DNA of 64,000 bases from NCBI RefSeq assembly GCF_000022905.1, contig NC_012590.1, positions 62,001 through 126,000 of the forward strand. Reading direction: 5' to 3'. A program made the position numbers and the translations under genes. Below the pieces are notes generated by a model, which saw only the letters and a list, made by a program, of their open reading frames with translations, made no database searches and was not told the DNA's origin. This document shows positions 1 to 64,000 of the stretch, piece by piece. Within the stretch, counting starts at the first letter, position 1. Each line of letters starts with the position of its first letter. The stretch comes from Corynebacterium aurimucosum ATCC 700975 (GTDB lineage: Bacteria > Actinomycetota > Actinomycetes > Mycobacteriales > Mycobacteriaceae).

Positions 1-1
1 A

Positions 2-208
2 TTAATCGCCTGGGATAAGCTGAAATACACCAAGGGCATCGGCACGAGAATCGCAGGTCAGGATGGCGTCATTGAAGATATGTATCGCCGACTTGCCAAT
101 GCCCGCGAGGAACTGGCCCAGGCTGATACGCCAGTCCACCGTATAGAAGCCGTTCTTGCCGTCGACTCGGTTCTCGCAATTGCGAAAGAGTTACGTACTT
201 CAGAATAA
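2..208 (+). CDS. C-terminal end of a hypothetical protein (5' partial)
   Basis: Frame 2 is open from the window edge to a TAA at 206-208 and encodes about 68 residues. It has a charged, probably helical composition, with stretches such as MYRRLANAREELAQA and SVLAIAKELRTSE. The start lies outside the window. I recognise no family or catalytic motif. It is followed by about 260 bases without a convincing gene. The open frame and even composition support a real C-terminus, but no function can be given. Confidence 0.5.
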   Translation, partial: LIAWDKLKYTKGIGTRIAGQDGVIEDMYRRLANAREELAQADTPVHRIEAVLAVDSVLAIAKELRTSE

Positions 209-474
209 CCTTGGGATTAGGAGGTCCTTCCTGTTGCCCACTCAGCCCATCAAAATGGAGGAACTGGCGAACTGGCTGTAACCTCTTAGTCGTAGTAGGG
301 CATTGTGAGGTATTACTGGCAACGGACTAAGAAGCGCGGGGCGCGGCGGGACTACTGGGTTCCACACACAGTGGCCTAGCCCCCAAGTCTCATCGGGGCA
401 AGAGGGGCCTTGGTGCGGGGAAGATTGTCTTCTAAGCGGACGATCGCCGCAACCGGATACATTCTCATTCCGGC
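209..474. other. Intergenic stretch, nothing firm
   Basis: No ORF of useful length is present. One short frame on the plus strand (GTG at 305 to TAG at 377) reads VRYYWQRTKKRGARRDYWVP plus four residues. It has coding-like composition and could be a fragment of a lost gene, but I cannot place it in a family. No clear terminator or tRNA is visible. Confidence 0.3.
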
Positions 475-906
475 ATGGCGTCTATTTGGATGGGAAATGG
501 TATCGTGCGTGGAAGCAATGGGCTTGAAGCACTCACCGTGGAAGAGCTCTTACCGTTCGTATATAACTGGCGCGACATGGACAAAGAGCAACGCATCTAC
601 ATGTGGGAAGGCTACGAGGAATCAATTCGCAGCGGAGAAAAGCAACAAACAATTCGGGTGGATGACCCCTTCCACGAAGGGAGCGCCCAGATTGTCTTCG
701 AGAAAGAATCTGGAGAGGTTGTCACCATTCCCGCAGAGGTCACATCTGTCGTCTCTACCCAGCGGAGGTCCTTGACGGAGGAACAAGCCCGAAGGGATGG
801 CTTTGGTTCTCTTGCTGAGCTCCACGAAGCGCTTGATACCCACTATCCCGGATTAGCTGGGGATGACGAAGTCGACGTTGTTGAGTTCACGCTCCGCAAG
901 GCCTAA
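475..906 (+). CDS. ASCH domain protein
   Basis: 143 residues. The central part carries the ASCH pattern: YEESIRSGEKQQTIR (the conserved 'x-x-I-x-x-G-x-K-x-x-T-x-R' lead strand), then a charged turn. The C-terminal block ARRDGFGSLAELHEAL, a conserved HYPGL and a final beta strand ending in VVEFTLRKA complete it. ASCH domains have a PUA-like fold and are thought to bind RNA or modified nucleosides. Some members hydrolyse N4-acetylcytidine, but that activity cannot be assigned here. The ATG at 475 is the first plausible start; an internal ATG at 490 is an alternative. It is a stand-alone gene. Confidence 0.7.
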   Translation: MASIWMGNGIVRGSNGLEALTVEELLPFVYNWRDMDKEQRIYMWEGYEESIRSGEKQQTIRVDDPFHEGSAQIVFEKESGEVVTIPAEVTSVVSTQRRSLTEEQARRDGFGSLAELHEALDTHYPGLAGDDEVDVVEFTLRKA

Positions 907-954
907 AAGCTTTGGCGAAGCCCACGTGGACATGGTTTTGCCTAGACTGTCGGT

Positions 955-1368
955 ATGTTCGGCCCCGCTTCCGCCCAGCCACCGCGGCTTATAGATTTCC
1001 CAGTGCTGCGGTTACCGTTTGTGGAGTTCGTGTTTGTTGGGCTGCTGGTGGCCGTCTTTTTCGTCGATACGCAAGGAACTGATGCTGAAAGTGGCTTCCT
1101 TGCGGTCTTTGTGGTTCTTCCCGCACTCGTGTTTCTGGGAATTGCCTACCTTATTTCCCTGCCCATGCAGCGGAAGGAAATTACAGATTTCCGCCTAGAT
1201 GCCGTTTTCGTAGTTATCGGGGTGATCGGTCTCTTCGGCTGGATCGGCCAGATGCTCATTGCTTTGCCCTTCCTGTGCTGTTTGCCCGTAGGGCTTTCAG
1301 CACTGATCCGCAGAGGCATCGCTTTTGCGTTGTGGAAGAAGGGTAAAGGCCCTCAACTGCCGGAATGA
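955..1368 (+). CDS. Small integral membrane protein
   Basis: 137 residues with about four hydrophobic segments (roughly residues 20-38, 45-67, 80-102 and 103-120) and a basic C-terminal tail (WKKGKGPQLPE). No conserved family motif is recognised. A TAGACT hexamer at 943-948 lies six bases before the ATG, which fits a leaderless transcript and supports this start. Function unknown. Confidence 0.6.
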   Translation: MFGPASAQPPRLIDFPVLRLPFVEFVFVGLLVAVFFVDTQGTDAESGFLAVFVVLPALVFLGIAYLISLPMQRKEITDFRLDAVFVVIGVIGLFGWIGQMLIALPFLCCLPVGLSALIRRGIAFALWKKGKGPQLPE

Positions 1369-1379
1369 GGGCAATTCTG

Positions 1380-1913
1380 TTACGCGCTTTGCCAGCGCAT
1401 CCTGCCATCAGAAGCGGGTGCGCACGTCATCGGGACACCTTTCTTTGATACGCCGCTTCCTCCACTGCAATACGCGCCGGGGTGAACGTAGTTCTGTTGT
1501 ACGGCGGGTGCTTCATAAATAGCGGCGGCCTCTTGCACTGGGGGATTTACGGCCGTCATTTCGTCGGCGCACTGTTGCGTCCAGCCAGAGGTTCCATCGC
1601 TGAAGAATGTCGTTCCGGTCTCGTGCAGTGAAACGTCACCGCAGGAGTCGATGGATTTCTCCATCGGAGAAGGCTGCGCCGCGCCGGGAGCCTCGGTGAA
1701 GCCGATGACTTCTTCTTGCGGTTGATCCACGCCGATATCTTCGGCGCTTTCCTCAGCAGCAGGAAGAGTGGGGTGTGGGGTCTCTTCTGCTGTTTCAGTA
1801 ACGCTGGTGCTTGTGCTTGGTGGCGTCTCACTCTCAAGAGTGGATTCGACGTCGAGAGAAGTGCAGCCGCTGAGTACGAAGAGCGCAGCGGCAAGGGGGA
1901 GAATTCGTTTCAT
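1380..1913 (-). CDS. Putative lipoprotein
   Basis: 177 residues. The N-terminus is a lipoprotein signal peptide, MKRILPLAAALFVLSGC, with lipobox LSGC and acylated Cys at residue 17. It is followed by a low-complexity Ser/Thr/Glu/Pro linker (about residues 20-75) typical of wall-spanning spacers. The C-terminal half contains several cysteines and aromatic residues (SIDSCGDVSLHETG, SGWTQQCADEM, HPGAYCSGGSG), suggesting a small disulfide-bonded outer domain. An AGGATCT ribosome site precedes the ATG. It would be anchored on the outer face of the membrane. The ligand or partner is unknown. Confidence 0.65.
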   Translation of the reverse strand: MKRILPLAAALFVLSGCTSLDVESTLESETPPSTSTSVTETAEETPHPTLPAAEESAEDIGVDQPQEEVIGFTEAPGAAQPSPMEKSIDSCGDVSLHETGTTFFSDGTSGWTQQCADEMTAVNPPVQEAAAIYEAPAVQQNYVHPGAYCSGGSGVSKKGVPMTCAPASDGRMRWQSA

Positions 1914-2017
1914 TTCAGATCCTTTGGCTACTCTTCCTCATACTAATGGGCACTACCTCAATTCCGCACAGGAATCACACAGCAGGTGGCCAGCCTTGGA
2001 GGATAAGCTAGTCTCTC

Positions 2018-2845
2018 ATGAAAAACGGCTTTCTGCAGCGCGCGTTCCTCGCCATTCTCCTCGGCACCGCCGCTCCTGTTCCAGCGCATGCCCAGACCAT
2101 GGAGACCTCCGCCGCGCAGGATCTCGGTATCAACGATCCTGACTGTAAGCCCACGGGTTCGGTCACCGAGCCGGTCGTCCTTCTCCACGGCACCTCAGCC
2201 AACGCGGCCGATTGGAATGACCTCATCCCAAAACTCACCGAGCAGGGCATGTGCGTGTGGGCCTTCGACTACGGCGCCGAGGATGTCACCTATCAGAACG
2301 CCTACGACTACATGAAAGGCATTGCGGATCTGGATGCTTCTGGGCGCGAAATAGCCGGGCACATCGAGCACATCCGTGAGGTCACTGGCTCAGACAAGGT
2401 AAACCTCGTCGGTTTCTCCCAAGGCGGCCTGCACACCAAGACCTTTACGCAACTCTACGGCTCAGCAGAGGAAGTGAACCGAGTGGTTACAATCGGTGCG
2501 AACTTCCACGGGACAACCTGGGGTGACAGAGCAGCACCCGTCAACACTGCGGCAAAAATCGCGCCCGATGTGGTTGATTTCTTGGGCACCAGCGCCGGCA
2601 TCCAGCAGTTGCAGGGCTGGGACTTTATGGAGGACCTCAACCAGCTTCCGGACACCGCGCCCAGCGTCACCTACACGTCTATTTATTCGCCGGCGGATAA
2701 TACCGTGACGCCGAACCAGACCTCGGAGCTGAGCGCTGTTCCGGGTGCGGACGTGGCCAACGTGGAGTCCGCCCCCGTCGACCATGGGCAGTTACCTCAC
2801 GACCCGCGCGTGCACGAGCAGATCATATGGGGGCTAACGCGCTAG
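2018..2845 (+). CDS. Secreted lipase/esterase (alpha/beta hydrolase)
   Basis: 275 residues with a Sec signal peptide ending near AHAQT (about residue 26). The oxyanion-hole region PVVLLHGTSANAADW and the nucleophile elbow GFSQGG (GxSxG) are clear. A late Asp (SPADNTVTPNQ) and a His (DHGQLPHDPRVHEQ) can complete the Ser-Asp-His triad. This is the actinobacterial class 2 lipase architecture, acting on acyl esters outside the cell. TAAGCT at 2004-2009 lies eight bases before the ATG and suggests a leaderless mRNA. A second, non-secreted lipase of similar type lies at 7242-7991. Confidence 0.8.
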   Translation: MKNGFLQRAFLAILLGTAAPVPAHAQTMETSAAQDLGINDPDCKPTGSVTEPVVLLHGTSANAADWNDLIPKLTEQGMCVWAFDYGAEDVTYQNAYDYMKGIADLDASGREIAGHIEHIREVTGSDKVNLVGFSQGGLHTKTFTQLYGSAEEVNRVVTIGANFHGTTWGDRAAPVNTAAKIAPDVVDFLGTSAGIQQLQGWDFMEDLNQLPDTAPSVTYTSIYSPADNTVTPNQTSELSAVPGADVANVESAPVDHGQLPHDPRVHEQIIWGLTR

Positions 2846-3141
2846 TGACACAAATCCAAGGGGCCATCGACGCGGAAGGCCGGTGCCGCCACTGGCACAC
2901 GCTTGTCGACGTCATTGCGAACAAGTGCCACACCTGCGGCGGCTGGTTCGCGTGTTCGCTGTGTCATGCGGAATTAACGGATCATGACTTCGGGCCTATG
3001 CCGAAGGACGAGCTGTGTGTCATGTGTGGGGCCTGCGGCCGAACAATGACCTACGCCGAATATTCGGCATATAAATGCCCCGCGTGCGGGCACGCCTTCA
3101 ATCCAGGCTGTGCGCTGCACGCGGGGACGTATTTCAGCTAG
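2827..3141 (+). CDS. CHY-type zinc finger protein
   Basis: 104 residues from the ATG at 2827. The protein is built of zinc-ligand pairs: CRHWHTLVDVI, CHTCGGWFACSLCHAELTDH, CVMCGACG and CPACGHAFNPGCALH. This order matches the CHY zinc finger found in small bacterial proteins and in eukaryotic Hot13/Pirh2. The ATG overlaps the end of the upstream lipase gene by 19 bases. A GTG at 2845, sharing bases with the lipase TAG stop and with GGGGG about 11 bases upstream, is an equally good start (98 residues). Coupling to the lipase is likely. The bacterial role of this domain is not known to me. Confidence 0.7.
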   Translation: MGANALVTQIQGAIDAEGRCRHWHTLVDVIANKCHTCGGWFACSLCHAELTDHDFGPMPKDELCVMCGACGRTMTYAEYSAYKCPACGHAFNPGCALHAGTYFS

Positions 3142-3145
3142 GCAA

Positions 3146-3640
3146 CTACGGCAAAAGCGGGGCCAGCGGGGTGCCCTCGACGAGGGTCTTAAGGTACGCC
3201 AGAATGTCCGGGACGTTGAAGGTGAAGTTGCCGATGGTCACTGGGAAGGTCGGAAAAGCGTTGTTCGCTGGGGCGTTATTGCCGCTATTGGCCGGGGCAG
3301 TGTTGTTAGCTGGAGCGGTGTTGTTAGCTGGTGCAGCGTTCTGAGCAGGAGCAGTGTTGCCGCCGCCACCGTTCAGGCCGCAGCGCGCGATGGCCTCGTC
3401 GGCGCGCGCGACGGCGTCACGGATCTCGCCGCCGCGCGGGTGGAAGTTAGCAGCAGCAAGTGCCTGGGACTTCTTGCTGTTGTAGTCAGACGGGTTGGTG
3501 TAGTACTTGGTGGCCTGCTCACAGGAAATCTGGCCGGCCGGGACCTTGGCCAAGTAGTCATCCACCATGTCGGCGGAGGCGGTAGGAGCGGACAGACCGA
3601 TGGCGGCAGCAACGGAGCAGAGGACAAGCTTATTTCTCAT
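3146..3640 (-). CDS. Secreted protein with Asn/Ala/Pro repeats
   Basis: 164 residues from the ATG at 3640 (an upstream ATG at 3649 adds three). Signal peptide MRNKLVLCSVAAAIGLSA ends near TASA. The mature domain has two cysteines (ISCEQATKYY and AIARCGL) around a helical core, a size and layout reminiscent of actinobacterial hemophore-like secreted proteins; that resemblance is weak. A linker of repeated NNTAPA units (plus strand about 3270-3365) follows, then a hydrophobic tail (FNVPDILAYLKTLV). CACAAT seven bases before the ATG favours the 3640 start. Confidence 0.6.
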   Translation of the reverse strand: MRNKLVLCSVAAAIGLSAPTASADMVDDYLAKVPAGQISCEQATKYYTNPSDYNSKKSQALAAANFHPRGGEIRDAVARADEAIARCGLNGGGGNTAPAQNAAPANNTAPANNTAPANSGNNAPANNAFPTFPVTIGNFTFNVPDILAYLKTLVEGTPLAPLLP

Positions 3641-3681
3641 GCGCCACATTGTGCCACAGCTTTTACACGTTTGTGCAAGTG

Positions 3682-4998
3682 CTAACGCGCCAGGAAACGA
3701 TTTACCAGCGAAAAATACGCCTTCACAGTCAAATCCAAGTCTTCCAGGTAGAGGTGCTCATCGTGGCTGTGCAGCTGCGAGTTCGCGCTAGCCATATCCC
3801 GATCCTCGGCATGCAGTGCGAAGCCATAGGCGTTGCCGCCGCGACGGCGGGCCACGCGCAGGTCGGAACCACCTGTTGCCAGCACCGGCAGCACCTCCTT
3901 ATCCGGGAAAAACTCGTGAGCGGTCTCTTCGATGCAGCGCCAGAGCTTAGTGTCGGTGGAGGACTGTGTGGCGTCCTCAGTTATAAGGTGCTCGATCTCT
4001 ACCTCCTCGGCCATATCGCCGAGCGCTTCGCGTAGGAACTCATCAAGTTCCTCCTGGGTTTGGCCAGGAAAGGGGCGGATGTCCATCTCTAGGTAGGCGT
4101 GGGAGGGCAGCACGTTGATGGCACCACCTGCACGCAGGACAGTTTGGGCAATCGTTGTGTGCGAGAAGGCGTGGGCGTAGGCGGACAATCTACCGAACTT
4201 CTCATAGTCGGCGGCGGTTGCGGAGCCGTCGAGAAGCGCTGCTTCCGTTGCGGGGTCAAAGCGGAAGGTCTTGACGAATCCCTGCCACACCTCGTCTGTG
4301 GCCACGGGCGGCTCAGCGGCGGCGATGCGGCGAGCGACCTCACCGATCTTGACGATGGCAAAGTCCTTGCCGAAGGGCGTCGAGCCATGGCCGGCATCGC
4401 CGTGCACGTGCAGGCGGCGCTGGCCCGCGCCCTTCTCGCCGACGTTGAAGCCGAGCGCGCCGGGCAGGTGGCTGCCGCCGGTCTCCGAGAGGCAGTTGCG
4501 CACCGAGTAAGCCTCCGGGTGGTGCTTATCCATCCAGATAGAGCCCAAGCCACCGCGGGCCTCCTCGTCCGCCATGCCGACGAAAGCTAGGGTGCCGCCC
4601 GGGTTGCCGTGCTTGGCGACGTCCCTTGTTACCGCCGCCATCGTCGCCGTAATGAAGAGCATGTCCACTGCGCCGCGGCCGTAGAGCTTGCCATCTTCGA
4701 TGAGCGCCTCGAAGGGCGGCTTGGTCCACTTGGGCTCGTCGACGGGCACGACATCCGTGTGGCCCATGAGCGTCAGTGGCTCCTTGTCCGGGTCACCCGG
4801 AACGGTCACCACGATGGTTACGCGGCCTGGGTGCGATTCATAGCGCTGGATCTCCACTGGGGTGCCTGCGAAAAACCGCTCCAAGGTGTCAGCGTTGCGA
4901 ACCTCGTTGCCGGAGTCCGGCGTGAGGTCATTCACGCAAGCATTGCGAATAAGCTCCTGAAGTAGTGTGAGGGTGTCGTCGTAGAGCGTGGAATCCAT
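3682..4998 (-). CDS. M20/M25/M40 family metallopeptidase (dipeptidase-like)
   Basis: 438 residues from the ATG at 4998. TACCCT seven bases upstream (complement of 5006-5011) supports this start, so longer forms are unlikely. M20 signature motifs are present in order: the zinc-binding GHTDVVP, GRGAVDM with the bridging Asp, and the catalytic Glu in DEEARGG. A dimerisation (lid) domain follows, then the C-terminal metal-binding half including ATGGSDLR and the final HSHDEHLYLEDL block. The family hydrolyses dipeptides or acyl-amino acids in the cytoplasm. The exact substrate is not readable. It is divergent to bioB. Confidence 0.85.
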   Translation of the reverse strand: MDSTLYDDTLTLLQELIRNACVNDLTPDSGNEVRNADTLERFFAGTPVEIQRYESHPGRVTIVVTVPGDPDKEPLTLMGHTDVVPVDEPKWTKPPFEALIEDGKLYGRGAVDMLFITATMAAVTRDVAKHGNPGGTLAFVGMADEEARGGLGSIWMDKHHPEAYSVRNCLSETGGSHLPGALGFNVGEKGAGQRRLHVHGDAGHGSTPFGKDFAIVKIGEVARRIAAAEPPVATDEVWQGFVKTFRFDPATEAALLDGSATAADYEKFGRLSAYAHAFSHTTIAQTVLRAGGAINVLPSHAYLEMDIRPFPGQTQEELDEFLREALGDMAEEVEIEHLITEDATQSSTDTKLWRCIEETAHEFFPDKEVLPVLATGGSDLRVARRRGGNAYGFALHAEDRDMASANSQLHSHDEHLYLEDLDLTVKAYFSLVNRFLAR

Positions 4999-5044
4999 GG
5001 CATAAAGGGTAGCCGTGCACAATAAAGTGCGTCGATTTACCACA

Positions 5045-5068
5045 ACTTGAACGGTGTTCAAGTAAGGT
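5045..5068 (+). promoter_or_regulatory. BioQ-type operator and -10 of bioB
   Basis: ACTTGAACGGTGTTCAAGT (5045-5063) is a perfect 8-bp inverted repeat around a 3-base centre. Its core TGAAC-N3-GTTCA closely matches the published Corynebacterium BioQ operator consensus (TGAAC-N3-GTTAC). It abuts the -10 hexamer TAAGGT (5063-5068), which lies seven bases before the bioB ATG. The bioB mRNA is therefore probably leaderless and repressed by BioQ, with repression tied to biotin supply. Confidence 0.75.
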
Positions 5069-5075
5069 TTCCCGC

Positions 5076-6056
5076 ATGAGCATCGTAGATATCGCACGTG
5101 AGAAGGCCCTGGAGCAGGGCATCGGCCTCAACGAAGAAGAGCTCCTGCAGGTTCTCCAGATCCCGGATGAGCAGCTGGAAGAGATTGCGGACATCGCGCA
5201 TCAAACCCGTCTCAAGTGGTGCGGCCCGGACGTCTCCGTGGAAGGCATCATCTCCATCAAGACCGGCGGCTGCCCGGAGGATTGCCACTTCTGCTCGCAG
5301 TCAGGCCTGTTCGAGTCCCCAGTACGCGCCGCCCGCCTGAACATCCCGGAGCTGGTGGAGGCCGCCAAGAAGACCGCCAAAACCGGCGCTACGGAGTTCT
5401 GCATCGTGGCGGCCGTTAAGGCCCCAGATGAGAACCTGCTGTCCCAGGTTGCCGAGGCCATCCCGGCCATCCTGGATGAAGTCGATATCGAAATCTCCCT
5501 ATCCCTAGGTACCCTCACCCGCGAGCAGGCGCAGCGCCTTAAGGACATGGGCGCCCAGCGCTACAACCACAACCTGGAGACCTCCAAGTCCTTCTTCCCC
5601 AACGTGGTCACGACCCACACCTGGGAGGAGCGCAAAGAAACCCTCGAGAACGTCCGTGCTGTCGGCATGGAGATTTGTTCCGGCGGCATCATCGGTATGG
5701 GCGAATCCCTCGAGGATCGCGCCGAGTTTGCCTACCAGCTGGCGCAGATTGAGCCTTGCGAGGTGCCGATGAACTTCCTCGACCCGCGCCCGGGCACTCC
5801 GTTCGCGGACTACCCCCTAGTCCCGCTCGGTGAGGCGCTGCGCGCCGTTGCCGCCTTCCGCCTGGCTATGCCCTCTGTAACCCTCCGCTTTGCGGGCGGT
5901 CGCGAGCTCTCGCTCGGTGACGACGGCACCGAAAAGGGCCTCCTCGGCGGCATCAACGCCATCATCGCCGGCAACTACTTGACCACTCTGGGTAAGCAGA
6001 TTGAAAAGGACGTTGACATGCTCGGCCGCATCGACCTGCCGATCAAGGCGCTCTAA
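5076..6056 (+). CDS. bioB: Biotin synthase
   Basis: 326 residues. This radical-SAM enzyme converts dethiobiotin to biotin by sulfur insertion. The CxxxCxxC motif is in [13 protein letters not shown] (about residues 66-78) and binds the [4Fe-4S] cluster that cleaves S-adenosylmethionine. Other family blocks are visible: YNHNLETS, the [12 protein letters not shown] segment, and FAGGRE near the C-terminus with the conserved Arg that contacts the [2Fe-2S] cluster. Length is normal. The start follows a BioQ-type operator and a -10 hexamer. The stop overlaps the next start (TAATG), so translation of the next gene is probably coupled. Confidence 0.95.
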
Positions 6057-6310
6057 TGAAGAACTCGACGGAGCTGGCCGCCGCCGTCCTTGCCGGCGAG
6101 GAGCCGCTGTTCCATCCCAATACCGGCAAGCCACTGAGCGAGGACTTTACCTTGCATCCAGCGGCCGCGGCTGGCCTGGACGTCCCGCGCTATTGCCAGC
6201 TGTGCGGGCGCCGCATGGTGGTTCAGGTGCGCCCGGACGGCTGGAACGCGCACTGTTCGCGCCACGGCGAGCTCGACTCGGATCACCTCTATGAGGAGGC
6301 TCTGCCCTAA
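6056..6310 (+). CDS. bsaP: Biotin synthase auxiliary protein (BsaP-like)
   Basis: 84 residues, beginning on the last base of the bioB stop codon. The C-terminal half has CQLCGRRM (Cys47, Cys50) and HCSRHGE (Cys67 with flanking His), a likely metal or Fe-S site. The N-terminal half contains FHPNTGKPL. Small proteins of this size and motif directly behind bioB are known from mycobacteria (BsaP), where biotin synthase needs them to turn over. Assignment here rests on position and the cysteine pattern. The coupled start implies fixed stoichiometry with BioB. Confidence 0.7.
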
Positions 6311-6321
6311 GCTGGGGCACC

Positions 6322-7245
6322 ATGGATCCCGCCGTTGCCCACGCCCATCAGTCTGCGTTGCGCTCGATTTCCCGTGTTGTCTCCGAGATCGCTGAGCCGA
6401 CTCCCCAACAACAAGCACTAGACGCCGTCACCGATCAACTGCGCCACGGCAACGTCATGGTCCTCACCGGGGCAGGCGTATCCACGGAATCGGGCGTGCC
6501 GGATTACCGCGGCCCGAACGGCTCCCTCAGCCGCCACCGCCCCATGACCTACCAGGAGTTCCTGCACGACCCGCAGGCCTCGCACCGCTACTGGGCGCGT
6601 GCTTTCGTCGGCTGGCGGGTCATGCAGGCCGCACACCCCAACCGCACGCACTACGCTTTGGTCGAACTCGAGCGCGCCGGACTACTTAAAGGTGTTGTCA
6701 CCCAAAACGTCGACGGCCTGCACGAGGAAGCCGGGCAGCGCAACCTTATTGCCCTGCATGGGGACATGCAGCACGTCGTGTGCTTGAGCTGTGGATACGA
6801 AGAAGCACGCGCGGACTACGACGCCCGCGCGGCCACAGCCAACCCGACGTACCTCCAACGCTGGGCAGTCAACAAGGACGACGTCAACCCCGACGGCGAC
6901 GTCGCCCTCAGCGAGGAAGCAGTGGAAGAATTCATCATGCCCGGCTGCGTGCGGTGCGGCTCGCAGCGCCTCAAGCCAGACGTGGTCTATTTTGGTGAGC
7001 CCGTTCCCACCCACAAGAAAGATGCTGCCTACGCGATGGTCAACGCATCTGACTCCCTGCTGGTAGCCGGCTCCTCGCTGGCGGTGATGAGCGGCTTCCG
7101 CTTCGTTCTGGAGGCCAAGAAACAGGGCAAGCGCGTAGCCACCATCAACGGCGGACCAGGCCGCGCGGATGACCGGGTGGATACCCTGTGGCGCACACAA
7201 GTGGGCCCGGCTTTTGATGCGATCCTGGACGAGCTAGAACTCTAG
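6322..7245 (+). CDS. NAD-dependent protein deacylase, Sir2 family (class II-like)
   Basis: 307 residues. The sirtuin NAD site is GAGVSTESGVPDYRG, followed by TQNVDGLHEEAG and the catalytic His in ALHGDMQHVVC. A zinc ribbon has CLSCGYEE and, after a long insertion, CVRCGSQ. The C-terminal Rossmann part includes LLVAGSSLAVMSG and INGGPGRADDRVD. The GVPDYRGPNG start and the long zinc-ribbon insertion resemble class II (SIRT4-like) bacterial sirtuins. TAAGCT at 6308-6313, eight bases before the ATG, gives it its own leaderless promoter behind the bioB pair. It converges with the lipase at 7242, overlapping by four bases. Confidence 0.85.
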   Translation: MDPAVAHAHQSALRSISRVVSEIAEPTPQQQALDAVTDQLRHGNVMVLTGAGVSTESGVPDYRGPNGSLSRHRPMTYQEFLHDPQASHRYWARAFVGWRVMQAAHPNRTHYALVELERAGLLKGVVTQNVDGLHEEAGQRNLIALHGDMQHVVCLSCGYEEARADYDARAATANPTYLQRWAVNKDDVNPDGDVALSEEAVEEFIMPGCVRCGSQRLKPDVVYFGEPVPTHKKDAAYAMVNASDSLLVAGSSLAVMSGFRFVLEAKKQGKRVATINGGPGRADDRVDTLWRTQVGPAFDAILDELEL

Positions 7246-7991
7246 AGTTGCTCCAGTTCTTCGAGGATTACCTGGCAGACCCGTTTATCCATGGGCATAT
7301 CCTCGTGGCGAATAATGGCAAGGCGCTCGATGTCCTGAATATAGATATTTCGTACCTGCTGGCCATTGAGGAAACAGGTGTTGGGCGGAACCACGATGGC
7401 ATCGGAGCGCGTGGCGATGCACGTATAGCTCACCCCGGGCTCGACCTCACTGCCGCGGTTCGTATCCTCCACAATCTTGCTGCCGGTCACTTGCTGCATT
7501 CCGGCGGGGCCAAACCAGGCGTCGATAAGCGAGCGTGCCACTTCCTCCTGCCTTTCGCTGCGAAAGAGGGGGCTGGCGATTCCACCCTGGGTCGTGCCGT
7601 GATTGGGCGCACTGATACAGACGACGTGCCGTACAAACTCCGCACCGTCGTGCATGCGCATCCAGTAGCGCGCCAGTAACCCACCTTGTGAATGCCCGAC
7701 GAGGATTACTTTTTCAGCGCCGGTAACGGTGCGGACGGCGTTGATGTAGGCGTCGAGCTGCCGGGCAGACTCCTGCAGGGGACCGGTGGCGCGGGTCCCG
7801 TAGTCAGGAGCGAAAGTGACCCAGCCAGCGGCGCGGAGCATGTCTGCGAGAACCTGCCATATCCCCTTGCTGTCGCAGGTTCCGTGGATCAAAACAACCG
7901 GCCAAGGCCGTTCGGCGGTGGGGCGCGCGGACCAGTCGTCTTCGTACACGCCGCGCGCACGTCTGCGGGCGCCGAGGGGGAGTGGGATCAT
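7242..7991 (-). CDS. Alpha/beta hydrolase, lipase-like
   Basis: 249 residues without a signal peptide. PVVLIHGTCDSKGIW forms the oxyanion-hole turn, GHSQGG is the nucleophile elbow and SAPNHGTTQGG follows, as in the class 2 lipase/triacylglycerol lipase group. The late His is in IIRHEDMPMDKRV. It is related in outline to the secreted lipase at 2018 but starts directly at MIPLPLGARRRARG and is probably cytoplasmic. TAAACT (complement of 8000-8005), eight bases before the ATG, marks a leaderless promoter. A DtxR-like box lies about 30 bases further upstream and could also influence this gene. Confidence 0.75.
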   Translation of the reverse strand: MIPLPLGARRRARGVYEDDWSARPTAERPWPVVLIHGTCDSKGIWQVLADMLRAAGWVTFAPDYGTRATGPLQESARQLDAYINAVRTVTGAEKVILVGHSQGGLLARYWMRMHDGAEFVRHVVCISAPNHGTTQGGIASPLFRSERQEEVARSLIDAWFGPAGMQQVTGSKIVEDTNRGSEVEPGVSYTCIATRSDAIVVPPNTCFLNGQQVRNIYIQDIERLAIIRHEDMPMDKRVCQVILEELEQL

Positions 7992-8008
7992 GGAATTTCA
8001 GTTTACCC

Positions 8009-8051
8009 TTGACCCCTCCCCAACTTTCGTACTAAGCTAAGGCTTGCCTAA
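8009..8051 (+). promoter_or_regulatory. Promoter overlapped by a DtxR-like iron box
   Basis: TTGACC (8009-8014) and TAAGCT (8033-8038) form a -35/-10 pair with 18 bp between them. TAAGCTAAGGCTTGCCTAA (8033-8051) matches 14 of 19 positions of the DtxR/IdeR consensus TTAGGTTAGGCTAACCTAA, with the GGC centre and the CCTAA arm intact. The box covers the -10 and expected start site, the arrangement expected for repression by iron-loaded DtxR. Downstream is a folded RNA ending in a terminator, not directly a start codon. Confidence 0.6.
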
Positions 8052-8140
8052 TACGGACCGGCGGTGAGCTCCACACCGCACGCGTTACCGGATTAGTCAT
8101 GGGGATAGGGCCCGCCGCTTCCACGCGGCGGGCTTCTTTC
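8046..8140 (+). ncRNA. Candidate structured small RNA, possibly iron-regulated
   Basis: The promoter at 8009-8038 predicts a start near 8045-8046, and a strong terminator ends at about 8140, giving an RNA of about 95 nt. Helix 1 pairs CTAATACGG (8048-8056) with CCGGATTAG (8088-8096), eight of nine pairs, closing right at the predicted 5' end. Inside it GCGGTG (8061-8066) pairs perfectly with CACCGC (8074-8079) around a 7-base loop. A short single-stranded linker leads to the terminator hairpin. No ORF of useful length fits inside. It could instead be an attenuated leader of amn, but amn has its own -10 hexamer after the terminator. It matches no RNA family I know. Confidence 0.45.
8110..8139 (+). 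terminator. Intrinsic terminator before amn
   Basis: GCCCGCCGC (8110-8118) and GCGGCGGGC (8125-8133) form a perfect 9-bp stem with a 6-base loop, followed by TTCTTT. It ends transcription from the DtxR-box promoter before amn begins at 8159. Confidence 0.85.
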
Positions 8141-8145
8141 ATGGA

Positions 8146-8151
8146 TACACT
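8146..8151 (+). promoter_or_regulatory. -10 hexamer of amn (leaderless)
   Basis: TACACT lies seven bases before the ATG at 8159 and directly after the terminator. It places the amn transcription start at the ATG and argues against the longer reading frame that would begin inside the terminator. Confidence 0.5.
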
Positions 8152-8158
8152 CGCGAGC

Positions 8159-9562
8159 ATGACTGACCTGCAGCATGTCCATTCCGTCAATGAAGCGGTT
8201 GCTCGCCTCTGCGAGCTTTATGACAAGTCCTGTGCGCTTGCACGTGAAGCATTGGCCTCAGGGGACCACGACGCCTACCGCCACGTGGTTTACCCGAAGA
8301 TCACCGTGCATATTCGCCAGTGGACGCCCATCGACCGCTCTGAACCTTTCGGCTACGTGGACCAAGAGGGCCGCTACTCGGCAGTGATTTCCAAACCATG
8401 GCTGATTCGTGATTACCTCATAGAGCAGCTCACGCGGCTTAGCAACAACTACCCGTGTGATCTTTATGTGGGCCAATCAGATGAGCGCATCCCACCGGAA
8501 TATATCCGGGGCACTACACACATTCCCCAGGACCGGGGTAATATCCCCCGGCCTACACTCGACGCCGTCCACGACGGAATCGTCGATGGCGCATGGAAAG
8601 CCTTCCATGGGAAAGACAAACCGCTCTTTCACTTTGGCCCGCAGCGCTTCGACATCGCCTGCGCCCGCATCGAGCACTACACCGGCATTGAGGTGGACAC
8701 CGTGCAGAAGTACATCCTGTTCACCAACTACGCCATGCACACCACCGAGTTCGTTAAGTTCGGCCTGCGCGAGCTGGCGCGGGAAGACTCCCGCTACACC
8801 GCGCTCGTGCTGCCCACGGGGGAGACCATCCACCCTAATGACGCGGTGCTTCTCGACGTCGATGAGCTCACCCTCACCTCCCGCTACCAGATGCCGCGAT
8901 TTGATCTCATCACCGCCGGCGGCGATGGCATCACGATGATCAACATCGGCGTCGGCCCCTCCAACGCCAAAACCATCACGGACTGTCTCGCGGTGCTGCG
9001 CCCCGAGGCCTGGATCATGATCGGCCACTGCGCAGGGCTTGATGGCCGCATGCGCATCGGAGACCTCATCCTGGGCAACGCCTACCAGCGCGAGGACCAC
9101 ATCCTCGACGGCACCGTCACCACCAGCAACCCGATTCCCGCCATCCCGGAGATCCAGCGCATGCTGGAGGCCGCCGTCGAAGAGGTGTATGGGAAAGACA
9201 ATTCGCTCATGCGCACCGGCACGGTGCTCTCCACCGATGACCGCAACTGGGAGTGGCGCACCTCCCGGGATTTGTGGGAATGGCTGCGCCACTCCACCGC
9301 AGTGGCAGTAGATATGGAATCCTGCACCCTCGCCGCCAACGGCTACCGCTACCGCATCCCGTACGGCACACTGCTATCCGTGTCCGATCTTCCATTGCAC
9401 GCCGTGCCTAAACTTCCTGCCCAAGCGCAGGCCTTTTATTCGAATTCCAAGGAGGCCCACGTCATGTGCGCGGTCCGCGCGGTGGAGGCCCTAGCGGAGA
9501 ATCCGGAGCGGCTGCGCACCCGCAAACTGCGGCGAACAGTGGCAGAGGTTCCGTTCCGCTGA
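8159..9562 (+). CDS. amn: AMP nucleosidase
   Basis: 467 residues from the ATG at 8159 (upstream in-frame starts fall in the terminator). It cleaves AMP to adenine and ribose 5-phosphate, feeding purine salvage. The N-terminal domain (about residues 1-170) is the Amn-specific regulatory region, with the SEPFGYVDQEG and SKPWLIRDYL blocks. The C-terminal domain is the nucleoside phosphorylase-like fold: MINIGVGPSNAKTITDCL, GHCAGLDGRMRIGDLILG, and VDMESCTLAANGYRYRIPYG, with the Glu that holds the ribose. Length fits the family. A purine-type phosphoribosyltransferase follows 53 bases later. Confidence 0.9.
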   Translation: MTDLQHVHSVNEAVARLCELYDKSCALAREALASGDHDAYRHVVYPKITVHIRQWTPIDRSEPFGYVDQEGRYSAVISKPWLIRDYLIEQLTRLSNNYPCDLYVGQSDERIPPEYIRGTTHIPQDRGNIPRPTLDAVHDGIVDGAWKAFHGKDKPLFHFGPQRFDIACARIEHYTGIEVDTVQKYILFTNYAMHTTEFVKFGLRELAREDSRYTALVLPTGETIHPNDAVLLDVDELTLTSRYQMPRFDLITAGGDGITMINIGVGPSNAKTITDCLAVLRPEAWIMIGHCAGLDGRMRIGDLILGNAYQREDHILDGTVTTSNPIPAIPEIQRMLEAAVEEVYGKDNSLMRTGTVLSTDDRNWEWRTSRDLWEWLRHSTAVAVDMESCTLAANGYRYRIPYGTLLSVSDLPLHAVPKLPAQAQAFYSNSKEAHVMCAVRAVEALAENPERLRTRKLRRTVAEVPFR

Positions 9563-9615
9563 GGTAGATGATTAAACTGAAAGAAATGCACAATCTGGCG
9601 AAGGAGACCTAGACG

Positions 9616-10131
9616 ATGAGCACCCCGGAGTGGTGGAACCCGGAACGCGAGAACCTGACCTGGGAGGTCTTCGGTGAGGCCAGTCGCTTCCTATCCCAGG
9701 AAATCGTGGATTCGGGCTGGTTCCCTGACCTCATTGTGGGCGTGGCCCGCGGTGGATTGATCCCGGCCGGCGCCATTGGCTACGCCATCGGCGTCAAGGA
9801 GATGGGCGCTATCAACGTGGAGTTCTACACCGATATTGGTGAGACCCTCCCAGAGCCGATTCTTCTTAACCCGCAGCTGGATACGGACTCGCTCAAGGAC
9901 AAGAAGGTCCTCGTCGTTGATGACGTGGCGGATTCCGGCAAGACCCTCGACCTCGTGGTCAACCTTTTGGAACAGACCGCTTCCGAGGTCAAGTCCGCGG
10001 TGATCTACACCAAGCCGACCACCATCTTTGAGCCGGACTTCTCGTGGAAGAAGACCGACCAGTGGATCAACTTCGCGTGGTCCGTCCTGCCAGTCATCAC
10101 GCGCGATGGCTCTTTCCAGGAAGGACATTAA
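9616..10131 (+). CDS. Purine-type phosphoribosyltransferase
   Basis: 171 residues. The PRPP-binding loop VLVVDDVADSGKTL (two acidic residues, then the phosphate loop) is characteristic of type I phosphoribosyltransferases. The earlier VGVARGGLIPAG holds the pyrophosphate-binding loop. The C-terminal part (KKTDQWINFAW) fits the xanthine/hypoxanthine-guanine group, which makes nucleotides from free bases. Position behind amn suggests purine salvage. AAGGAGACC lies in front of the ATG. The stop overlaps the next start (TAATG), coupling it to the SulP transporter, which could carry a related substrate. Confidence 0.8.
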   Translation: MSTPEWWNPERENLTWEVFGEASRFLSQEIVDSGWFPDLIVGVARGGLIPAGAIGYAIGVKEMGAINVEFYTDIGETLPEPILLNPQLDTDSLKDKKVLVVDDVADSGKTLDLVVNLLEQTASEVKSAVIYTKPTTIFEPDFSWKKTDQWINFAWSVLPVITRDGSFQEGH

Positions 10132-11579
10132 TGCCAGAAGCCTCCGCCGGTTCTTTCCGCGCGGCCTTCAGCTCGCCCGCCCGCTTCCGCAAGGAGGTGT
10201 TTGGCGGGCTTGCTGTTGCGCTGGCCCTCATCCCGGAAGTCTTAAGTTTTTCTATCCTCGCCGGGCTCGACCCCAAGGTGGGGCTCTTCGCCTCCGTCAT
10301 CATGGCGATGTCCATCGCCGTGACCGGCGGGCGCCCGGCCATGGTTTCTGCTGCAGCTGGCTCTGTTGCCGTGGTCATCGCACCACTTGCCCACGAGCAC
10401 GGCCTGCAATACGTGCTGCTGACCATCTGGATGGCGGGAATTCTGCAGGTGGTGATGGCCGTGCTGGGCGTCGCCAAGCTCATGCGTTTCATCCCCCGCA
10501 GCGTCATGCTGGGTTTCGTCAACGCCCTGGGCATCCTCATGTTCACCGCGCAGCTGAGCCACCTGTGGAACGTGCCGTGGCTGGTGTATGTCCTCGTCGC
10601 ATTGGGCCTGCTGATCATGGTGGTATGGCCCCGAATCACCACGGTGATCCCCGCCCCGCTCGTGGCGATCGTGGTGGTTACCGTGCTGACTGTAATTTTT
10701 GGGTGGCAGGTTCCCGACGTCGCGGATCAAGGTGAGCTTCCGACCTCCCTGCCCGGTTTCGTCATTCCAGACGTGCCGTTTACCCGCGAGACCTTCCTCC
10801 TCTGCCTTCCCTATGCACTGGGCGTGGCACTGGTCGGCCTCATGGAATCTCTGCTCACCGCCAAGCTTGTCGATGACCTCACGGATACCCATTCCGATAA
10901 GACACGCGAATCCGTAGGACAGGGCATCGGCAACATGCTCGCCGCAGCCATCGGCGGCATGGGCGTGTGCGCGATGATCGGCCAGACCATGATCAACGTC
11001 AAGGAATCCCAGGCGCGCACGCGTTTGTCGACGTTCCTCGCCGGCGTCTTCCTCCTCGTCCTCATCCTCGTGTTGGGGGACACCGTAGGGAAAATCCCCA
11101 TGGCTGCTCTCGTGGCGGTCATGTTCATGGTGTCTTTCCACACCGTGGATTGGCGCTCGGTGCGCACGATTCACCGCATGCCTCTGAGCGAAACCCTCGT
11201 CATGCTGGTGACGGTGGTTGGCACTTTGGCCACGAATAACCTAGCGGTCGGTGTGATTCTCGGTGTCCTTACCGCCTCGGTGGCCTTTGCACGCCGCGTC
11301 GCCCACCTCGTGTCAGTGGAGCTGGAGGGCAATGTTTATACCGTGCGCGGCCAGCTCTTCTTCGCCTCCTCGAACGATCTGGTCTATGCCTTTGACTACA
11401 CCCTGCCGGTGGACAAGGTCATCGTGGATTTCTCAGAGGCCGATATTTGGGATGCCTCAACCGTGGCGGTACTCCAGGCTGTGGAAAGCAAGTACGCAAG
11501 CCGTGGAATAGCGGTGGAATTCCGCGGCCTTGATGGTGTGAGCCTCGCGCGTTACCAGCGGATCTCAGATTTGGGTTAG
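10131..11579 (+). CDS. SulP family anion/solute transporter with STAS domain
   Basis: 482 residues; the start at 10131 overlaps the previous stop codon. The N-terminal part has about ten to twelve membrane helices with SulP family blocks: GGLAVALALIPEVLSF, SAAAGSVAVVIAPL, FVNALGILMFTAQL, and TESxxT-like ESLLTAKLVDD followed by GQGIGNMLAAAIGGMG. The C-terminal about 90 residues form a cytoplasmic STAS domain (VYTVRGQLFFASSNDL, VDFSEADIWDAST). SulP proteins move sulfate, bicarbonate or dicarboxylates. Coupling to a purine enzyme is unusual for a sulfate carrier, so the substrate should be left open. Confidence 0.8.
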   Translation: MPEASAGSFRAAFSSPARFRKEVFGGLAVALALIPEVLSFSILAGLDPKVGLFASVIMAMSIAVTGGRPAMVSAAAGSVAVVIAPLAHEHGLQYVLLTIWMAGILQVVMAVLGVAKLMRFIPRSVMLGFVNALGILMFTAQLSHLWNVPWLVYVLVALGLLIMVVWPRITTVIPAPLVAIVVVTVLTVIFGWQVPDVADQGELPTSLPGFVIPDVPFTRETFLLCLPYALGVALVGLMESLLTAKLVDDLTDTHSDKTRESVGQGIGNMLAAAIGGMGVCAMIGQTMINVKESQARTRLSTFLAGVFLLVLILVLGDTVGKIPMAALVAVMFMVSFHTVDWRSVRTIHRMPLSETLVMLVTVVGTLATNNLAVGVILGVLTASVAFARRVAHLVSVELEGNVYTVRGQLFFASSNDLVYAFDYTLPVDKVIVDFSEADIWDASTVAVLQAVESKYASRGIAVEFRGLDGVSLARYQRISDLG

Positions 11580-11594
11580 GTAAACCTACCAGAA
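11576..11594 (+). promoter_or_regulatory. Possible DtxR site upstream of ferritin
   Basis: TTAGGTAAACCTACCAGAA overlaps the sulP stop codon and agrees with 13 of 19 positions of the DtxR consensus; its core TAGGT-AA-ACCTA is a perfect inverted repeat. It ends about 97 bases before the ferritin ATG. In C. glutamicum DtxR activates ferritin from an upstream site, which fits this position. The match is partial. Confidence 0.4.
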
Positions 11595-11691
11595 AAAGTG
11601 TTATGACGTGCGAGTTTGCTTAAGATCACCTTGCTAGCGCGCCCGATTTTTTTCTGTATTGTGGGAACAACACACGAAAGGAATAACTCTT

Positions 11692-12174
11692 ATGGATGAG
11701 AAACTGCAAACGCTCCTCAACGCCCAGGTCAATAATGAGCACGGCGCAGCCCTGATTTACACTCAGCTGGCCTACGAGATGGACAACCTGTCCTTCCCAG
11801 GCATGCGCGATTGGTTCTTCAAGCAGGCAGAGGAAGAGCGCGAGCACGCACAGAAGTTCGCCGAGCACCTGCTGGACCGCGGCTACCGCGTCGAGCTGGA
11901 GGATATCCAGGTCGGCTCCGTCAAGGCCGCCACCCCGCTCGATGCTTTTGAGGCATCCCTCGCGCATGAGCAGAAGGTCTCGGAGCAGATCCGGGAGATC
12001 GCCCGCACCGCAGATGCGGCTGGGGATCTTGATTCCCGCGGTCTCATCAACTGGTTCTTGGATGAGCAGGTGGAGGAAGAGTCCTCCGTGTCTGAGATCA
12101 TTGATCAGCTCAAGCTCGTGGGCAATGACGGCTCGGGCTTGCTGCGCATCGATGGTTCGTTGGCGCAACGGTAA
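11692..12174 (+). CDS. ftn: Ferritin (iron storage)
   Basis: 160 residues. The four-helix ferritin fold shows the ferroxidase ligands: Glu in NNEHGAALIYTQLAYEMD, the EEEREHAQKF block with Glu and His, ASLAHEQKVSEQI and FLDEQVEEESSVSEI. The protein oxidises Fe(II) and stores Fe(III) in a 24-subunit shell in the cytoplasm. GAAAGGAAT provides the ribosome site, and TATTGT in a T-rich context about 35 bases upstream is a plausible -10. A DtxR-like site further upstream suggests iron control. It ends in a strong terminator. Confidence 0.9.
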   Translation: MDEKLQTLLNAQVNNEHGAALIYTQLAYEMDNLSFPGMRDWFFKQAEEEREHAQKFAEHLLDRGYRVELEDIQVGSVKAATPLDAFEASLAHEQKVSEQIREIARTADAAGDLDSRGLINWFLDEQVEEESSVSEIIDQLKLVGNDGSGLLRIDGSLAQR

Positions 12175-12195
12175 CGAAGCCATATAGTTTCTAGG

Positions 12196-12238
12196 AATTC
12201 TCCCACAGCCCCCTGCGGTTGGTGGGAGAATTTCTTTT
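12196..12238 (+). terminator. Intrinsic terminator of ferritin
   Basis: AATTCTCCCAC (12196-12206) and GTGGGAGAATT (12222-12232) form a perfect 11-bp stem, followed by TCTTTT. The next gene's ATG begins at 12239, directly at the end of the T-tract. Confidence 0.9.
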
Positions 12239-12625
12239 ATGACTACAACGCGCCTGATGCTCATTTGCGGTGCCCTGGCCGGCCTTGTGATCGCATTGGT
12301 CGGCGGCACGTGGCTGGCCGCAACGAATATGGCGCTGGGAACCTTCTTCTTCGCTCTCGCCGTGATGCTCGGCCCGTTCGCGGGTCTAGCACTGTTGCTC
12401 TGCGCCGCTGCTGCATCGACGGCGCTGAGCCGCTCCCTGTTTAGCGTCGGCGGCTTGTTCCTCGTGGGGGCCATCTCGACGTTGTGGGCGCACGGCACGC
12501 TGTCGCTCCCGCTCTTCGTGGCGGGCACGCTGACTGGAGCAAGCGCGGTCTGGCTACACTGGGCGCATGGCAAGTTTGCTCTTCGACCTTTATGGCGTGC
12601 TCATGCGGCCCGCCGGGAACTCTGA
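12239..12625 (+). CDS. Small membrane protein
   Basis: 128 residues with four hydrophobic segments (about residues 7-27, 34-56, 60-82 and 85-105) and a short basic tail. No family motif is recognised. Its ATG sits immediately behind the ferritin terminator T-tract, leaving no room for a separate ribosome site, so it is either leaderless or read through from ferritin. Its last 59 bases overlap the HAD hydrolase gene in another frame, an unusually long overlap, so the true 3' end or start of one gene may differ. Hypothetical but composition supports coding. Confidence 0.5.
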   Translation: MTTTRLMLICGALAGLVIALVGGTWLAATNMALGTFFFALAVMLGPFAGLALLLCAAAASTALSRSLFSVGGLFLVGAISTLWAHGTLSLPLFVAGTLTGASAVWLHWAHGKFALRPLWRAHAARREL

Positions 12626-13136
12626 GTTGGAGGATTACCTCCGTCCCGACAATGTAGAGCACTTTTGGTCTCTTTATGAGGAGTTTCGCCCTGCATATGA
12701 CGCTGGGCACCTGAGCGATGCGCAATACTGGGGCCGCATTCGCGCGCTGGCCGGTCTCGCTCCTTTTGATGTCAGTCACGCCATCGAATTGGATACCGAG
12801 CACCTGCTGGTAGCCGACGAAGAAATGGTTCGTGCGGTCCTAGGGTTTATTGGCCAAGGCCATAGTGTTGGCATCCTGGCGAATGTGCCAGCGGCATTGG
12901 GAACCAGGATCCGCCAGACGCAGCCTTGGCTGGAAGAATGCGCCGCCGTGACGCTGAGCTGCGATATCGGGGTGGCCAAGCCGGATCCGGAAGCCTACCT
13001 CGTGGCCGTGGATGCCCTCGGGGCCCAGGCCAAGGACACCCACTTCTTCGACGATCGGCCGGACTTCGTCGCCGGTGCTCAGCACCTTGGGCTCAAGGCC
13101 CACCTTTTTACGGGAATTACTTCAATCCCCTTTTAG
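12567..13136 (+). CDS. HAD family hydrolase
   Basis: 189 residues. Motif I is LLFDLYGVL, in which the nucleophile Asp is kept but the usual second Asp is replaced by Tyr, as in some HAD-IA (YihX-like) members. Motif II is in VGILANVP, motif III has the Lys in DIGVAKPDPEAY, and motif IV is FFDDRPDFV. It probably dephosphorylates a small phosphomonoester in the cytoplasm. TACACT six bases before the ATG supports this start. It converges with the ROK regulator, overlapping by four bases. Confidence 0.8.
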   Translation: MASLLFDLYGVLMRPAGNSELEDYLRPDNVEHFWSLYEEFRPAYDAGHLSDAQYWGRIRALAGLAPFDVSHAIELDTEHLLVADEEMVRAVLGFIGQGHSVGILANVPAALGTRIRQTQPWLEECAAVTLSCDIGVAKPDPEAYLVAVDALGAQAKDTHFFDDRPDFVAGAQHLGLKAHLFTGITSIPF

Positions 13137-14239
13137 GCAGCTTTGGCCTCGCGTCCGAGATCGAGCGGCACCCGCAGCAGAGGATCCAGCGCCACAGCGC
13201 GGGTGCAGGCGCGAACAATCTCGGTGTGTGAGGGAACCATGCGCAGCTCCACCGGGTGGTCGGTGGCCTGGCGTACAGCGGAAGCAAAGAGCTTCGGCGC
13301 TGCCGGATCATCTGAGAAGGCTCCGCCGGCTACCACGAGGGTGTCCGGTTTATGCTCAGCCAAAAGCTCAGCGGCAGTGGCGCCGAGGGAGCGTGCGCGG
13401 TCGTCGAGAAGCGCTCGCGTCTCATCGTCAGCGTTCGCAACCACGTCTGGGAAAGACTCCTCACCTGTCACATCGAGCACCGCCTGCGTAGCGAGAGAGT
13501 CAGGGTCATCGATGTCGAGCTGCACGATCTCATCGCCGACTGTGAGCGCCGCGCCAACGGAGTCATCCGCGTAGAGCACCATGACGGGCTTCTCCGCTCC
13601 CATCTCCGTCGACTGCGTCTCTGAGCCGAGGATGGCCGGGATGACGGAAGACACAACTACCGGAACACCGAACTGATACTCCAGGCGGCTGGCGATGTCC
13701 ATTTCGTCCCACCCCAGGTTGTGGGCGGTGATGCGCCCTGCCTCGTTGACGCTGCCGGAGGTGGTCACGCCGACTGACACCAAGCGGCGATCCAGGCCGG
13801 CCATGAGGCGATTAACGCCTGCGATGATGTGCTCAATGACGTCACTCGCGCTCAGGCGAGAAACCGGTGTAGCCACGTCTTCCTCGCGGAGCGTGCGTCC
13901 TTGCGTGTCAAAGAAGGCGATGTGGGTAAAGGCGGTACCGACGGCAATGCCGGCCAGCATCCAGTCATTATCCGCTACCTCCAAGGGCACTGTGGGGCGC
14001 CCGCGACCGCGGGACTGCGTCAAATCCGTGCGCTGGCGGATCAGTCCAGCACCCAAAAGCGCGGCGGTGGCGCGGGTGATTGTGGGCTGGGAGAGTCCCG
14101 TGGCTTCGACAAGCTCACTGCGGGTGACAACGGGGTTGAGTCGAATGATGTGGAGGCACTTCGCCGCTGGGGTGCGGGGGCGCGTGAACACGGGACCGGA
14201 TTTAATCATGGCGTCAAGTATAAATTCACCAGACCGCAT
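13133..14239 (-). CDS. ROK family transcriptional regulator
   Basis: 368 residues. The N-terminal winged helix-turn-helix (about residues 22-80) contains SELVEATGLSQPTITRATAALLGAGLI. The C-terminal ROK domain has a sugar-kinase-like ATPase fold (AGIAVGTAFTHIAFFD, SVGVTTSGSVNEAG, DTLVVAGGAFSDD). The usual ROK zinc motif CxCGxxGC is absent, so a metal-free effector pocket is likely. Such proteins repress sugar or amino-sugar genes and respond to a sugar ligand. No sugar operon is adjacent. Two inverted repeats in the short divergent spacer suggest autoregulation together with the LOG-family gene. Confidence 0.75.
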   Translation of the reverse strand: MRSGEFILDAMIKSGPVFTRPRTPAAKCLHIIRLNPVVTRSELVEATGLSQPTITRATAALLGAGLIRQRTDLTQSRGRGRPTVPLEVADNDWMLAGIAVGTAFTHIAFFDTQGRTLREEDVATPVSRLSASDVIEHIIAGVNRLMAGLDRRLVSVGVTTSGSVNEAGRITAHNLGWDEMDIASRLEYQFGVPVVVSSVIPAILGSETQSTEMGAEKPVMVLYADDSVGAALTVGDEIVQLDIDDPDSLATQAVLDVTGEESFPDVVANADDETRALLDDRARSLGATAAELLAEHKPDTLVVAGGAFSDDPAAPKLFASAVRQATDHPVELRMVPSHTEIVRACTRAVALDPLLRVPLDLGREAKAA

Positions 14240-14242
14240 TGT

Positions 14243-14279
14243 CTAATAGAAATTAGGATTCAGTAGACATCATGGTCTA
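14243..14279. promoter_or_regulatory. Two inverted repeats between the ROK regulator and LOG gene
   Basis: CTAAT-AGAA-ATTAG (14243-14256) and TAGAC-ATCATG-GTCTA (14264-14279) lie side by side in the 68-base divergent spacer, just upstream of the LOG-gene -10. They are candidate operators, most simply for the adjacent ROK regulator. Confidence 0.4.
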
Positions 14280-14307
14280 GAAATGCGCCTGCGATAGAGT
14301 GATACCC

Positions 14308-14877
14308 ATGGATTCTGTTGCTGTGTACTGCGGCTCCGCCGCCGGAAACTCTGAGGCCTATAGCCAAGCCGCGCACCATTTGGGGGAGGAGCTCGCGCGC
14401 CGAAACCTCACCCTGGTCTATGGCGGTGGTGACGTAGGCCTGATGGGTATCGTTGCGGACTCCTGCCTTGCCGCCGGCGGAACCGTCATTGGAGTAATCC
14501 CGCGCCAGCTCGTCGATTACGAGCTTTCCCACCAGCGGGTAACCCAGCTCGAGGTGGTCGACACCATGGCCCAGCGCAAGACGCGCATGGAGGAGCTCGC
14601 CGATGCCTTCGTGTGCCTGCCGGGTGGCGTGGGGACCTTGGAGGAGCTCACCGAGGTCCTCACCTTGCAGCAGTTGGGGAACATCGATGGCCCGGTGGGA
14701 CTCGTAGACGTGAACGGCTACTGGCAGCCGTTTACAAAAATGTACTCCGCAATGGTGCAGGAGGGGTTTGTTCAAAAACGCTTCCTCGATGCGCTCGTGG
14801 TCAATGCCGATCCAGCTGAAGTGCTGAACGAATTCGCATCCTGGGTGAGCCCGGGTAGCAAGTGGAGCAACAATTAG
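14308..14877 (+). CDS. LOG family protein (TIGR00730, cytokinin-type nucleotide hydrolase)
   Basis: 189 residues from the ATG at 14308. TAGAGT (14295-14300) seven bases upstream supports it over the GTG at 14299. The family motif PGGVGTLEE is present, with an upstream Arg in AQRKTRMEEL. LOG proteins are Rossmann-like phosphoribohydrolases that release a free base from N6-modified AMP. In actinobacteria some act on cytokinin-like adenosine monophosphates. It is cytoplasmic. The N-terminal VYCGSAAGNSEAY and VYGGGDVGLMGIVAD blocks match the family. Confidence 0.85.
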   Translation: MDSVAVYCGSAAGNSEAYSQAAHHLGEELARRNLTLVYGGGDVGLMGIVADSCLAAGGTVIGVIPRQLVDYELSHQRVTQLEVVDTMAQRKTRMEELADAFVCLPGGVGTLEELTEVLTLQQLGNIDGPVGLVDVNGYWQPFTKMYSAMVQEGFVQKRFLDALVVNADPAEVLNEFASWVSPGSKWSNN

Positions 14878-14947
14878 CTAACAACCTGGTAAATAAGGCG
14901 GCGCCGGGTTGGCCCAAAGCCCCAGATCTTCGTTAGACTTCGCCCTT

Positions 14948-16609
14948 ATGAGTTTTGACCAGAACGCAGAGCGCCAGCCTTCGCTGCTGGACGCGTCGTG
15001 CGATAACTTCGTCCACGACCTCGCGCAGCTCACGCCCACCGATGCCACCGCGTGGGGAATCCCCGGCTTCGATGGGGAGCTGGAGGATTTCTCCCCGGAG
15101 TACTACTCCTCCGTGGCGGATCGCACCCGTGAGATGATGGCGGATCTCGATGCACTCGATGACACCACCGACGAATCCGACGATGACGACGATTTCGACG
15201 AGGTGGACTACGTCACCGCCGCCGTCCTGCGCGACCGTCTCTGCCTGGATCTTGACCTGCACCATGCTGGTGAGGACATCCGTTGTCTTAACAACATTGC
15301 CTCGCCGGTGCAGACCATCCGCGACACCCTGATGCTCATGCCGAAGGACACCCCGGAACAGCTCGACGCCCTGCGCTCGCGCCTGTCGAAGGTGTCGGCC
15401 TCCCTCAACGGCTACAAGGAGTCCCTCACCGAGGCGGCGTCGCGTGGCATGGTGGCCCCGCAGCGTCAGATCTCCGATGTCTTCGTGCAATGCGAGCGGC
15501 TTGCCGACGCCGGCTCCATGCTCGAGGATCTCGGCGTCGAGGGCCCCGAGGTGGACGCCGCCAAGGAAGCCTTCGGTGAATTCGCCGATTGGCTCTCCAA
15601 CGAGCTGCAGCCGCAGGCCCCATCCCAGGACGCGGTGGGACGCGAGCGCTACGAGCGCTTTTCCAAGCTTTTCGTCGGTGACACCGTGGACCTCGACGAA
15701 GCCTATGAGTGGGGCCTGGACCAGGTGCGCTCCATCAAGGCGGAGCAAGAAAAAATCGCCCACGAGCTCTATGGCTCCGACGTGACGGTCCGCGCCGCGA
15801 TGCGCAAGCTCAACGAGGAGGAGCGCTACCAGCTCCACGGCACCGACGCGCTGGTGGAGTGGATGCAGTCCACTGCGGACCGCGTCATCAAGGACCTCGA
15901 TGGCACCGCCTTCGACATTCCGGAGGCCGCTAAAGAGATCGAGTGCTGCATCGACCCGGCAGGCACCGGCGGCATCTTCTACACCTCGCCGTCTGATGAC
16001 TTCTCCCGACCCGGCCGCATGTGGTGGTCCGTGCCGGCTGGTCAGGAGCTTTTCCACACCTGGCAGGAGCTCACAACCGTCCACCATGAGGGCGCGCCGG
16101 GCCACCACCTGCAGATTGGTGCGGCGCTGACGCAGCCGGATCTTAACCTCTGGCGCCGTGCGGTGACGTGGAACTCCGGCCACGGCGAAGGCTGGGCCCT
16201 GTACGCGGAAGCGCTCATGGCGGAGCTGGGCTACATGGATGATCCGGGCTTCCGCATGGGGCTTCTCGACGCCCAACGTTTCCGCGCCGCCCGCGTCGTG
16301 GTGGACATCGGACTCCACTTGGGTAAGCCCTTGCCGGACTGCACCGCGTCTGGTGTCTGGGACAAGTCCCACGTCAAGACCTTCATGCGTGAGAACACCG
16401 CGATGGATGACGCGAACCTTTCCTTCGAGGTCACCCGTTACCTGGGCTGGCCGGGCCAGGCACCGTCTTATGCCTTGGGCCAGCGCCTGTGGCAGCAGAC
16501 CCGCGACGCCGCAGTTGAACAAGGGATGGACGTACGTGACTTCCACTCCCAGGCGTTGGCCCTAGGCTCGGTGCCGATGTCGATCCTGCGTGAGACAATT
16601 CTGGACTAA
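14948..16609 (+). CDS. DUF885 family protein, probable zinc peptidase
   Basis: 553 residues from the ATG at 14948. TAGACT (14934-14939) eight bases upstream fits a leaderless start. The HHEGAPGHHLQ motif (about residue 378) gives an HExxx-H type zinc site typical of DUF885 proteins. A distal Glu in GHGEGWALYAEALMAELG can complete metal binding. No signal peptide is present, so the protein is probably cytoplasmic. The substrate is unknown, although the fold is related to gluzincin peptidases. The gene ends ahead of a triple DnaA-box-like repeat. Confidence 0.75.
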   Translation: MSFDQNAERQPSLLDASCDNFVHDLAQLTPTDATAWGIPGFDGELEDFSPEYYSSVADRTREMMADLDALDDTTDESDDDDDFDEVDYVTAAVLRDRLCLDLDLHHAGEDIRCLNNIASPVQTIRDTLMLMPKDTPEQLDALRSRLSKVSASLNGYKESLTEAASRGMVAPQRQISDVFVQCERLADAGSMLEDLGVEGPEVDAAKEAFGEFADWLSNELQPQAPSQDAVGRERYERFSKLFVGDTVDLDEAYEWGLDQVRSIKAEQEKIAHELYGSDVTVRAAMRKLNEEERYQLHGTDALVEWMQSTADRVIKDLDGTAFDIPEAAKEIECCIDPAGTGGIFYTSPSDDFSRPGRMWWSVPAGQELFHTWQELTTVHHEGAPGHHLQIGAALTQPDLNLWRRAVTWNSGHGEGWALYAEALMAELGYMDDPGFRMGLLDAQRFRAARVVVDIGLHLGKPLPDCTASGVWDKSHVKTFMRENTAMDDANLSFEVTRYLGWPGQAPSYALGQRLWQQTRDAAVEQGMDVRDFHSQALALGSVPMSILRETILD

Positions 16610-16632
16610 AAACCCAGGTCGCTTCTTAGACT

Positions 16633-16701
16633 CTTGGATTTATCCACACCTCACTCTTGGATTTATCCACTAGTGACTCTGTGATTTATCCACTATCGGC
16701 G
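16633..16701. repeat. Three 23-bp tandem units carrying DnaA-box-like 9-mers
   Basis: TTATCCACA (16640-16648), TTATCCACT (16663-16671) and TTATCCACT (16686-16694) are in the same orientation at exactly 23-bp intervals. The first is the perfect DnaA box and the others differ at the last base. They fill the spacer between two convergent genes and the third overlaps the abrB-family stop codon. The unit is CTTGGATTTATCCAC plus eight less conserved bases; units 1 and 2 agree at 19 of 23. Confidence 0.75.
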
Positions 16702-17739
16702 GAATAGCCCCAGAATCTGCGGCAGGTAGCCGGCGATGACGAGCACGATGATGAGTCGGATTATCTGCACGGCCACCACGGCTGGTCCCGCCCCTCCTTC
16801 TGCGGACAGCGCGAGAACCGTCTCCAGCGCGCCGGGCGAGGTGGCGAGGTAAGCCTCAAAGTAGGTGATGTCCAGCCATGCGGTCAATGGCAGGGCGGTC
16901 AGCGCACACACGCCGATGACCACGACAATGAAGAGGATCGTCGCGGGCAGCTGCTTGGCGAAGGCCCGCAAGGCTGGCACGGAAAGCCCGCCACCGCAGA
17001 CCCAGCCGATGGACATGAAAGCCATGATCTTGAACACGTAGAGCGGCTCCAAAGTGTGGCCGGCTGGGATAACCTGCGCGACAAGCACCGTCAAGATGAG
17101 CGGACCTAGCACCGCAGCCGCAGGCAAACGCACGAGCTTGCCTAGCTTCTCACCAACCACGGCGATAGCGAGGGTCAGCAGCACAACCCACCACGTGACC
17201 TCGCCGTCAACGCTCATGTCAACGCCTTCGCCCGCAGGAGCATCTAATAAAGAAACCACCAAAGGGAGCGATACCGACACCGTCAGAAGGCGCAGGTATT
17301 GCGTCAGCGCCACGTAGCGGTAGTCCGCACCCAGCTCGCTAGCCAGCGCGGGCATGAGCGAGGCCCCGCCGGGCAGCATGGATAAAATGCCCGTCTCCCA
17401 GGAAATATCCTTCGGCTGCGAGCGGTGTAGCAGAACACCGCCGGCGACACCGATAAGCACGGTGATAAGGGACATCGTCACCGCAGCCGGCACAAAGCCA
17501 ATGAGGGTGGAGGCAGGCACAAGGGTCAGCGGTATGCCCGCCATCATTCCGATGAAACCGCGAGCGACAGCATAGAAGCGATCGTTGACGGAAAGCTCCT
17601 TGCCCGTCGTCAGTGCCATGGCGCCGGAGACCACGATGGCGCCTAGAATCCAGGCGGCGGGCACGTGCAGGTAGCTGAATACTGCCCCGAGAGCCACAGA
17701 TCCCGGGACAACGATGGCCCACCTTGCACGCACAGACAT
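16693..17739 (-). CDS. AbrB family membrane transporter
   Basis: 348 residues from the ATG at 17739; a longer open frame exists but TAAACT seven bases upstream (complement of 17747-17752) supports this start. About ten membrane segments form two related halves, each with a Gly/Pro-rich block: LSMLPGGASLMPALASELGAD in the first and YLATSPGALETVLALSAEGG in the second. This duplicated pattern is the AbrB_dup (ammonia-monooxygenase-like) family of integral membrane proteins, not the AbrB DNA-binding protein. The substrate is unknown. It is divergent from a TSUP transporter with a 22-base spacer. Confidence 0.8.
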   Translation of the reverse strand: MSVRARWAIVVPGSVALGAVFSYLHVPAAWILGAIVVSGAMALTTGKELSVNDRFYAVARGFIGMMAGIPLTLVPASTLIGFVPAAVTMSLITVLIGVAGGVLLHRSQPKDISWETGILSMLPGGASLMPALASELGADYRYVALTQYLRLLTVSVSLPLVVSLLDAPAGEGVDMSVDGEVTWWVVLLTLAIAVVGEKLGKLVRLPAAAVLGPLILTVLVAQVIPAGHTLEPLYVFKIMAFMSIGWVCGGGLSVPALRAFAKQLPATILFIVVVIGVCALTALPLTAWLDITYFEAYLATSPGALETVLALSAEGGAGPAVVAVQIIRLIIVLVIAGYLPQILGLFRR

Positions 17740-17746
17740 GCAATCG

Positions 17747-17754
17747 AGTTTAAT
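17747..17754. promoter_or_regulatory. Overlapping divergent -10 hexamers
   Basis: AGTTTAAT holds a minus-strand TAAACT (17747-17752), seven bases before the abrB-family ATG, and a plus-strand TTTAAT (17749-17754), seven bases before the TSUP ATG at 17762. Both genes would be leaderless and share one melted region. Confidence 0.5.
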
Positions 17755-17761
17755 GATGGTC

Positions 17762-18532
17762 ATGGGCTTTGGATTGAGTGGTTGGGCGATTCTCACTATT
17801 GGAGCTGCCGTGGCCGGATGGATCGACGCCGTTATTGGTGGCGGCGGCCTCGTCCTTATTCCGCTCATCATGGCGGTGGCACCGCAGCTTGCTCCCGCCG
17901 CCGCCCTAGCCACAAACAAGGTGGCGGCGGTATCTGGCACAGCGTCAGCGGCCATTACGCTCGTCAAGAAAGTCCGCCCGCCGAAGGGCGAGCTCATCCG
18001 TATGGGCCTTATCGCCCTCCTATGCTCCGGGCTCGGCGCCACAGCAGCCGCACTCATGGACAAGGACGTCATGCGGCCGGTCATCATCGTGCTCATGGTG
18101 GCAGTCGGCCTCTTCGTGGCCTTTCGCCCAGACTTTGGCAGCGGCGAAGGAAACGGTATCCGCGGCGGCTGGCGCACGTGGGCGGGGTTAGCCGCTGTAG
18201 CAGCCATTGCTTTCTACGACGGCATCTTTGGTCCCGGCACCGGTATGTTCCTCATCATGGCTTTCACCGCCATCTTTTCCCAGAACTTCCTTACCTCCGC
18301 CGCGATGTCCAAAGTGGTCAACACGTGCACCAACGTTGGCGCGCTCGTGGTCTTCATCGTGGGCGGGCACGTGGTATGGGGCCTAGCACTCGTTCTCGCA
18401 GCAGCAAATATCATTGGCGCGCAGCTGGGTGCGCGAACAGTGCTCGGCGGCGGTGCGAAGCTCATCCGTTATGCGCTCCTTACTCTCGTCGTGGTGATGA
18501 GCGTGTACCTGGCCTGGCAGCAGTGGGGTTAA
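17762..18532 (+). CDS. TSUP (TauE/SafE) family transporter
   Basis: 256 residues from the ATG at 17762 (in-frame ATGs at 17753 and 17756 are alternatives). There are about seven to eight membrane helices. The family pattern is duplicated: DAVIGGGGLVLIPLIM with PAAALATNK in the first half, and DGIFGPGTGMFLIMAF with AAMSKVVNTCTN in the second. TSUP proteins export sulfite, sulfoacetate or related organic anions, so an anion exporter is the best general call. The stop overlaps the converging hrpB gene by four bases. Confidence 0.8.
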   Translation: MGFGLSGWAILTIGAAVAGWIDAVIGGGGLVLIPLIMAVAPQLAPAAALATNKVAAVSGTASAAITLVKKVRPPKGELIRMGLIALLCSGLGATAAALMDKDVMRPVIIVLMVAVGLFVAFRPDFGSGEGNGIRGGWRTWAGLAAVAAIAFYDGIFGPGTGMFLIMAFTAIFSQNFLTSAAMSKVVNTCTNVGALVVFIVGGHVVWGLALVLAAANIIGAQLGARTVLGGGAKLIRYALLTLVVVMSVYLAWQQWG

Positions 18533-20718
18533 AGCCTGTTCTTCGTCTTTGCGGTTGCTACCGCATTCCACGGATCCTCCGGCCACGGGTGCTTGGGATA
18601 GCGCCCGCGCATGTCGGCGCGCACCCCGGCATAGGGCCCAGACCAGAAGCTCGCCAGATCATCGGTGACGGCGAGCGGCCGCCCGGCGGGAGACAGTAGA
18701 TGGAATTGCACGCGGTGGCCGCAGTATTCGGGGGACTCCGCTAACCCGAAACACTCCTGCAGCTTGATGGAGACCACGGGGCGCTCGCCGGACCAATCGA
18801 TCCGCGCAGCACGCCCGGACGGTACCGGCAGTCGCTCCGGTGCGAGCTCGTCCAAGCGGCTAGCTTCGGGCCAGGGGAGCAGGCGCTGCAGCGCCGGGTA
18901 CATGTCTGGGCGCTTCCCAGCAGCCAACTCATGCAGCTCCGGCTCCAGCCAGCTCAGATCATCGCCGTCCACGTCCGGCCATGGCTCACCGTATGCAGCG
19001 TGTAAGTGCCGCATACGTTCCCGCAGGTTCTGGGCCTTGTCGCTGAAGTGAAACAGGTTTAAACCCTGTCCGGAGTTGCGGAGTGCCTCCACCGCCTCAT
19101 CACCGGAGACCTTCACGGGGGTTTCTGACAACACGATGGCGCCTGCCGCACGCACGCGCACGCCGCGCACCGTGGGGCCGTCGAGAAAAGCTCGGGTTTC
19201 CTCCGTGACGCCGATGATGTCGAGCGCGTCCTTCTCCGCGATGGGCACTGCTTCCCGAATGATGGCGTTTCCAGATTGCGCCAACGACACCTCTGCCACA
19301 GCCAACCAGCCGTGACCATCCTCGAAAAACCGCGCACGGGTACCACTCGCTAACAAGTACTCCTTGTCGCCCACGCGTTTGGCCACGAACTCCGGGAAGG
19401 CGCTAGCGACCACCACGCCTGGGTCCACCGGGCCCTTGTTGGGCACCAGGCGGGCCAGACGCTTCGGGTCCGAATCATCCAGGCGGGCAATCGTGCGTGC
19501 TGCCCCCGCACCGTACTTCAACAGTGCCGCGCCCCATCGCGGGTGCGTCGGCAGCAGCGCCAGCTCTTCGCCAGCGTTGAGCAGATCTAGGGTGCGGTGG
19601 GCGTCGGCAAGCGCGGCCTTCGGCGGTTGATCAAGCAAGGGGAAGTCCGGCCCCGCGCCCCAACAATCCATGAACAGCGCCGCCTGCGTGAGGTCCGCGG
19701 AAAGGATTTCTGGAATCACGTGCGGAGAAAAGTGCTGGTAGTCCTCCTGTGAATAGCAGCGGATGACGGTACCGGGCCCCTCACGTCCGGCACGTCCGGC
19801 GCGTTGATCGGCGCTGCTTTTCGACGTCGACACCGTCACCAACCCACTCATCCCGCGCTGCGCATCCCGCTTGGGCACGCGGGACAACCCGGCATCGATG
19901 ACGGTGCGTACACCCGGCACGGTCAGTGAAGATTCTGCGATGGACGTCGCTACCACGATGCGCTGCTCTCTGGTGTAGAGCGCAGCGTCCTGCTCCTGCG
20001 TGGTCTGGCGGCCGTGGAGCGGAAAAACGTTGTGGCCGCTCAAGGCATCACACACCAGGTTGACCTCGCGCACGCCCGGCACAAAGACCAGCGTGGATTC
20101 GTGCTGTCGCGCGGCGACCTTGGCCACGCCTTTCCAAAAGTCTCGATCTCCCGCAGCGCGCCCCGGAATCGGTTCATAGGAAATGTCGAGCGGGTACGTT
20201 ACGGCCTCGGTCGAATGGATGGGCGCATTCCCCATGAGCTGGGAGAAGCGGGTGGCGTCGACAGTCGCGGACATGGCAATAACCCGAAAATCATCGCGGA
20301 GCTGCGCCAACTCTAAGCACATACCGAGTACGAGGTCAGTATCGAGCTGGCGCTCGTGGACCTCGTCGATGGCCACGGCGGAAATCCCTTCAAGCTCCGG
20401 ATCCCGCAGCAAGCGGCGCAACAGAACGCCGGGGGTAACGAATTCAACGTCCTGACCCTTCCGGGAATCACCGCGCACCGCATAGCCGATGCGCTGGCCT
20501 GACAACTCCTGCAAGCGGTTGGCCGCAGCGCGCACCGCCACGCGGCGTGGTGCGGTAACGAGGACCTTTCCCTCCACCTGGTTAGCCAACGCCGGTGGAA
20601 TAAGCGTGGTCTTACCCGTGCCGGGCGGAGCCTGGACGACGACGTGGCCGTCCGAAGGAAGCGAATCAATGGTCTCTAGGACGGGAAGCCCCTTGCCGAT
20701 CGCCTTGAGATCAAACAT
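18529..20718 (-). CDS. hrpB: ATP-dependent RNA helicase HrpB
   Basis: 729 residues from MFDLKAIG at 20718. Superfamily 2 DEAH-type motifs are in order: APPGTGKTTLIP (Walker A), DEVHERQLDTDLVLG (DEVH box), AMSATVDATRF (motif III), TSIAESSLTVPGVRTVIDAG (motif V) and DQRAGRAGREGPG (motif VI). A helicase-associated region and an HrpB-type C-terminal extension follow. Length is a little shorter than in proteobacterial HrpB (about 800). The substrate is unknown. The start overlaps the acetyltransferase stop by eight bases, so both are probably one operon. Confidence 0.85.
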   Translation of the reverse strand: MFDLKAIGKGLPVLETIDSLPSDGHVVVQAPPGTGKTTLIPPALANQVEGKVLVTAPRRVAVRAAANRLQELSGQRIGYAVRGDSRKGQDVEFVTPGVLLRRLLRDPELEGISAVAIDEVHERQLDTDLVLGMCLELAQLRDDFRVIAMSATVDATRFSQLMGNAPIHSTEAVTYPLDISYEPIPGRAAGDRDFWKGVAKVAARQHESTLVFVPGVREVNLVCDALSGHNVFPLHGRQTTQEQDAALYTREQRIVVATSIAESSLTVPGVRTVIDAGLSRVPKRDAQRGMSGLVTVSTSKSSADQRAGRAGREGPGTVIRCYSQEDYQHFSPHVIPEILSADLTQAALFMDCWGAGPDFPLLDQPPKAALADAHRTLDLLNAGEELALLPTHPRWGAALLKYGAGAARTIARLDDSDPKRLARLVPNKGPVDPGVVVASAFPEFVAKRVGDKEYLLASGTRARFFEDGHGWLAVAEVSLAQSGNAIIREAVPIAEKDALDIIGVTEETRAFLDGPTVRGVRVRAAGAIVLSETPVKVSGDEAVEALRNSGQGLNLFHFSDKAQNLRERMRHLHAAYGEPWPDVDGDDLSWLEPELHELAAGKRPDMYPALQRLLPWPEASRLDELAPERLPVPSGRAARIDWSGERPVVSIKLQECFGLAESPEYCGHRVQFHLLSPAGRPLAVTDDLASFWSGPYAGVRADMRGRYPKHPWPEDPWNAVATAKTKNRL

Positions 20719-21334
20719 CGAGATCCTGGCGCTCCCACCTATTCTCGTTGTCCTCCAGCGTGCGCACCACACGACCTGGCTGGCCCAGCACCAGTGACTT
20801 ATCTGGGATATCTGTGGTGATCAGCGTGTTCGCGCCAACGACGCAATCCTCGCCGATTGTCACGCCAGGCAGGACCGTGACGTTGGCGCCGAACCACGTG
20901 TTGCGTCCGACGCTAATGGGCTTCGCAATCTCCCAACCGTCCGCCCGCATCTCATGATCGTTGACAGGATGCCCTACGGTAATGAGCGAGCAATTCGGTC
21001 CGATCATGACGTGATCTCCGAGGGTTACAGGCGCCTGCGCCAGGATCGTCGCACCAAAGTTGATGAAGACGCCTTTTCCGATGGTTACATTGCAGCCATA
21101 CTCCAAGTTGAGCGGCGCGTGCAGCCCGGGAACCTCGGACTCGGGCGATAACAGCGCACGCAGGATCTCCTTCGCGCGCTCTGGGTTGGTGTTGTGCAGC
21201 TCATTGAGCTCCTTGACCAGCAGGAAGCCGCGGCGATGTTCGGCGCTGACGTCCTCGTTGACGCCGGGCATGAACCACTGCCCGCTGGTCATGCGTTCAA
21301 AGGATCCGTGATCCGCCAAGTTCTCCTGTGACAT
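20711..21334 (-). CDS. Sugar O-acetyltransferase (maltose acetyltransferase-like)
   Basis: 207 residues from the ATG at 21334. The first about 60 residues form the helical Mac domain (MTSGQWFMPGVNEDVSAEHR, LNELHNTNPERA). The rest is a left-handed beta helix of hexapeptide repeats (IGKGVFINFGATIL, VMIGPNCSLITVGHPV, ANVTVLPGVTIGEDCVVGAN), with the catalytic His in GHPV. It transfers acetyl from acetyl-CoA to a sugar hydroxyl. TATCCT six bases before the start suggests a leaderless mRNA. It is the first gene of a two-gene unit with hrpB. Confidence 0.85.
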   Translation of the reverse strand: MSQENLADHGSFERMTSGQWFMPGVNEDVSAEHRRGFLLVKELNELHNTNPERAKEILRALLSPESEVPGLHAPLNLEYGCNVTIGKGVFINFGATILAQAPVTLGDHVMIGPNCSLITVGHPVNDHEMRADGWEIAKPISVGRNTWFGANVTVLPGVTIGEDCVVGANTLITTDIPDKSLVLGQPGRVVRTLEDNENRWERQDLDV

Positions 21335-21433
21335 GGCAAAAGGATAAACATGTAGAGCAGAAATGTCGATTGCGTCGACATATCGGCGTACCCTCAGACG
21401 TTGACGTGTTAACAAATCATGAAAGGCATCTTT

Positions 21434-21970
21434 ATGGCGAAAATCGGCATCATCCTCGGCTCTACCCGCGACGACCGCGCCGGGCTGGCCATCGCCCAGT
21501 GGGTCACCGACCTCGCTCAGGGCCGCGACGTGGACTACGAGCTCATTGATCTGAAGGCCTTCGACGTTCCGATCCTCACCTCCTCCGTTGTTCCCATGGC
21601 GGCAAACAAAAACTATGAGGACCCGAATGTGCAGGCCTGGTCCGAAGCCATCGATTCCTGCGATGCCTTTATCTTCGTCACCCCGGAGTACAACCACTCC
21701 GTGCCGGGGGCCTTCAAGAACGCCGTCGATTCCCTCGGCGCTGAATGGGTAGCCAAGCCGATTGCTTACGTGGGCTACAGCTTCAGCGGCGGTATCCGCG
21801 CGGTTGAGGCATGGCGCCTCATCATGGCGAACTTCTCTATGAAGCAGCTGCGCACCCAGCTGGATATCTCGCTGAATACCGACATGAAGGATGGCACCTT
21901 CACCCCGGCCGACTTCAAGGCCGGGATCGTCGAAAACATCTGCGCAGAGCTCGAAGAAGCCCTATTCTAA
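21434..21970 (+). CDS. NADPH-dependent FMN reductase family protein
   Basis: 178 residues from the ATG at 21434, with GAAAGG as ribosome site. The FMN phosphate loop is GSTRDDRAG near the N-terminus. The second family motif TPEYNHSVPGAFKNAVD contacts the isoalloxazine ring. This flavodoxin-like fold covers NAD(P)H quinone or azo reductases that act by hydride transfer in the cytoplasm. The SDR gene follows five bases after its stop, so the two redox genes probably form one transcript. Confidence 0.85.
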   Translation: MAKIGIILGSTRDDRAGLAIAQWVTDLAQGRDVDYELIDLKAFDVPILTSSVVPMAANKNYEDPNVQAWSEAIDSCDAFIFVTPEYNHSVPGAFKNAVDSLGAEWVAKPIAYVGYSFSGGIRAVEAWRLIMANFSMKQLRTQLDISLNTDMKDGTFTPADFKAGIVENICAELEEALF

Positions 21971-21975
21971 GGCGC

Positions 21976-22668
21976 ATGGAAAAAGTAGCAGTCGTTACAG
22001 GAGCGTCTTCGGGGATTGGGGAGGCGTCGGCAAGAGCGTTGGCGGCTGACGGCTGGCATGTCGTCGTCGGCGCGCGGCGCGTGGAGCGCCTTGAGGCTCT
22101 CGCGAACGACATCGGCGGCGAGGCATATGCCCTCGACGTCACCTCGGACGAATCCGTAGCCGAATTCGTTTCCCACCTCGACCGCGTTGACCTCTTGGTC
22201 AACAACGCCGGTGGCGCAAAGGGCCTGGAGCCCCTCGTGGATACCACCATTGAGGATTGGCAGTGGATGTACGAGGTCAACGTCCTTGGCACCGTCCGCA
22301 TGATCCAGACTCTGATGCCGAAGCTGCGGGGCGGGCTCATTATCAATATGGGCTCCGTTGCCGGGTGGAACGTCTACGAGGGCGGTTCCGGCTACAACGC
22401 CGCCAAACATGGCGTGCGCGTGATTTCTCGTGCACTGCGTATTGAGGAGCACGGCGTTCGCGTTACCGAACTTGACCCGGGCCGTGTAGCCACGGAGGAG
22501 TTTTCCCTCAATCGTTTTCGGGGCGACGCCAAACGCGCCGCACAGGTTTATGACGGCGAGCTCAACCTCACCGCAGAAGACATCGCTGAGGCAGTGCGTT
22601 GGGTGGCGTCCCTGCCGGAGCACGTCAATATTGACACCATGACTATTAAGCCGCGTACGCAAAGCTAA
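21976..22668 (+). CDS. Short-chain dehydrogenase (YdfG-like)
   Basis: 230 residues. TGASSGIG cofactor loop, LLVNNAGGAKG, catalytic Ser in MGSVAGWNVYEGG and the YNAAKHG (YxxxK) motif define a classical SDR. The Arg pair in VVVGARRVERLEAL predicts NADPH preference. The overall length and the EELDPG-like VTELDPGRVATEEFS segment resemble YdfG-type 3-hydroxy acid (serine/malonic semialdehyde) dehydrogenases, but the substrate is not determined. It follows an FMN reductase in the same direction. Confidence 0.8.
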   Translation: MEKVAVVTGASSGIGEASARALAADGWHVVVGARRVERLEALANDIGGEAYALDVTSDESVAEFVSHLDRVDLLVNNAGGAKGLEPLVDTTIEDWQWMYEVNVLGTVRMIQTLMPKLRGGLIINMGSVAGWNVYEGGSGYNAAKHGVRVISRALRIEEHGVRVTELDPGRVATEEFSLNRFRGDAKRAAQVYDGELNLTAEDIAEAVRWVASLPEHVNIDTMTIKPRTQS

Positions 22669-22679
22669 GACCCCGGTGT

Positions 22680-22697
22680 GAGGCCCTGCGGGGCCTC
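22680..22697. terminator. Hairpin between convergent SDR and betB genes
   Basis: GAGGCCC (22680-22686) pairs with GGGCCTC (22691-22697) around TGCG. Neither side has a good T-tract, so it is a weak, possibly bidirectional terminator. Confidence 0.4.
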
Positions 22698-22715
22698 AAC
22701 GGCGTCCGGGACGTG

Positions 22716-24293
22716 TTACTGCAGGCCGAATTGGTCCCACGCCGCCGGGGACAGGTTCTGGTACACGTGCTTGTGCTCTTGGTACTCGGCAAGGCCAGTG
22801 GGACCAAGCTCGCGGCCGTTGCCGGACTGCTTGTAACCACCCCACTCTGCCTGCGGCAAGTACGGGTGGAAGTCGTTGATCCAAATGGTGCCGTGGCGCA
22901 GGGCGCGAGCAACGCGCTCGGCGCGACCAGCGTCGGTAGTAAAGACTGCGCCTGCCAGACCGTATTCGGTGTCATTCGCGATGGCGATGGCCTCATCCTC
23001 GGTGGTGAAGGTCTCGATGGTCACGGTGGGGCCAAAGGCCTCGTCGTGGACACAGTCCATCTCGCGGGTTGCACCATCAATGATGGTTGGCAAATAGTAC
23101 ACGCCTGCGCCCAAATCGGTATTACCGGTGCCGTGCTGGCCGTTGGTGTCCTCGCTGGTGGCAATGCGGCCTCCGGTGAGAATTTTGGCACCCTGCTCAC
23201 GTGCCTTGTCTACGTAGGCAGCTACCTTGTCGCGGTGCTCGGCGGAGATGAGTGGGCCGGTCTCGGCCTTCTCATCGGTTGGGCCGCCGATCTTGATGTT
23301 GTTGGCACGCTCTACGAGCGCGTTAACGAACCTATCGTGGAGGGACTCCTCGACGATGATGCGTGAACCTGCAGAACAAACCTGGCCAGAGTGGAAGAAG
23401 GCACCATTGAGGGCGTTGTCAACGGCGACGTCGAAGTTGGCATCGGCAAAGATCACGTTCGGGTTCTTACCGCCGAGCTCCAGCGCGGTGCGTTTGACAG
23501 TCTCAGCAGCATTCTTGGCGATGATCTTGCCGGTGACTAAGCCACCGGTAAAGGAGACCATATCTACGTCTGGGTGCTTGGATAGCGGGTTGCCGCAGTT
23601 AGCGCCCGCGCCGGTGATGAGGTTGCCGACGCCGTCTGGCAGGCCGCATTCCTTGAGGGCAGTCATGAGCAGCATGGCGGTATGCGGGGTGAGCTCCGCC
23701 TGCTTAAGGACGAAGGTATTGCCAGCAGCCAGTGCCGGGGCCACCTTCCAGGACACCTGGAGCAGCGGGTAGTTCCACGGCGTTATGAGGCCGCAGACGC
23801 CAACCGGCTCAGCATCGATGCGGGAGCGAATATTCGAGTCACCCGGATCGACCACGCGGCCGGCTTGGTGCTGGGCCAGGGTTCCGAAGAACTCGAAGGC
23901 GTTGGCGATGTCATCCATATCGCCCAAGGATTCCTCGTAACGTTTGCCGGTGTCGGCGGACTCTGCCTGAGCGAAGAGCTCCTTGTGCTCGCGGATGAAA
24001 TCAGCGACGCGGATGACCAGCTTGCCGCGCTCGGCGGCCGGGGTAGTGGCCCACTCGCCCTTGTCAAAGGTCTCACGGGCTACCTTGATAGCGCGTTCGG
24101 TGTCCTCGTCGGAAGCCTCAGAGACGAGGCCGACGGTGGTGCCGTCGGCTGGGCAGATGATGGTTCGGGTGTCGCCATTTTGGGCAGCTTCCCATTGGCC
24201 ATTAATGAAAAGGGATTTGGGTGCGCCGTCGGCATGTACGCCCTTCAGTAGTTCGGTCTGGGTGGGGTCGAACAATGTGTTCTGGGTGCTCAA
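22716..24293 (-). CDS. betB: Betaine-aldehyde dehydrogenase
   Basis: 525 residues. The start codon is TTG (complement of 24291-24293), with GAAAGG about 12 bases upstream. Aldehyde dehydrogenase motifs are complete: TPWNYPLLQVSWKVAPALAAG, the Rossmann FTGGLVTGKII, the general-base Glu in ALELGGKNPN and the catalytic Cys in FFHSGQVCSAGSR. EAFGPT, near the C-terminus, is also conserved. Placement with a BCCT carrier and a choline dehydrogenase points to oxidation of betaine aldehyde to glycine betaine, an osmoprotectant. It lies 45 bases behind betT and is probably co-transcribed with it. Confidence 0.85.
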   Translation of the reverse strand: MSTQNTLFDPTQTELLKGVHADGAPKSLFINGQWEAAQNGDTRTIICPADGTTVGLVSEASDEDTERAIKVARETFDKGEWATTPAAERGKLVIRVADFIREHKELFAQAESADTGKRYEESLGDMDDIANAFEFFGTLAQHQAGRVVDPGDSNIRSRIDAEPVGVCGLITPWNYPLLQVSWKVAPALAAGNTFVLKQAELTPHTAMLLMTALKECGLPDGVGNLITGAGANCGNPLSKHPDVDMVSFTGGLVTGKIIAKNAAETVKRTALELGGKNPNVIFADANFDVAVDNALNGAFFHSGQVCSAGSRIIVEESLHDRFVNALVERANNIKIGGPTDEKAETGPLISAEHRDKVAAYVDKAREQGAKILTGGRIATSEDTNGQHGTGNTDLGAGVYYLPTIIDGATREMDCVHDEAFGPTVTIETFTTEDEAIAIANDTEYGLAGAVFTTDAGRAERVARALRHGTIWINDFHPYLPQAEWGGYKQSGNGRELGPTGLAEYQEHKHVYQNLSPAAWDQFGLQ

Positions 24294-24338
24294 GTGAAAA
24301 GCAACCTTTCTTTCATAGAGGCTTATAGATTTGCCAGC

Positions 24339-26588
24339 TTAGCTATCTTCGCGCCACGTGCGCTCAGGCTCGGCGCCATCGGAGACATCGGATTCGCCAG
24401 GTTGAGTCTGCTGCATGTAGAGAAACGCCAGGTGACGCTCGTAGAGATCTAGGACGTTATTGATAATTTGGTTCTCGGAGTAGCCGTAGACGTCATACCC
24501 CAGTGAACCGGTCATGTCATAGACCTCAAGGCGGTAGTACTCGTCTTCCCCGCCCTCGATGAAGTCTGGCCGCTCGGCGGCGACTGGGAAGAGCTGGTAA
24601 CGGAACTTACGTTCGTTGTGCAGGCGAACCTCGAGATCAAGCTGTGGCAGTTCGACGTCGGGAAGCTCGCTGGTGAGCAAGATGGCGTCGTAGCCGCGGG
24701 TGCGCATGTGCGTGGCCACCTGCTCAAGAGCATAGGTAGCGGTATCGCGCAGGTAGGTGTCCATCTCTTTCTTAGAAGGGAAGGTGTTGGCGCGATCCAA
24801 GCGGTTTTTCCACCGGTTGGAATCGGCAGGTTCGCGCTCGGTGCGACTAGAGATGACGCCGTGCAGGGCGGTGCTCCGGGCATCGGCCTGAATGCTTTCT
24901 AGGCGCAAGGACTTCCACAGCGAGAACATGATGAGATACACCACGAACGCAAAGGGCAGACCCATCACCACGGTGGCGGACTGAACGGTCGCGATGCCGT
25001 CGATCTGCAGCAAGGCTAAGGTCAGCGCGCCGACGGTGACAGACCAGAAGATGCGTAGCCACCGGGAACCATCCTGCCGGTTATCAGTAATGCGGGAGGT
25101 GAAGTTAGACATCACCAAGGCGCCGGAATCAGCTGAGGTGATGTAGAGCAGCAGACCAATGAAGGTGGTCAAGAAGATGACGATGGTAGAGCCCGGGAAC
25201 TCCTGCAACATGTCGTAGAACCCCTGTTCGGGAACGTTAATCGCGTTTTCTGCGAACTCGGGGTAGTCACCAGAGCGAACCATGTCCAGTGCGGTGTTGC
25301 CGAAGAAGGACATCCACATCAAGATGAACAGGAAGGGGAAGGTGAGGGTGCCGAAGATGAACTGACGCAGGGTACGGCCGCGAGAAATGCGGGCGAGGAA
25401 GAGACCGACGAAGGTTGCCCATGCAATCCACCAGGCCCAGAAAAATAGGGTCCAGGCCTGCATCCAGGCATCGGTGCTGGCTTGGTCTTCGGCAAAGGCG
25501 AAGGTCTCCAAGGTCCAGGAGGGGAACTTGGACACGTAGTCACCGATGTTGGTCACGATGGCGTCGAAGAGGTAGGCGGTCTTCCCGAAGACAACTATGT
25601 AGATCATTAGCGCAATGGCTAGGTATACGTTGAGCTCAGACAGGAAGCGGATGCCTTTATCCACGCCAGATACGGCCGACAGGGTCGCAATCGTGATGGC
25701 GATGATAATGAGCGCGGCCTGGAGGCCGAATCCCTGCTCGAAGCCGAAAATGAGGTGAATGCCGTAAGAAAGCTGAACCACGCCGATGCCGAGGGACGCA
25801 GTGACACCGAAGACGGTACCTAGCATGGCGGCAACGTCTACCGCGGAGCCGATGGGGCCGTGCACGCGTTTTCCGATGAGTGGGTACAGCGCCGAGCGAA
25901 TGGCTAGCGGCATGTTCAGACGATAAGCAAAGTAGCCGAAGGCCATGCCCATCAGCGCGTACAGCGCCCAGCCGGTCAGGCCGTAGTGGAACATAGCGTA
26001 AACCACTGCTTCTTTCGCAGCCTCCATGGTTTCGCCTTCGCCCACCGGTGGTGCCATGTACATGGTGACGGGTTCCGCGACGGCAAAGAACATGAGGTCT
26101 ACGCCGATGCCGGCGGCAAAGAGCATGGACACCCAGGAGAAGGTGTTGAACTTCGGGCGTGAGTGATCCGGCCCTAGGCGAATGTTGCCAGCCTTGGATA
26201 GGGCTACATACAGGACAAAGACCACGGCGATGGTGGCGGTGAGTACGTAGAACCAGCCGAGGTTGTTTCCGATCCATCCGGTTACCCCGGCCAAAGTCTC
26301 CGCTGCGGATTCTCGGCCGAATCCGGCATAGAGCACCATGGCGATGATGAGTAGGCCCGATATAGCGAATACTGGCCAGTTGGTCTTGGGTACAGGGACT
26401 TCGCCCGCACCCACGTCATCGCCGGTTTCTGCTTTGTAGCTGCCGACGAGGGCTCGTACCTGATAGCGCGGGATGCGCCGCTTGGTTCCTTTGGTTTGAG
26501 TGGGGGTGTCACTGGCCTGCGTGGCGAGCGAGTTGCTCTCGTGCGCCGTGGAAGGCTCCCCAGAGTCGAGAGGGCCGTGTTTAGCCAT
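24339..26588 (-). CDS. betT: BCCT family choline/betaine transporter
   Basis: 749 residues. A hydrophilic N-terminal region (about 75 residues) is followed by twelve membrane helices. The BCCT signature is GIGVDLMFFAVAEPV, and the substrate-binding tryptophan box is FFWAWWIAWATFVGLFLARI. A C-terminal hydrophilic domain of about 180 residues (from about residue 570) is typical of osmotically sensing BetT-type carriers. It imports choline (or betaine) with Na+ or H+. GATAGGAGAAG is the ribosome site. It is the first gene of the betT-betB unit and is divergent from betA. Confidence 0.85.
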   Translation of the reverse strand: MAKHGPLDSGEPSTAHESNSLATQASDTPTQTKGTKRRIPRYQVRALVGSYKAETGDDVGAGEVPVPKTNWPVFAISGLLIIAMVLYAGFGRESAAETLAGVTGWIGNNLGWFYVLTATIAVVFVLYVALSKAGNIRLGPDHSRPKFNTFSWVSMLFAAGIGVDLMFFAVAEPVTMYMAPPVGEGETMEAAKEAVVYAMFHYGLTGWALYALMGMAFGYFAYRLNMPLAIRSALYPLIGKRVHGPIGSAVDVAAMLGTVFGVTASLGIGVVQLSYGIHLIFGFEQGFGLQAALIIIAITIATLSAVSGVDKGIRFLSELNVYLAIALMIYIVVFGKTAYLFDAIVTNIGDYVSKFPSWTLETFAFAEDQASTDAWMQAWTLFFWAWWIAWATFVGLFLARISRGRTLRQFIFGTLTFPFLFILMWMSFFGNTALDMVRSGDYPEFAENAINVPEQGFYDMLQEFPGSTIVIFLTTFIGLLLYITSADSGALVMSNFTSRITDNRQDGSRWLRIFWSVTVGALTLALLQIDGIATVQSATVVMGLPFAFVVYLIMFSLWKSLRLESIQADARSTALHGVISSRTEREPADSNRWKNRLDRANTFPSKKEMDTYLRDTATYALEQVATHMRTRGYDAILLTSELPDVELPQLDLEVRLHNERKFRYQLFPVAAERPDFIEGGEDEYYRLEVYDMTGSLGYDVYGYSENQIINNVLDLYERHLAFLYMQQTQPGESDVSDGAEPERTWREDS

Positions 26589-26919
26589 CTACTTCTCCTA
26601 TCGTTGGTTGATTTATGCCGAGTCTCTTAGCTGCTGGGCCCTTAATTGCTCACAAGATCCTTGAGGGATAGATGAGTGAAATGAATCATATTTGGGTAGC
26701 TATGCGGTCGAGACTTCGGATTTCATCTCCTCAGACGTCCATCCGAACAACGCAAATATACCTTAATCTGGGAAAATCTCCACCGGATGTGTACGCTGGG
26801 GGAGCGGCCCTGCGAAAGAAGCGAGGTGAATAATTGCAGATCGCTGTATAAATTACAGTTGATCCACTCGCGGAGCGTGGCACGGAAATGCGATACGAAT
26901 CACGGAAAGAAGGGGATTT
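26589..26919. promoter_or_regulatory. betT-betA divergent control region
   Basis: 331 bases without a gene. CTGTA-TAAAT-TACAG (26844-26858) is an inverted repeat that encloses an A/T-rich TATAAAT, usable as the betA -10 about 70 bases before its ATG. AAGAAGGGGA before 26920 is the betA ribosome site. On the minus strand, GATAGGAGAAG precedes betT. No BetI-type TetR regulator gene is found in the window, so the regulator of this module is elsewhere or of another type. Confidence 0.4.
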
Positions 26920-28695
26920 ATGGGTATCTTGAACAAGTTGACCAAGAAGCGTTCTGCGAAGAAGGTCACCGATGAAGTATGCGACGTGGTTGTCGTTGGC
27001 GGAGGTTCTGCAGGCTCCGTCATCGCTGCGCGCCTGACCGAGGATAAAGACATCCGCGTGCTGGTCCTTGAGGCAGGCCGCCCGGATTCCCTCTGGGACC
27101 TTTTCATCCATATGCCCTCTGCCTTCTCTTTCCCGATTGGCGCGAAGAACTACGACTGGATGTATGAGTCTGATCCCGAACCGGAGATGAATGGCCGTCG
27201 TGTTTACCACGCTCGCGGAAAGGTCCTCGGTGGTTCCTCTTCTATTAACGGCATGATTTTCCAGCGCGGTAACCCCATGGACTACGAAAAATGGGGCATG
27301 AACCCGGGCATGGAGAAGTGGGACTTCGCCCACTGCCTGCCGTACTTCAATCGCATGGAGACTGCCGCTGCGGCGGAGCCGAATGATCCGCGGCGCGGTC
27401 ATGAAGGCCCGCTGTATCTTTCCCGCGGTCCGGCTACGTCTGAACTCTTCCAGGCATTGTTCAAGTCTGTTCAAGAAGCTGGCTATAACCTCACCAACGA
27501 TGTCAATGGCTATCGCCAAGAGGGCTTCGCCCCGTTCGATCGCAACATTAAAAACGGCAAGCGCTGGTCGGCTGCCCGTGCTTACCTTTACCCGAATCAG
27601 AAGCGCGAAAACCTGGAGATCCGCACCCGCGCTTTCACTACCAAGGTGCTCTTCGAGGGCCAGAAGGCCGTTGGCGTCGAGTACGAGTGGCAAGGCGGCG
27701 TCCACCGTGTATACGCCGAGAAGGTTGTTCTTTCTGCCGGCGCTATCAATACCCCGCAACTGCTTGAGGTCTCCGGCATCGGTGACCGTGAGCTTCTGAA
27801 GAAGCACGGCATCGACGTCGTCAAGCACTTGCCTGGTGTGGGTGAGAACCTGCAGGACCACCTTGAGGTCTACATCCAGTACGAAACCACCAAGTCCACG
27901 GCGTCTTCCCAGCCGTACCTGGATAAGTGGCGCTGGCCGTTCATGGGCTTGCAGTGGCTGCTGAACAAGAAGGGGCCTGTTGCCACCTCCCATTTCGAAG
28001 GTGGTGGCTTCGTGCGTTCCAACGAGAACGAGGATTACCCGAACCTCATGTTCCACTTCCTGCCCATGGCCGTGCGTTACGACGGTCAGAAGGCAGATGT
28101 GAAGCACGGTTTCCAGTGGCATGTGGGCCCGATGTTCTCCGATACTAAGGGCCATGTTCACATTAAGAGCGCCGATATCCACGAGAAGCCGTCCATCCTC
28201 TTCAACTACCTGAAGACTGACCAGGACCGCCGCGAGTGGGTCGAGGCCGTGCGCGTTGCCCGCTCCCTGCTGGACACTAAAGCTATGGAGGAGGTTGGTG
28301 CTCGCGAGTTCAGTCCGGGCCCAGACGTTCAGACTGATGAAGAAATCTTGGAGTGGGTCCGTAACGATGGCGAAACCGCGCTGCACCCCTCTTGTACCGC
28401 CAAGATGGGGGCTGAGTCCGATCCGATGGCCGTGGTTAACCCGGACACCATGGGTGTGTGGGGCGTTGAAGGCCTCTATGTCGCTGATGCCTCCGTCTTC
28501 CCGTCTGTTACGAACGGTAATATTTATGCCCCAACGATGATGGTGGGCGAGAAAGCTGCCGACCTTATTGCTGGCCGCACCCCACTCGCACCGAACAACG
28601 CCAAGTGGTACAAGGCCAAAACTGATATGCCGCTCTACGCTGAGGGCGAGGCCGTGCGAGATCACAAGCATTCCATAAAGGGTGCTGACCACTAA
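26920..28695 (+). CDS. betA: Choline dehydrogenase (GMC oxidoreductase)
   Basis: 591 residues. The FAD-binding [16 protein letters not shown] motif is near residue 24. GMC signatures follow: [20 protein letters not shown] and, later, [20 protein letters not shown]. The C-terminal [10 protein letters not shown] holds the catalytic His region, and [29 protein letters not shown] closes the FAD domain. It oxidises choline to betaine aldehyde, the substrate of BetB. The N-terminus is about 20 residues longer than in E. coli BetA and rich in Lys. Length and motifs are intact. It ends before a strong terminator. Confidence 0.9.
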
Positions 28696-28717
28696 TTTAG
28701 CCTTGTGCTACATCCTC

Positions 28718-28755
28718 TAAGCGCTGTACTGCCGCCAGTACAGCGCTTATTGTGT
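28718..28755 (+). terminator. Intrinsic terminator of betA
   Basis: TAAGCGCTGTACTG (28718-28731) and CAGTACAGCGCTTA (28736-28749) form a perfect 14-bp stem with a CCGC loop, followed by TTGTGT. Confidence 0.85.
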
Positions 28756-28847
28756 CGAAGGGGCCAGGTTACCTGTTTCGCTGCAGGTGAGACGCCTCTT
28801 ATAATGGCATGCGTTAGTAATAATGCATGTGAGTATGGGGGTGTTAG

Positions 28848-29495
28848 GTGGCATTCAGTGCCATAGTGGCCTTGATGGGTGTATGGTTCGCGGCGATGGC
28901 CTCGCCGGGACCAGACGTGGTGCAGATTATTCGTTTGGGCGCACGCTCCACGCGCGCGGCGGTGTGGGCGGCAATAGGCAGTACAACTGGCTTGATGATC
29001 TGGACCGTTGCTTCGCTGGCGGGGCTTACCGCACTGATTTCGGCCCATCCTGAAATCCTTGTGGCGCTGCAGGTTGCCGGCGGTAGCTATCTGCTGTGGA
29101 TGGCATTTTCTGCAATAAGCAGCGGCATTAAAGAGCGCCGCGCACCGGCAACTATGAATCCCCAACCGCGCGGGTTCACTCCGGACGGCATCATCAGACT
29201 CGGCACGGCGTACCGCATGGGGCTCGTCAGCGATCTTTCTAATCCCAAGGTGCTCATCTTCTTCGGCGCTATCTTCGCCAACTTCATCGATCCGGGCATG
29301 GGCTTAAGCGCCAATGCCACGGTGGGCTCCGTTCTGATCGTGGAAAGCCTCATTATTTTTGTAGGCGTTGCGCTGTGTACTCGTGCGGTGTCGAAGTGGA
29401 TGGCGAAGAACTCCGCCAGTGTCGATATCTTTAGTGGCATAGTGTTTGCCCTGCTTGGCGTCATCATTCTGGCAGAGGGAATTCTTGCGCTTTGA
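28848..29495 (+). CDS. LysE/RhtB family amino-acid exporter
   Basis: 215 residues starting with GTG at 28848; an in-frame TAG just upstream blocks a longer form. The family N-terminal motif MASPGPDVVQIIRLGARS is clear, as are about six membrane helices. The mid-protein block YRMGLVSDLSNPKVLIFFGAIFANF contains the conserved NPK. Such proteins export amino acids or their derivatives. The large basic loop KERRAPATMNPQPRGF is cytoplasmic. No LysG-type regulator is adjacent, so the substrate is open. Confidence 0.8.
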   Translation: MAFSAIVALMGVWFAAMASPGPDVVQIIRLGARSTRAAVWAAIGSTTGLMIWTVASLAGLTALISAHPEILVALQVAGGSYLLWMAFSAISSGIKERRAPATMNPQPRGFTPDGIIRLGTAYRMGLVSDLSNPKVLIFFGAIFANFIDPGMGLSANATVGSVLIVESLIIFVGVALCTRAVSKWMAKNSASVDIFSGIVFALLGVIILAEGILAL

Positions 29496-29514
29496 GCTGG
29501 GTATGCTGGTCAAC

Positions 29515-29793
29515 ATGCTAGAAGTCTCAATTAGGGGAGAATCCATTAAGCTCGGCCAGTTCCTCAAACTGGCCTCCTTGGTCGCCACCGGGGGAGAAGC
29601 CAAAGAACTCATCGAGCAGGGCCAGGTCACCGTCAATGGGGAAGTCACTAAGCAGCGCGGTGCAACGCTCGCGCTTGGCGACGTCATCTGCGTCTCCGAC
29701 ACCTGCGCCCGCGTCGTCGAAGACGACGACGATTATTTTGATGAGGCCACCGCCGATGATGACTTCGACCCGGAGAAGTGGAGGAACCTTTAA
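29515..29793 (+). CDS. S4-domain RNA-binding protein
   Basis: 92 residues from the ATG at 29515; TATGCT (29502-29507) lies seven bases upstream and marks a leaderless start. The S4 fold occupies most of the protein: SIKLGQFLKLASLVATGGEAK, LIEQGQVTVNGEV and the basic TKQRG. An acidic tail (VVEDDDDYFDEATADDD) follows. It resembles YaaA/RqcP-type small S4 proteins that bind rRNA or tRNA. The stop overlaps the start of the VOC-protein gene (TAATG). Confidence 0.8.
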   Translation: MLEVSIRGESIKLGQFLKLASLVATGGEAKELIEQGQVTVNGEVTKQRGATLALGDVICVSDTCARVVEDDDDYFDEATADDDFDPEKWRNL

Positions 29794-30497
29794 TGCCTGC
29801 ATTTGAAGCTGAAGTAGGAATGCCCTACTGGATTACTCTGGCCAGCTCTGATGTGAAAGCCTCCGAGAAGTTTTACTCGGCGGTGCTTGGCTGGGAATTC
29901 GAAGACGGCATTGCCCGGCTGCAGGGCCTTCCCATCGCAGAAATTGTTCCGGGCCAGGACACCTGGGCTACCTATTTCCTCTCCCGCGACTTGGAAGCCG
30001 ATTGCGCCCGGGTTGAACAACTCGGCGGAAAAATCCTCGCTTTAGGTGCCCCGCTGGCGCTCGTACTCGACAAGTCCGGTGCCATGTTTGGTTTGACGCA
30101 GCCGGAGCTCGACCGCTTCGTCGCTGGTGGTGAGCCTGGTACTCCGGTGTGGCACGAGCTGACGGTTTCAGAGGATTTCCACTCAGCGATGGACTTTTAT
30201 GGTGAGCTCTTCGACTGGGAAATCCGTGGTGATGAGCACTACGCAGTCGCAGAAGAAGAAGGTGCTGCCTTCGCAGGATTTTGGCACGCGGAAGGTCTGC
30301 CGAGTTTTTGGCAAACCTACCTGGGCGTGCGGGACATTGACCAGGCAGCGAAGGCTGTGGTGGATAACGGCGGAAAGATCATTCGTGAGCCCCACGATTC
30401 CCCATTCGGCCGCCTCTGCCTGATCGAAGATTCCACCGGTGCCGCGCTCACCTTGTGTGAGGTTGAGGATGCCCCCGAAGAACCCATCGAGCTCTAG
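29793..30497 (+). CDS. VOC family protein (two glyoxalase-like domains)
   Basis: 234 residues. Two beta-alpha-beta-beta-beta modules are visible: residues about 8-115 (PYWITLASSDVKASEKFYSA, LGWEFEDG) and about 120-230 (PVWHELTVSEDFHSAMDFY, GELFDWEIRG, ending DSTGAALTLCEVED). Vicinal oxygen chelate proteins include glyoxalases, dioxygenases and antibiotic-binding proteins. Metal ligands are not obvious in the first module, so it may be a binding protein. Start is coupled to the S4 gene; its end overlaps the ATL gene by 29 bases. Confidence 0.75.
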   Translation: MPAFEAEVGMPYWITLASSDVKASEKFYSAVLGWEFEDGIARLQGLPIAEIVPGQDTWATYFLSRDLEADCARVEQLGGKILALGAPLALVLDKSGAMFGLTQPELDRFVAGGEPGTPVWHELTVSEDFHSAMDFYGELFDWEIRGDEHYAVAEEEGAAFAGFWHAEGLPSFWQTYLGVRDIDQAAKAVVDNGGKIIREPHDSPFGRLCLIEDSTGAALTLCEVEDAPEEPIEL

Positions 30498-30768
30498 GGT
30501 TACGGAGGTCGTTCTCCGCATTCCGCCTGGCAACGTCTCCACCTACGGAGAGATCGCCAAAGTGGTGGGGGTCGGCGCGCGGTATGTGGGCTGGGTGATG
30601 TCGAAAAGCGCCGGCTTGCCCTGGTGGCGGGTGGTCAACAGCACTGGCCGCGCCCATACCTCAGCCGCCCAAGTCCATTGGGAAGAAGAAGGTGTCCCGC
30701 ATCGCGGCGACCGCGTGGTCCTCTCAGAGTGTGGGCTGGATGCAGCGGATCTACAACATCTCGCATAA
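30469..30768 (+). CDS. Alkyltransferase-like (ATL) DNA repair protein
   Basis: 99 residues, the length of the MGMT C-terminal domain. IPPGNVSTYGEIAKVVG and ARYVGWVM match the DNA-binding part of O6-alkylguanine alkyltransferases. The active-site PCHR is replaced by PWWR (Trp52 at the Cys position), so it cannot accept an alkyl group. This is the hallmark of ATL proteins, which bind alkylated guanine and recruit nucleotide excision repair. The start overlaps the VOC gene by 29 bases. It ends in a terminator. Confidence 0.85.
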   Translation: MPPKNPSSSRVTEVVLRIPPGNVSTYGEIAKVVGVGARYVGWVMSKSAGLPWWRVVNSTGRAHTSAAQVHWEEEGVPHRGDRVVLSECGLDAADLQHLA

Positions 30769-30784
30769 TCCGAGTGGCAATGTT

Positions 30785-30815
30785 GTCCGTCGTTTTAAAC
30801 GACGGACCTTTCTTA
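30785..30815 (+). terminator. Intrinsic terminator after the ATL gene
   Basis: GTCCGTCG (30785-30792) pairs with CGACGGAC (30800-30807) around TTTTAAA, followed by CTTTCTT. The convergent HNH gene ends inside its T-tract. Confidence 0.8.
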
Positions 30816-32090
30816 GAAGGGGATCTCCTCTCCGCCTTCAGATTCCTTGTTCTCTGCCTTTTCTGTGTGTGCGTGGTGTACGGCTTCTTGTTGTTCTTTG
30901 TCTAGCTCAGTTTTAAGTTCTTGGGCTTCACGGTGTTTCCGGGCGCGGAAGCCCTCAATATCTTGTGCCACACTTCGCGCCCAACGCTTATTTTTAGGGG
31001 CTAGTGGCCCGGAAGGTTCGGTGATTGCCCACGTTCCATCCTCAAAAAGCCAGACCACATCGCCGGTATCCGGGTCCAGAATATAAAAGGCCCGTCCGTC
31101 GGTCTTCATGTTGTGGTGATGCTGGCATAACGCGACCATGTTGTCTGGGTGCGTTGGCCCACCATCGGTGTAGTTAATACGGTGGTCCAACTGGCATAGC
31201 CACGCAGGCATTCCGCAGCCAGCTGCACGACAGGTGCCATCGCGGCCTTCAACGTATTTGCGCACCATCGTGCTTGGTCCGTAACTTTTGGAGGCCTCCG
31301 GCTTGGTGCTCAAATCCCTTTTTGTTACCGCTCGTGCGGGGATATTGCCGGCCTGCCAGCCATGACCTTCTACATATACTGGTGCATCCTCGACGTCATT
31401 AGCTTGATAGGTGTGGAGTACTACTCGGGCAGCTTCTGGCTCCACCTTTCCAGTGATGAGGAGGATGAGTGCCTCGGCCATAGAAACCTCATGCTTTTCC
31501 GCCGCTGCCTTAATAGCCTCATGAATAATGACCCCGACACTGCTGTCAACCTCTAGTTCGATGGTGGCGCGCTGGGCGCGGGTGAGTATGGAATACCGGT
31601 TCTTCGGGCGTGTATCTTCCACCGCGATGGAGTCATCATGAACCTTGACGAGATCACGCATGCGGCGGCGAATCTGTGACGTGGTGGGAAACGCCTGATT
31701 GGGCTTCGTAGGAGTAAACCAACGGGCCAACGAAGTATCAATGGAAGCCACTACCTCTGCGGAAGGTTGGCCCAGCTTAGCCATGACCTGGTCGATGGCA
31801 ATCAAGGCAGGTAGGTCCAGCAAATAACAAGTATCTTGCAGGGCTTTGAGCTGGGGGAGTTCTCTAAGGCGGTAAATCCCCATGACTATGCGAGCAACTG
31901 CTCCGGCCGTTTTGCCGGTCTTTAACCCAAGGCGCATGCACGCTGTGTCTGAATCTTCGTCCAAGGCAGGAAGAACACTAGACCAGAACTCGTAGTCTGC
32001 TTGGCGTATGTCCTTGCCTCTCATACATACTGGGTCGTTCGGATTGGAATGAGAAAAATAGGAAACAACAACGTCTGAAGTGGAAGACAC
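30813..32090 (-). CDS. DUF222/HNH endonuclease-domain protein (13E12 type)
   Basis: 425 residues. The first about 250 residues are the helical DUF222 region found in mycobacterial 13E12 repeat proteins. The C-terminal HNH domain contains CRAAGCGMP, LCQLDHRINYTDGGPTHPDN and LCQHHHNMKTD, giving the His-Asn-His metal finger. A charged tail rich in Glu and Lys follows. Such proteins are multi-copy and scattered in actinobacteria and are suspected mobile or self-spreading elements; a nuclease role is inferred only from the motif. The IS element and broken gene lie on its upstream side. Confidence 0.8.
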   Translation of the reverse strand: MSSTSDVVVSYFSHSNPNDPVCMRGKDIRQADYEFWSSVLPALDEDSDTACMRLGLKTGKTAGAVARIVMGIYRLRELPQLKALQDTCYLLDLPALIAIDQVMAKLGQPSAEVVASIDTSLARWFTPTKPNQAFPTTSQIRRRMRDLVKVHDDSIAVEDTRPKNRYSILTRAQRATIELEVDSSVGVIIHEAIKAAAEKHEVSMAEALILLITGKVEPEAARVVLHTYQANDVEDAPVYVEGHGWQAGNIPARAVTKRDLSTKPEASKSYGPSTMVRKYVEGRDGTCRAAGCGMPAWLCQLDHRINYTDGGPTHPDNMVALCQHHHNMKTDGRAFYILDPDTGDVVWLFEDGTWAITEPSGPLAPKNKRWARSVAQDIEGFRARKHREAQELKTELDKEQQEAVHHAHTEKAENKESEGGEEIPF

Positions 32091-32667
32091 TTCAACCCCC
32101 CTACTGTTGGTCGAGTTACTGCGAAGGGACGAACCCCACCGTTCGAAACCCTTTTCGAAATAAGAGCTTATTCGGTATATCTGGGAAAGTCCATACCGCG
32201 GATAGAAGTTGTGATTAAAGGGTTAAATGGGAAAATTGATGTTCTGCGCTCTGCGTGGGTTAAGTGCCGGATAAAACAAACATTCGAGATCCCTGATGGG
32301 GGTTAGGGTGTCAAATCTCCAATCAGGACTGTTAAAGCTGTGACTTGAGGCAACCTATACAAGTGTTTAAGTCCTGCTCCTTTATTGTTGGCCTTGTCCT
32401 GGCGGCCGTCACCGCGCCTTCTGCCCAGGCACTGACCTTCGATCCTGGAAAAGTCCCACGGCGGCGACGGAGGATCTCAGTGCGGATGTTCTCGGTGCAG
32501 TGGAGGTTGCACCACAGGTGCCAGGCTTGCCGACGCCCCTACAGGACGCGCGATAGAGCGTGTGCGGAACTAAAGCGGGCTGTGCCGAGCTCTTCGCAGG
32601 CATGCTTTGAGGTTACCCTCGTTTAGTGGACACCCTATTTGTACGGATCTTGTGTCCGTAAGAGAGG

Positions 32668-32985
32668 ATGTTCATTGTGAGTCAACAGCGCAAGAAGTAC
32701 ACGCCTGAGTACCGGCGTGAAGCCGCGAACCTGGTAATCGAGTCAGAGCGCCCGATTGCCCATGTGGCTAAAGAGATTGGTGTTTCCGCCGGGCTTTTAG
32801 GCCGGTGGGTCAAACTAGAGCGTGAACGCCGAGGAGCCTCGGATGGGATGAGTGAGGCTGATCTTCGTGCTGAGAATGCTCGTCTGCGCCGTGAGTTGGC
32901 GGAAGCCAAGATGGATAACGAGTTTTTGTCAAAAGCGACAGCCTTCTTCGCCGCGAAGCAACGCGAGCAGAAAAGTTCGAACTAA
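32668..32985 (+). CDS. IS3 transposase OrfA
   Basis: 105 residues. The N-terminal helix-turn-helix (YTPEYRREAANLVIES, AHVAKEIGVSAGLLGRWVKL) binds the IS ends. A leucine-zipper-like coiled coil (LRAENARLRRELAEAKMDNEFL) follows and mediates dimerisation. The stop codon TAA overlaps the orfB ATG (TAATG). An AAAAG run at 32971-32975 just before the stop could support the -1 frameshift that makes the OrfAB transposase in IS3 elements; the orfB frame is open back through this site. Confidence 0.9.
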   Translation: MFIVSQQRKKYTPEYRREAANLVIESERPIAHVAKEIGVSAGLLGRWVKLERERRGASDGMSEADLRAENARLRRELAEAKMDNEFLSKATAFFAAKQREQKSSN

Positions 32986-33884
32986 TGCAGCAGGAGAAGG
33001 CGAACTACAGCATCAAGCGCATGGCACGACTATTAAAAGTATCTCGGTCTGGATACTACAAATGGGCCCATGTGCAGCAGAAACGACTATCCGGAAAGGA
33101 TGATCGGGCAGCATTTTACGATGATGTTGACCGTAAGATTCATCAGATTTGGAAAGACTCTGATGAGGTTTATGGTGCTCCGCGGATCACCGCAGAGCTC
33201 GCCGAGCGCTACCGCATTTCGCTTAACCGTAAGACTGTGGCGAAGCGGATGCGCATGATGGGCATTGAAGGGATTTCACCGCGTGCCTTTGTCCCGGTGA
33301 CTACAATCCAAGCCAAGCGTAAGTCGAGTCTTCCTGACCTGGTCAAGCGCATGTTTGATACTGGTGAGCTCAACCGGGTGTGGATGTCGGATATTACCTA
33401 CCTTCGCACCGGTGAGGGCTGGCTGTATTTGTGCGCGGTCCGCGATGGTCATTCCCGCAGGGTATTGGGCTGGGCTATGGATAGCGTGCAAGACACAAGT
33501 TTGGTCGAACGGGCCCTGCGGATGGCGCATACACTGCGCGGTGATGTTCCTGATGGGCTGGTGTTTCACGCTGACCGCGGAACGCAATTTACCAGTGAGA
33601 AGCTCTGGGAGGTCTGCAGCAGACTGGGCATTGCTCAGTCTGTGGGGCGTACTGGTGTGTGCTTCGATAACGCGATGGCTGAGTCGTTCTGGTCGACGCT
33701 AAAGACTGAATTCTACGACCGTAAGCGCTGGGCGAGCCGTGATGCTGCACGCAAGGCTGTTGCCTACTGGATTGAAGTCGTCTACAACCGTCGGCGCCGG
33801 CACTCTGCACTCGGAATGGTCAGCCCCGTCGACTTCGAGAACCACGCCGGCGCAATCAACAGCAGAAAAGAAATAGCTGCCTAA
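32985..33884 (+). CDS. IS3 transposase OrfB (DDE integrase core)
   Basis: 299 residues. An N-terminal HTH_21 segment (YSIKRMARLLKVSRSGYYKW, YGAPRITAEL) precedes the rve catalytic core. The DDE triad is Asp136 (WMSDITYL), Asp197 (FHADRGTQFTS) and Glu233 (NAMAESFWSTLK), with the 35-residue Asp-Glu spacing typical of IS3. The closing block YNRRRRHSALGMVSPVDFE is also family-like. No inactivating mutation is seen. Confidence 0.95.
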   Translation: MQQEKANYSIKRMARLLKVSRSGYYKWAHVQQKRLSGKDDRAAFYDDVDRKIHQIWKDSDEVYGAPRITAELAERYRISLNRKTVAKRMRMMGIEGISPRAFVPVTTIQAKRKSSLPDLVKRMFDTGELNRVWMSDITYLRTGEGWLYLCAVRDGHSRRVLGWAMDSVQDTSLVERALRMAHTLRGDVPDGLVFHADRGTQFTSEKLWEVCSRLGIAQSVGRTGVCFDNAMAESFWSTLKTEFYDRKRWASRDAARKAVAYWIEVVYNRRRRHSALGMVSPVDFENHAGAINSRKEIAA

Positions 33885-33988
33885 CCACTAGGTAGCTCCA
33901 CTACGTGTCCACGATTTGCGGGCAACCCCAGCTTAGCGTAGCCATTGTGAAAATAGCTGTGAGTGAGTACAGGGGCACCTCTACTAAA

Positions 33989-34831
33989 TCACTGCAGGCT
34001 AGTAGCGCCGGGTGAGTGTGAGTAGGTATCGTCCGTCTTAGCCAGACGGTGGGCCCGAATCCCTAGAGTGATGACGGCGGGGTAGAGGATGAGTGCGACG
34101 ACGACATACTGCGTGACCAACTGCCACGTCTCATCCCACATGTAGTTCCACGCGAAGTGGAGACAGAAGGAAACAAAGAGCGCGCCCACACCTACGCCGA
34201 GACGCCACCACCAGGTTTTATGGGCAGCGTAAATGGCCCAACCGATGCCGAAGCCCGCAATGGCCGTCAGTGACATGTGCAGGCCTGGTCCCGCCACGAG
34301 GCGGAGCCCCCACATCTGCAGCATGCCAATCCAATCAGAGGTCGGGTGCATCACGGCACCGAGAGAGGCGTAGAGGACGTTTTCAAAGACATCGAAAGCC
34401 CAACCTATGAGTGCGCCAACGAGAAAGCCGTGCCAGGGTCGGTTGAGTTGGCGGAAGCTGAGCAACACAAAGACCACGCCCAGCGCCTTGGCGAACTCCT
34501 CCGGATAAGCGCCGGACCAGGACATCATGGATTCCTCCCAGCCCACTCCTTTGGTGAGGGAGGTGAACGGAAGCGCGGAGAGGAGAGCCAAAGACACCGC
34601 GGTGCCGGCTCCCCACAACACGCTGGCTGTGGCCCAGCCCTTGGCCGGTGACGCCCACATTGGGCTGAGATGCCACAGGTATAGGCCTAGTGCGGTGAAG
34701 GCTAGCCCGATGAGCAGGCTTATCAGGCCCGGCAGCGGGGCAACGATAAAGGAACCCAGCAGATTGATCAGAGCTGCGGGTAGGCACACGCCAATGAAGA
34801 CCCACAGCGTCACGCGGAAAATCTTGCTCAC
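33989..34831 (-). CDS. PrsW family intramembrane metalloprotease
   Basis: 280 residues with about eight membrane helices. PrsW motifs are in order: AYPEEFAKALGVV (two catalytic Glu), ALIGWAFDVFENVLYA, the metal-binding His in GPGLHMSLTAIAGFGIG and a further His in SFCLHFAWN. In Bacillus PrsW cleaves the anti-sigma factor RsiW. Here the substrate is unknown; no anti-sigma gene is adjacent. The ATG overlaps the stop of the upstream gene by four bases, so the two are translated together. Confidence 0.8.
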   Translation of the reverse strand: MSKIFRVTLWVFIGVCLPAALINLLGSFIVAPLPGLISLLIGLAFTALGLYLWHLSPMWASPAKGWATASVLWGAGTAVSLALLSALPFTSLTKGVGWEESMMSWSGAYPEEFAKALGVVFVLLSFRQLNRPWHGFLVGALIGWAFDVFENVLYASLGAVMHPTSDWIGMLQMWGLRLVAGPGLHMSLTAIAGFGIGWAIYAAHKTWWWRLGVGVGALFVSFCLHFAWNYMWDETWQLVTQYVVVALILYPAVITLGIRAHRLAKTDDTYSHSPGATSLQ

Positions 34832-35319
34832 TTGAAGGCCTCCATAAACTGATCGGCGAGTTCCTCTGGGTTGCCCTCTGAGAAGATGAGCTCATAGTTG
34901 AGGTTGTCCTTGGCCACGCTGAAGGCAACGACGGGGATATATGTATACGTTCGCAGGACGAGGATTCCGTCGTGGTTTTCTACTTCTTCTTTCGGCATCG
35001 ACCCGAAGGTCGTGGCGCGCACCGCGCGGCGCAGGGCCAGTTCATCATCGTCGACATCAGAGGTGAGGTAGGCCTCGACCAAGGTATCGCCGCAATCCCA
35101 GGCTTGGTTGGCCACGGATTCGTAGTTCACGCTGCACTCGACGCCGTCGATAGGCTGGCGCCACTCCGGATCATCGAGGACAACCGGCTCTATTTCCGGC
35201 TCGTGCTCCGGTAGCGCCAAGCTGAGGACGGCGGGCGTGCCCAGCACGAGGAGCGTGGCCCCAAGCACAGCGAAAAACGGTCCCGTCATCCTCGCTGGCG
35301 GGAAACGATAAGAAGTCAT
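34828..35319 (-). CDS. Membrane-anchored or secreted hypothetical protein
   Basis: 163 residues from the ATG at 35319. A basic N-terminus (MTSYRFPPARMTG) and one hydrophobic segment (PFFAVLGATLLVLGTPAVLSL) suggest an anchor or signal sequence. The outer domain (about 125 residues) has two cysteines (GVECSVNY and AWDCGDTLVEAYL), and a mixed alpha/beta pattern. The gene overlaps the PrsW-like protease gene by four bases, making it a candidate partner or substrate. No family recognised. Confidence 0.6.
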   Translation of the reverse strand: MTSYRFPPARMTGPFFAVLGATLLVLGTPAVLSLALPEHEPEIEPVVLDDPEWRQPIDGVECSVNYESVANQAWDCGDTLVEAYLTSDVDDDELALRRAVRATTFGSMPKEEVENHDGILVLRTYTYIPVVAFSVAKDNLNYELIFSEGNPEELADQFMEAFK

Positions 35320-35361
35320 GCACACCACACTAACGTGCGCATCTGACATAGAGTGAAGTGC

Positions 35362-37278
35362 ATGAAGGATCTGTATCAGTTTGTTAATGGCCCTTGGATT
35401 GAGTCTCACGTTATTCCCGATGACCGCGGTGTCGACGGCACTTTTCACGCGCTTCGCGACGAAGCCGAGGTGCTCGTCCACGACATCGTTAAGGAAGACA
35501 CGGGCCGCCCAGGGATCGTGTATTCCTCCCACATGGACGTTGAAGGAGTTAATGCTGCGGGAACGGCGCCGCTTTCCGAGGATTTGGACAAGTTGGTGGC
35601 AGCAGACCCGGAGGAGCTGGCTCATAACTTGGGTGTGCTGGAGCGCGAGGGCGTCGGCGCCCCGGTCACCTTCTGGGTAGAAAAGGACTCCGGCTCCGAG
35701 GAGGCGGTGGCCTACATTATTCAATCTGGTTTGGGCCTGCCGGATGAGGCTTATTACCGCGAGGAGGCCCACGCGGAGACGCTCGCTGACTATGAGAAGC
35801 ACGTTGCGGCGATGCTGGGATTCTTAGACCCCGCCCGCCTCTTCGGGCTGGGTGCGGATGCGGCCGCAAAGCGCATCGTGAATCTTGAAAAGGAAATCGC
35901 GGCCGGCCACTGGGATGTCGTGGCCTCGCGTGATGCGGTGAAGACGTATAACCCGGTGGACGTCGCCAAGCTGCCCAGCATCACCCGCGCCATCCTGCAA
36001 GGTGGGGGACTGCCCGAGCACCGTGCGGTGGCTATGATGCCGTCTTATTTTGAGCACCTCGAGGGCCTGTTTACTGCTGGCCGCATGGCGGATTGGCAGC
36101 TGTGGGCGACGTGGCGCATTCTGCTCTCTCGCGCGCCCTACCTCACCGAGGAGATTGGTAAGAAGAACTTCGAGTTCTACGGCACCAAGCTTTCTGGCGC
36201 CACGGAGCAGCGTGATCGCTGGAAGCGCGCCGTGGGCTTAGCGGAAAACATGGTGGGACAGGAGATTGGCAAGGTCTTCGTGGACAAGCACTTCCCGCCC
36301 TCCTCGAAGTCCGAGATGGATGAGCTGGTGGAGTACCTTACCGCCGCTTATCGTGAGAGGATTTCGCAGCTGGAGTGGATGACCCCGGCTACCCGCGAGC
36401 GCGCGCTGGAGAAGCTCTCCCAGTTCAAAGCTAAAATCGGCTATCCGGATACCTGGCGCGACTATTCTGACCTGGAGTTTTCGCCGAAGGGTGCGGACTT
36501 GGTGGCCAATGTGCGCGCGGGTAATGCGTGGAATCACGATTATGAATTGGCCAAGATTGGCAAGCCGGCGGACCGCGATGAATGGTTCGCAACCCCGCAG
36601 ACGGTCAATGCTTTTTATAATCCAGTGGTCAATGACATCACCTTCCCGGCAGCGATTCTGCGCCCGCCGTTCTACAACCCTGAGGCGGACGCGGCGGAGA
36701 ACTTCGGCGCTATCGGTGCGGTGATTGGCCACGAGATTGGCCACGGATTTGATGACCAGGGCTCGCAGTACGACGGCCAGGGCAACCTCAACTCCTGGTG
36801 GACGGATGAGGACCGCGCGGCCTTCGAGAAGCTGACCGCGAAGCTGGTGGACCAGTTCCAGGGCCAGGTGCCGAAGGTGCTGGAAGGCACCGATTCCGCG
36901 GGCGTCAACGGCAGCTTCACCCTGGGCGAGAACATCGGTGACCTGGGTGGATTGGGCATTGCCGTGGTGGCCTACAAGAACTACTGTGCCGACAAGGGCC
37001 TGGACATCAACGGTCAGGTAGCACCGTTCGAGGCCGAGGGCGCTGAGCCGGAATTGGCAGAGCACGAGTACACGGGTCTGCAGCGCTTCTTCCTGGCGTG
37101 GGCGCGCGTGTGGCGCACTGCCATTCGTCCGGAGATGGCCACGCAGTACCTGGCCATTGACCCGCACTCGCCGGCGGAGTTCCGCTGCAACATCATCGCG
37201 GAAAACATTGACGAGTTCTACGAGGCTTTTGATGTCGAGGGTGGTCTTGCACCGGAGGAGCGCGTCATCATCTGGTAG
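35362..37278 (+). CDS. M13 family (neprilysin-like) metallopeptidase
   Basis: 638 residues. TAGAGT (35349-35354) seven bases before the ATG at 35362 supports this start. The zinc site is GHEIGHGFDDQG (HExxH), with the third ligand Glu in SFTLGENIGDLGGL. VNAFYNPVVNDITFPAAIL is the substrate-binding NAxY-type block. M13 enzymes cleave short peptides. There is no signal peptide or membrane anchor (it starts MKDLYQFVNGPW), so this copy is cytoplasmic, as in other corynebacterial and mycobacterial PepO-type proteins. Confidence 0.9.
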   Translation: MKDLYQFVNGPWIESHVIPDDRGVDGTFHALRDEAEVLVHDIVKEDTGRPGIVYSSHMDVEGVNAAGTAPLSEDLDKLVAADPEELAHNLGVLEREGVGAPVTFWVEKDSGSEEAVAYIIQSGLGLPDEAYYREEAHAETLADYEKHVAAMLGFLDPARLFGLGADAAAKRIVNLEKEIAAGHWDVVASRDAVKTYNPVDVAKLPSITRAILQGGGLPEHRAVAMMPSYFEHLEGLFTAGRMADWQLWATWRILLSRAPYLTEEIGKKNFEFYGTKLSGATEQRDRWKRAVGLAENMVGQEIGKVFVDKHFPPSSKSEMDELVEYLTAAYRERISQLEWMTPATRERALEKLSQFKAKIGYPDTWRDYSDLEFSPKGADLVANVRAGNAWNHDYELAKIGKPADRDEWFATPQTVNAFYNPVVNDITFPAAILRPPFYNPEADAAENFGAIGAVIGHEIGHGFDDQGSQYDGQGNLNSWWTDEDRAAFEKLTAKLVDQFQGQVPKVLEGTDSAGVNGSFTLGENIGDLGGLGIAVVAYKNYCADKGLDINGQVAPFEAEGAEPELAEHEYTGLQRFFLAWARVWRTAIRPEMATQYLAIDPHSPAEFRCNIIAENIDEFYEAFDVEGGLAPEERVIIW

Positions 37279-37291
37279 TACCCTTGGGGCC

Positions 37292-38101
37292 ATGAGTGAG
37301 TACCAGCTAAGCCCTGAACAACAGCTCGAGCAGCTTTCCTCCTACATGGAGGTGCACTACCCGCTGCCGGACTTCCGCCCGCCGTGGGCTGGTGGAGGTT
37401 CGCCGGATGCGGACCGCTACTGTGCGCTGCTCCCGGACCGCATCGTGCAGGCCTCCATGATGGTGCTGGGCTCCGCGGTGGATCACTCGCTGCCCGGCAC
37501 CGCCTTCACGGAAGGCGTGAGCGTTGAGAACTCTGAGGTGGGAGCGATTTTTGTTCCTTCAGAGCAGAATGGACGCTGGGCGGTGTCGTTGCACTCCGGT
37601 GGATGGTGGCGTGGTGACGGCAAGGCTCTGGAAATGCAGTGGCGGCCCGAAGTGGCTGCTGCGGCGCAGCTGTCCGGAACCACCATCATTGATGTCGATT
37701 ATCCGTTGGCGCCGGAGCACACCGTGGCGGAGATGGTTCAGTCGGTTCAGGCGGCCGTTGACTATGCCCGCGAACACGGTGCCGAGCGCGTGACGGTGTG
37801 GGGCTATTCCTCCGGCGGCGCGCTCGCGGCGCTGGTGCCTGCCGATGCCCTCCTCCTCACCTTCCCAGACTTCGGCGCGCTGGCCAAGCTCCCGGAGGAG
37901 ATCCGCGGTGAGTACGCCCTCGACGAGGCGGCGCTGCCAGCGGCCTATTCTGACATCTTGGTCCAGACCGCAACGCAGGATGAGATTGCGGAGCGCGTGG
38001 AGATTCCCGGTGCACAGACCGCGGAGTACGTGTCAATGCACCGGATCTCTACTCCGGCCGTGGCGCGTCAGCGGATTAAAGATTCGGCCGAGTTTCTTTA
38101 A
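37292..38101 (+). CDS. Alpha/beta hydrolase (esterase)
   Basis: 269 residues from the ATG at 37292, with TACCCT seven bases upstream. VSLHSGGWWRG is the HGGG-like oxyanion hole of the hormone-sensitive-lipase group. IIDVDYPLAPEHT is the conserved YPLAPE block and VWGYSSGGALAAL holds the nucleophile Ser. The C-terminal part is somewhat short and the acid and His positions are less clear (VQTATQDEIAERVE, YVSMHRIS). It is a cytoplasmic esterase of unknown substrate. Confidence 0.75.
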   Translation: MSEYQLSPEQQLEQLSSYMEVHYPLPDFRPPWAGGGSPDADRYCALLPDRIVQASMMVLGSAVDHSLPGTAFTEGVSVENSEVGAIFVPSEQNGRWAVSLHSGGWWRGDGKALEMQWRPEVAAAAQLSGTTIIDVDYPLAPEHTVAEMVQSVQAAVDYAREHGAERVTVWGYSSGGALAALVPADALLLTFPDFGALAKLPEEIRGEYALDEAALPAAYSDILVQTATQDEIAERVEIPGAQTAEYVSMHRISTPAVARQRIKDSAEFL

Positions 38102-38104
38102 TCC

Positions 38105-41100
38105 CTACTGCTCGCCCTCCGGGCGAATCTTCATCTCGGAGTTCTTCCACAAGCCAGAGCGCTGGATGATTTCCTGGTCGATATCCGCCTTCAGCGGTTC
38201 CTCACCCTGGGAGTTGGTGCGCAGCTCATACTTCTCAATAGCGCCCCAGTCGCGCGCCCAATCGTTGTTGAGGTAACTCGGGATCTCATAGGAGTAGTTC
38301 ACTGCCTCCGCGGTTGCCAGCGCGCCACCACCGGAGAAGGACTGGAAGTCCGTGAGGGAGGTTTGCGCGGCGGCGTCGGGAAGAATGCGGAACTCCGGAA
38401 TCTCGGTCACACCGGCGTAGTGGTCGAAGGTGCGCTGGCAGGGGAACTGCAGGGCGACGGACCAGTCAAGGAGTGCCGGGGTGGAGGAATCGAACTGGGA
38501 GTTGATGGTGGCAAGCTCGGGCACGCGCGGCGGGGTAAACGCCATCCAGTCGTCTTCATCGGTGGAATCGTCTACCGCAACGAGGCGCACAACGTTGGCC
38601 TCCTCTGGGAGCTCGTCCAAAGCAATGCGGAGGTTGCGCCATTTGGGGGTCGCACCGACGTCGGAAAGCTCCGCCTCACCCTTGTTGGTGACCTTGCCGT
38701 CCTTGAGGGTGCCGTACTCCAAGGTGAGTTCGGTGCCTTCCTGCTCCACGCCGTTGACGTCATGGTGGTAAATCTTGCCGGCAGCAGAGACCGCGAGGAT
38801 GGGGGTGTTTTCTCCCGGTTCCGGCAAGTTGTACCACTGGGTGGTGATGGTGGCGGTGGAGCGCTGCGACTCATCGTAGGAGCCCATGACCGGGACCTTT
38901 GTGTAATCCAGGTTGAAGGGCAGGTGCATCTCGGAGCCGTTGACGCCCAGGGTTCCGCGCACGCCACCGGCGGAAGAGTCGGTGACCTCAGTTGCCTTTT
39001 CCTCGGATTCGGTGAGTTCCTTCTGTTCATTGGACGCAGCCGAGTCATCACCGGTGGTGTTGGCAATGGCGCCTACCGACGCCGAGTTGAGGTTCTCCGG
39101 CTCAATATCTTCCTTGATCATGTTCGGGCCGAAACCGAAATTGTCTTCCTTCGGATCCACCAGGGAGTCTTTGAGTTCGCCTGTAACCGGAGTGAGGAAG
39201 GAATCGTTGGTGTTGGTTTCCACCAACGTGGCATCCGCGAGCGAGCAGACATCGCCGCGCAGGGACGCCAGGTTGCCCTTGCCCACGGAATAAGAATCCG
39301 CCTGGGCCACGTAGCCCTTGGCAAAGGAGGCGCAGGAGAAGGCCACGATGAGGATGCAGGCCACCGCAATCGGTGCGGACATGGCGCCTGCCCAGCGAGA
39401 AACCTTGGCGGCGTTGGCTGCCTCGAATTCCGCGAGGGTGCCGTCGGCCTCAGCCTTGTTCTTGCGGTAGCTGTGGACGAGAGATTGGTAGAGGCCAATC
39501 GCCAGGACCACCATGCCGATGGCGAGAACCACGGTGTTGGCCTCGATGGCCTTGAACTGCACCGTGCGGTCCCACCATGGAATACCGAAGGAGGACACGT
39601 ACCACCACGCGTTCCAGCCTCCCAGGGAGATGGCGAGGAGGAAAATCACCGCGGCGATGGAGAAGGTCCGGGCGCGCGGGGAGCGCATGGCAATCTGGGA
39701 AAGGACCACCGAGCCGAGCGCGGCGATGACGCCGGCGATACCGGCGTAGATACCGAAGTGGTGCGTCCACTTCGTCGGCGTGAACATGAGGAAGAAGGCC
39801 GAGAGCGCCATGATGGCCAACAGGCGCTTGGTGGGATCTGCCTCCGCACCGACGACGCGGTGGTTCTTGATGAAGGCGTAGATGATGAGCGCCAAGCAGA
39901 AAAGCATGGTGAACATGGCGAAACGGCGCGTCAGGGAGCCATCCACGGAGGGCTCGAAGAGCGTGGAGTAGCGCACGAACTCGGAGTACCACGGCAGGGA
40001 CGGGCCGACCGCGGAACGCACGCGAGTGGATTCGATGACTGACGCCAACGTTTGGTCCCCGAAGGCGGCAACCATGACCGCAGTGCCGCAGGCAAGGAAC
40101 GGGGCAATGAGTGCCGGCCAGGTGACTTCGGGGGCGCGTGTGCCCATGATGCGGAACAGTGCGGGCAGGCAGACCAAGAAGATGCCCACCGCGGTCAGGC
40201 CGGTGGGGCCAGCGGCCAGGGTGATGGTGGCGATGATGGTGCCCACCGCTGCCGGCAGGAGACGCTGGGAGGAAATGGCGCGCTCGAAGGAAGCCCACGT
40301 CAGCATGACACCGAGGGCCACGATGGGCTCTGGACGTACGCCGTTGTTATAGGGCAGCCAGAAAGCCAGGAACATGAACGCGGCGGTCCAGTGCGCGAGG
40401 CGGCGCTCGTTCACGCGGGCACCGAAGCGCGGGAGCATCTCGCGCGATAAAACGAACCAGATGATGAGCGCCGAGATGAGCGAGGGCAGGCGCACGATGA
40501 TGGAGGCGCTGGAGAATTGCGCCAGCCATGCCACGAGGTCGTAGTACGGCGCGCCGAACGGGGCCTCGGGGACGCCGTACCAGCGGTAGTAGTTCGCCAT
40601 GTAGGTCGCGTGATCGGAAACGCGCCCCATGGTGAGGATGAAGCCATCGTCGGAGGTATTGGCGCCGAAGACATACCACCAGCCGAGTACAGCTGCCACG
40701 ACGCCGTCGAGCGGGCGGATCTGCTTCCAGGTTTCGGGCATGAAGCCCAGGCGTTTGCCATCGAGGCGGTCAATCCGCCACAGGCAGACCAGGCTGATGA
40801 CCACCATGGCCAGGCCCAGCCACATGGCGATGAGCTTGAGCGGTGTCGGGGAGGAGGTAAACCGGGAGTTGATTTCGACGTGGATGCGGAGGTCGTCGCC
40901 AAGCTCTGCGAGGTTCTCCGGGGTGTCGTCGATCTCGGTGTAGACGCCGGTGACCTGCGGGCGCAGATCTTCCTCGGTGGTCTTCTTGTGCTTGCCCACG
41001 GAGACGGTGGTCCCGTCCTCCGTGGAGGCGATGCTGAGGGTGGCGTCCTCTGGCAGCTTCGCCACCTGCTCGGCCGTGAGAGAGAAAATGACCTCATCGA

Positions 41101-41449
41101 GGCTTGTCACCGAGAGACCATCCTCGCCGGCGCGGACAAACATGCCGCGGTTGGAGGCTTTCTTGGACTCCGGGGGCACGGTGCCGTAGAGCAGGTCCTG
41201 GCCATCGCGCAGCTTGTCGACGGCTTCCAGGGGGATCTCTGCATCAATTTCTTCCGGCGCCACCGAGATGAGCGGGGCGTTGATGGACTGCAGGGAGCCC
41301 TGCTGGGGCCAATCGAAGGAGGATTGGGTCTGGTTCACCGGCAGCAGCGGCGTCGCCACGAAGCACAGGAATCCAATGAATCCAGCGATGATGGCGGTGA
41401 GTCGCAGGGACTGCGGTGCACGTAATGAAGAGGTTTTCCGATCTGACAC
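38105..41449 (-). CDS. emb: Arabinosyltransferase (Emb/EmbC type)
   Basis: 1114 residues with GTG start. TAGACT (complement of 41457-41462) lies seven bases before it. The N-terminal periplasmic domain is followed by about 13 membrane helices. The GT-C catalytic region includes GANTSDDGFILTMGRVSDHA. A large C-terminal outer carbohydrate-binding domain follows (FSGGGALATAEAVNYSYEIP near the end). It polymerises arabinan of arabinogalactan from decaprenylphospho-arabinose and is the ethambutol target family. A single emb gene here fits Corynebacterium, which has one where mycobacteria have three. It follows aftA in the same direction. Confidence 0.9.
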   Translation of the reverse strand: MSDRKTSSLRAPQSLRLTAIIAGFIGFLCFVATPLLPVNQTQSSFDWPQQGSLQSINAPLISVAPEEIDAEIPLEAVDKLRDGQDLLYGTVPPESKKASNRGMFVRAGEDGLSVTSLDEVIFSLTAEQVAKLPEDATLSIASTEDGTTVSVGKHKKTTEEDLRPQVTGVYTEIDDTPENLAELGDDLRIHVEINSRFTSSPTPLKLIAMWLGLAMVVISLVCLWRIDRLDGKRLGFMPETWKQIRPLDGVVAAVLGWWYVFGANTSDDGFILTMGRVSDHATYMANYYRWYGVPEAPFGAPYYDLVAWLAQFSSASIIVRLPSLISALIIWFVLSREMLPRFGARVNERRLAHWTAAFMFLAFWLPYNNGVRPEPIVALGVMLTWASFERAISSQRLLPAAVGTIIATITLAAGPTGLTAVGIFLVCLPALFRIMGTRAPEVTWPALIAPFLACGTAVMVAAFGDQTLASVIESTRVRSAVGPSLPWYSEFVRYSTLFEPSVDGSLTRRFAMFTMLFCLALIIYAFIKNHRVVGAEADPTKRLLAIMALSAFFLMFTPTKWTHHFGIYAGIAGVIAALGSVVLSQIAMRSPRARTFSIAAVIFLLAISLGGWNAWWYVSSFGIPWWDRTVQFKAIEANTVVLAIGMVVLAIGLYQSLVHSYRKNKAEADGTLAEFEAANAAKVSRWAGAMSAPIAVACILIVAFSCASFAKGYVAQADSYSVGKGNLASLRGDVCSLADATLVETNTNDSFLTPVTGELKDSLVDPKEDNFGFGPNMIKEDIEPENLNSASVGAIANTTGDDSAASNEQKELTESEEKATEVTDSSAGGVRGTLGVNGSEMHLPFNLDYTKVPVMGSYDESQRSTATITTQWYNLPEPGENTPILAVSAAGKIYHHDVNGVEQEGTELTLEYGTLKDGKVTNKGEAELSDVGATPKWRNLRIALDELPEEANVVRLVAVDDSTDEDDWMAFTPPRVPELATINSQFDSSTPALLDWSVALQFPCQRTFDHYAGVTEIPEFRILPDAAAQTSLTDFQSFSGGGALATAEAVNYSYEIPSYLNNDWARDWGAIEKYELRTNSQGEEPLKADIDQEIIQRSGLWKNSEMKIRPEGEQ

Positions 41450-41480
41450 GGCGATCAGTCTACGTCACCGCCTTGGCTTC

Positions 41481-43421
41481 TTAAGATCGCGCCGCCACGA
41501 CGAAGGGGCCGATTTGTTGTGTGTTCCAGCCTTCCTCAAAGACCTCCGGGTTGAAGAACACCGCGCGGTAGCGCACGTTGGGCTGGTTGGGGTAGATGTC
41601 TTCAGCCAAGTGCGTCTTATAACCATCGCCGGGCTCTTCTAGATCGCCGCGGAAGATGAGGACGTCCGGCCCGCGCCACGGTGCGGACTCAAGTGACTTC
41701 GCAAACTCTTCCGGAGTCTGTTCCCAGGATTTGGAAGCCCACTCCTCGATTTGCAGGTTACGGGTGCTGAATTCTCCCAGCGGGTTGGCGTAGTTACTGG
41801 TGAAGGCGTTGAACCCGTAATAGGGGTTATAGGCCATGAAGAGCTTCTCATCGGTCAGGACAACCGTGTCGTTGGCCTCGTAGCCCTGGGCATCGATGAA
41901 CTCACGGATCTGGCCGTAATTAGCGGAAGAATCGCTGGTGTAGCGGTCCGCGCGCTCCCCGTAGCCGTCGGTATCGGTATAGGCGTGGTCCAAGGCGGTC
42001 ACGTTCGTTGCCGGGATCTGCTGGGCATAGTAAACACCGCCAAGCCCCATAAGGATGGCAAAGGCCAGGGTCACGCGCTTGTTGGTGGCTTCGCTGAACC
42101 CTTCCGGGTAGAGCGTGGGCAGGCCCATGAGGCGGACGTCGGCCAGCGCGAGGATGCCGGCCGTAGCGAAAAGCACCACGACGATCAGCTCCAGGCGGAA
42201 GCCCAGCAGCGTGCTGCCGGCGAGGGTCATGACCATGGAGGCCAAGGTCCACAGGTAGGTGCCGACAAGAGCGGTGCTCAGAGCGCGGATCTCGGGCTCG
42301 TCGATGCGCATGACGAGGTAAATCAAGCCGATCAGGCTGAGGATGCCAATGACGGACAAAGAGAGGAAAGGTGCGGGGATTTGGGTGCCCTCTTCCGGCA
42401 GGTAATGCTGCGCGGTGGACTCCAGCGGGGCGGCGGCGTGCAGCACCCCGTAGAGGTAAGGGCCCCAGGCAATCGCGGCGATGGCCAGGGAACCGGCCGC
42501 GATGGTGACCAGGTGCACGAGGGGTGCCCATGTACGTTCAGCGACGCCGGTGACCAGTGCAATGAGGCTGACGATGGTGAGCGCAACGGCGCCCGTGTAG
42601 AGCGTGTAGAAGCAGGCAGAGACTCCCAGGTAGATAGCGATTGCCGCAGTGGAGAACCAGGAAGCCCTGTAGAAAGCGTGCGAACACAGGACGGCCACCG
42701 CTGGGACACCCATGGCGATGACGGCGGAATAGGGCTCCTCAGCGCCAATGGTCAGGGTCACCGCCATGGTGGTTAAGGCAATGGCGGTGGCGACTGGCAG
42801 CGAACCGCTGAGCCTTTGCCACAGGGGAACTAGGATGCACCCGGCCACGGCCAGGGAGATAAGGCTCCACGGTTGATAAACCTCCCAGCCCGGCATGTTA
42901 AGGAGGTTCGCAAGCCGCCCGCCCATCCAGAACCAGCCCAACGGGTAGAAGGTAGGCAGGCCCTCGTAATTCATGTCCGCATAGGAGCTGGCCTCTGCGG
43001 CGCGGGTGAGGAACTGGGTGCGGAATACCTGGTCGACCTGGACGCCGTCGAGCCACAGGCGGGAGGCCGAAAGGGGCAAGCCGATACTGGTCAGCGTGAG
43101 CAGTGCGGGCGAAATGTAGCACACAGCGGTGGTGAGCCACGTCCGCCAACGGGGGCGCGGCGAAGCGCCGATCACCCACCACGCGCACAGAGCGCCCACC
43201 AACAGAACGGTGAGCGCAGTTCCCGCCGTGCTCAACGCACGGGTCACCATCGACGTACTGAACGCCGGGAGGGAGACCGTTTTGAAGGTGAAGAAGCCAA
43301 TGAGCGTAACAAGGCCGCCACCTAAAGCGGCGGCGGCGATACCCACGAGGCTGGCGCGACGTGAGAGGCGATCGGCCTCATATTCAATGGTGGGAGACGA
43401 CATGGTGGGAGACTCAGTCAT
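41481..43421 (-). CDS. aftA: Galactan 5-O-arabinofuranosyltransferase
   Basis: 646 residues from the ATG at 43421. About eleven membrane helices fill residues 25-450, with a soluble C-terminal domain (from DRYTSDSSANYGQIREFI). This GT-C enzyme adds the first arabinose to the galactan chain from decaprenylphospho-arabinose. The block NYEGLPTFYPLGWFWMGGRL in the first half and the placement between dprE2 and emb match the aftA locus of mycobacteria and corynebacteria. The gene is 32 bases upstream of emb. Confidence 0.85.
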   Translation of the reverse strand: MTESPTMSSPTIEYEADRLSRRASLVGIAAAALGGGLVTLIGFFTFKTVSLPAFSTSMVTRALSTAGTALTVLLVGALCAWWVIGASPRPRWRTWLTTAVCYISPALLTLTSIGLPLSASRLWLDGVQVDQVFRTQFLTRAAEASSYADMNYEGLPTFYPLGWFWMGGRLANLLNMPGWEVYQPWSLISLAVAGCILVPLWQRLSGSLPVATAIALTTMAVTLTIGAEEPYSAVIAMGVPAVAVLCSHAFYRASWFSTAAIAIYLGVSACFYTLYTGAVALTIVSLIALVTGVAERTWAPLVHLVTIAAGSLAIAAIAWGPYLYGVLHAAAPLESTAQHYLPEEGTQIPAPFLSLSVIGILSLIGLIYLVMRIDEPEIRALSTALVGTYLWTLASMVMTLAGSTLLGFRLELIVVVLFATAGILALADVRLMGLPTLYPEGFSEATNKRVTLAFAILMGLGGVYYAQQIPATNVTALDHAYTDTDGYGERADRYTSDSSANYGQIREFIDAQGYEANDTVVLTDEKLFMAYNPYYGFNAFTSNYANPLGEFSTRNLQIEEWASKSWEQTPEEFAKSLESAPWRGPDVLIFRGDLEEPGDGYKTHLAEDIYPNQPNVRYRAVFFNPEVFEEGWNTQQIGPFVVAARS

Positions 43422-43459
43422 GTAAGTAGTTTCCCACACGCCGTGGACTTAGCGGAACT

Positions 43460-44218
43460 TTAGAAAGGCAGCTTCCGGAAGATCGCCTGCGGGATGAACT
43501 TGAATCCCAAGGACACGTACTCAAACAGCGGGTGCACGAAGATGGACTGCTTGCCATCCAGCACTGCCTTGACGGTGGCCTTAGCCACGTCGGAGACGTT
43601 GACGGTCAGGGGAGCTTCGCCGGCTTCCGCCGACATCTTGGTGCGCACCTGGCCCGGGCGAACCACGAGTACCTTGGCGCCGGAGCCGCGCAGGGCTTCA
43701 CCGAGGTTGATGAAGAAGCCGTCCACACCGGCCTTGGAGGCGCCGTAAACAAAGTTGGAGCGGCGCACGCGCATGCCGGCGACGGAGGAGATCGCCACGA
43801 TGGTGCCGTGGCCCTGCTGCTGGAACTTCTGGCCGAGTAGGACACCGAGGGAGACCGGTGCGGTGAAGTTAGTCTGGGCCGAGGCAACTGCCTTGGCCTG
43901 GTCCTGCCACAGTTCCTCCTGGTCACCGAGGGTGCCGAAGGCAATGATGGCGACGTCGACATCGCCGCGCTCAAAGGCGCGGTTGACGACGTCCCCGTGG
44001 CCCTCGAAGTCAGTCGCGTCGAAATCGATGACCTCGACGTCGCCACCGCGGGACTCGATAGTCGCGCGGGCATCCGCGATGCGCGGGGAGTCCGCACGAG
44101 CCGCCAGGGTGACCTTGGCCGGGCCGCGCTCGAGGAATTCCTCGACGATGCCGAGGCCGATCTCGGAGGTGCCGCCGAGAAGGAGGATGTGTTGTGCTTG
44201 GCCTACTGCATTCAGCAT
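43460..44218 (-). CDS. dprE2: Decaprenylphospho-2-keto-arabinose reductase
   Basis: 252 residues. SDR fold with the cofactor loop LLLGGTSEIGLGIVEEF, Ser in AISSVAGMRVRRSN and the catalytic YGASKAGVDGF. DprE2 reduces decaprenylphosphoryl-2-keto-beta-D-erythro-pentofuranose to decaprenylphospho-arabinose, the second half of the DprE1/DprE2 epimerisation. AGAAAGGAATCACC is the ribosome site. It lies 14 bases behind dprE1, and the two are surely co-transcribed. Confidence 0.92.
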   Translation of the reverse strand: MLNAVGQAQHILLLGGTSEIGLGIVEEFLERGPAKVTLAARADSPRIADARATIESRGGDVEVIDFDATDFEGHGDVVNRAFERGDVDVAIIAFGTLGDQEELWQDQAKAVASAQTNFTAPVSLGVLLGQKFQQQGHGTIVAISSVAGMRVRRSNFVYGASKAGVDGFFINLGEALRGSGAKVLVVRPGQVRTKMSAEAGEAPLTVNVSDVAKATVKAVLDGKQSIFVHPLFEYVSLGFKFIPQAIFRKLPF

Positions 44219-44232
44219 GAGGTGATTCCTTT

Positions 44233-45648
44233 CTAGTGCAGCTCGAGGCGGCGGGACATATCGGAGGCGAAGACGCCGGTCGGGTCGATGTCGTTGCGAG
44301 TCTTGAGCCAGCCTTCGAGGCCCGGGTACATCTTGTGGAAGTTTTCCGCCGAGGTGCGGGACTCCTTGGCCAGGTAGAGGCGGCCACCGAATTCCATGAC
44401 GCGCTTATCCAGATCATCGAGGAAGGCGCCCAAGCCCGGCTTGATGGGGAAGTCCACGCAGACATTCCAGCCCGGCATCGGGTAGGACAGCGGGGCCTTG
44501 TTACCCGGGCCGAAGAGCTTGAAGACGTTGAGCGCGGAGTAGTGACCGGACTTCTGCATATCGCGGATGATGTCCTTGAAGGGCTCGACGGCGTCGGTCG
44601 GCACCACGAACTGGTACTGCAGGAAGCCGTTGGAGCCGTAGCCGCGGTTCCACTCGCCGATGAGATCCAGCGGCTGGTAGAACTGCGTGAGGTTCTTGAC
44701 CTGGTTACGTGCCGGGGCGCCCATGAGGTAGTAGGCCTCACCGATGGCCATGAGGGAAAGCTTGTTCATGGTGAAGTTCGGGAAGATATCCGGAACCGTC
44801 ATCAGCTGCGGGGCATTGAACTTCAGCGGGTCCTTCGCCAGCTTCGGGGCGAGCTCCTCCAGCTGCTCCAGGGTGGCCAGGGAGCCGCGGGAAATAGTGG
44901 AGCGGCCCAGCTTTGGCTCCGGGGAGATGACGTCGAACCATGCGGAGGAGTACGTGTAGTTGTGCTCCGAGCCATCGGAGTGGAAGGCCACGGTCTCATC
45001 GAGGTTATCCGTGCGGTCGGTATCCGCGATGAAGTAGGCGGTTTCCGTCTTCGTCATCTTGATCTTGGCGCGCAGGATGATGCCGGTCAGGCCCATGCCG
45101 CCGACGGTGGCCCAGAAAAGATCGCCGCTCGGGTCATCCTCAGAGCCTTCCGGGGCTAGGTGCAGTACGCGGCCATCTGCCACGAGCAGCTCCATGGAGG
45201 TGACGTGGTCGCCGAAAGAACCGGCGGAGTGGTGGTTCTTGCCGTGGATGTCCGGGCCAATAGCACCGCCGATGGTGACCTGGCGGGTACCCGGCAGAAC
45301 AGGAACCCACAGGCCGTATGGCAGGGCGGCCTTCATGAGCTGGTCGAGGGTGACACCACCGTCGACGTCGACAATGCCCGACTCCGGATCGATGGAGTGG
45401 ATCTTGTTGAGCGGTTGCATGTCGATGACCAGGCCACCGGCGTTCTGCGCGGGGTCGCCATAGGAGCGGCCCATACCGCGGGCGATGACGCCGCGGCGCA
45501 GGTGGGAAGGCTTATCAGCATTGTCCTCAGCCACCTGGGCGACGGCCGTCTTGATGACGTCGACGTCTGGGGTGGACAAAACGTGGGCGGTTGTCGCCGC
45601 CGTGCGGCCCCAACCGTGGAGGGACTTCTCAGTAGTATGCAGTTCCAT
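44233..45648 (-). CDS. dprE1: Decaprenylphospho-ribose 2'-oxidase
   Basis: 471 residues. FAD-binding PCMH fold with [17 protein letters not shown] and [20 protein letters not shown]. The C-terminal substrate domain includes [13 protein letters not shown]. Its Cys (about residue 397) is equivalent to Cys387 of M. tuberculosis DprE1, the residue attacked by benzothiazinones, so sensitivity is expected. It oxidises decaprenylphospho-ribose to the 2-keto form used by DprE2. It is the first gene of a dprE1-dprE2-aftA-emb run. Confidence 0.93.
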
Positions 45649-45750
45649 CTCTTACTCTTTGATTCGATGTGATGGGTCGGTTTTCTACACTACCTAGGCG
45701 GTCGTGCCTGTGGCGGGAGTGAAAACGTGAGATTAGGTACAAAAGCCAAG

Positions 45751-45765
45751 TAAACGGAACGTTTA
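45751..45765. promoter_or_regulatory. Inverted repeat upstream of dprE1
   Basis: TAAACG-GAA-CGTTTA is a 6-bp inverted repeat 103 bases before the dprE1 start, in the 148-base spacer behind the upstream small gene. It is a candidate regulator site; the protein is unknown. Confidence 0.3.
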
Positions 45766-45796
45766 TATTGCCCGAGTCTGTGGTTTTAGTTCGGAA

Positions 45797-46075
45797 TTAG
45801 TACAGATCCATGATCTCGCGGATTTCTTCCGGCAGTTCTTCTTGGGAGCTAATCTCTGGACCTTCGTAGGCGCGCAGGATCTCATAGACGCGGCCGCGCG
45901 AAGTGGAATCGAGGATGGGAAGTTCCTCGGCGATGAGCCGCGTCATAAAACCATTGAGCGGCAGCGATGTGTGTTCGGTCGCCAGAAAGTGGCCGTGACG
46001 CTTGTCGTCCTCGGCGCGCTCATCTTGCGCTGCTCGCTGTGCCGGGGTGAGATGCTCTTTTTTAGAGGAGTACAT
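45797..46075 (-). CDS. Small hypothetical protein
   Basis: 92 residues, soluble and highly charged (MYSSKKEHLTPAQRAAQDER at the start, EELPEEIREIMDLY at the end). No family motif recognised. TAGGCT (complement of 46083-46088) lies seven bases before the ATG, marking a leaderless promoter, 36 bases from the divergent membrane-protein gene at 46112. It sits between the arabinogalactan genes, so conservation there could be tested. Confidence 0.6.
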   Translation of the reverse strand: MYSSKKEHLTPAQRAAQDERAEDDKRHGHFLATEHTSLPLNGFMTRLIAEELPILDSTSRGRVYEILRAYEGPEISSQEELPEEIREIMDLY

Positions 46076-46111
46076 GCACGGTAGCCTACCGCCCGCCTAA
46101 AGTGGGGCGGT

Positions 46112-46534
46112 ATGACCTCTCCCAAGCAAGATAATTATGCGCTGGATGACACCCTCGCCGGACGCATCACCCAAGCCGCGGCCGTGGGCATCATGACCGC
46201 ATTCCCCGACTGGATTAAGAATAAGACTGCGCTCGTTTTCGCCTATGTGCTGTCCTTCCTCGGGTTCGGCGCGCTGGTGGCCATTACTAATGCCGAGAGC
46301 CACGAGGACCGGCCGGAGCCGGAGACTCCCGACGTTCCCGTGTGGGCCATCCCGGTTGCCTTCGGCATTCTGCTGCTGGGCGGATGGATCACCGTAAAGA
46401 CTGAGCGCAGCGTGGTGCGATTTATTCGTCGCCGCGGGGTGGCAAAACCCTGGACCGTCTGGGGCGGAATCAGTGCTGCCATCGTCTTCATTCTCAGCGA
46501 GCTTGAAGCACGTGAGCTCACCGCCCGCAACTAA
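46112..46534 (+). CDS. Small membrane protein in the arabinogalactan locus
   Basis: 140 residues with three membrane helices (about residues 40-60, 78-98 and 115-132) and a basic loop (KTERSVVRFIRRRGVAKP). TAAAGT (46098-46103) eight bases before the ATG supports the start. No recognised family. Its position between dprE1 and the GtrA genes suggests a role near cell-wall polymer assembly, but that is only context. Confidence 0.6.
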   Translation: MTSPKQDNYALDDTLAGRITQAAAVGIMTAFPDWIKNKTALVFAYVLSFLGFGALVAITNAESHEDRPEPETPDVPVWAIPVAFGILLLGGWITVKTERSVVRFIRRRGVAKPWTVWGGISAAIVFILSELEARELTARN

Positions 46535-46554
46535 AAATGCGTATGGTGGGGCAC

Positions 46555-47430
46555 ATGAGCTCAAAGGTCACAGATTTGGCGCAGGTCCGCGCCAATCGTG
46601 GTGATTCTGCTCGAACCCTGCTGTGCCAGGTATCTAACGTCCGCGCAGATGCGGAGGTTCACCGTCAGATCGGTTTCTCTGATGCGCTCACGTTGGAAGA
46701 GCTCCACCATATTCTTGAAATCTGCTTCGGTCTGCCGCACGAGGATTCTCCGTGGCACTTCTTTGAGCACACCGAAGCCCGTGGCCAACGAATCGATCCA
46801 AGCCACACTGTGCGCGAGTTTTTGAGCCGCGAGGGCGAGCAGGTTGATTACGCCTGGGGGCTGTGGGATTTCGAGATCGTTGTGGTGGAGACCTACCCGC
46901 GCGATAGCGGCACGCCGGAGGCCCTGTGTGTGGGCGGTTCCGGTTCTTTCCAGACACCTTTTGATCTCACCGCCGTGAATGCGGAGCTCACTGGCCAGGA
47001 AACCATTGATGAGGTTCTGGATCTTGTGGCTAGTCCCGTTCGCGCGCTGATTGAAAGAACCCGGCTGTGCGATTTTGTTCCGCTCCTCCAAGCGCTGGAC
47101 CTGAAGCGTGAGGTCAGCATTGAGGCTGAGGTGTTTCGCCAGCTGCGCACCTTGCCGCGTGAGGTGACGAACGAGGGCAAGGATGCTTTCTGGTCCATGG
47201 CTCTAGCGCTATCCTGCATGGGCGGGCGCGAATTGACCGATTCCGTAGCGGAGACGTCCATGGCCGCGCTGGGGTGGGTCGACGATGATGGGGAGGAATT
47301 GCATGGTTCGGCGATCCGGGAGCTGTGCTCGGCTTCGCTTAAGGTGCTTTCTTCTCTCGGCGCCTATGGTGAAAACGCCGTCGCACCCGTGGACCGCCTG
47401 GACATTTACCGCGCCCTTGTCCGCGGGTAG
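46555..47430 (+). CDS. Plasmid pRiA4b ORF-3-like domain protein
   Basis: 291 residues from the ATG at 46555, with TATGGT (46542-46547) seven bases upstream. LTLEELHHILEICFGLPHED followed by PWHFFEHT resembles the pRiA4b ORF-3 fold, found in plasmid and IS1096-type passenger proteins as well as chromosomal proteins. The C-terminal half (about 130 residues) is helical and unrecognised. The function of this domain is not known. The stop codon TAG is part of the -10 hexamer of the next gene. Confidence 0.55.
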   Translation: MSSKVTDLAQVRANRGDSARTLLCQVSNVRADAEVHRQIGFSDALTLEELHHILEICFGLPHEDSPWHFFEHTEARGQRIDPSHTVREFLSREGEQVDYAWGLWDFEIVVVETYPRDSGTPEALCVGGSGSFQTPFDLTAVNAELTGQETIDEVLDLVASPVRALIERTRLCDFVPLLQALDLKREVSIEAEVFRQLRTLPREVTNEGKDAFWSMALALSCMGGRELTDSVAETSMAALGWVDDDGEELHGSAIRELCSASLKVLSSLGAYGENAVAPVDRLDIYRALVRG

Positions 47431-47441
47431 AGTATTTCGCC

Positions 47442-47852
47442 GTGACTGAACCTACCTCTAGCATGAAGACCCAACTCGTGCGCTTCGTATCCGTCGGTGT
47501 TTTCACCGCGGCGATTGATTATGGCCTTACCCTCTTTCTGACGTACCTAGGCCTGCACCGTTCTTTGGCGAAGGCGATTGGCTGGGTCTTCGGCACCATC
47601 GCCGCCTATGTGGCGAATGCCCGGTGGACTTTTGGAGCCCAAGTTTCTGGTCGCACCGCCGGCGCGGTGGGCTTGTTGTATCTGTCTACTTTCGCCGTGC
47701 AGAATTTCTTGTATTGGGTGCTCAACGCTCCGCTAATCAGCCTGGGCTTCGACGGCGCGCTGAAGGACACCATCGCCTTCGTCATTGCACAGGGCGTGGC
47801 CACGGTGACCAACTTCGCCATTCAGCGCGCCTTCATCTTCAAAGGAAAGTAA
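47442..47852 (+). CDS. GtrA family membrane protein (first of a tandem pair)
   Basis: 136 residues with GTG start. TAGAGT (47428-47433) lies eight bases before it. Four membrane helices with the GtrA pattern: RFVSVGVFTAAIDYGLTLFL, VFGTIAAYVANARWTF and FVIAQGVATVTNFAIQRAF. In M. tuberculosis the GtrA protein Rv3789 lies beside dprE1 and is needed for arabinan assembly, with a proposed role in moving or docking decaprenylphospho-arabinose substrates. This gene or the next occupies the same position. Confidence 0.85.
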   Translation: MTEPTSSMKTQLVRFVSVGVFTAAIDYGLTLFLTYLGLHRSLAKAIGWVFGTIAAYVANARWTFGAQVSGRTAGAVGLLYLSTFAVQNFLYWVLNAPLISLGFDGALKDTIAFVIAQGVATVTNFAIQRAFIFKGK

Positions 47853-47854
47853 CC

Positions 47855-48310
47855 ATGCCCGGTCGCGCCGAACGCCTCTCACGGTCAAATTCCCTGCAGG
47901 CGCAGGGCACGAAGTTCGCGATCACGGGAGCTATTGCCGCGCTTATCGACGTCTCCCTGACCTGGCTCTTTCAAATTGGCTTAGGGGTATTCGGCGATGT
48001 GGCCTCGCGGACCGTTGGCTTTTCCGCCGGTACCTTCGTGGCCTACCTGCTGAATCGGCGGTGGACCTTCAACGCGCGGGCATCGAAGCGCCGCTTTGCT
48101 GCCGTGTTTGCCACCTACGCCATGACCTATGCGATCAACATTGTGCTGTATCGCTGGGCCTTCCCCTTCTTTGACCACACGCTGGATTGGCCTTCGTCCT
48201 GGGCGTTGGCGGTGGCTTTCGTGATTGCCCAGGGCACGGCAACGCTGATTAACTTCTTTGTGCAGCGGTGGGTGATTTTCCGCAGCACGCGCAAGTCCTT
48301 TGAGTTTTAG
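47855..48310 (+). CDS. GtrA family membrane protein (second of a tandem pair)
   Basis: 151 residues from the ATG at 47855, two bases after the first GtrA gene. It shares the pattern: KFAITGAIAALIDVSLTWLF, GFSAGTFVAYLLNRRWTFNA and FVIAQGTATLINFFVQRWVI. The N-terminus is longer and basic (MPGRAERLSRSNSLQ), and the C-terminus is also basic. Sequence similarity with its neighbour is limited to the family motif positions, so it is an old duplication or a heterodimer partner. It converges with glfT1 by four bases. Confidence 0.85.
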   Translation: MPGRAERLSRSNSLQAQGTKFAITGAIAALIDVSLTWLFQIGLGVFGDVASRTVGFSAGTFVAYLLNRRWTFNARASKRRFAAVFATYAMTYAINIVLYRWAFPFFDHTLDWPSSWALAVAFVIAQGTATLINFFVQRWVIFRSTRKSFEF

Positions 48311-49212
48311 GGCCGGCGGAAGTCTTCTTTGCGGCCGCGGTTGTGCAGGCGCAGCCATTCCATGAATCCCTTCACGTCATGTTGCTGCACGATGAAGAAC
48401 CAGCCGAAACGTGCGAATTCCTGCGGCAGGAGCTTGCGCATGCCGCGTTGCCATAGAAGATAGCCGCGGTTGCGGTAGGTGAAGAAGCGCTTGAACTCGC
48501 CCTTCGGGTATTGCGTGTGCATTTTGCCGCCGAGGATGGGCTTGAACTCATCGGAGCCATCTGGGTGCAGGTAGCTGGTGGTCAGCGCGGTGCCGAAGTT
48601 TAGGCCCGAGTTGACTAGACGGCGGTGGTATTCCACTTCATCGCCGCGGATGAACAGGCGGTAGTCCGGTACGCCGATGATCTCCATGGCTTCGGCGGAG
48701 ATAAGCGCCCCGTTGAAGAGGGAGGCGATGCCGGGGAGGAAATCCCCTTCCAGCTCGCTCATGTAGCGCCGCCACACCAAGCCCTGGCGCAGCGGGAAAG
48801 CCAGCTTGGCGGGCTCATTGATATTGCACACGGCGGGGGATACTTCGTGGAGTGCGTTGTTTTCCGCAACTCGGTACAGCTCCTCTAGTACGTGGTGGTC
48901 AGCGGGGCGGCCGTCATCGTCAGCACACCACACCGCATCCGCGCCGAGGGCCAGCGCCGTCAGGAAGCCCAACGCGAAGCCTCCCGCACCGCCCAGGTTG
49001 GTTTCGGAAGGCACGTAGACGGCGCGCTCACCAGCTAGTTCGTGGAGGAGATCCTCTACTGCTGCTTCCGCACCGTTATCCACCACGATCACCCACTGCA
49101 CTGGGTGTGTCTGGTTCACCACCTGCTCAAGGGAGGCGCGCAGCAGCTCCACGCGCTGGTGGGTGACGATCACAGCGGCCGTCGTTCCGGCCTGGGACAG
49201 AGTGGCAGTCAT
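48307..49212 (-). CDS. glfT1: Galactofuranosyltransferase GlfT1
   Basis: 301 residues, GT-A fold of family GT2. VIVTHQRVELLRASLEQVV begins the nucleotide-binding domain, WCADDDGRPADHHVLEEL is the DxD region, and FIRGDEVEYHRRLV holds the catalytic acidic residues. GlfT1 starts the galactan by adding the first galactofuranose residues to the decaprenyl-PP-GlcNAc-rhamnose linker, on the cytoplasmic face. In mycobacteria it lies between the wzt and wzm exporter genes; here they are 1.8 kb away on the same strand, separated by a GNAT gene and small secreted proteins. Confidence 0.88.
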   Translation of the reverse strand: MTATLSQAGTTAAVIVTHQRVELLRASLEQVVNQTHPVQWVIVVDNGAEAAVEDLLHELAGERAVYVPSETNLGGAGGFALGFLTALALGADAVWCADDDGRPADHHVLEELYRVAENNALHEVSPAVCNINEPAKLAFPLRQGLVWRRYMSELEGDFLPGIASLFNGALISAEAMEIIGVPDYRLFIRGDEVEYHRRLVNSGLNFGTALTTSYLHPDGSDEFKPILGGKMHTQYPKGEFKRFFTYRNRGYLLWQRGMRKLLPQEFARFGWFFIVQQHDVKGFMEWLRLHNRGRKEDFRRP

Positions 49213-49272
49213 GGGTTCTATTGTGCCACTCGCATGTGGCGCTCAGGTGCGTGACATGGAGGTGACCAAGGT

Positions 49273-49680
49273 TTAGGCGTTGAAGCCCGGAACCTTGATG
49301 AGGCCGGAGTTCACAGCATTGACCACACCAGCAATGAGGCCGAGCACAATTGCGGCGATGGAGGTGCCAACGAGGATCTCGGCGGTGGTGCCCACCGGGT
49401 ATTCCTTGGCGGAGCCGGCAGTCTCAAGGCCCTCCTTGATTTCCTCAGGGGTGCTGCTGCCCTTGCTGCTGATAGCTTCAGCGCCCTTTTCAATGCCGTA
49501 ATTCACGGAGGAGGCGTAGCCATCGCCGCCGACGGCTTCCTTGAGTCCTTGCTTCAGAATGTAGCCAAAGACCTCGCCCTCGGAGACCTCAGAAGATCCC
49601 TTCTCAGCAGCAGTTGCCGGGGCAATGGACAGGGACAATGCAGTAGCGGCAGCAACGGCAGCAGCAGTGAAACGCTTCAT
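49273..49680 (-). CDS. Small secreted protein with C-terminal membrane segment
   Basis: 135 residues from MKRFTAAAV at 49680, with AAGGAG as ribosome site. The signal peptide ends near APATAA. The mature part begins with GYILKQGLKEAVGGDGYASS, and ends with a hydrophobic helix (EILVGTSIAAIVLGLIAGVV) and a short tail (LIKVPGFNA). It is paralogous to the interrupted gene at 49817-50203: both start MKRF-A, keep a GGILKEA/YILKQGLKEA block and a VGTT-x-x-IL element. Function unknown. A terminator-like hairpin lies upstream at 49756-49782. Confidence 0.65.
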   Translation of the reverse strand: MKRFTAAAVAAATALSLSIAPATAAEKGSSEVSEGEVFGYILKQGLKEAVGGDGYASSVNYGIEKGAEAISSKGSSTPEEIKEGLETAGSAKEYPVGTTAEILVGTSIAAIVLGLIAGVVNAVNSGLIKVPGFNA

Positions 49681-49750
49681 GGAGGTACTCCTTGAGAGAA
49701 AAGTAGTTATGAGGAAGTAAAGGAAGGGATTGTGTAAACGTTCGTGATAT

Positions 49751-49782
49751 GGAAAAGCTCCAGCCCACAAAGGACTGGAGCT
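49751..49782 (-). terminator. Intrinsic terminator between the two secreted-protein paralogs
   Basis: On the minus strand AGCTCCAG (49775-49782) pairs with CTGGAGCT (49756-49763), followed by TTTT. It ends the transcript of the upstream paralog before the downstream one. Confidence 0.8.
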
Positions 49783-49816
49783 AGAAATTCAAAGCTAAAA
49801 GCTTGATGCGTTCAGA

Positions 49817-50203
49817 TTAGAACGGAAGGGAAACGCCCGGGATGAGGCCGTTCTGAACTGCGGTGTAAGCAGCGCCGAGGACGGCTACTGCAACACCGGT
49901 TCACCAAAGAATGTCGAAGGTGGTGCCAACGGTCCAGCCGTTTGCCGCGTCGGCCTTAAAGGAGCTGAAAAGGGGAGTGCGGCTCTGGTCGTCCTCGCGG
50001 TTTTCAAGAATATTCTCTACGGAGGAGGTCATGCCGTCTTGACCGGCTGCCTCTTTCAGGATGCCTCCGATGACGTAACCAGTGGTGTATGCGTCGTTGG
50101 AAGAGCCGTTCTTAGCATTCGGGTCACCGGCAGCAGAGGCAACACCAGTGGACAGGGACAGTGCGGTAGCGGCGGCAACAACGCCAGCAGCGAAACGCTT
50201 CAT
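49817..50203 (-). pseudogene. Paralogous small secreted protein with an in-frame TGA
   Basis: Starting at 50203 (AAGGAG ribosome site), the frame encodes signal peptide MKRFAAGVVAAATALSLS and a mature domain with GYVIGGILKEAAGQDG. It meets a TGA at codon 101 (49901-49903). The same frame then continues for 27 residues (TGVAVAVLGAAYTAVQNGLI, PGVSLPF) to a TAA at 49817-49819. That tail aligns with the membrane segment of the intact paralog at 49273. One base change (for example GGA to TGA) would account for it. The truncated form would be a freely secreted 100-residue protein. Sequencing error is not excluded. Confidence 0.7.
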
Positions 50204-50320
50204 GATAGGGCTCCTTAGAGTTAAGAGAGAACGGTGCCTGTGATTCAGGCTCGCGAAAATTTTGAGTTGAGAGGACCTAAGAAAAAGAATAAATCGTAAA
50301 AATATCTATCGCGCTGCACC

Positions 50321-50334
50321 CATACAGGGGTATG
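50321..50334. promoter_or_regulatory. Inverted repeat upstream of the secreted-protein pair
   Basis: CATAC-AGGG-GTATG sits in the 267-base spacer between the interrupted secreted-protein gene and the divergent GNAT gene. The wider ACCC-N6-GGGT pattern recalls copper-repressor operators, but the match is loose. Confidence 0.25.
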
Positions 50335-50470
50335 CATTCTTCCAGCGCATGGGCTTAAAAGAGGTGTTTTGGTTTAGTGCTAGGTGCTTTCAACTGAAAA
50401 GCAATCGTGGTCTATGCCGGTGCATTATCGCAGGCTATTTTAAGGACGCTGCACACAGTACAGTGATCTC

Positions 50471-51064
50471 ATGACCGAGAGAAGCGTTGAAGAAATGTGG
50501 GCTCCTTTTAGGGTTTCCATCCATGTGGGTGACCTGACCCTGCGGGTGCTGCGTGACAGTGACATCGCCGCGATTCATGGAGTCACCGCCGCTGAGATTT
50601 TTGGTGAGCCGCTTCCGGAGTACACGTTCCCGTGGTTGAAGCAGAAGCCTGATCCGAGTTTTCGGTGGGCGCATCGTGCGCAGATGTCTCCGGAAGAATG
50701 GTCGCTGGACTTCGGTGTGCACCTTGGCGGTGAAGTCATTGGTTCGGTGGATCTGCGGGCGCAGAATTTTCCCGATAACCATGAGGTCGTAACCGGATCG
50801 TGGCTCTACCACCGTCTTCAGGGCCGCGGGATAGGTACGCAGGTCCGCCACGCCGCTGCGGTCTTTTGTTTTAATTACCTGGGGGCTCATCGGTTGCGCT
50901 CTGAGTGGGAGCCGGGCAATGAGGCTTCCCAGGCTGTATCACGCAAGCTTGGCTTCGCCATCGAAGGCAACAAGGCCGTGCTGCGCAAAGAGGATTACCA
51001 GCCGGGGCCGGAAGTGACTGTGGCTGGGATGAGTGAAGAGCTGCGCGAAATGCTTGGGTATTAG
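50471..51064 (+). CDS. GNAT family N-acetyltransferase (RimJ/RimL type)
   Basis: 197 residues. TACAGT (50459-50464) lies six bases before the ATG. The fold is shown by LTLRVLRDSDIAAIHGV, a beta strand DFGVHLGGEVIGSVDLRA and the acetyl-CoA pyrophosphate loop LQGRGIGTQVRHAAAVF. SEWEPGNEASQAVSRKLGF ends the domain. The pattern fits the ribosomal-protein/small-molecule RimJ/RimL group. It is inserted between glfT1 and the galactan exporter genes but on the opposite strand. Confidence 0.8.
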   Translation: MTERSVEEMWAPFRVSIHVGDLTLRVLRDSDIAAIHGVTAAEIFGEPLPEYTFPWLKQKPDPSFRWAHRAQMSPEEWSLDFGVHLGGEVIGSVDLRAQNFPDNHEVVTGSWLYHRLQGRGIGTQVRHAAAVFCFNYLGAHRLRSEWEPGNEASQAVSRKLGFAIEGNKAVLRKEDYQPGPEVTVAGMSEELREMLGY

Positions 51065-51066
51065 CT

Positions 51067-51864
51067 CTAAACGTTCTCCTCGTTGTCGAAGCGCTTGCGC
51101 AAGTCCCGCACGTACTGGCCCACCTCAGGGCCTTCGTATTCGCCGACGACCTCGGAGACCTCGCCCACAGAGCGAATCTGGCCATGGTCGATCCACAGGG
51201 CGGTATCGCACAGCTGCGCCAGGAAGTCATTGGAGTGGGAGGCAAAGACCAGGATGCCGGAGCGCTTCACCAGGTCCTGGAGGCGGACGCGGGCCTTGGC
51301 CATGAAGGCGGCGTCGACGGCGCCGATGCCTTCGTCGAGAAGCAGGATCTCCGGCTCAATGGAGGTCACAACGCCCAGCGCTAGGCGCACGCGCATACCG
51401 GTGGAGTAGGTGCGCAGCGGCATGGAGAGGTAATCACCCAGCTCAGAGAATTCCGCGATCTCATCCATCTTGGCCTTCATCTGCTTGATGGTCTGACCTA
51501 GGAAGAGGCCGCGGATGATGATGTTGTCGTAGCCGGAAACCTCTGGGTCCATACCTACGCCGAGGTCGAAGACTGGGGCAACTCGCCCGCGGACGTCGGC
51601 AGCACCGCGCGTAGGTTCGTAGATGCCGGAGAGCAAACGCAGCAGAGTGGTTTTGCCCGCGCCGTTGTGGCCGACGAGGCCGACGCGGTCGCCCTCACGC
51701 AGGTGGAGGTTGATGTCTTTGAGCGCTTCCACCATGACCACGTTCTGGTCATTCTTGCCAATGGAGCCACCGGCCGTGGAGAGCATCGCCTTCTTGAGGG
51801 AGCGGGACTTGGCATCAAAGATGGGAAAGTCCACGCAAGCGTTATACGTATCAATGGAAACCAT
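51067..51864 (-). CDS. wzt: Galactan exporter ATPase (Wzt)
   Basis: 265 residues. ABC ATPase with Walker A GHNGAGKTTLLRLL, signature LRTYSTGMRVRLALG and Walker B EILLLDEGIGAVD. The N-terminal YNACVDFPIFDAKSRSLKKA is typical of Wzt/TagH-type polysaccharide exporters. The long Wzt carbohydrate-binding C-domain is absent, as in the mycobacterial Rv3781 galactan flippase. It pairs with the permease 12 bases upstream to move lipid-linked galactan across the membrane. Confidence 0.88.
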   Translation of the reverse strand: MVSIDTYNACVDFPIFDAKSRSLKKAMLSTAGGSIGKNDQNVVMVEALKDINLHLREGDRVGLVGHNGAGKTTLLRLLSGIYEPTRGAADVRGRVAPVFDLGVGMDPEVSGYDNIIIRGLFLGQTIKQMKAKMDEIAEFSELGDYLSMPLRTYSTGMRVRLALGVVTSIEPEILLLDEGIGAVDAAFMAKARVRLQDLVKRSGILVFASHSNDFLAQLCDTALWIDHGQIRSVGEVSEVVGEYEGPEVGQYVRDLRKRFDNEENV

Positions 51865-51876
51865 GGACGATCCTTT

Positions 51877-52767
51877 CTAGACCCAGTAGGAGACGCGGAA
51901 GCGCCACTGGCGCATGGCCAGGCCGGCGATGAGTAGGCCGGCGACGGTGCAGCCGATGACGATGAGCCAGTGGTAGCCGGCGACGGGCTCGCCGATCATG
52001 GGGGCGCGGATGATCTCCATGTAGTGATACAGCGGGTTGATCTCAGCGATGCGCGCGCGGCTAGCCACAGCGCCTCCCTGATCCTTCAGGGTGTTGGTCA
52101 TCCACACGATAGGCGTGACGTAGAAGAGCAGCTGGGTTAGAGCCTCCAGCAGCGGGGCAACGTCACGGAAGCGCGTGGCGATGATGCCGAAGAACATGGC
52201 GACCCACACGCCGTTGACGAGGAAGAGTCCTAGCGCCGGGATGAACAGGAAGAACTCCCAGCCCAGGTGGCGCGGGAAGATAAGAATGAGCAACAGCCAG
52301 ATGATGAGGTTGTGGCCCAAAAAGAGGGTTTGCCGCCAGACAAGCCGGTAGATATGCACCGACAGTGGTGCGGGCAGCTGTTTGATCAAGCCCTCGTTAT
52401 CGATGAAGACCGTCGAGCCTTCCTTAATGGCGCCCGAAATGAAGTTCCACATAATCAGGCCCACGGTCACGTGGGGTAGGAATTCCGCCACGGGGATCTG
52501 GAAGAGCATGGAATACAGCAGGCCCAGGGCCGCAGCCATCACGCCGGTTGCGATGGTGATCCAGAACGGACCCAGCACCGAGCGGCGGTAGCGCTGCTTG
52601 ATGTCTTGGATGCCCAGCTTGAACCACAGCTCGCGCTGGCGAGCGCCTTGCAACAGATCGGCGAAGGCCGCCGACATGGTCATGGAACGCGAGGCCGGCT
52701 CCTCGCCGGGTGCAGGCGCGGAGGTCATGCGGGCGACGTCGTCACGCAGGTTTTTCTTGTCTTGCAC
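51877..52767 (-). CDS. wzm: Galactan exporter permease (Wzm)
   Basis: 296 residues with GTG start at 52767. TAGGGT (complement of 52775-52780) lies seven bases before it, favouring this over the ATG at 52728. Six membrane helices of the ABC-2 type, with the cytoplasmic IKQRYRRSVLGPFWIT element of polysaccharide exporters at about residue 60 and the coupling region AMFFGIIATRFRDVAPLLEAL. It forms the channel for lipid-linked galactan together with Wzt. Neighbours match the mycobacterial Rv3781-Rv3783 region. Confidence 0.85.
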   Translation of the reverse strand: MQDKKNLRDDVARMTSAPAPGEEPASRSMTMSAAFADLLQGARQRELWFKLGIQDIKQRYRRSVLGPFWITIATGVMAAALGLLYSMLFQIPVAEFLPHVTVGLIMWNFISGAIKEGSTVFIDNEGLIKQLPAPLSVHIYRLVWRQTLFLGHNLIIWLLLILIFPRHLGWEFFLFIPALGLFLVNGVWVAMFFGIIATRFRDVAPLLEALTQLLFYVTPIVWMTNTLKDQGGAVASRARIAEINPLYHYMEIIRAPMIGEPVAGYHWLIVIGCTVAGLLIAGLAMRQWRFRVSYWV

Positions 52768-52924
52768 GTCCTTCACCCTAGCGCGCACGTCCGGCAAACA
52801 CCTACACACACGCCCGTAACCTGGGAAAACACGTGCGAGCTGGGGAAATCGAGGGTTAGGAAAGATTTACGTGGGGCGTATAGAGTAGGGAGCGTTCATC
52901 CGCATCGGGAGGAAGGGTTGAAGC

Positions 52925-54136
52925 ATGACGGAACAGTATGACGTCGCCAGCGTGCGAGGTCTTTACACTGGTCTGTCCGATGGTTGGACCTACCTGAACG
53001 CGCATGCCGCGCCGCAGATTGCGGAACGTGTGGCCTCTGGCGTGGCCCGTTCTTTCCGCATGTCCGCCACGGTGAAGCCGCTGGAGGACGCCGTGGGCGC
53101 GCACTCGGCGCATCACGACCCAGGGGAGCTCCACGCGGCGGACATGTATGCCTCCGCGCGCCGGGCGGTGGCGGATCTCACGGGGGCGACAGCGGAGCGG
53201 GTCATCCTGGGCCCGTCGCTGCCGGTGCTGTACCAGGCTTTGGGCGCTGCACTGCGCCCGCTGCTGCGCCGGCAGTCTTCGGTGGTGCTCTCCCGTTTTG
53301 ATTCTCCGGAGTTTACGAGCGCGTTCGCACAGCTGGGTACTGATATTCGGTGGGCACAGCCGGACTTAGGAACTGGCGAGCTGCCGGCATTCCAATACGC
53401 TGATCTGGTTGATGGCTCGACGCGTTTTGTCGCCTTTTCTGGCGCCCACGAGCTGCTGGGCACGGTCACGCCGGCCTCGGAGATTATTGATTCGGTCCAT
53501 GAGCGTTCGCGCGCCTGGGTGCTTGTCGACGTCTCATCGATCGCCCCCTACCGTCTCCTCGACTTTGATGCGATTGGGGCGGACATTCTCGGCGTGGATG
53601 TGGGAGCGCTGGGTGGCCCGCAGATGGCGGCGCTGGTCTTCCGCGATACCGCGATGTTCCGCCGCCTCGATGAGATTGTCGTTGGCCCGGTTTCCGCAGG
53701 CTTGGCGGGTGGTGTTGGTCCCCTAGTGGATCATCTAGCAGAACTCGCCGGCGGGGAGCGGGGTTCGCGCCGCGTGCGCCTGACGCGTTCGATGCAAGCT
53801 CTCTCCGGTTATATGGAGGAACTCACCGGGGATCTCTACAGCTTGTTGGGTACGCTGCCGGCCGTCCACATCCTTGGCGTGACGGGTGAGGCGGCTGCCG
53901 ACGCCTCCGATGACCGCCTCCCACGCCTCACCTTTGCCGTGCGTGATGTGCCTGCGGACGTGATCCACCGCCGCCTCTTCGATAATGGTTTGGTGACTAC
54001 CATCGCCCCGCACACCCCGCTGCTCACGGAGATGGGCGTGGAAGAGGTTGGCGGTGCCGTTACGGTCTCGCTGAGCCCGTTCAGCACTTACCACGACGTC
54101 GAGCACCTCACTCGCGTGGTTGCGTCGTTGGCTTAG
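52925..54136 (+). CDS. Class V aminotransferase-like protein lacking the PLP lysine
   Basis: 403 residues. The fold type I order is kept: YLNAHAAPQIAERV at the N-terminus, YASARRAVADLTGATAERVI, the PLP-phosphate area GPSLPVLYQALG and LVDVSSIAPYRLLDFDAIGAD with the Asp that holds the pyridine nitrogen. Where cysteine-desulfurase relatives have S-x-H-K, this protein reads GVDVGALGGPQMAAL, so the Lys is Ala (about residue 228). It probably cannot form the internal aldimine. M. tuberculosis Rv3778c is the likely counterpart by position. GGAGGAAGGG is the ribosome site. Confidence 0.7.
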   Translation: MTEQYDVASVRGLYTGLSDGWTYLNAHAAPQIAERVASGVARSFRMSATVKPLEDAVGAHSAHHDPGELHAADMYASARRAVADLTGATAERVILGPSLPVLYQALGAALRPLLRRQSSVVLSRFDSPEFTSAFAQLGTDIRWAQPDLGTGELPAFQYADLVDGSTRFVAFSGAHELLGTVTPASEIIDSVHERSRAWVLVDVSSIAPYRLLDFDAIGADILGVDVGALGGPQMAALVFRDTAMFRRLDEIVVGPVSAGLAGGVGPLVDHLAELAGGERGSRRVRLTRSMQALSGYMEELTGDLYSLLGTLPAVHILGVTGEAAADASDDRLPRLTFAVRDVPADVIHRRLFDNGLVTTIAPHTPLLTEMGVEEVGGAVTVSLSPFSTYHDVEHLTRVVASLA

Positions 54137-55089
54137 ACCTCGAGGACAAGCTTGCCCGTGACCTTGCCGGAGTCGAGGGCTTGGTGGGCTTCGGCAGCGC
54201 GAGCAAGCGCGTAGGTGGCGTGCAGGTGGTGCTTGACGCTGCCGTCCTCCAGCCAAGGCCAGACATTCTTGACGGTGTCGGCGACGATGGCGGCCTTGCC
54301 CTCCAGCGAGCGGGAGCGCAACGTGGTGCCCTGCAGGGTCAGGCGCTTATTGAGGAGGACACCCATGTTGAGCTCGGCCTTTGTTCCGCCCTGCATGCCG
54401 ATGGTGACCATGTGGCCGCCCTTAGCTAGCGCGATGAGGTTCTTCTTGAGGTACTTCGCCCCCATGATGTCGAGGATGACATCGCACTGGTTCTTCAGTT
54501 CCTCGGCGAAGTCCTGCTCGTTGTAGTTGATGAGGATATCCGCGCCGAGCTCCTTGCAGGTGGCGAGCTTTTCTGCGGATCCTGCCGTCACGGCGACGGT
54601 GGCGCCGAGTTGCTTCGCCACCTGAATAGCGAAGGTGCCGATACCGCCCGCGCCGCCGTGGATGAGGATGGTTTGGCCCTTATCTAGTTCTGCCTCCATC
54701 GCGATATTGGACCACACGGTGCAGGCCACCTCGATGACGGAAGCGGCCTCGGCAAAGGAATAGCCGCTGGGGATGGGTAGCAGCTGGCCCTTGGGTACGG
54801 CCACGTACTCGGCGTAGCCGCCGCCGGCCAGCAGTGCGCCGACTTTGGATCCAACCTCGATGTCGGTGTCGCCTGCGTCGACGACTTCGCCTGCGACTTC
54901 GAGACCAATAATCTCCGAAGCGCCCGGCGGCGGTGGGTAGTGCCCGCGGGCCTGGAGCAGGTCGGCGCGGTTTACGCCGGCGGCTTTGACCTTAACGAGG
55001 ACTTCGCCGTCTTGGAGTTGTGGTTTATTGGTTTCCCCCAACTCCAGCGAGTGTGGGTCTTCCAGGTTGGTCTGAATGATGGCTTTCAT
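54133..55089 (-). CDS. NAD(P)H quinone oxidoreductase (zinc-free MDR family)
   Basis: 318 residues. The medium-chain reductase pattern is clear: VKVKAAGVNRADLLQARGHYPPP, GLEVAGEVVDAG, the Rossmann motif IHGGAGGIGTFAIQVAKQLGA and GADILINYNEQDF. The catalytic zinc cysteines are missing, as in the QOR/PIG3 branch, which reduces quinones with NADPH. TACGGT eight bases upstream of the ATG suggests leaderless expression. It converges with the aminotransferase-like gene by four bases, matching the mycobacterial Rv3777-Rv3778c pairing. Confidence 0.85.
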   Translation of the reverse strand: MKAIIQTNLEDPHSLELGETNKPQLQDGEVLVKVKAAGVNRADLLQARGHYPPPPGASEIIGLEVAGEVVDAGDTDIEVGSKVGALLAGGGYAEYVAVPKGQLLPIPSGYSFAEAASVIEVACTVWSNIAMEAELDKGQTILIHGGAGGIGTFAIQVAKQLGATVAVTAGSAEKLATCKELGADILINYNEQDFAEELKNQCDVILDIMGAKYLKKNLIALAKGGHMVTIGMQGGTKAELNMGVLLNKRLTLQGTTLRSRSLEGKAAIVADTVKNVWPWLEDGSVKHHLHATYALARAAEAHQALDSGKVTGKLVLEV

Positions 55090-55104
55090 GCCACACCACC
55101 GTAC

Positions 55105-56001
55105 TTAAATCCAATCATCCTCGACGAGAAACGCGTTGACCGCGATGGCTGCGGCGTTGGCCTCGCCCATCGCCACTGCCACCTGCGCTGGCGGGTTAAC
55201 CACGTTGCCCACGGCCCAGACGCGCGGGTGGCTGGTGGCACCGGCTGGGCCCACCTTGATGAGGCTTCCGCCCATCGCAGGTGGCGGACTGTGGCGCTCA
55301 AGGTTGAGGTCAGTGAGGAACTCATCGTGCGGGTGAGGGACAGGCATGTAGAACAGCGCATCGACGGCATGGGGTGTGCTCCCAACCAGAACCTTTCCAT
55401 CTTGGAAGGCGGTGACGGGGCCGTCGACAAGCGCAAGGCCCCGCCGAGTCAGGTCCGCGCGCTGTTCCTCGGTAAGCTCCATGCCGTTGGTGAAGAAGGT
55501 GATGTCCTTGGACCACTGGCGCAGGAGTGCCGCATGGTGCAGGGAGAACTCGCCGATGCAGAGCACGCCGAGCTTCTTGTCCGCCACCTCGAACCCGTGG
55601 CAATAAGGGCAGTGGAGGACTGTATTTCCCCAGTTTTCTTCGAGGCCCGGGATGTCAGGATGCACATCGTCCACGCCGCTGGCGACGATGATGGAGCGGG
55701 CCGCGACGGTCTCCCCGTTGCTCAACGTGGCGGTGAGGGTGCGGTCATTATCGGTAACGGAATCTACGGTGGCGTTCGCGATTGTTACGCCGTAGCTGCG
55801 CAGCTGCTTTTTGCCGCGCTCCTGGAACTCAAGGGGTGGCGTGCCCTCGAGGGCGATGACACCGTGGATTTCGTGGGCGAAGCGGTTGCGGGGAGTGGAG
55901 GAATCAACAACGAGGATACTGCGGCGGGCGCGGACCATGACCAGGGCTGCCTGAAGGCCGGCCGCGCCACCGCCGATGATGAGGGTATCTACTGTCTGCA
56001 T
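55105..56001 (-). CDS. Thioredoxin-reductase-like FAD oxidoreductase
   Basis: 298 residues from the ATG at 56001. FAD-binding LIIGGGAAGLQAALVMVRA near the N-terminus, and the end motif VWAVGNVVNPPAQVAVAMGEG-like region. A HCPYCHGFE motif (CxxC) sits where thioredoxin reductases have CATC, so a redox disulfide is likely. The NADPH domain motif is altered (LGVLCIGEFSLHHAALL, without the usual GxGxxA), so the electron donor is uncertain. Related to small NAD(P)/FAD-dependent oxidoreductases of actinobacteria. Confidence 0.75.
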   Translation of the reverse strand: MQTVDTLIIGGGAAGLQAALVMVRARRSILVVDSSTPRNRFAHEIHGVIALEGTPPLEFQERGKKQLRSYGVTIANATVDSVTDNDRTLTATLSNGETVAARSIIVASGVDDVHPDIPGLEENWGNTVLHCPYCHGFEVADKKLGVLCIGEFSLHHAALLRQWSKDITFFTNGMELTEEQRADLTRRGLALVDGPVTAFQDGKVLVGSTPHAVDALFYMPVPHPHDEFLTDLNLERHSPPPAMGGSLIKVGPAGATSHPRVWAVGNVVNPPAQVAVAMGEANAAAIAVNAFLVEDDWI

Positions 56002-56154
56002 GGGCCCGAGTAAACCAGAGCAAGGTGCGTGCGGCAATGGTTTTCAGTAGGTTGTGGCAGGCGCTTTGTGCAACGTGATGAGGCGAATTCTTCTCCCGTG
56101 GCGGAGTCTAGTACTCTGAACGTGTTGCGCGCGGTGCATGCTGACGCGTGACGA

Positions 56155-56242
56155 GGAGGCGTGGCAGAGCGGCCGAATGCACTGGTCTTGAAAACCAGCG
56201 TGGGGAAACTCACCGCGGGTTCAAATCCCGCCGCCTCCGCCA
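56155..56242 (+). tRNA. tRNA-Ser (anticodon TGA)
   Basis: The acceptor stem GGAGGCG (56155-56161) pairs with CGCCTCC (56232-56238), then G and an encoded CCA end at 56242. The anticodon arm CTGGT-CTTGAAA-ACCAG gives TGA. A long variable arm typical of serine tRNAs precedes the GGTTCAAATCC T-loop. Length is 88 nt. It borders the mosaic region to its right and is a plausible integration site, though I found no duplicated 3' end in the window. Confidence 0.95.
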
Positions 56243-56255
56243 ATTGTTTTGGGGG

Positions 56256-56540
56256 TCATTTGTTCAGGCTCTGCTTCTTGTCCTGCGCGGCTGTAACGAA
56301 GCTCAGAACGCATCCTGCCAGTAGGAATCCGCTAATTTGCAGGTGGGTGGCCCAGTTTCCTCCGCCGCCAGCGACGGCGAGAAAAATCGAAAATGCAACT
56401 GCAGCTACGCAGTGGATGGTCAACCGGCTATGTGCGCTTAGACGTCGTTGTGGCCAGGCTTTCCCGATGGCCCAGCTCACTGCTGTGAGAATGGCGTAAA
56501 AGACGATTCCCGCTAAGGCTCCTGGAACAAGGTAGAGCAT
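56256..56540 (-). CDS. Small membrane protein
   Basis: 94 residues with three hydrophobic segments (about residues 3-24, 42-60 and 65-84) and a basic middle loop (KAWPQRRLSAHSR). A strong GAGAGGAG ribosome site before the ATG supports it. No family recognised. It begins the mosaic region beside tRNA-Ser. Confidence 0.55.
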   Translation of the reverse strand: MLYLVPGALAGIVFYAILTAVSWAIGKAWPQRRLSAHSRLTIHCVAAVAFSIFLAVAGGGGNWATHLQISGFLLAGCVLSFVTAAQDKKQSLNK

Positions 56541-56592
56541 GGATTCATCTCCTCTCGGGGGGAATAATGGTTGTGGTAAGGAAGGCGGTTTC

Positions 56593-56736
56593 GTGATGTC
56601 AGAGGATAACTATTCGGCGTGGGTAGAGACTGATTATCTTTTCGGCTCCCCAGTCAATGCTCGCCGGCTATTGGAGTCTTACGAGCAAGTGCTGGACGGA
56701 AAGGCTAAGGAGCACGACATCGATCTAGATGTCTAA
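56593..56736 (+). pseudogene. C-terminal half of a YefM/Phd-type antitoxin
   Basis: The frame reads VMSEDNYSAWVETDYLFGSP then VNARRLLESYEQVLDGKAKE. That is the second half of YefM-type antitoxins, from the 'V(L/M)SxxDYxAWxET' strand through the 'YLLxSPxNARRLLES' toxin-wrapping helix. The N-terminal DNA-binding half is missing; upstream sequence is unrelated. A GTG or ATG at 56593/56596 with AAGGAAGGCGG could still start a 47-residue protein. Downstream, overlapping ATG (56729) opens a 24-residue frame, MSKNYLPIEVEYSPSSR plus seven residues, that looks like a RelE-type N-terminus. Both are probably relics of one lost module. Confidence 0.5.
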
Positions 56737-56815
56737 GAACTATCTTCCGATCGAAGTGGAGTATTCACCTTCTAGCAGGGTGGAACCGGTTTTGTTTATC
56801 TGAGAGGAATTTTGC

Positions 56816-57085
56816 CTATTTCCGGTAAACATCTCGTCGGTGAGCAACGCGTAGCACGAGCACCACGAGCTTTCCGTCTAAGATCTCGTAAACCACGCGA
56901 TAGTGTCCGACTCGAATTCTATACAGGTCGTCCGAGGCTTTTAGCTTCTTTACTCCATCCGGGCGAGGGGTAACGGCCAAGTCTTCGATTGCAGCAAGTA
57001 GTCGCCTCTGTGTCGGCCTGTCGAGCTTGCGTAGCTCCTTGGCTGCGGATGCCTTATAGGTGATGTGATAAGTGGAGTCAGCCAT
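56816..57085 (-). CDS. RelE/ParE-type toxin
   Basis: 89 residues, full length for the family. YKASAAKELRKLDRPTQRRLLAAI is the two-helix start; VKKLKASDDLYRIRVGHYRVVYEI is the central sheet with conserved Arg residues, and VLVLRVAHRRDVYRK is the C-terminal strand with the basic catalytic-site residues of mRNA interferases. It would cleave ribosome-bound mRNA when free. The antitoxin gene lies nine bases upstream on the same strand. Confidence 0.9.
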   Translation of the reverse strand: MADSTYHITYKASAAKELRKLDRPTQRRLLAAIEDLAVTPRPDGVKKLKASDDLYRIRVGHYRVVYEILDGKLVVLVLRVAHRRDVYRK

Positions 57086-57094
57086 AGAAGGCGA

Positions 57095-57349
57095 TTAGGT
57101 GAGTCCGAGTTCTTTTTTGAGGTCTTCGTGTGAAATCTCTACGGCTTCTCCTCGGGCAATCTCTGCGGTCTGAACATCCTCACGATCCTCCAGTGCTTCG
57201 ACTGCGCGGGCGAAAAATGAAGGAGAGACGACAAAAGCGCGAACACGGCTTCCACGACTAGTGATGGCGACGGGCGTGTGCTGTGCCTCGTCAAGAATTT
57301 GGCTTTGGGATTGGCGGAATTGACTGGATGCCACTGACATTGTTTTCAT
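57095..57349 (-). CDS. Phd/YefM-type antitoxin
   Basis: 84 residues from the ATG at 57349. A longer frame exists to 57385, but the operator at 57356-57374 would then lie inside it. The N-terminal DNA-binding part is ASSQFRQSQSQILDEAQHTPVAITSRGSRVRAFVVSP, and the C-terminal helix (VQTAEIARGEAVEISHEDLKKELG) wraps the toxin. It neutralises the RelE-type protein and represses the operon from the upstream palindrome. Confidence 0.85.
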   Translation of the reverse strand: MKTMSVASSQFRQSQSQILDEAQHTPVAITSRGSRVRAFVVSPSFFARAVEALEDREDVQTAEIARGEAVEISHEDLKKELGLT

Positions 57350-57355
57350 ACGACG

Positions 57356-57374
57356 AATGTACATCTTGTACATT
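57356..57374 (-). promoter_or_regulatory. Toxin-antitoxin autoregulatory operator
   Basis: AATGTACATCTTGTACATT is a perfect 8-bp inverted repeat around TCT, ending seven bases before the antitoxin ATG. The TGTACA core repeated twice resembles the palindromes used by YefM/Phd antitoxins. Confidence 0.75.
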
Positions 57375-57409
57375 TTGGAGGGCAAGGGCTGCGGATGTCG
57401 GGTTGCTGT

Positions 57410-58153
57410 TTATCCGATCCGCCCCGCTAGGATGCGAGGCAGCGACTCTGCTGCGGTGGCGGTGACCACGACGTCGGCAAGCGGCGAGAGGTCCGTGGGC
57501 TGTGGGGTGACTTCCACGATGGGGATGCCGCGCGCATGGGCAATCTGTGGCAGGCCGGCGGCGGGGTAGACCACGCCGGAGGTACCCACGATGAGCAACG
57601 CGTCTGCGGTGGACATGCGGCGCTCGGCCTCGGCCCATTCGTCGTCGGGCAGGGCCTCGCCGAACCACACCACGCCCGGGCGCACGAGCCCGCCGCACAC
57701 GGGGCATTCGGGTGGGGTGATGCTCTCGACCGGTTCGCTCGGCAGTGCAATGTCCTCGTCATACGGCGTATCGCAGTCGGTGCAGCGGAATGCGAACAAG
57801 GAGCCATGCAGGTGAACCACGTCTTGGCTTCCGGCGCGCTCGTGCAGGTTATCGATGTTTTGCGTGGTCACCGTCATGCCGCGTGCGGCAGCAATTGCGC
57901 GGTGCCCGGCGTTGGGCGCGGCCCGCTGCGCCAGCTGGGCGCGCCACAGGTACCAGGCGAACATGGGCTTAGGATCATTGCGCCATGCGCTTATCGACGC
58001 CATCGCCACCGGATCCACGTTCTCCCAAATGCCCGTCTGCGCATCGCGGTACGTGGCGATGCTGCTATCCGCGCTCATGCCCGCGCCGGTGAACACCTCG
58101 ACGTGGGTGGCATCAGAAAGAATCGAGTGTGCGCGCTCAAACAGGTGCTCCAT
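57410..58153 (-). CDS. NAD-dependent protein deacylase, Sir2 family (SIRT5/CobB-like)
   Basis: 247 residues. FTGAGMSADSSIATYRDAQTGIW is the NAD loop, TQNIDNLHERAG and VVHLHGS (catalytic His116) follow. Zinc cysteines lie in CTDCDTP and ECPVCGG. The Tyr68-x-x-Arg71 pair (WYLWRAQL) matches the YxxR motif that lets SIRT5/CobB accept succinyl and malonyl lysines, so desuccinylase activity is predicted. TACTCT lies six bases before the ATG. This is the second sirtuin in the window; the one at 6322 lacks this motif. Confidence 0.9.
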   Translation of the reverse strand: MEHLFERAHSILSDATHVEVFTGAGMSADSSIATYRDAQTGIWENVDPVAMASISAWRNDPKPMFAWYLWRAQLAQRAAPNAGHRAIAAARGMTVTTQNIDNLHERAGSQDVVHLHGSLFAFRCTDCDTPYDEDIALPSEPVESITPPECPVCGGLVRPGVVWFGEALPDDEWAEAERRMSTADALLIVGTSGVVYPAAGLPQIAHARGIPIVEVTPQPTDLSPLADVVVTATAAESLPRILAGRIG

Positions 58154-58157
58154 ATGC

Positions 58158-58889
58158 CTAGAGTACGGCGATGAGCACGCAGAATGCTATGGATGCAGTG
58201 AGGGCGATGCCCATGCGCCACAGGTAGCGCCGGCCCGGTTCGTGCGCGGTGTTGATCTGCAGCTTCGATGGATTCGTGGGGAAGACTGCCATGCACATGG
58301 GGTCTGTGGGCTCGTTGTAGACGCCCATGCCACCGGCAAAACGAAGTGCTTCGTTGCGAACCTTTTCATCATCGTCGGTTGGTATGGCTTTCACAGCCTT
58401 CGCAGATGTCAGCGTTAACCGGACGCCCTGAATCATGATGAACACGGTGAAGGCTATCCACGCGGCCACGAGGAGAAAGCCCGAGAAGGGGATATCCGGA
58501 ATGACGGTGCAGACCGCAGTGAGGCACACGCAGGCCGTCATGGTGAGGACTGTCTGGGCAATGAACGTGGAGGTCTTTCCAGTGAGCAGCTCCGCGCGCT
58601 GTGCCGTGGCCTCGGAGAACGGAAGAGTTGACTCTGCCGGAACATCCATTGTTTTTCGAGCCAGCGAGATCGGCGGCACGCACAGCGGCAGCGCAATGGC
58701 GAACACAACGCCGATCCACACCAGGACCGTTGCGTTGAGGAAAGATTTGGGCTCGAAGCGGTCCGGGTTGCCCGAGCCATCGAAGTGGACCGGGATGGGA
58801 TCAGGCACCGAATCCCAGCGCAGCAGCATGTACACCAGCGTGAGAGCACACACCACAGCGGTAGCGACGTAATACTGGCGGCTTCTCAT
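58158..58889 (-). CDS. DUF1648-domain membrane protein
   Basis: 243 residues from the ATG at 58889, with TAAACT (complement of 58897-58902) seven bases upstream. The first helix is followed by RWDSVPDPIPVHFDGSGNPDRF, the DUF1648 signature. About five membrane segments are present in all. The family includes the Bacillus SdpI immunity protein and YhdP-like proteins, but a link to immunity here is unproven. An array of about eight short repeats lies immediately upstream (58930-59053), so unusual regulation is possible. It is four bases upstream of the sirtuin gene and may be co-transcribed. Confidence 0.75.
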   Translation of the reverse strand: MRSRQYYVATAVVCALTLVYMLLRWDSVPDPIPVHFDGSGNPDRFEPKSFLNATVLVWIGVVFAIALPLCVPPISLARKTMDVPAESTLPFSEATAQRAELLTGKTSTFIAQTVLTMTACVCLTAVCTVIPDIPFSGFLLVAAWIAFTVFIMIQGVRLTLTSAKAVKAIPTDDDEKVRNEALRFAGGMGVYNEPTDPMCMAVFPTNPSKLQINTAHEPGRRYLWRMGIALTASIAFCVLIAVL

Positions 58890-58929
58890 GGCAGTGAGTT
58901 TACAAGGCGACCGGCCGAGGACCTCTGCG

Positions 58930-59053
58930 AAAGGCGTCTGGCAAAAGGCATCTGTCAAAAGGCATCTTTGGGATTAAAACGCCATTTGCGCGGGGGTAAA
59001 AGGCGTTTTTGGCTCTGAAAACGCCTTCTGGTTGATGCCTTTTACAAGATGCC
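58930..59053. repeat. Array of eight AAAAGGCRTYT-like repeats in both orientations
   Basis: Copies, plus-strand orientation: 58930-58939, 58943-58953, 58957-58967, 58998-59009; minus orientation: 58976-58987, 59018-59029, 59034-59043, 59046-59053. AAGGCGTTTT (59000-59009) and AAAACGCCTT (59018-59027) form a perfect 10-bp stem-loop, nested inside AAAAGGCATC (58957-58966) and GATGCCTTTT (59034-59043). Spacing is irregular, 12-22 bp. No coding frame explains it. It starts about 28 bases upstream of the DUF1648-gene -10. Confidence 0.7.
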
Positions 59054-59086
59054 ATGTGAGCAGAGGAGACTGAGCAAGAGTGCGGG

Positions 59087-59180
59087 CTATGTGTCGTTGT
59101 GCTCTTGCCAGGCGTCGATGCCGCCGCGCAGCGAGTAGACGCTGCTGAAGCCGTGGGCGCGGAATGGATCTTCATTGGAG
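59087..59180 (-). pseudogene. Duplicated fragment of the MoeB rhodanese tail
   Basis: 59098-59161 matches 59781-59844 at 61 of 64 bases. On the minus strand it reads NEDPFRAHGFSSVYSLRGGI then DAWQEHNDT and a TAG at 59087-59089. The corresponding MoeB end is RNVYSLRGGIDAWQEHISEL. The active-site Cys loop is not included, so this is a non-functional piece, probably left by a duplication and deletion. Confidence 0.75.
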
Positions 59181-59287
59181 ATGTGCTTAAAGGGCGACCG
59201 GCTGATTCTTTCCACGCTACGTGGTCTGGGTGAGCAGGTAGAGTCGAGCCCAAGCTGACCAAGAACCGGAAAGGACAGTAGCCGGCA

Positions 59288-59602
59288 ATGGAACCTTATG
59301 TTGGAATTGTCGTGATGGAGCTTGCTAAAAAGTCCAGTTCATCTGCCCAAAGCTTCTTCCGCGAGGACTTTTATATTGTGTATGCGGAGTCGGAAGAGAA
59401 GGCTCGAGAGCGCGTTGAAGCGATGGCGAACGAGCAGGCCGATGGTGAGGACGTGAAGGTACGGCATATCGTGGATGTCGCGCCAGCCCTCTATGGTTAT
59501 GTAGACCGCGATTGTGATCTCTACTCGCGGCACTTTGCGAACCTAGAGGACTACGAGCGTTTCGAGATGAAGCTCGGCGGAACCGACCCGTTGGCTGATT
59601 AA
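59288..59602 (+). CDS. DUF4288-like protein
   Basis: 104 residues. The pattern of a small alpha/beta protein with IVVMELAKKSSSSAQSFFRE and EDFYIVYAESEEKARERVEA resembles DUF4288 proteins, whose function is unknown. GGAAAGGACAG is the ribosome site. It lies between the rhodanese fragment and the toxin-antitoxin relic. Its TAA stop overlaps the relic's stop on the other strand. Confidence 0.5.
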   Translation: MEPYVGIVVMELAKKSSSSAQSFFREDFYIVYAESEEKARERVEAMANEQADGEDVKVRHIVDVAPALYGYVDRDCDLYSRHFANLEDYERFEMKLGGTDPLAD

Positions 59603-59747
59603 TCGTAGACTTCGCGAAGAAACCTGCTGACTCTCTTCTGCATTGGCCTGGCTAGCTTTCGGAAGGCTTTCGCACCGCGCGGCGTGAAGTTAATTCTCCA
59701 CGCTACGTTCGGCCTCTAGGTCATCGAGAGAAATGGTCTCTAGCTCG
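59599..59747 (-). pseudogene. Remnant of a second RelE-type toxin-antitoxin module
   Basis: On the minus strand one frame (59690-59747) reads ELETISLDDLEAERSVEN and a stop, typical of an antitoxin C-terminus. It overlaps another frame (59599-59706) reading VAWRINFTPRGAKAFRKLAR then PMQKRVSRFLREVYD and a stop, typical of the first about 40% of a RelE/ParE toxin. Antitoxin end overlapping toxin start is the normal gene order. No start codon is left for the toxin piece, and the antitoxin piece runs out of the moeB 3' end. It is a broken module fused to the moeB end. Confidence 0.55.
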
Positions 59748-60765
59748 CCTCGGCGTCGGCTTCGGCCGAGAGTTCGGAGATGTGCTCTTGCCAGGCGTCG
59801 ATGCCGCCGCGCAGCGAGTAGACGTTTCTGAAGCCGCGGGCGCGCAGGGCCTCGACGGCCTGGGCGGAGCGCAGGCCGCTGGCGCAGTAGAGGACGGCAA
59901 GGTCGGCGGGGTCTAGGGTCGGGTTGTGGCCGGCGAGGATCTCATCGAGCGGGAGGTGCTGCGAGCCGGGGATGAGGGAGGCGGCGCGCTCGGGGGAGGT
60001 GCGGACGTCGATAAGCGTGGCGTCCTCTGGGATCTCGCGGATGTCCGTGGGGTTGTCGGGGCGCGCCGGGGTGGCGCCGTTCGCGCGCACGGGGATGTAT
60101 TCCCAGGTCCCGGCGAGGGAATCGTAGTAGCCCAGCGTGCCGATGAGCGGGGTGCCGATGCCCGTGAGGAGCTTGAGCGCTTCGACAGCCAGGGCGGAGC
60201 CGGCCACGCCGACGACCGGTCCCAGCACGCCGGCCTGCGAACAGGAGGGCACCTGCGGATCGGTGGGGAAGAGGTCCTCGTAGACCGGGCCGTGGCCGGA
60301 GTGGAAGACGGTGAGCTGCGCGTCGTATCCCAGAAGCGAGGCCCACACGTGCGGAATGTCCAGCTCATGGGCGGACCAGGAGGCAAGGTGGCGGGAGTAG
60401 AAGTTATCGGTGCCGTCGATGATGAGGTCAGCGCCGCGCAGCTGGTCGAGGGCGGTATCGGGTGTCAGGCGTGAGAACTGCTCGACGGTGCACTCCGGGT
60501 TGAGGGCACTCAAAGCCGCAGCGGCGGATTCGGTTTTGGGCTGGCCCACGGTTGCTGTGCTGTGGATGACTTGGCGGTGCAGGTTTGAGAGGGAGACGGT
60601 GTCGTCGTCGAAAAGCAGGATGCGCCCCACGCCAGCGCCTGCCAGGTAGAGCAGGGCAGGCGAGCCCAGGCCACCGGCGCCGATGACTGCGACGGTGGAG
60701 GCGCGAAGTCGTTCCTGTGTGGAGGTTCCCCACAGGGTTTCCTGGCGTGCATAACGTGAGCTCAT
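59740..60765 (-). CDS. moeB: Adenylyltransferase MoeB with C-terminal rhodanese domain
   Basis: 341 residues from the ATG at 60765. The ThiF/E1-like domain shows VAVIGAGGLGSPALLYLAGAGVG (ATP loop), FDDDTVSLSNLHRQ, and IIDGTDNFYSRHL. The C-terminal rhodanese domain has TLIDVRTSPERAA and the active-site VLYCASGLRSAQ. It adenylates the MoaD C-terminus and can supply sulfur from the rhodanese Cys, as in MOCS3. The usual zinc CxxC pairs are not seen in the ThiF part (only PSCSQAG). Its start overlaps the moaE stop by four bases. The stop lies against a toxin-antitoxin relic. Confidence 0.88.
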   Translation of the reverse strand: MSSRYARQETLWGTSTQERLRASTVAVIGAGGLGSPALLYLAGAGVGRILLFDDDTVSLSNLHRQVIHSTATVGQPKTESAAAALSALNPECTVEQFSRLTPDTALDQLRGADLIIDGTDNFYSRHLASWSAHELDIPHVWASLLGYDAQLTVFHSGHGPVYEDLFPTDPQVPSCSQAGVLGPVVGVAGSALAVEALKLLTGIGTPLIGTLGYYDSLAGTWEYIPVRANGATPARPDNPTDIREIPEDATLIDVRTSPERAASLIPGSQHLPLDEILAGHNPTLDPADLAVLYCASGLRSAQAVEALRARGFRNVYSLRGGIDAWQEHISELSAEADAEAS

Positions 60766-61181
60766 TCCAGGCCTACCCACGTGGTGGTGTCATCGGTATG
60801 CAGCTGTTCTTTCCAGATGGGGACTTCCGCCTTGACGCGGTCGGCGCAGGTCGACGCCGCTTCGAAGGCGTCCTTGCGGTGCGCGGAGGCGGCGGCGACG
60901 ATGAAGGCGGATTCGCCGATTTCTAGTGCTCCAGTCCGGTGCGCGCACCACAGGCGGACGGCGGGGAAAGCGGCGGCGACCTCGCCGGCGACACGCTCGA
61001 TTTCCTGCTGGGCTGAGGGGTGCGCGGTGTAGGTCAGGAGCTTAACGCCCCGGCCGGAATCGTGGTTGCGCACGATGCCGTCGAATAAAACGACGGCACC
61101 CGTTTCCGCGGTGGCGATGTCGGGGGCCGTGATGGGCTCAGCACTGATGTGCGCGCCGAGTAGGCCGAAGTTAGTGCTCAT
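60762..61181 (-). CDS. moaE: Molybdopterin synthase large subunit
   Basis: 139 residues from the ATG at 61181. GAVVLFDGIVRNHDSGRGV is the MoaE entry strand, LTYTAHPSAQQEIERV the next block, and WCAHRTGALEIGESAFIVAAASAHRKDAF with the Lys-rich DRVKAEVPIWKEQ contains the active-site Lys residues. It forms molybdopterin from precursor Z with thiocarboxylated MoaD. It overlaps moeB by four and mogA/moaB by eleven bases, so translation is coupled along the unit. Confidence 0.93.
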   Translation of the reverse strand: MSTNFGLLGAHISAEPITAPDIATAETGAVVLFDGIVRNHDSGRGVKLLTYTAHPSAQQEIERVAGEVAAAFPAVRLWCAHRTGALEIGESAFIVAAASAHRKDAFEAASTCADRVKAEVPIWKEQLHTDDTTTWVGLE

Positions 61182-61641
61182 TGATGCCTTCCAGCTGGTT
61201 GATGATGTGGTGAAGAACTGGTTCGAGGACCGCGCAGCCGTCCTTGGCCGCACCCGTAGAGCCGGGGAGGGCCATGGCGAAAGTCCGACCAGAAACGCCC
61301 GCAACGGTACGCGAGAGTGCCGCGGTGGGGATGGCCGCCGAGTGCGCATAGAAGGCGTGGGCCAGGCCGGGCAGTTCGCGGTCAAGATGTGGGGTGAGTG
61401 CTTCGACGGTGCGGTCATCCGGCGTGATGCCGGTGCCGCCGGAGGTGAGGATGACGGAGGGTGCATCGGCGAAGGCAGTGGCGAGGGCTGAGTCGATATC
61501 GGCGTCCGCGACGACGAGGGGCTGCGGGGTATCGAAACCTTGCTCACGAAGGAAGTTCACCAGGATGGGTCCGGAGCGGTCCTCGTACTCACCGGCGGCG
61601 GCGCGGGTCGAGGCAACAATAACGAGTGCGCGGCGGGTCAT
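61171..61641 (-). CDS. mog: Molybdopterin adenylyltransferase (MogA/MoaB family)
   Basis: 156 residues. The MPT-binding loop ILTSGGTGITPDDRTVEAL with DRELPGLAHAF and LPGSTGAAKDGCAVLEPVL define the MogA/MoaB fold. The enzyme adenylates molybdopterin before molybdate insertion by MoeA. Overlaps moeA by four bases and moaE by eleven. Names in this family vary (moaB, mog, moaB2), so the symbol is approximate. Confidence 0.9.
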   Translation of the reverse strand: MTRRALVIVASTRAAAGEYEDRSGPILVNFLREQGFDTPQPLVVADADIDSALATAFADAPSVILTSGGTGITPDDRTVEALTPHLDRELPGLAHAFYAHSAAIPTAALSRTVAGVSGRTFAMALPGSTGAAKDGCAVLEPVLHHIINQLEGINEH

Positions 61642-62789
61642 GAGAGTGGGAATACCCCCACGAGGTCGCCGGCTGAAAGCTGCGTATTAGCCGGGATACG
61701 GATGAGGGCAGTAGCACCGATGGCCTGGGACATCAGGTGGGAGCTGGTGCCGCCGAGGAAGGAGGCTTGGGTGATGCCATCGGAAATGTTGAGGATTCCA
61801 CGGCGGAACTGTTCGCGGTTGTTGAGGCCTTCGGCGGGCTCAGTAAGGTGTGCTCTAAATGGAGCGGGAGCGTGGCCGATAACGGGCGCTAAGTAGAGGC
61901 GGAAACTCACCAGCGTGGAGATGGGGTTGCCGGGGAAGCAGACAACGGGCACCTCGCCTAAACGTGATAGGCCCTGCGGGCCGCCGGGCTGCTGCGCCAC
62001 GTGGCCGAACCAGCCGTCCTTTTCGAAGATTTGGCGGATGACCTCGAACTTTCCGTGGGAGATGCCGCCGGAGGTGACGATGACATCGGGGCGGTGGGTG
62101 ATGACCGCTTCGGCGAGGTCCGCGCGCAGGGCAGAAGGATCGTCATTCGTGCGCACGAAGCCGGCCACGTCGATGCCATACTGCGCAGCCAAGGCCGCGA
62201 GCATCGGTGCATTGGAATCGGGGATGGTGGCCTCGCCCGTGCCACCGATTTCCGCGCCGCCGGTGCAGATGAGGATGCGGGCGGGCGCGTATGTGAGGAC
62301 CTCGGCCAGGCCCTGGGAGGCGAGGGTGGCGATGGAGGGGGCGTCGAGAAGCGCGTGCTCGTTGATGAGGGTCGTGCCGGCCTGGACATCGGAGCCGGCA
62401 CGGCGGATGAACTGCTCGGGGGCTGCCGGCACGGTGACCGTGGCGCCCTCTTCCGGGAAGTGCGGGGGTTCGCAGTGTTCGACGGGGACGATGGTGGCAG
62501 TGCCCTCGGGGATTTTCGCGCCGGTCATGATGGGGAGGGCGGTGCCGTGCTCGAGCGAGCCCGGAGGATCACCCGCCGCGATGGTGCGGCCGACGGTGAA
62601 GGCGCCGCCGTCACATGTGGAAAGCGCATAGCCGTCCATCTGCGAATTATCGAAAGGTGGAAGGTTGTGTTCCGCGCGGTACGTGGCGGCGGAGCGGCGG
62701 CCGAAGGCGCTGGTCAGGGGAGTGGAGACCACCCGGGGCTGCGGAAGGGCCGCGCGAACGGCGGCGAGGTGTTCCTCATAGGTGCGCAT
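61638..62789 (-). CDS. moeA: Molybdopterin molybdenumtransferase
   Basis: 383 residues from the ATG at 62789, with AGGAAGGAACCCG before it. The N-terminal domain has NLPPFDNSQMDGYA and the linking IMTGAKIPEGTATIVPVE. The central MogA-like domain carries PDVIVTSGGISHGKFEVIRQ, and the C-terminal part VVCFPGNPISTLVSFRLY. MoeA inserts molybdate into adenylated molybdopterin. It is the first gene of the moeA-mog-moaE-moeB unit. moaD starts 41 bases away in the opposite direction. Confidence 0.93.
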   Translation of the reverse strand: MRTYEEHLAAVRAALPQPRVVSTPLTSAFGRRSAATYRAEHNLPPFDNSQMDGYALSTCDGGAFTVGRTIAAGDPPGSLEHGTALPIMTGAKIPEGTATIVPVEHCEPPHFPEEGATVTVPAAPEQFIRRAGSDVQAGTTLINEHALLDAPSIATLASQGLAEVLTYAPARILICTGGAEIGGTGEATIPDSNAPMLAALAAQYGIDVAGFVRTNDDPSALRADLAEAVITHRPDVIVTSGGISHGKFEVIRQIFEKDGWFGHVAQQPGGPQGLSRLGEVPVVCFPGNPISTLVSFRLYLAPVIGHAPAPFRAHLTEPAEGLNNREQFRRGILNISDGITQASFLGGTSSHLMSQAIGATALIRIPANTQLSAGDLVGVFPLS

Positions 62790-62829
62790 CGGGTTCCTTC
62801 CTGTCACAGAGGCTGGCATAGTGGCAACC

Positions 62830-63084
62830 ATGGTTGACATACACTACTTTGCCGCAGCCCGCGCTGCTGCGGGGCGCGCGCAAGACACGGCGCAGGCGGC
62901 GACCTTGGGGGAGCTGTTGGACGTGTTGCGTGCTCGGCATACTGGCAGCACCGAGGCCGGCATGAGCTTTGCGGAGGTGCTGGAGCGCTGCACCTTCCTG
63001 GTGGATGGCGCGAGCGCTACCGAGGACGCCGTGCTTGCCGACGCCTCCCGAGTCGACGTTCTCCCGCCTTTTGCTGGGGGTTAG
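62830..63084 (+). CDS. moaD: Molybdopterin synthase small subunit
   Basis: 84 residues from the ATG at 62830 (a GTG at 62821 is possible). Ubiquitin-like fold, VDIHYFAAARAAAGRAQDTA at the start and the required C-terminal Gly-Gly in PPFAGG. MoeB activates this end. It is divergent from moeA, so it has its own promoter, although all partners lie within 2 kb. Its stop overlaps the converging holin-like gene by four bases. moaA and moaC are not in the window. Confidence 0.88.
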   Translation: MVDIHYFAAARAAAGRAQDTAQAATLGELLDVLRARHTGSTEAGMSFAEVLERCTFLVDGASATEDAVLADASRVDVLPPFAGG

Positions 63085-63452
63085 TTGCGGACCCGCAGCG
63101 GGCTGGTGAAGAAGTTCACCACGCTGGAAACAATGGCGAGGACAACCGCGCCGATGATGGCGGCACCCCAGCCGTCGATGACGAGTGAGTCCATCAGCGC
63201 GCTGACGAGGAGCAGGACCGCGCCGTTGATGACGAGCGCGAAGAGGCCCAGTGTTAGGCAGGTCAGCGGTGCGCCGAGGAAGCGGAGCACCGGGGTGACG
63301 ACCTCGTTGACGATGATGAAGACCGCCGCGATGAGCAGGAAATTCTGGGTGGTCGCAGGGACAATGTCGATTCCGGGGACAATCGCCACCACGGCCCAGA
63401 AGGCCACCGCGACGGCAATGACGTTGAGTGCAAAATTGATAAATGTCTTCAC
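63081..63452 (-). CDS. Phage holin family (superfamily IV) membrane protein
   Basis: 123 residues with GTG start; TAGAGT lies six bases before it. Four membrane helices with the pattern of small actinobacterial 'phage holin family' proteins: AVAFWAVVAIVPGIDI, LLIAAVFIIVNEVVTPVLRF, CLTLGLFALVINGAVLLLVS and AAIIGAVVLAIVSSVVNFF. Despite the name these are usual chromosomal genes and no phage lysis gene is near. It lies directly downstream of the aminotransferase gene on the same strand. Confidence 0.8.
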   Translation of the reverse strand: MKTFINFALNVIAVAVAFWAVVAIVPGIDIVPATTQNFLLIAAVFIIVNEVVTPVLRFLGAPLTCLTLGLFALVINGAVLLLVSALMDSLVIDGWGAAIIGAVVLAIVSSVVNFFTSPLRVRN

Positions 63453-63473
63453 AACTGCACTCTAACGCGGAAA

Positions 63474-64000
63474 CTAGCCCTCTGCACCGAAGGCCGCGTC
63501 CCAGGCCTTGAGCAGCGTCTCGGTCTCCTCCGCCGTAGTGACGGTGACGCGCACGCCCTCGGGGAAGGCGCGGACGAGGACGTCATTCTCCGCGAGCTGT
63601 GCGGCGACCTCCTGCGGGGAGCCCAGCTTCGCAATGCTGTCGGCGGCGAACCAGATGTGGTTGGCCTGGGACTCCGGAACGCCAAAGTCCGCGAAGTGCT
63701 CCACCAGGCGGTCGCGCTGCTTAACGGTCTCGTCGGTGCGCTCGCGCAACTCCTTCTGGGCGGCCAGCGAGGCCACAGCGCCAGCTTGTGCCACCGAGTT
63801 CACGGAGAAGGGGATGGATACCTTGCTTAAGGCCTCGATGATCTCGGCGTTGCCGAAGGCATAGCCCAAGCGGATGCCGGCCAGGCCATAGGCCTTGGAG
63901 AAGGTGCGCAGGCCAATGACATTGTCGTGGGTGTGGACATAGTCGGTGGCCAGCGGGACGGCGTCGTTGCGGTTGTACTCGATGTAGGCCTCATCGAGCG
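63474..64000 (-). CDS. pat: Histidinol-phosphate/aromatic aminotransferase (5' end beyond window)
   Basis: The C-terminal 175 residues or so; the frame is open to the window edge. TFSKAYGLAGIRLGYAFG contains the PLP-binding Lys, and LDEAYIEYN upstream holds the Asp contacting the cofactor. VSIPFSVNSVAQAGAVASL and FPEGVRVTVTTAEE (with the C-terminal Arg that binds the carboxylate) match the HisC branch. In Corynebacterium a HisC-like enzyme named Pat transaminates aromatic amino acids; which role applies cannot be settled from this part. Confidence 0.8.
   Translation of the reverse strand, partial: LDEAYIEYNRNDAVPLATDYVHTHDNVIGLRTFSKAYGLAGIRLGYAFGNAEIIEALSKVSIPFSVNSVAQAGAVASLAAQKELRERTDETVKQRDRLVEHFADFGVPESQANHIWFAADSIAKLGSPQEVAAQLAENDVLVRAFPEGVRVTVTTAEETETLLKAWDAAFGAEG

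Follow-up and report, generated by a model that had tools for sequence, protein, structure and literature searches.

Between a lipase-type hydrolase gene (7242-7991, minus strand) and amn (from ~8159; both gene identities by Pfam), Corynebacterium aurimucosum ATCC 700975 has an intergenic unit for which an iron-controlled, structured small RNA had been predicted, and the question raised by this locus is whether such an RNA exists as a unit of its own and what it would act upon. Positions refer to the window, that is, the whole 64-kb stretch of DNA analysed, and feature coordinates are collected in Table 1. On direct reading the predicted TTGACC/TAAGCT promoter was present, as was the 14/19 DtxR-like box over its -10. 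A generic sigma-70 scan, at its threshold, called no promoter at 8009-8038, though the terminator was reported; the members of the RNA family that were displayed carried TTGAC and a TANNNT-type -10 at the equivalent place. DtxR boxes were scored with a weight matrix made from 27 of the 31 C. glutamicum sites with a measured effect in Table 1 of PMC1382209 (four were omitted), which themselves score from 8.3 to 22.4 bits. The box at 8033-8051 reached 18.1 bits and was the best in the window, followed by two overlapping ftn sites (17.5 and 16.3 bits) and then 9.3 bits, while a 400-kb sample of the same genome (799,280 positions) contained no score as high. All 13 family members scored had a box over the -10 and start, at 15.8-21.8 bits. 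From the box and its position we infer repression by DtxR at 8033-8051. The two strong overlapping ftn boxes (11571-11594) precede the gene at 11692-12174, a ferritin according to Pfam (Ferritin), an arrangement that fits the expected activation of ftn by DtxR.

Table 1. Features of the small RNA unit (positions in the window).
Feature	Position	Strand	Details	Basis
Promoter	8009..8038	+	TTGACC 8009-8014, 18-nt spacer, TAAGCT 8033-8038; expected start ~8045-8046	read from sequence
DtxR box over -10 and start site (predicted)	8033..8051	+	TAAGCTAAGGCTTGCCTAA, 14/19 to TTAGGTTAGGCTAACCTAA	
Structured small RNA, ~95 nt	~8044/8045..8138	+		covariance models R1 (95.0 bits) and R2 (61.8 bits); covariation
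5' strand of closing helix P1	8048..8056	+	(nearly) invariant; CUAA within it doubles as the DtxR box end	fold
Inner hairpin	8061..8079	+	loop with invariant GCUCCA (8068-8073); stem covaries	fold, alignment
3' strand of P1	8088..8096	+	its UUAG (8093-8096) also lengthens the target match	fold
Predicted target-pairing stretch	8093..8104	+	UUAGUCAUGGGG	12-bp katA match, 11-bp sdhA match
Linker outside P1	8097..8104	+	UCAUGGGG	
Intrinsic terminator	8110..8138	+	covarying	fold, terminator scan

The fold of 8045-8140 had an energy of -45.2 kcal/mol (z -3.21), and 2 of 200 shuffled sequences folded equally well. Of the outer helix predicted to pair 8048-8056 with 8088-8096, eight of the nine pairs exist and A8053/G8091 are left unpaired. 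The inner 6-bp hairpin (8061-8066/8074-8079, loop AGCUCCA) and the 9-bp terminator stem (8110-8118/8125-8133, followed by UUCUUU) were both confirmed as predicted.

A blastn search with 7960-8400 against 201 Corynebacterium genomes matched the 3' part of the RNA even where the surroundings had diverged. A covariance model built from 12 sequences then gave matches in 40 of 242 Corynebacterium genomes at E 0.01, one copy each, 38 of them at E <1e-12 and two weak (G013 and G094). G013 proved to be a divergent member with the same promoter, box, GCUCCA, GUCAUGGGG and terminator, and had an E of 5.5e-6 with a second model, R2, in which it is itself a seed row. The G094 match (E 0.0039) had neither promoter, box nor linker and was rejected as chance. 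Membership thus stands at 39 of the 242 genomes, with a single copy in each. Among named genomes, a search for the pattern of fixed elements, which may omit records close to the genome of the window, returned 25 records, namely 23 Corynebacterium, one Mycobacteriaceae MAG and one Moorella record that was taken as chance. Member species include C. aurimucosum, C. minutissimum, C. striatum, C. tuberculostearicum and C. macginleyi as well as C. flavescens, C. phocae, C. phoceense and C. kefirresidentii. When R2 was run over 401 family genomes from 31 genera, no credible member was found outside Corynebacterium, and three weak matches in other genera were bare terminators; both covariance-model scans used strict filters, with which weak matches are lost. 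A search of the window against Rfam at the gathering score gave one tRNA only, and with permissive filters four loci gave a single match, to isrK, which lies outside the RNA and was put down to chance. The viral contigs searched contained no match.

The descent of the RNA was followed on a tree of SdhA and catalase from 30 genomes, in which the 17 members fell inside one 20-row clade (support 100/100) with three label changes. These changes are taken as a single gain of the RNA and two losses, one in G011 and one in G064 with G167. A relocated copy was sought in 20 kb of sequence surrounding amn in G064, G190, G167, G011 and six other genomes and none was found, the search having been run unfiltered for G064 and G011 only. 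Near amn in G018 (L025, ~1280-1400) and G139 (L023), downstream of a ferritin-like frame, we observed a DtxR-like box, GATGGGGCTCCAACC and a strong hairpin, which may be another small DtxR-linked transcript or possibly just a terminator; with its GATGGGGCTCC this element is no clear member of the family.

Compensatory base changes in relatives had been set beforehand as a test of the structure and they were found. The count took in 38 pairs from 21 distinct members, and 90.1% of cells were paired; 19 of the 38 pairs changed on both sides, in 73 cells compared with 24.8 in shuffles, and none of 500 shuffles was as high on any of five covariation measures. Structures slid along the alignment scored far lower, a comparison which favours the real structure because that structure was derived from one of the aligned sequences. 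As P1 hardly varies (four of its seven pairs never do in the 21 members), the covariation supports the long stem and the terminator and not P1. The apical-loop GCUCCA and the linker GUCAUGGGG were identical in all 21 aligned members (alignment A3), and in 16 members folded singly the loop and linker were mostly open. Exceptions were the GGGG end, part of which pairs with the tail of the terminator in the group of this species, the loop of L096, which was partly paired, and L099, which adopts another fold. The unit at ~8045-8138 appears to encode a member of a conserved, covarying family of structured RNAs, the length ranging from ~95 nt here to ~119 nt in relatives.

The position of the RNA in the members was used to judge whether it could belong to amn, as a 5' leader or attenuator, or could be a small open reading frame. 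Such a reading has on its side the adjacency to amn, seen from match coordinates in this genome (G000) and in G006, G035, G073, G200 and G013, and a frame that stays open from an ATG at 8099 through the terminator into amn. Against it, the RNA lies ~1 kb upstream of amn on the same strand in G005, G137 and G050, at 2-4 kb in G152, G198, G092, G181 and G093, and at ~7-10 kb in G051, G108, G004, G110, G178 and G150. Many members carry the RNA INDEPENDENCE from amn with its own promoter and with box and terminator retained, and in G011 the lipase and amn genes adjoin with no RNA between them. The stems also differ in sequence and length and share, by eye, no common frame. Because the RNA can stand up to ~10 kb upstream of amn in relatives it is no amn leader, and we regard this reading as highly improbable; the claim that the unit is self-contained held when tested in this way. 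The further claim that amn has its own -10 after the terminator agrees with a TACACT at ~8145-8150, identified by eye only. The likely amn start at 8159 has no Shine-Dalgarno sequence and the gene may be leaderless.

A search for targets with the unpaired linker gave matches at the starts of katA, sdhA, narG and other iron-enzyme genes. For katA, catalase starts were collected by Pfam family from 20 members. In this genome, as in G100 and G185, the katA start reads CCCCATGACTAA, exactly complementary to UUAGUCAUGGGG, and katA matched the linker of its own genome over 10-12 bp in 10 of the 20 members, with no match in G005, G073, G230, G142, G110, G178, G093 and G137. At least CCC precedes the katA ATG in 9 of 20 members compared with 3 of 30 non-members (G011, G022 and G184; p 0.006, phylogeny ignored). 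Throughout the present genome katA is the only gene combining a Shine-Dalgarno sequence with CCCCATGACT. When all 242 genomes were searched for GGAGG-N-CCCCATGACT, 41 places were found in 38 genomes. Ten of these were in nine member genomes; seven were read as katA and one as another gene (G130), the remaining two being katA of G200, according to the set of catalase starts, and a second place in G130. The other 31 were in RNA-less genomes, where the 22 that were read included no katA, but bioB twice and one ferredoxin, both iron proteins. The nearest RNA-less kin, G064, G190 and G167, keep ATGACTAACGC at katA, preceded by TTTTCCTA, TTTTCCTT and TTTTCCCCA, and G011, which is without the RNA, retains the katA CCCC.

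The rarity of such matches was assessed in the genome of the window. Among 415 start regions, taken from the window and the 400-kb sample by a rough gene call of our own with sdhA added by hand, the longest perfect linker matches were katA with 12 bp and sdhA with 11 bp, followed by 9 and 8 bp; this list missed at least one gene, a DUF2269-like gene with a 10-bp match at its start. Shuffled linkers (2,000) reached at most 10 bp on katA and 11 bp on sdhA. By duplex energy with G-U pairs included, katA ranked fourth of the 415. With no gene calling, 1,742 ATGs preceded by a Shine-Dalgarno-like word were compared over the window and sample, and the 12 bp at katA was the only match above 10 bp, the other top matches being one of 10 bp off the ATG and two of 9 bp. 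Two of the 20 sample stretches had been placed deliberately, on katA and on the DUF2269-like gene, so these results show the rarity of such matches and not their blind discovery. Searched for anywhere in 15 genomes, CTCCCCATGAC was hardly enriched, with 13 places besides the RNA copies compared with 9 for the reversed pattern; they include katA of G181 and an MpaB/Lcp-type gene of G006 (over the Pfam cut-off). A small membrane protein gene, weakly DUF2269/DUF4149-like and under the cut-offs, starts with CTCCCCATGAC in two distant members (L130, G000:C2:1143885-1143895, minus strand; L144 in G110) and is a possible further target.

Of 17 members, 13 had an sdhA start that matched the linker of its own genome over 10-13 bp, the match being shorter than 10 bp in G035, G050, G230 and G013, and at least one of katA and sdhA was matched in 15 of the 17 members examined for both. 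In most members the sdhA start reads CCCATGACTA despite a differing spacer before it; this sequence was absent from all eight starts visible in 10 distant non-members and the site was retained in the RNA-less G064, G167 and G011. At G006:C1:289001-290385 there are fragments of another sdhA-like gene, interrupted by several stop codons, with the intact copy elsewhere in that genome.

To survey other genes, AGGA-N-CCCATGAC was searched in eight members (74 places, all read) and eight RNA-less genomes (158 places, 70 read); places with a frame of less than 60 aa were dropped, which kept 53 and 51, respectively. Gene names are readings of the translations, ten of the proteins having been checked by NCBIfam or Pfam, and SdhA, a flavoprotein, was counted as part of an iron-sulfur/heme complex. 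On this basis 16 of the 53 member places are iron-enzyme genes (sdhA 4, narG 5, ferredoxin 3, WhiB 2, Rieske dioxygenase alpha 1, sulfite/nitrite reductase 1), with a benzoate dioxygenase small subunit and PaaB left uncounted. In the six distant RNA-less genomes the share was 3 of 34 (ctaD, fdxC and a ferredoxin; p 0.016 against the members, phylogeny ignored), and in the RNA-less G064 and G011 it was 3 of 17 (sdhA twice, katA once). In narG of members CCCATGAC precedes differing codons. Iron genes of RNA-less genomes also have CCCATGAC starts (fdxC, ctaD and a ferredoxin in this search, bioB and a ferredoxin in that with CCCCATGACT), and by eye the ftn start has no linker match. By sequence comparison the linker is complementary to the start codons of several iron enzymes, katA and sdhA in this genome and, among relatives, also narG and others, and with this the RyhB-like role put forward in the original prediction gains support.

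Two other accounts of a DtxR-controlled sRNA have to be weighed against these matches. The main contact could be the GCUCCA loop, acting on G-rich Shine-Dalgarno regions or on a protein, with the linker matches secondary. The identity of the loop in the 21 aligned members and its mostly open state fit this, as does the rule that seeds of the mycobacterial RNA MrsI lie in loops (as described in the accessible text of PMC11188477). We consider it unlikely, the linker being equally invariant and its matches landing on iron-enzyme starts. Slightly less probable again is that the RNA has some other role and that CCCATGACTAA at katA and sdhA is a start sequence inherited within the clade and not driven by the RNA. 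The sites do persist in the RNA-less G011, G064 and G167, and the RNA appears to have arisen once, so that site and RNA are confounded by descent. What speaks against inheritance is that katA in kin that lost the RNA has changed before the ATG (TTTTCCTA, TTTTCCTT, TTTTCCCCA) with ATGACTAAC unchanged, that the sdhA spacer varies among members with CCC kept, that narG has CCCATGAC before different codons, and that none of the eight distant non-members with a visible start has the sdhA site.

Our preferred reading, which we hold to be likely, is that of a stand-alone, DtxR-repressed sRNA of ~95 nt which would spare iron by blocking translation starts, and so be the counterpart, in RNA form, of the protein RipA. 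With sufficient iron DtxR would occupy the box over the -10 and start and block transcription, and as iron falls the RNA would be made. It is predicted to fold, in line with the covariation, into a long hairpin showing the GCUCCA loop, then the G-rich single-stranded linker and then the terminator. The linker UCAUGGGG would first pair at CCCCAUGA, over the start codon of a target to which it is complementary, and the neighbouring UUAG of the P1 strand would extend the pairing to 10-13 bp. Covering of the start codon would then block translation of costly iron enzymes, the putative targets being katA and sdhA in this genome and narG in relatives; a ferredoxin, a Rieske dioxygenase, a sulfite/nitrite reductase and a WhiB gene are candidates in relatives with weaker support. 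On balance, and with less assurance, we also favour a wider reading in which this is the first iron-sparing sRNA under DtxR itself, with a single origin in Corynebacterium, and would work beside or instead of the protein RipA. In that reading the linker would lie across the start codon with the P1 3' strand as reserve pairing, the P1 5' strand would form part of the DtxR box, and catalase, succinate dehydrogenase, nitrate reductase and other iron enzymes would be shut down.

RyhB, FsrA and IsrR follow the same iron-sparing logic and are controlled by Fur, in contrast to DtxR for the Corynebacterium RNA; succinate dehydrogenase is a RyhB target. Unlike RyhB and other Rfam families the present RNA matches no Rfam model. 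Going by the accessible parts of PMC9410917, IsrR also acts on narG, and IsrR and FsrA place C-rich stretches on Shine-Dalgarno regions, whereas the Corynebacterium RNA would place a G-rich stretch on the AUG. Closest in role, when set beside it by description only, is MrsI (ncRv11846) of mycobacteria, which the accessible text of PMC8628891 and PMC11188477 describes as a structured RNA of ~100 nt with an IdeR (DtxR-type) site near its start and a terminator, induced in low iron and repressing mRNAs of iron proteins. MrsI uses a 6-8-nt seed in a 7-nt apical loop on bfrA, fprA and hypF (PMC11188477, same limit), whereas the best target matches of the Corynebacterium RNA come from the linker and fall on katA and sdhA; the gene neighbours differ as well. 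In C. glutamicum, sRNAs such as cgb_1195 have likewise been predicted to act on succinate dehydrogenase (sdhCD) and on acn; compared by description, they belong to another species and have no DtxR link in the accessible text of PMC8247434, which names no C. aurimucosum, C. striatum or C. tuberculostearicum.

No description of this RNA was found in the literature searched, which covered listings, the openings of abstracts and the main text of PMC12327846, PMC13001254 and PMC8247434. In the part of a 2022 review consulted (PMC9294342), a table gives the sRNA of DtxR as 'none reported'. Iron sparing in corynebacteria is described through RipA, an AraC-type protein repressed by DtxR which in C. 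glutamicum and C. diphtheriae has control of sdhCAB and of the nar operon and shuts both down in low iron (accessible text of PMC13001254). The RNA shares with RipA a DtxR repression that in its own case is predicted. RipA is a protein acting on transcription, whereas the RNA is predicted to act on translation; since RipA controls sdhCAB and nar, the RNA would act on these enzymes too, at a different level. The complementarity of the linker to iron-enzyme start codons is new here.

If this reading is true, the logic of RyhB and MrsI would have originated independently in the branch of Corynebacterium that holds C. striatum, C. aurimucosum and C. tuberculostearicum. A DtxR-controlled RNA would there match katA as well as sdhA and narG, two genes from operons that are also under RipA control, and a short, directly testable list of targets results.
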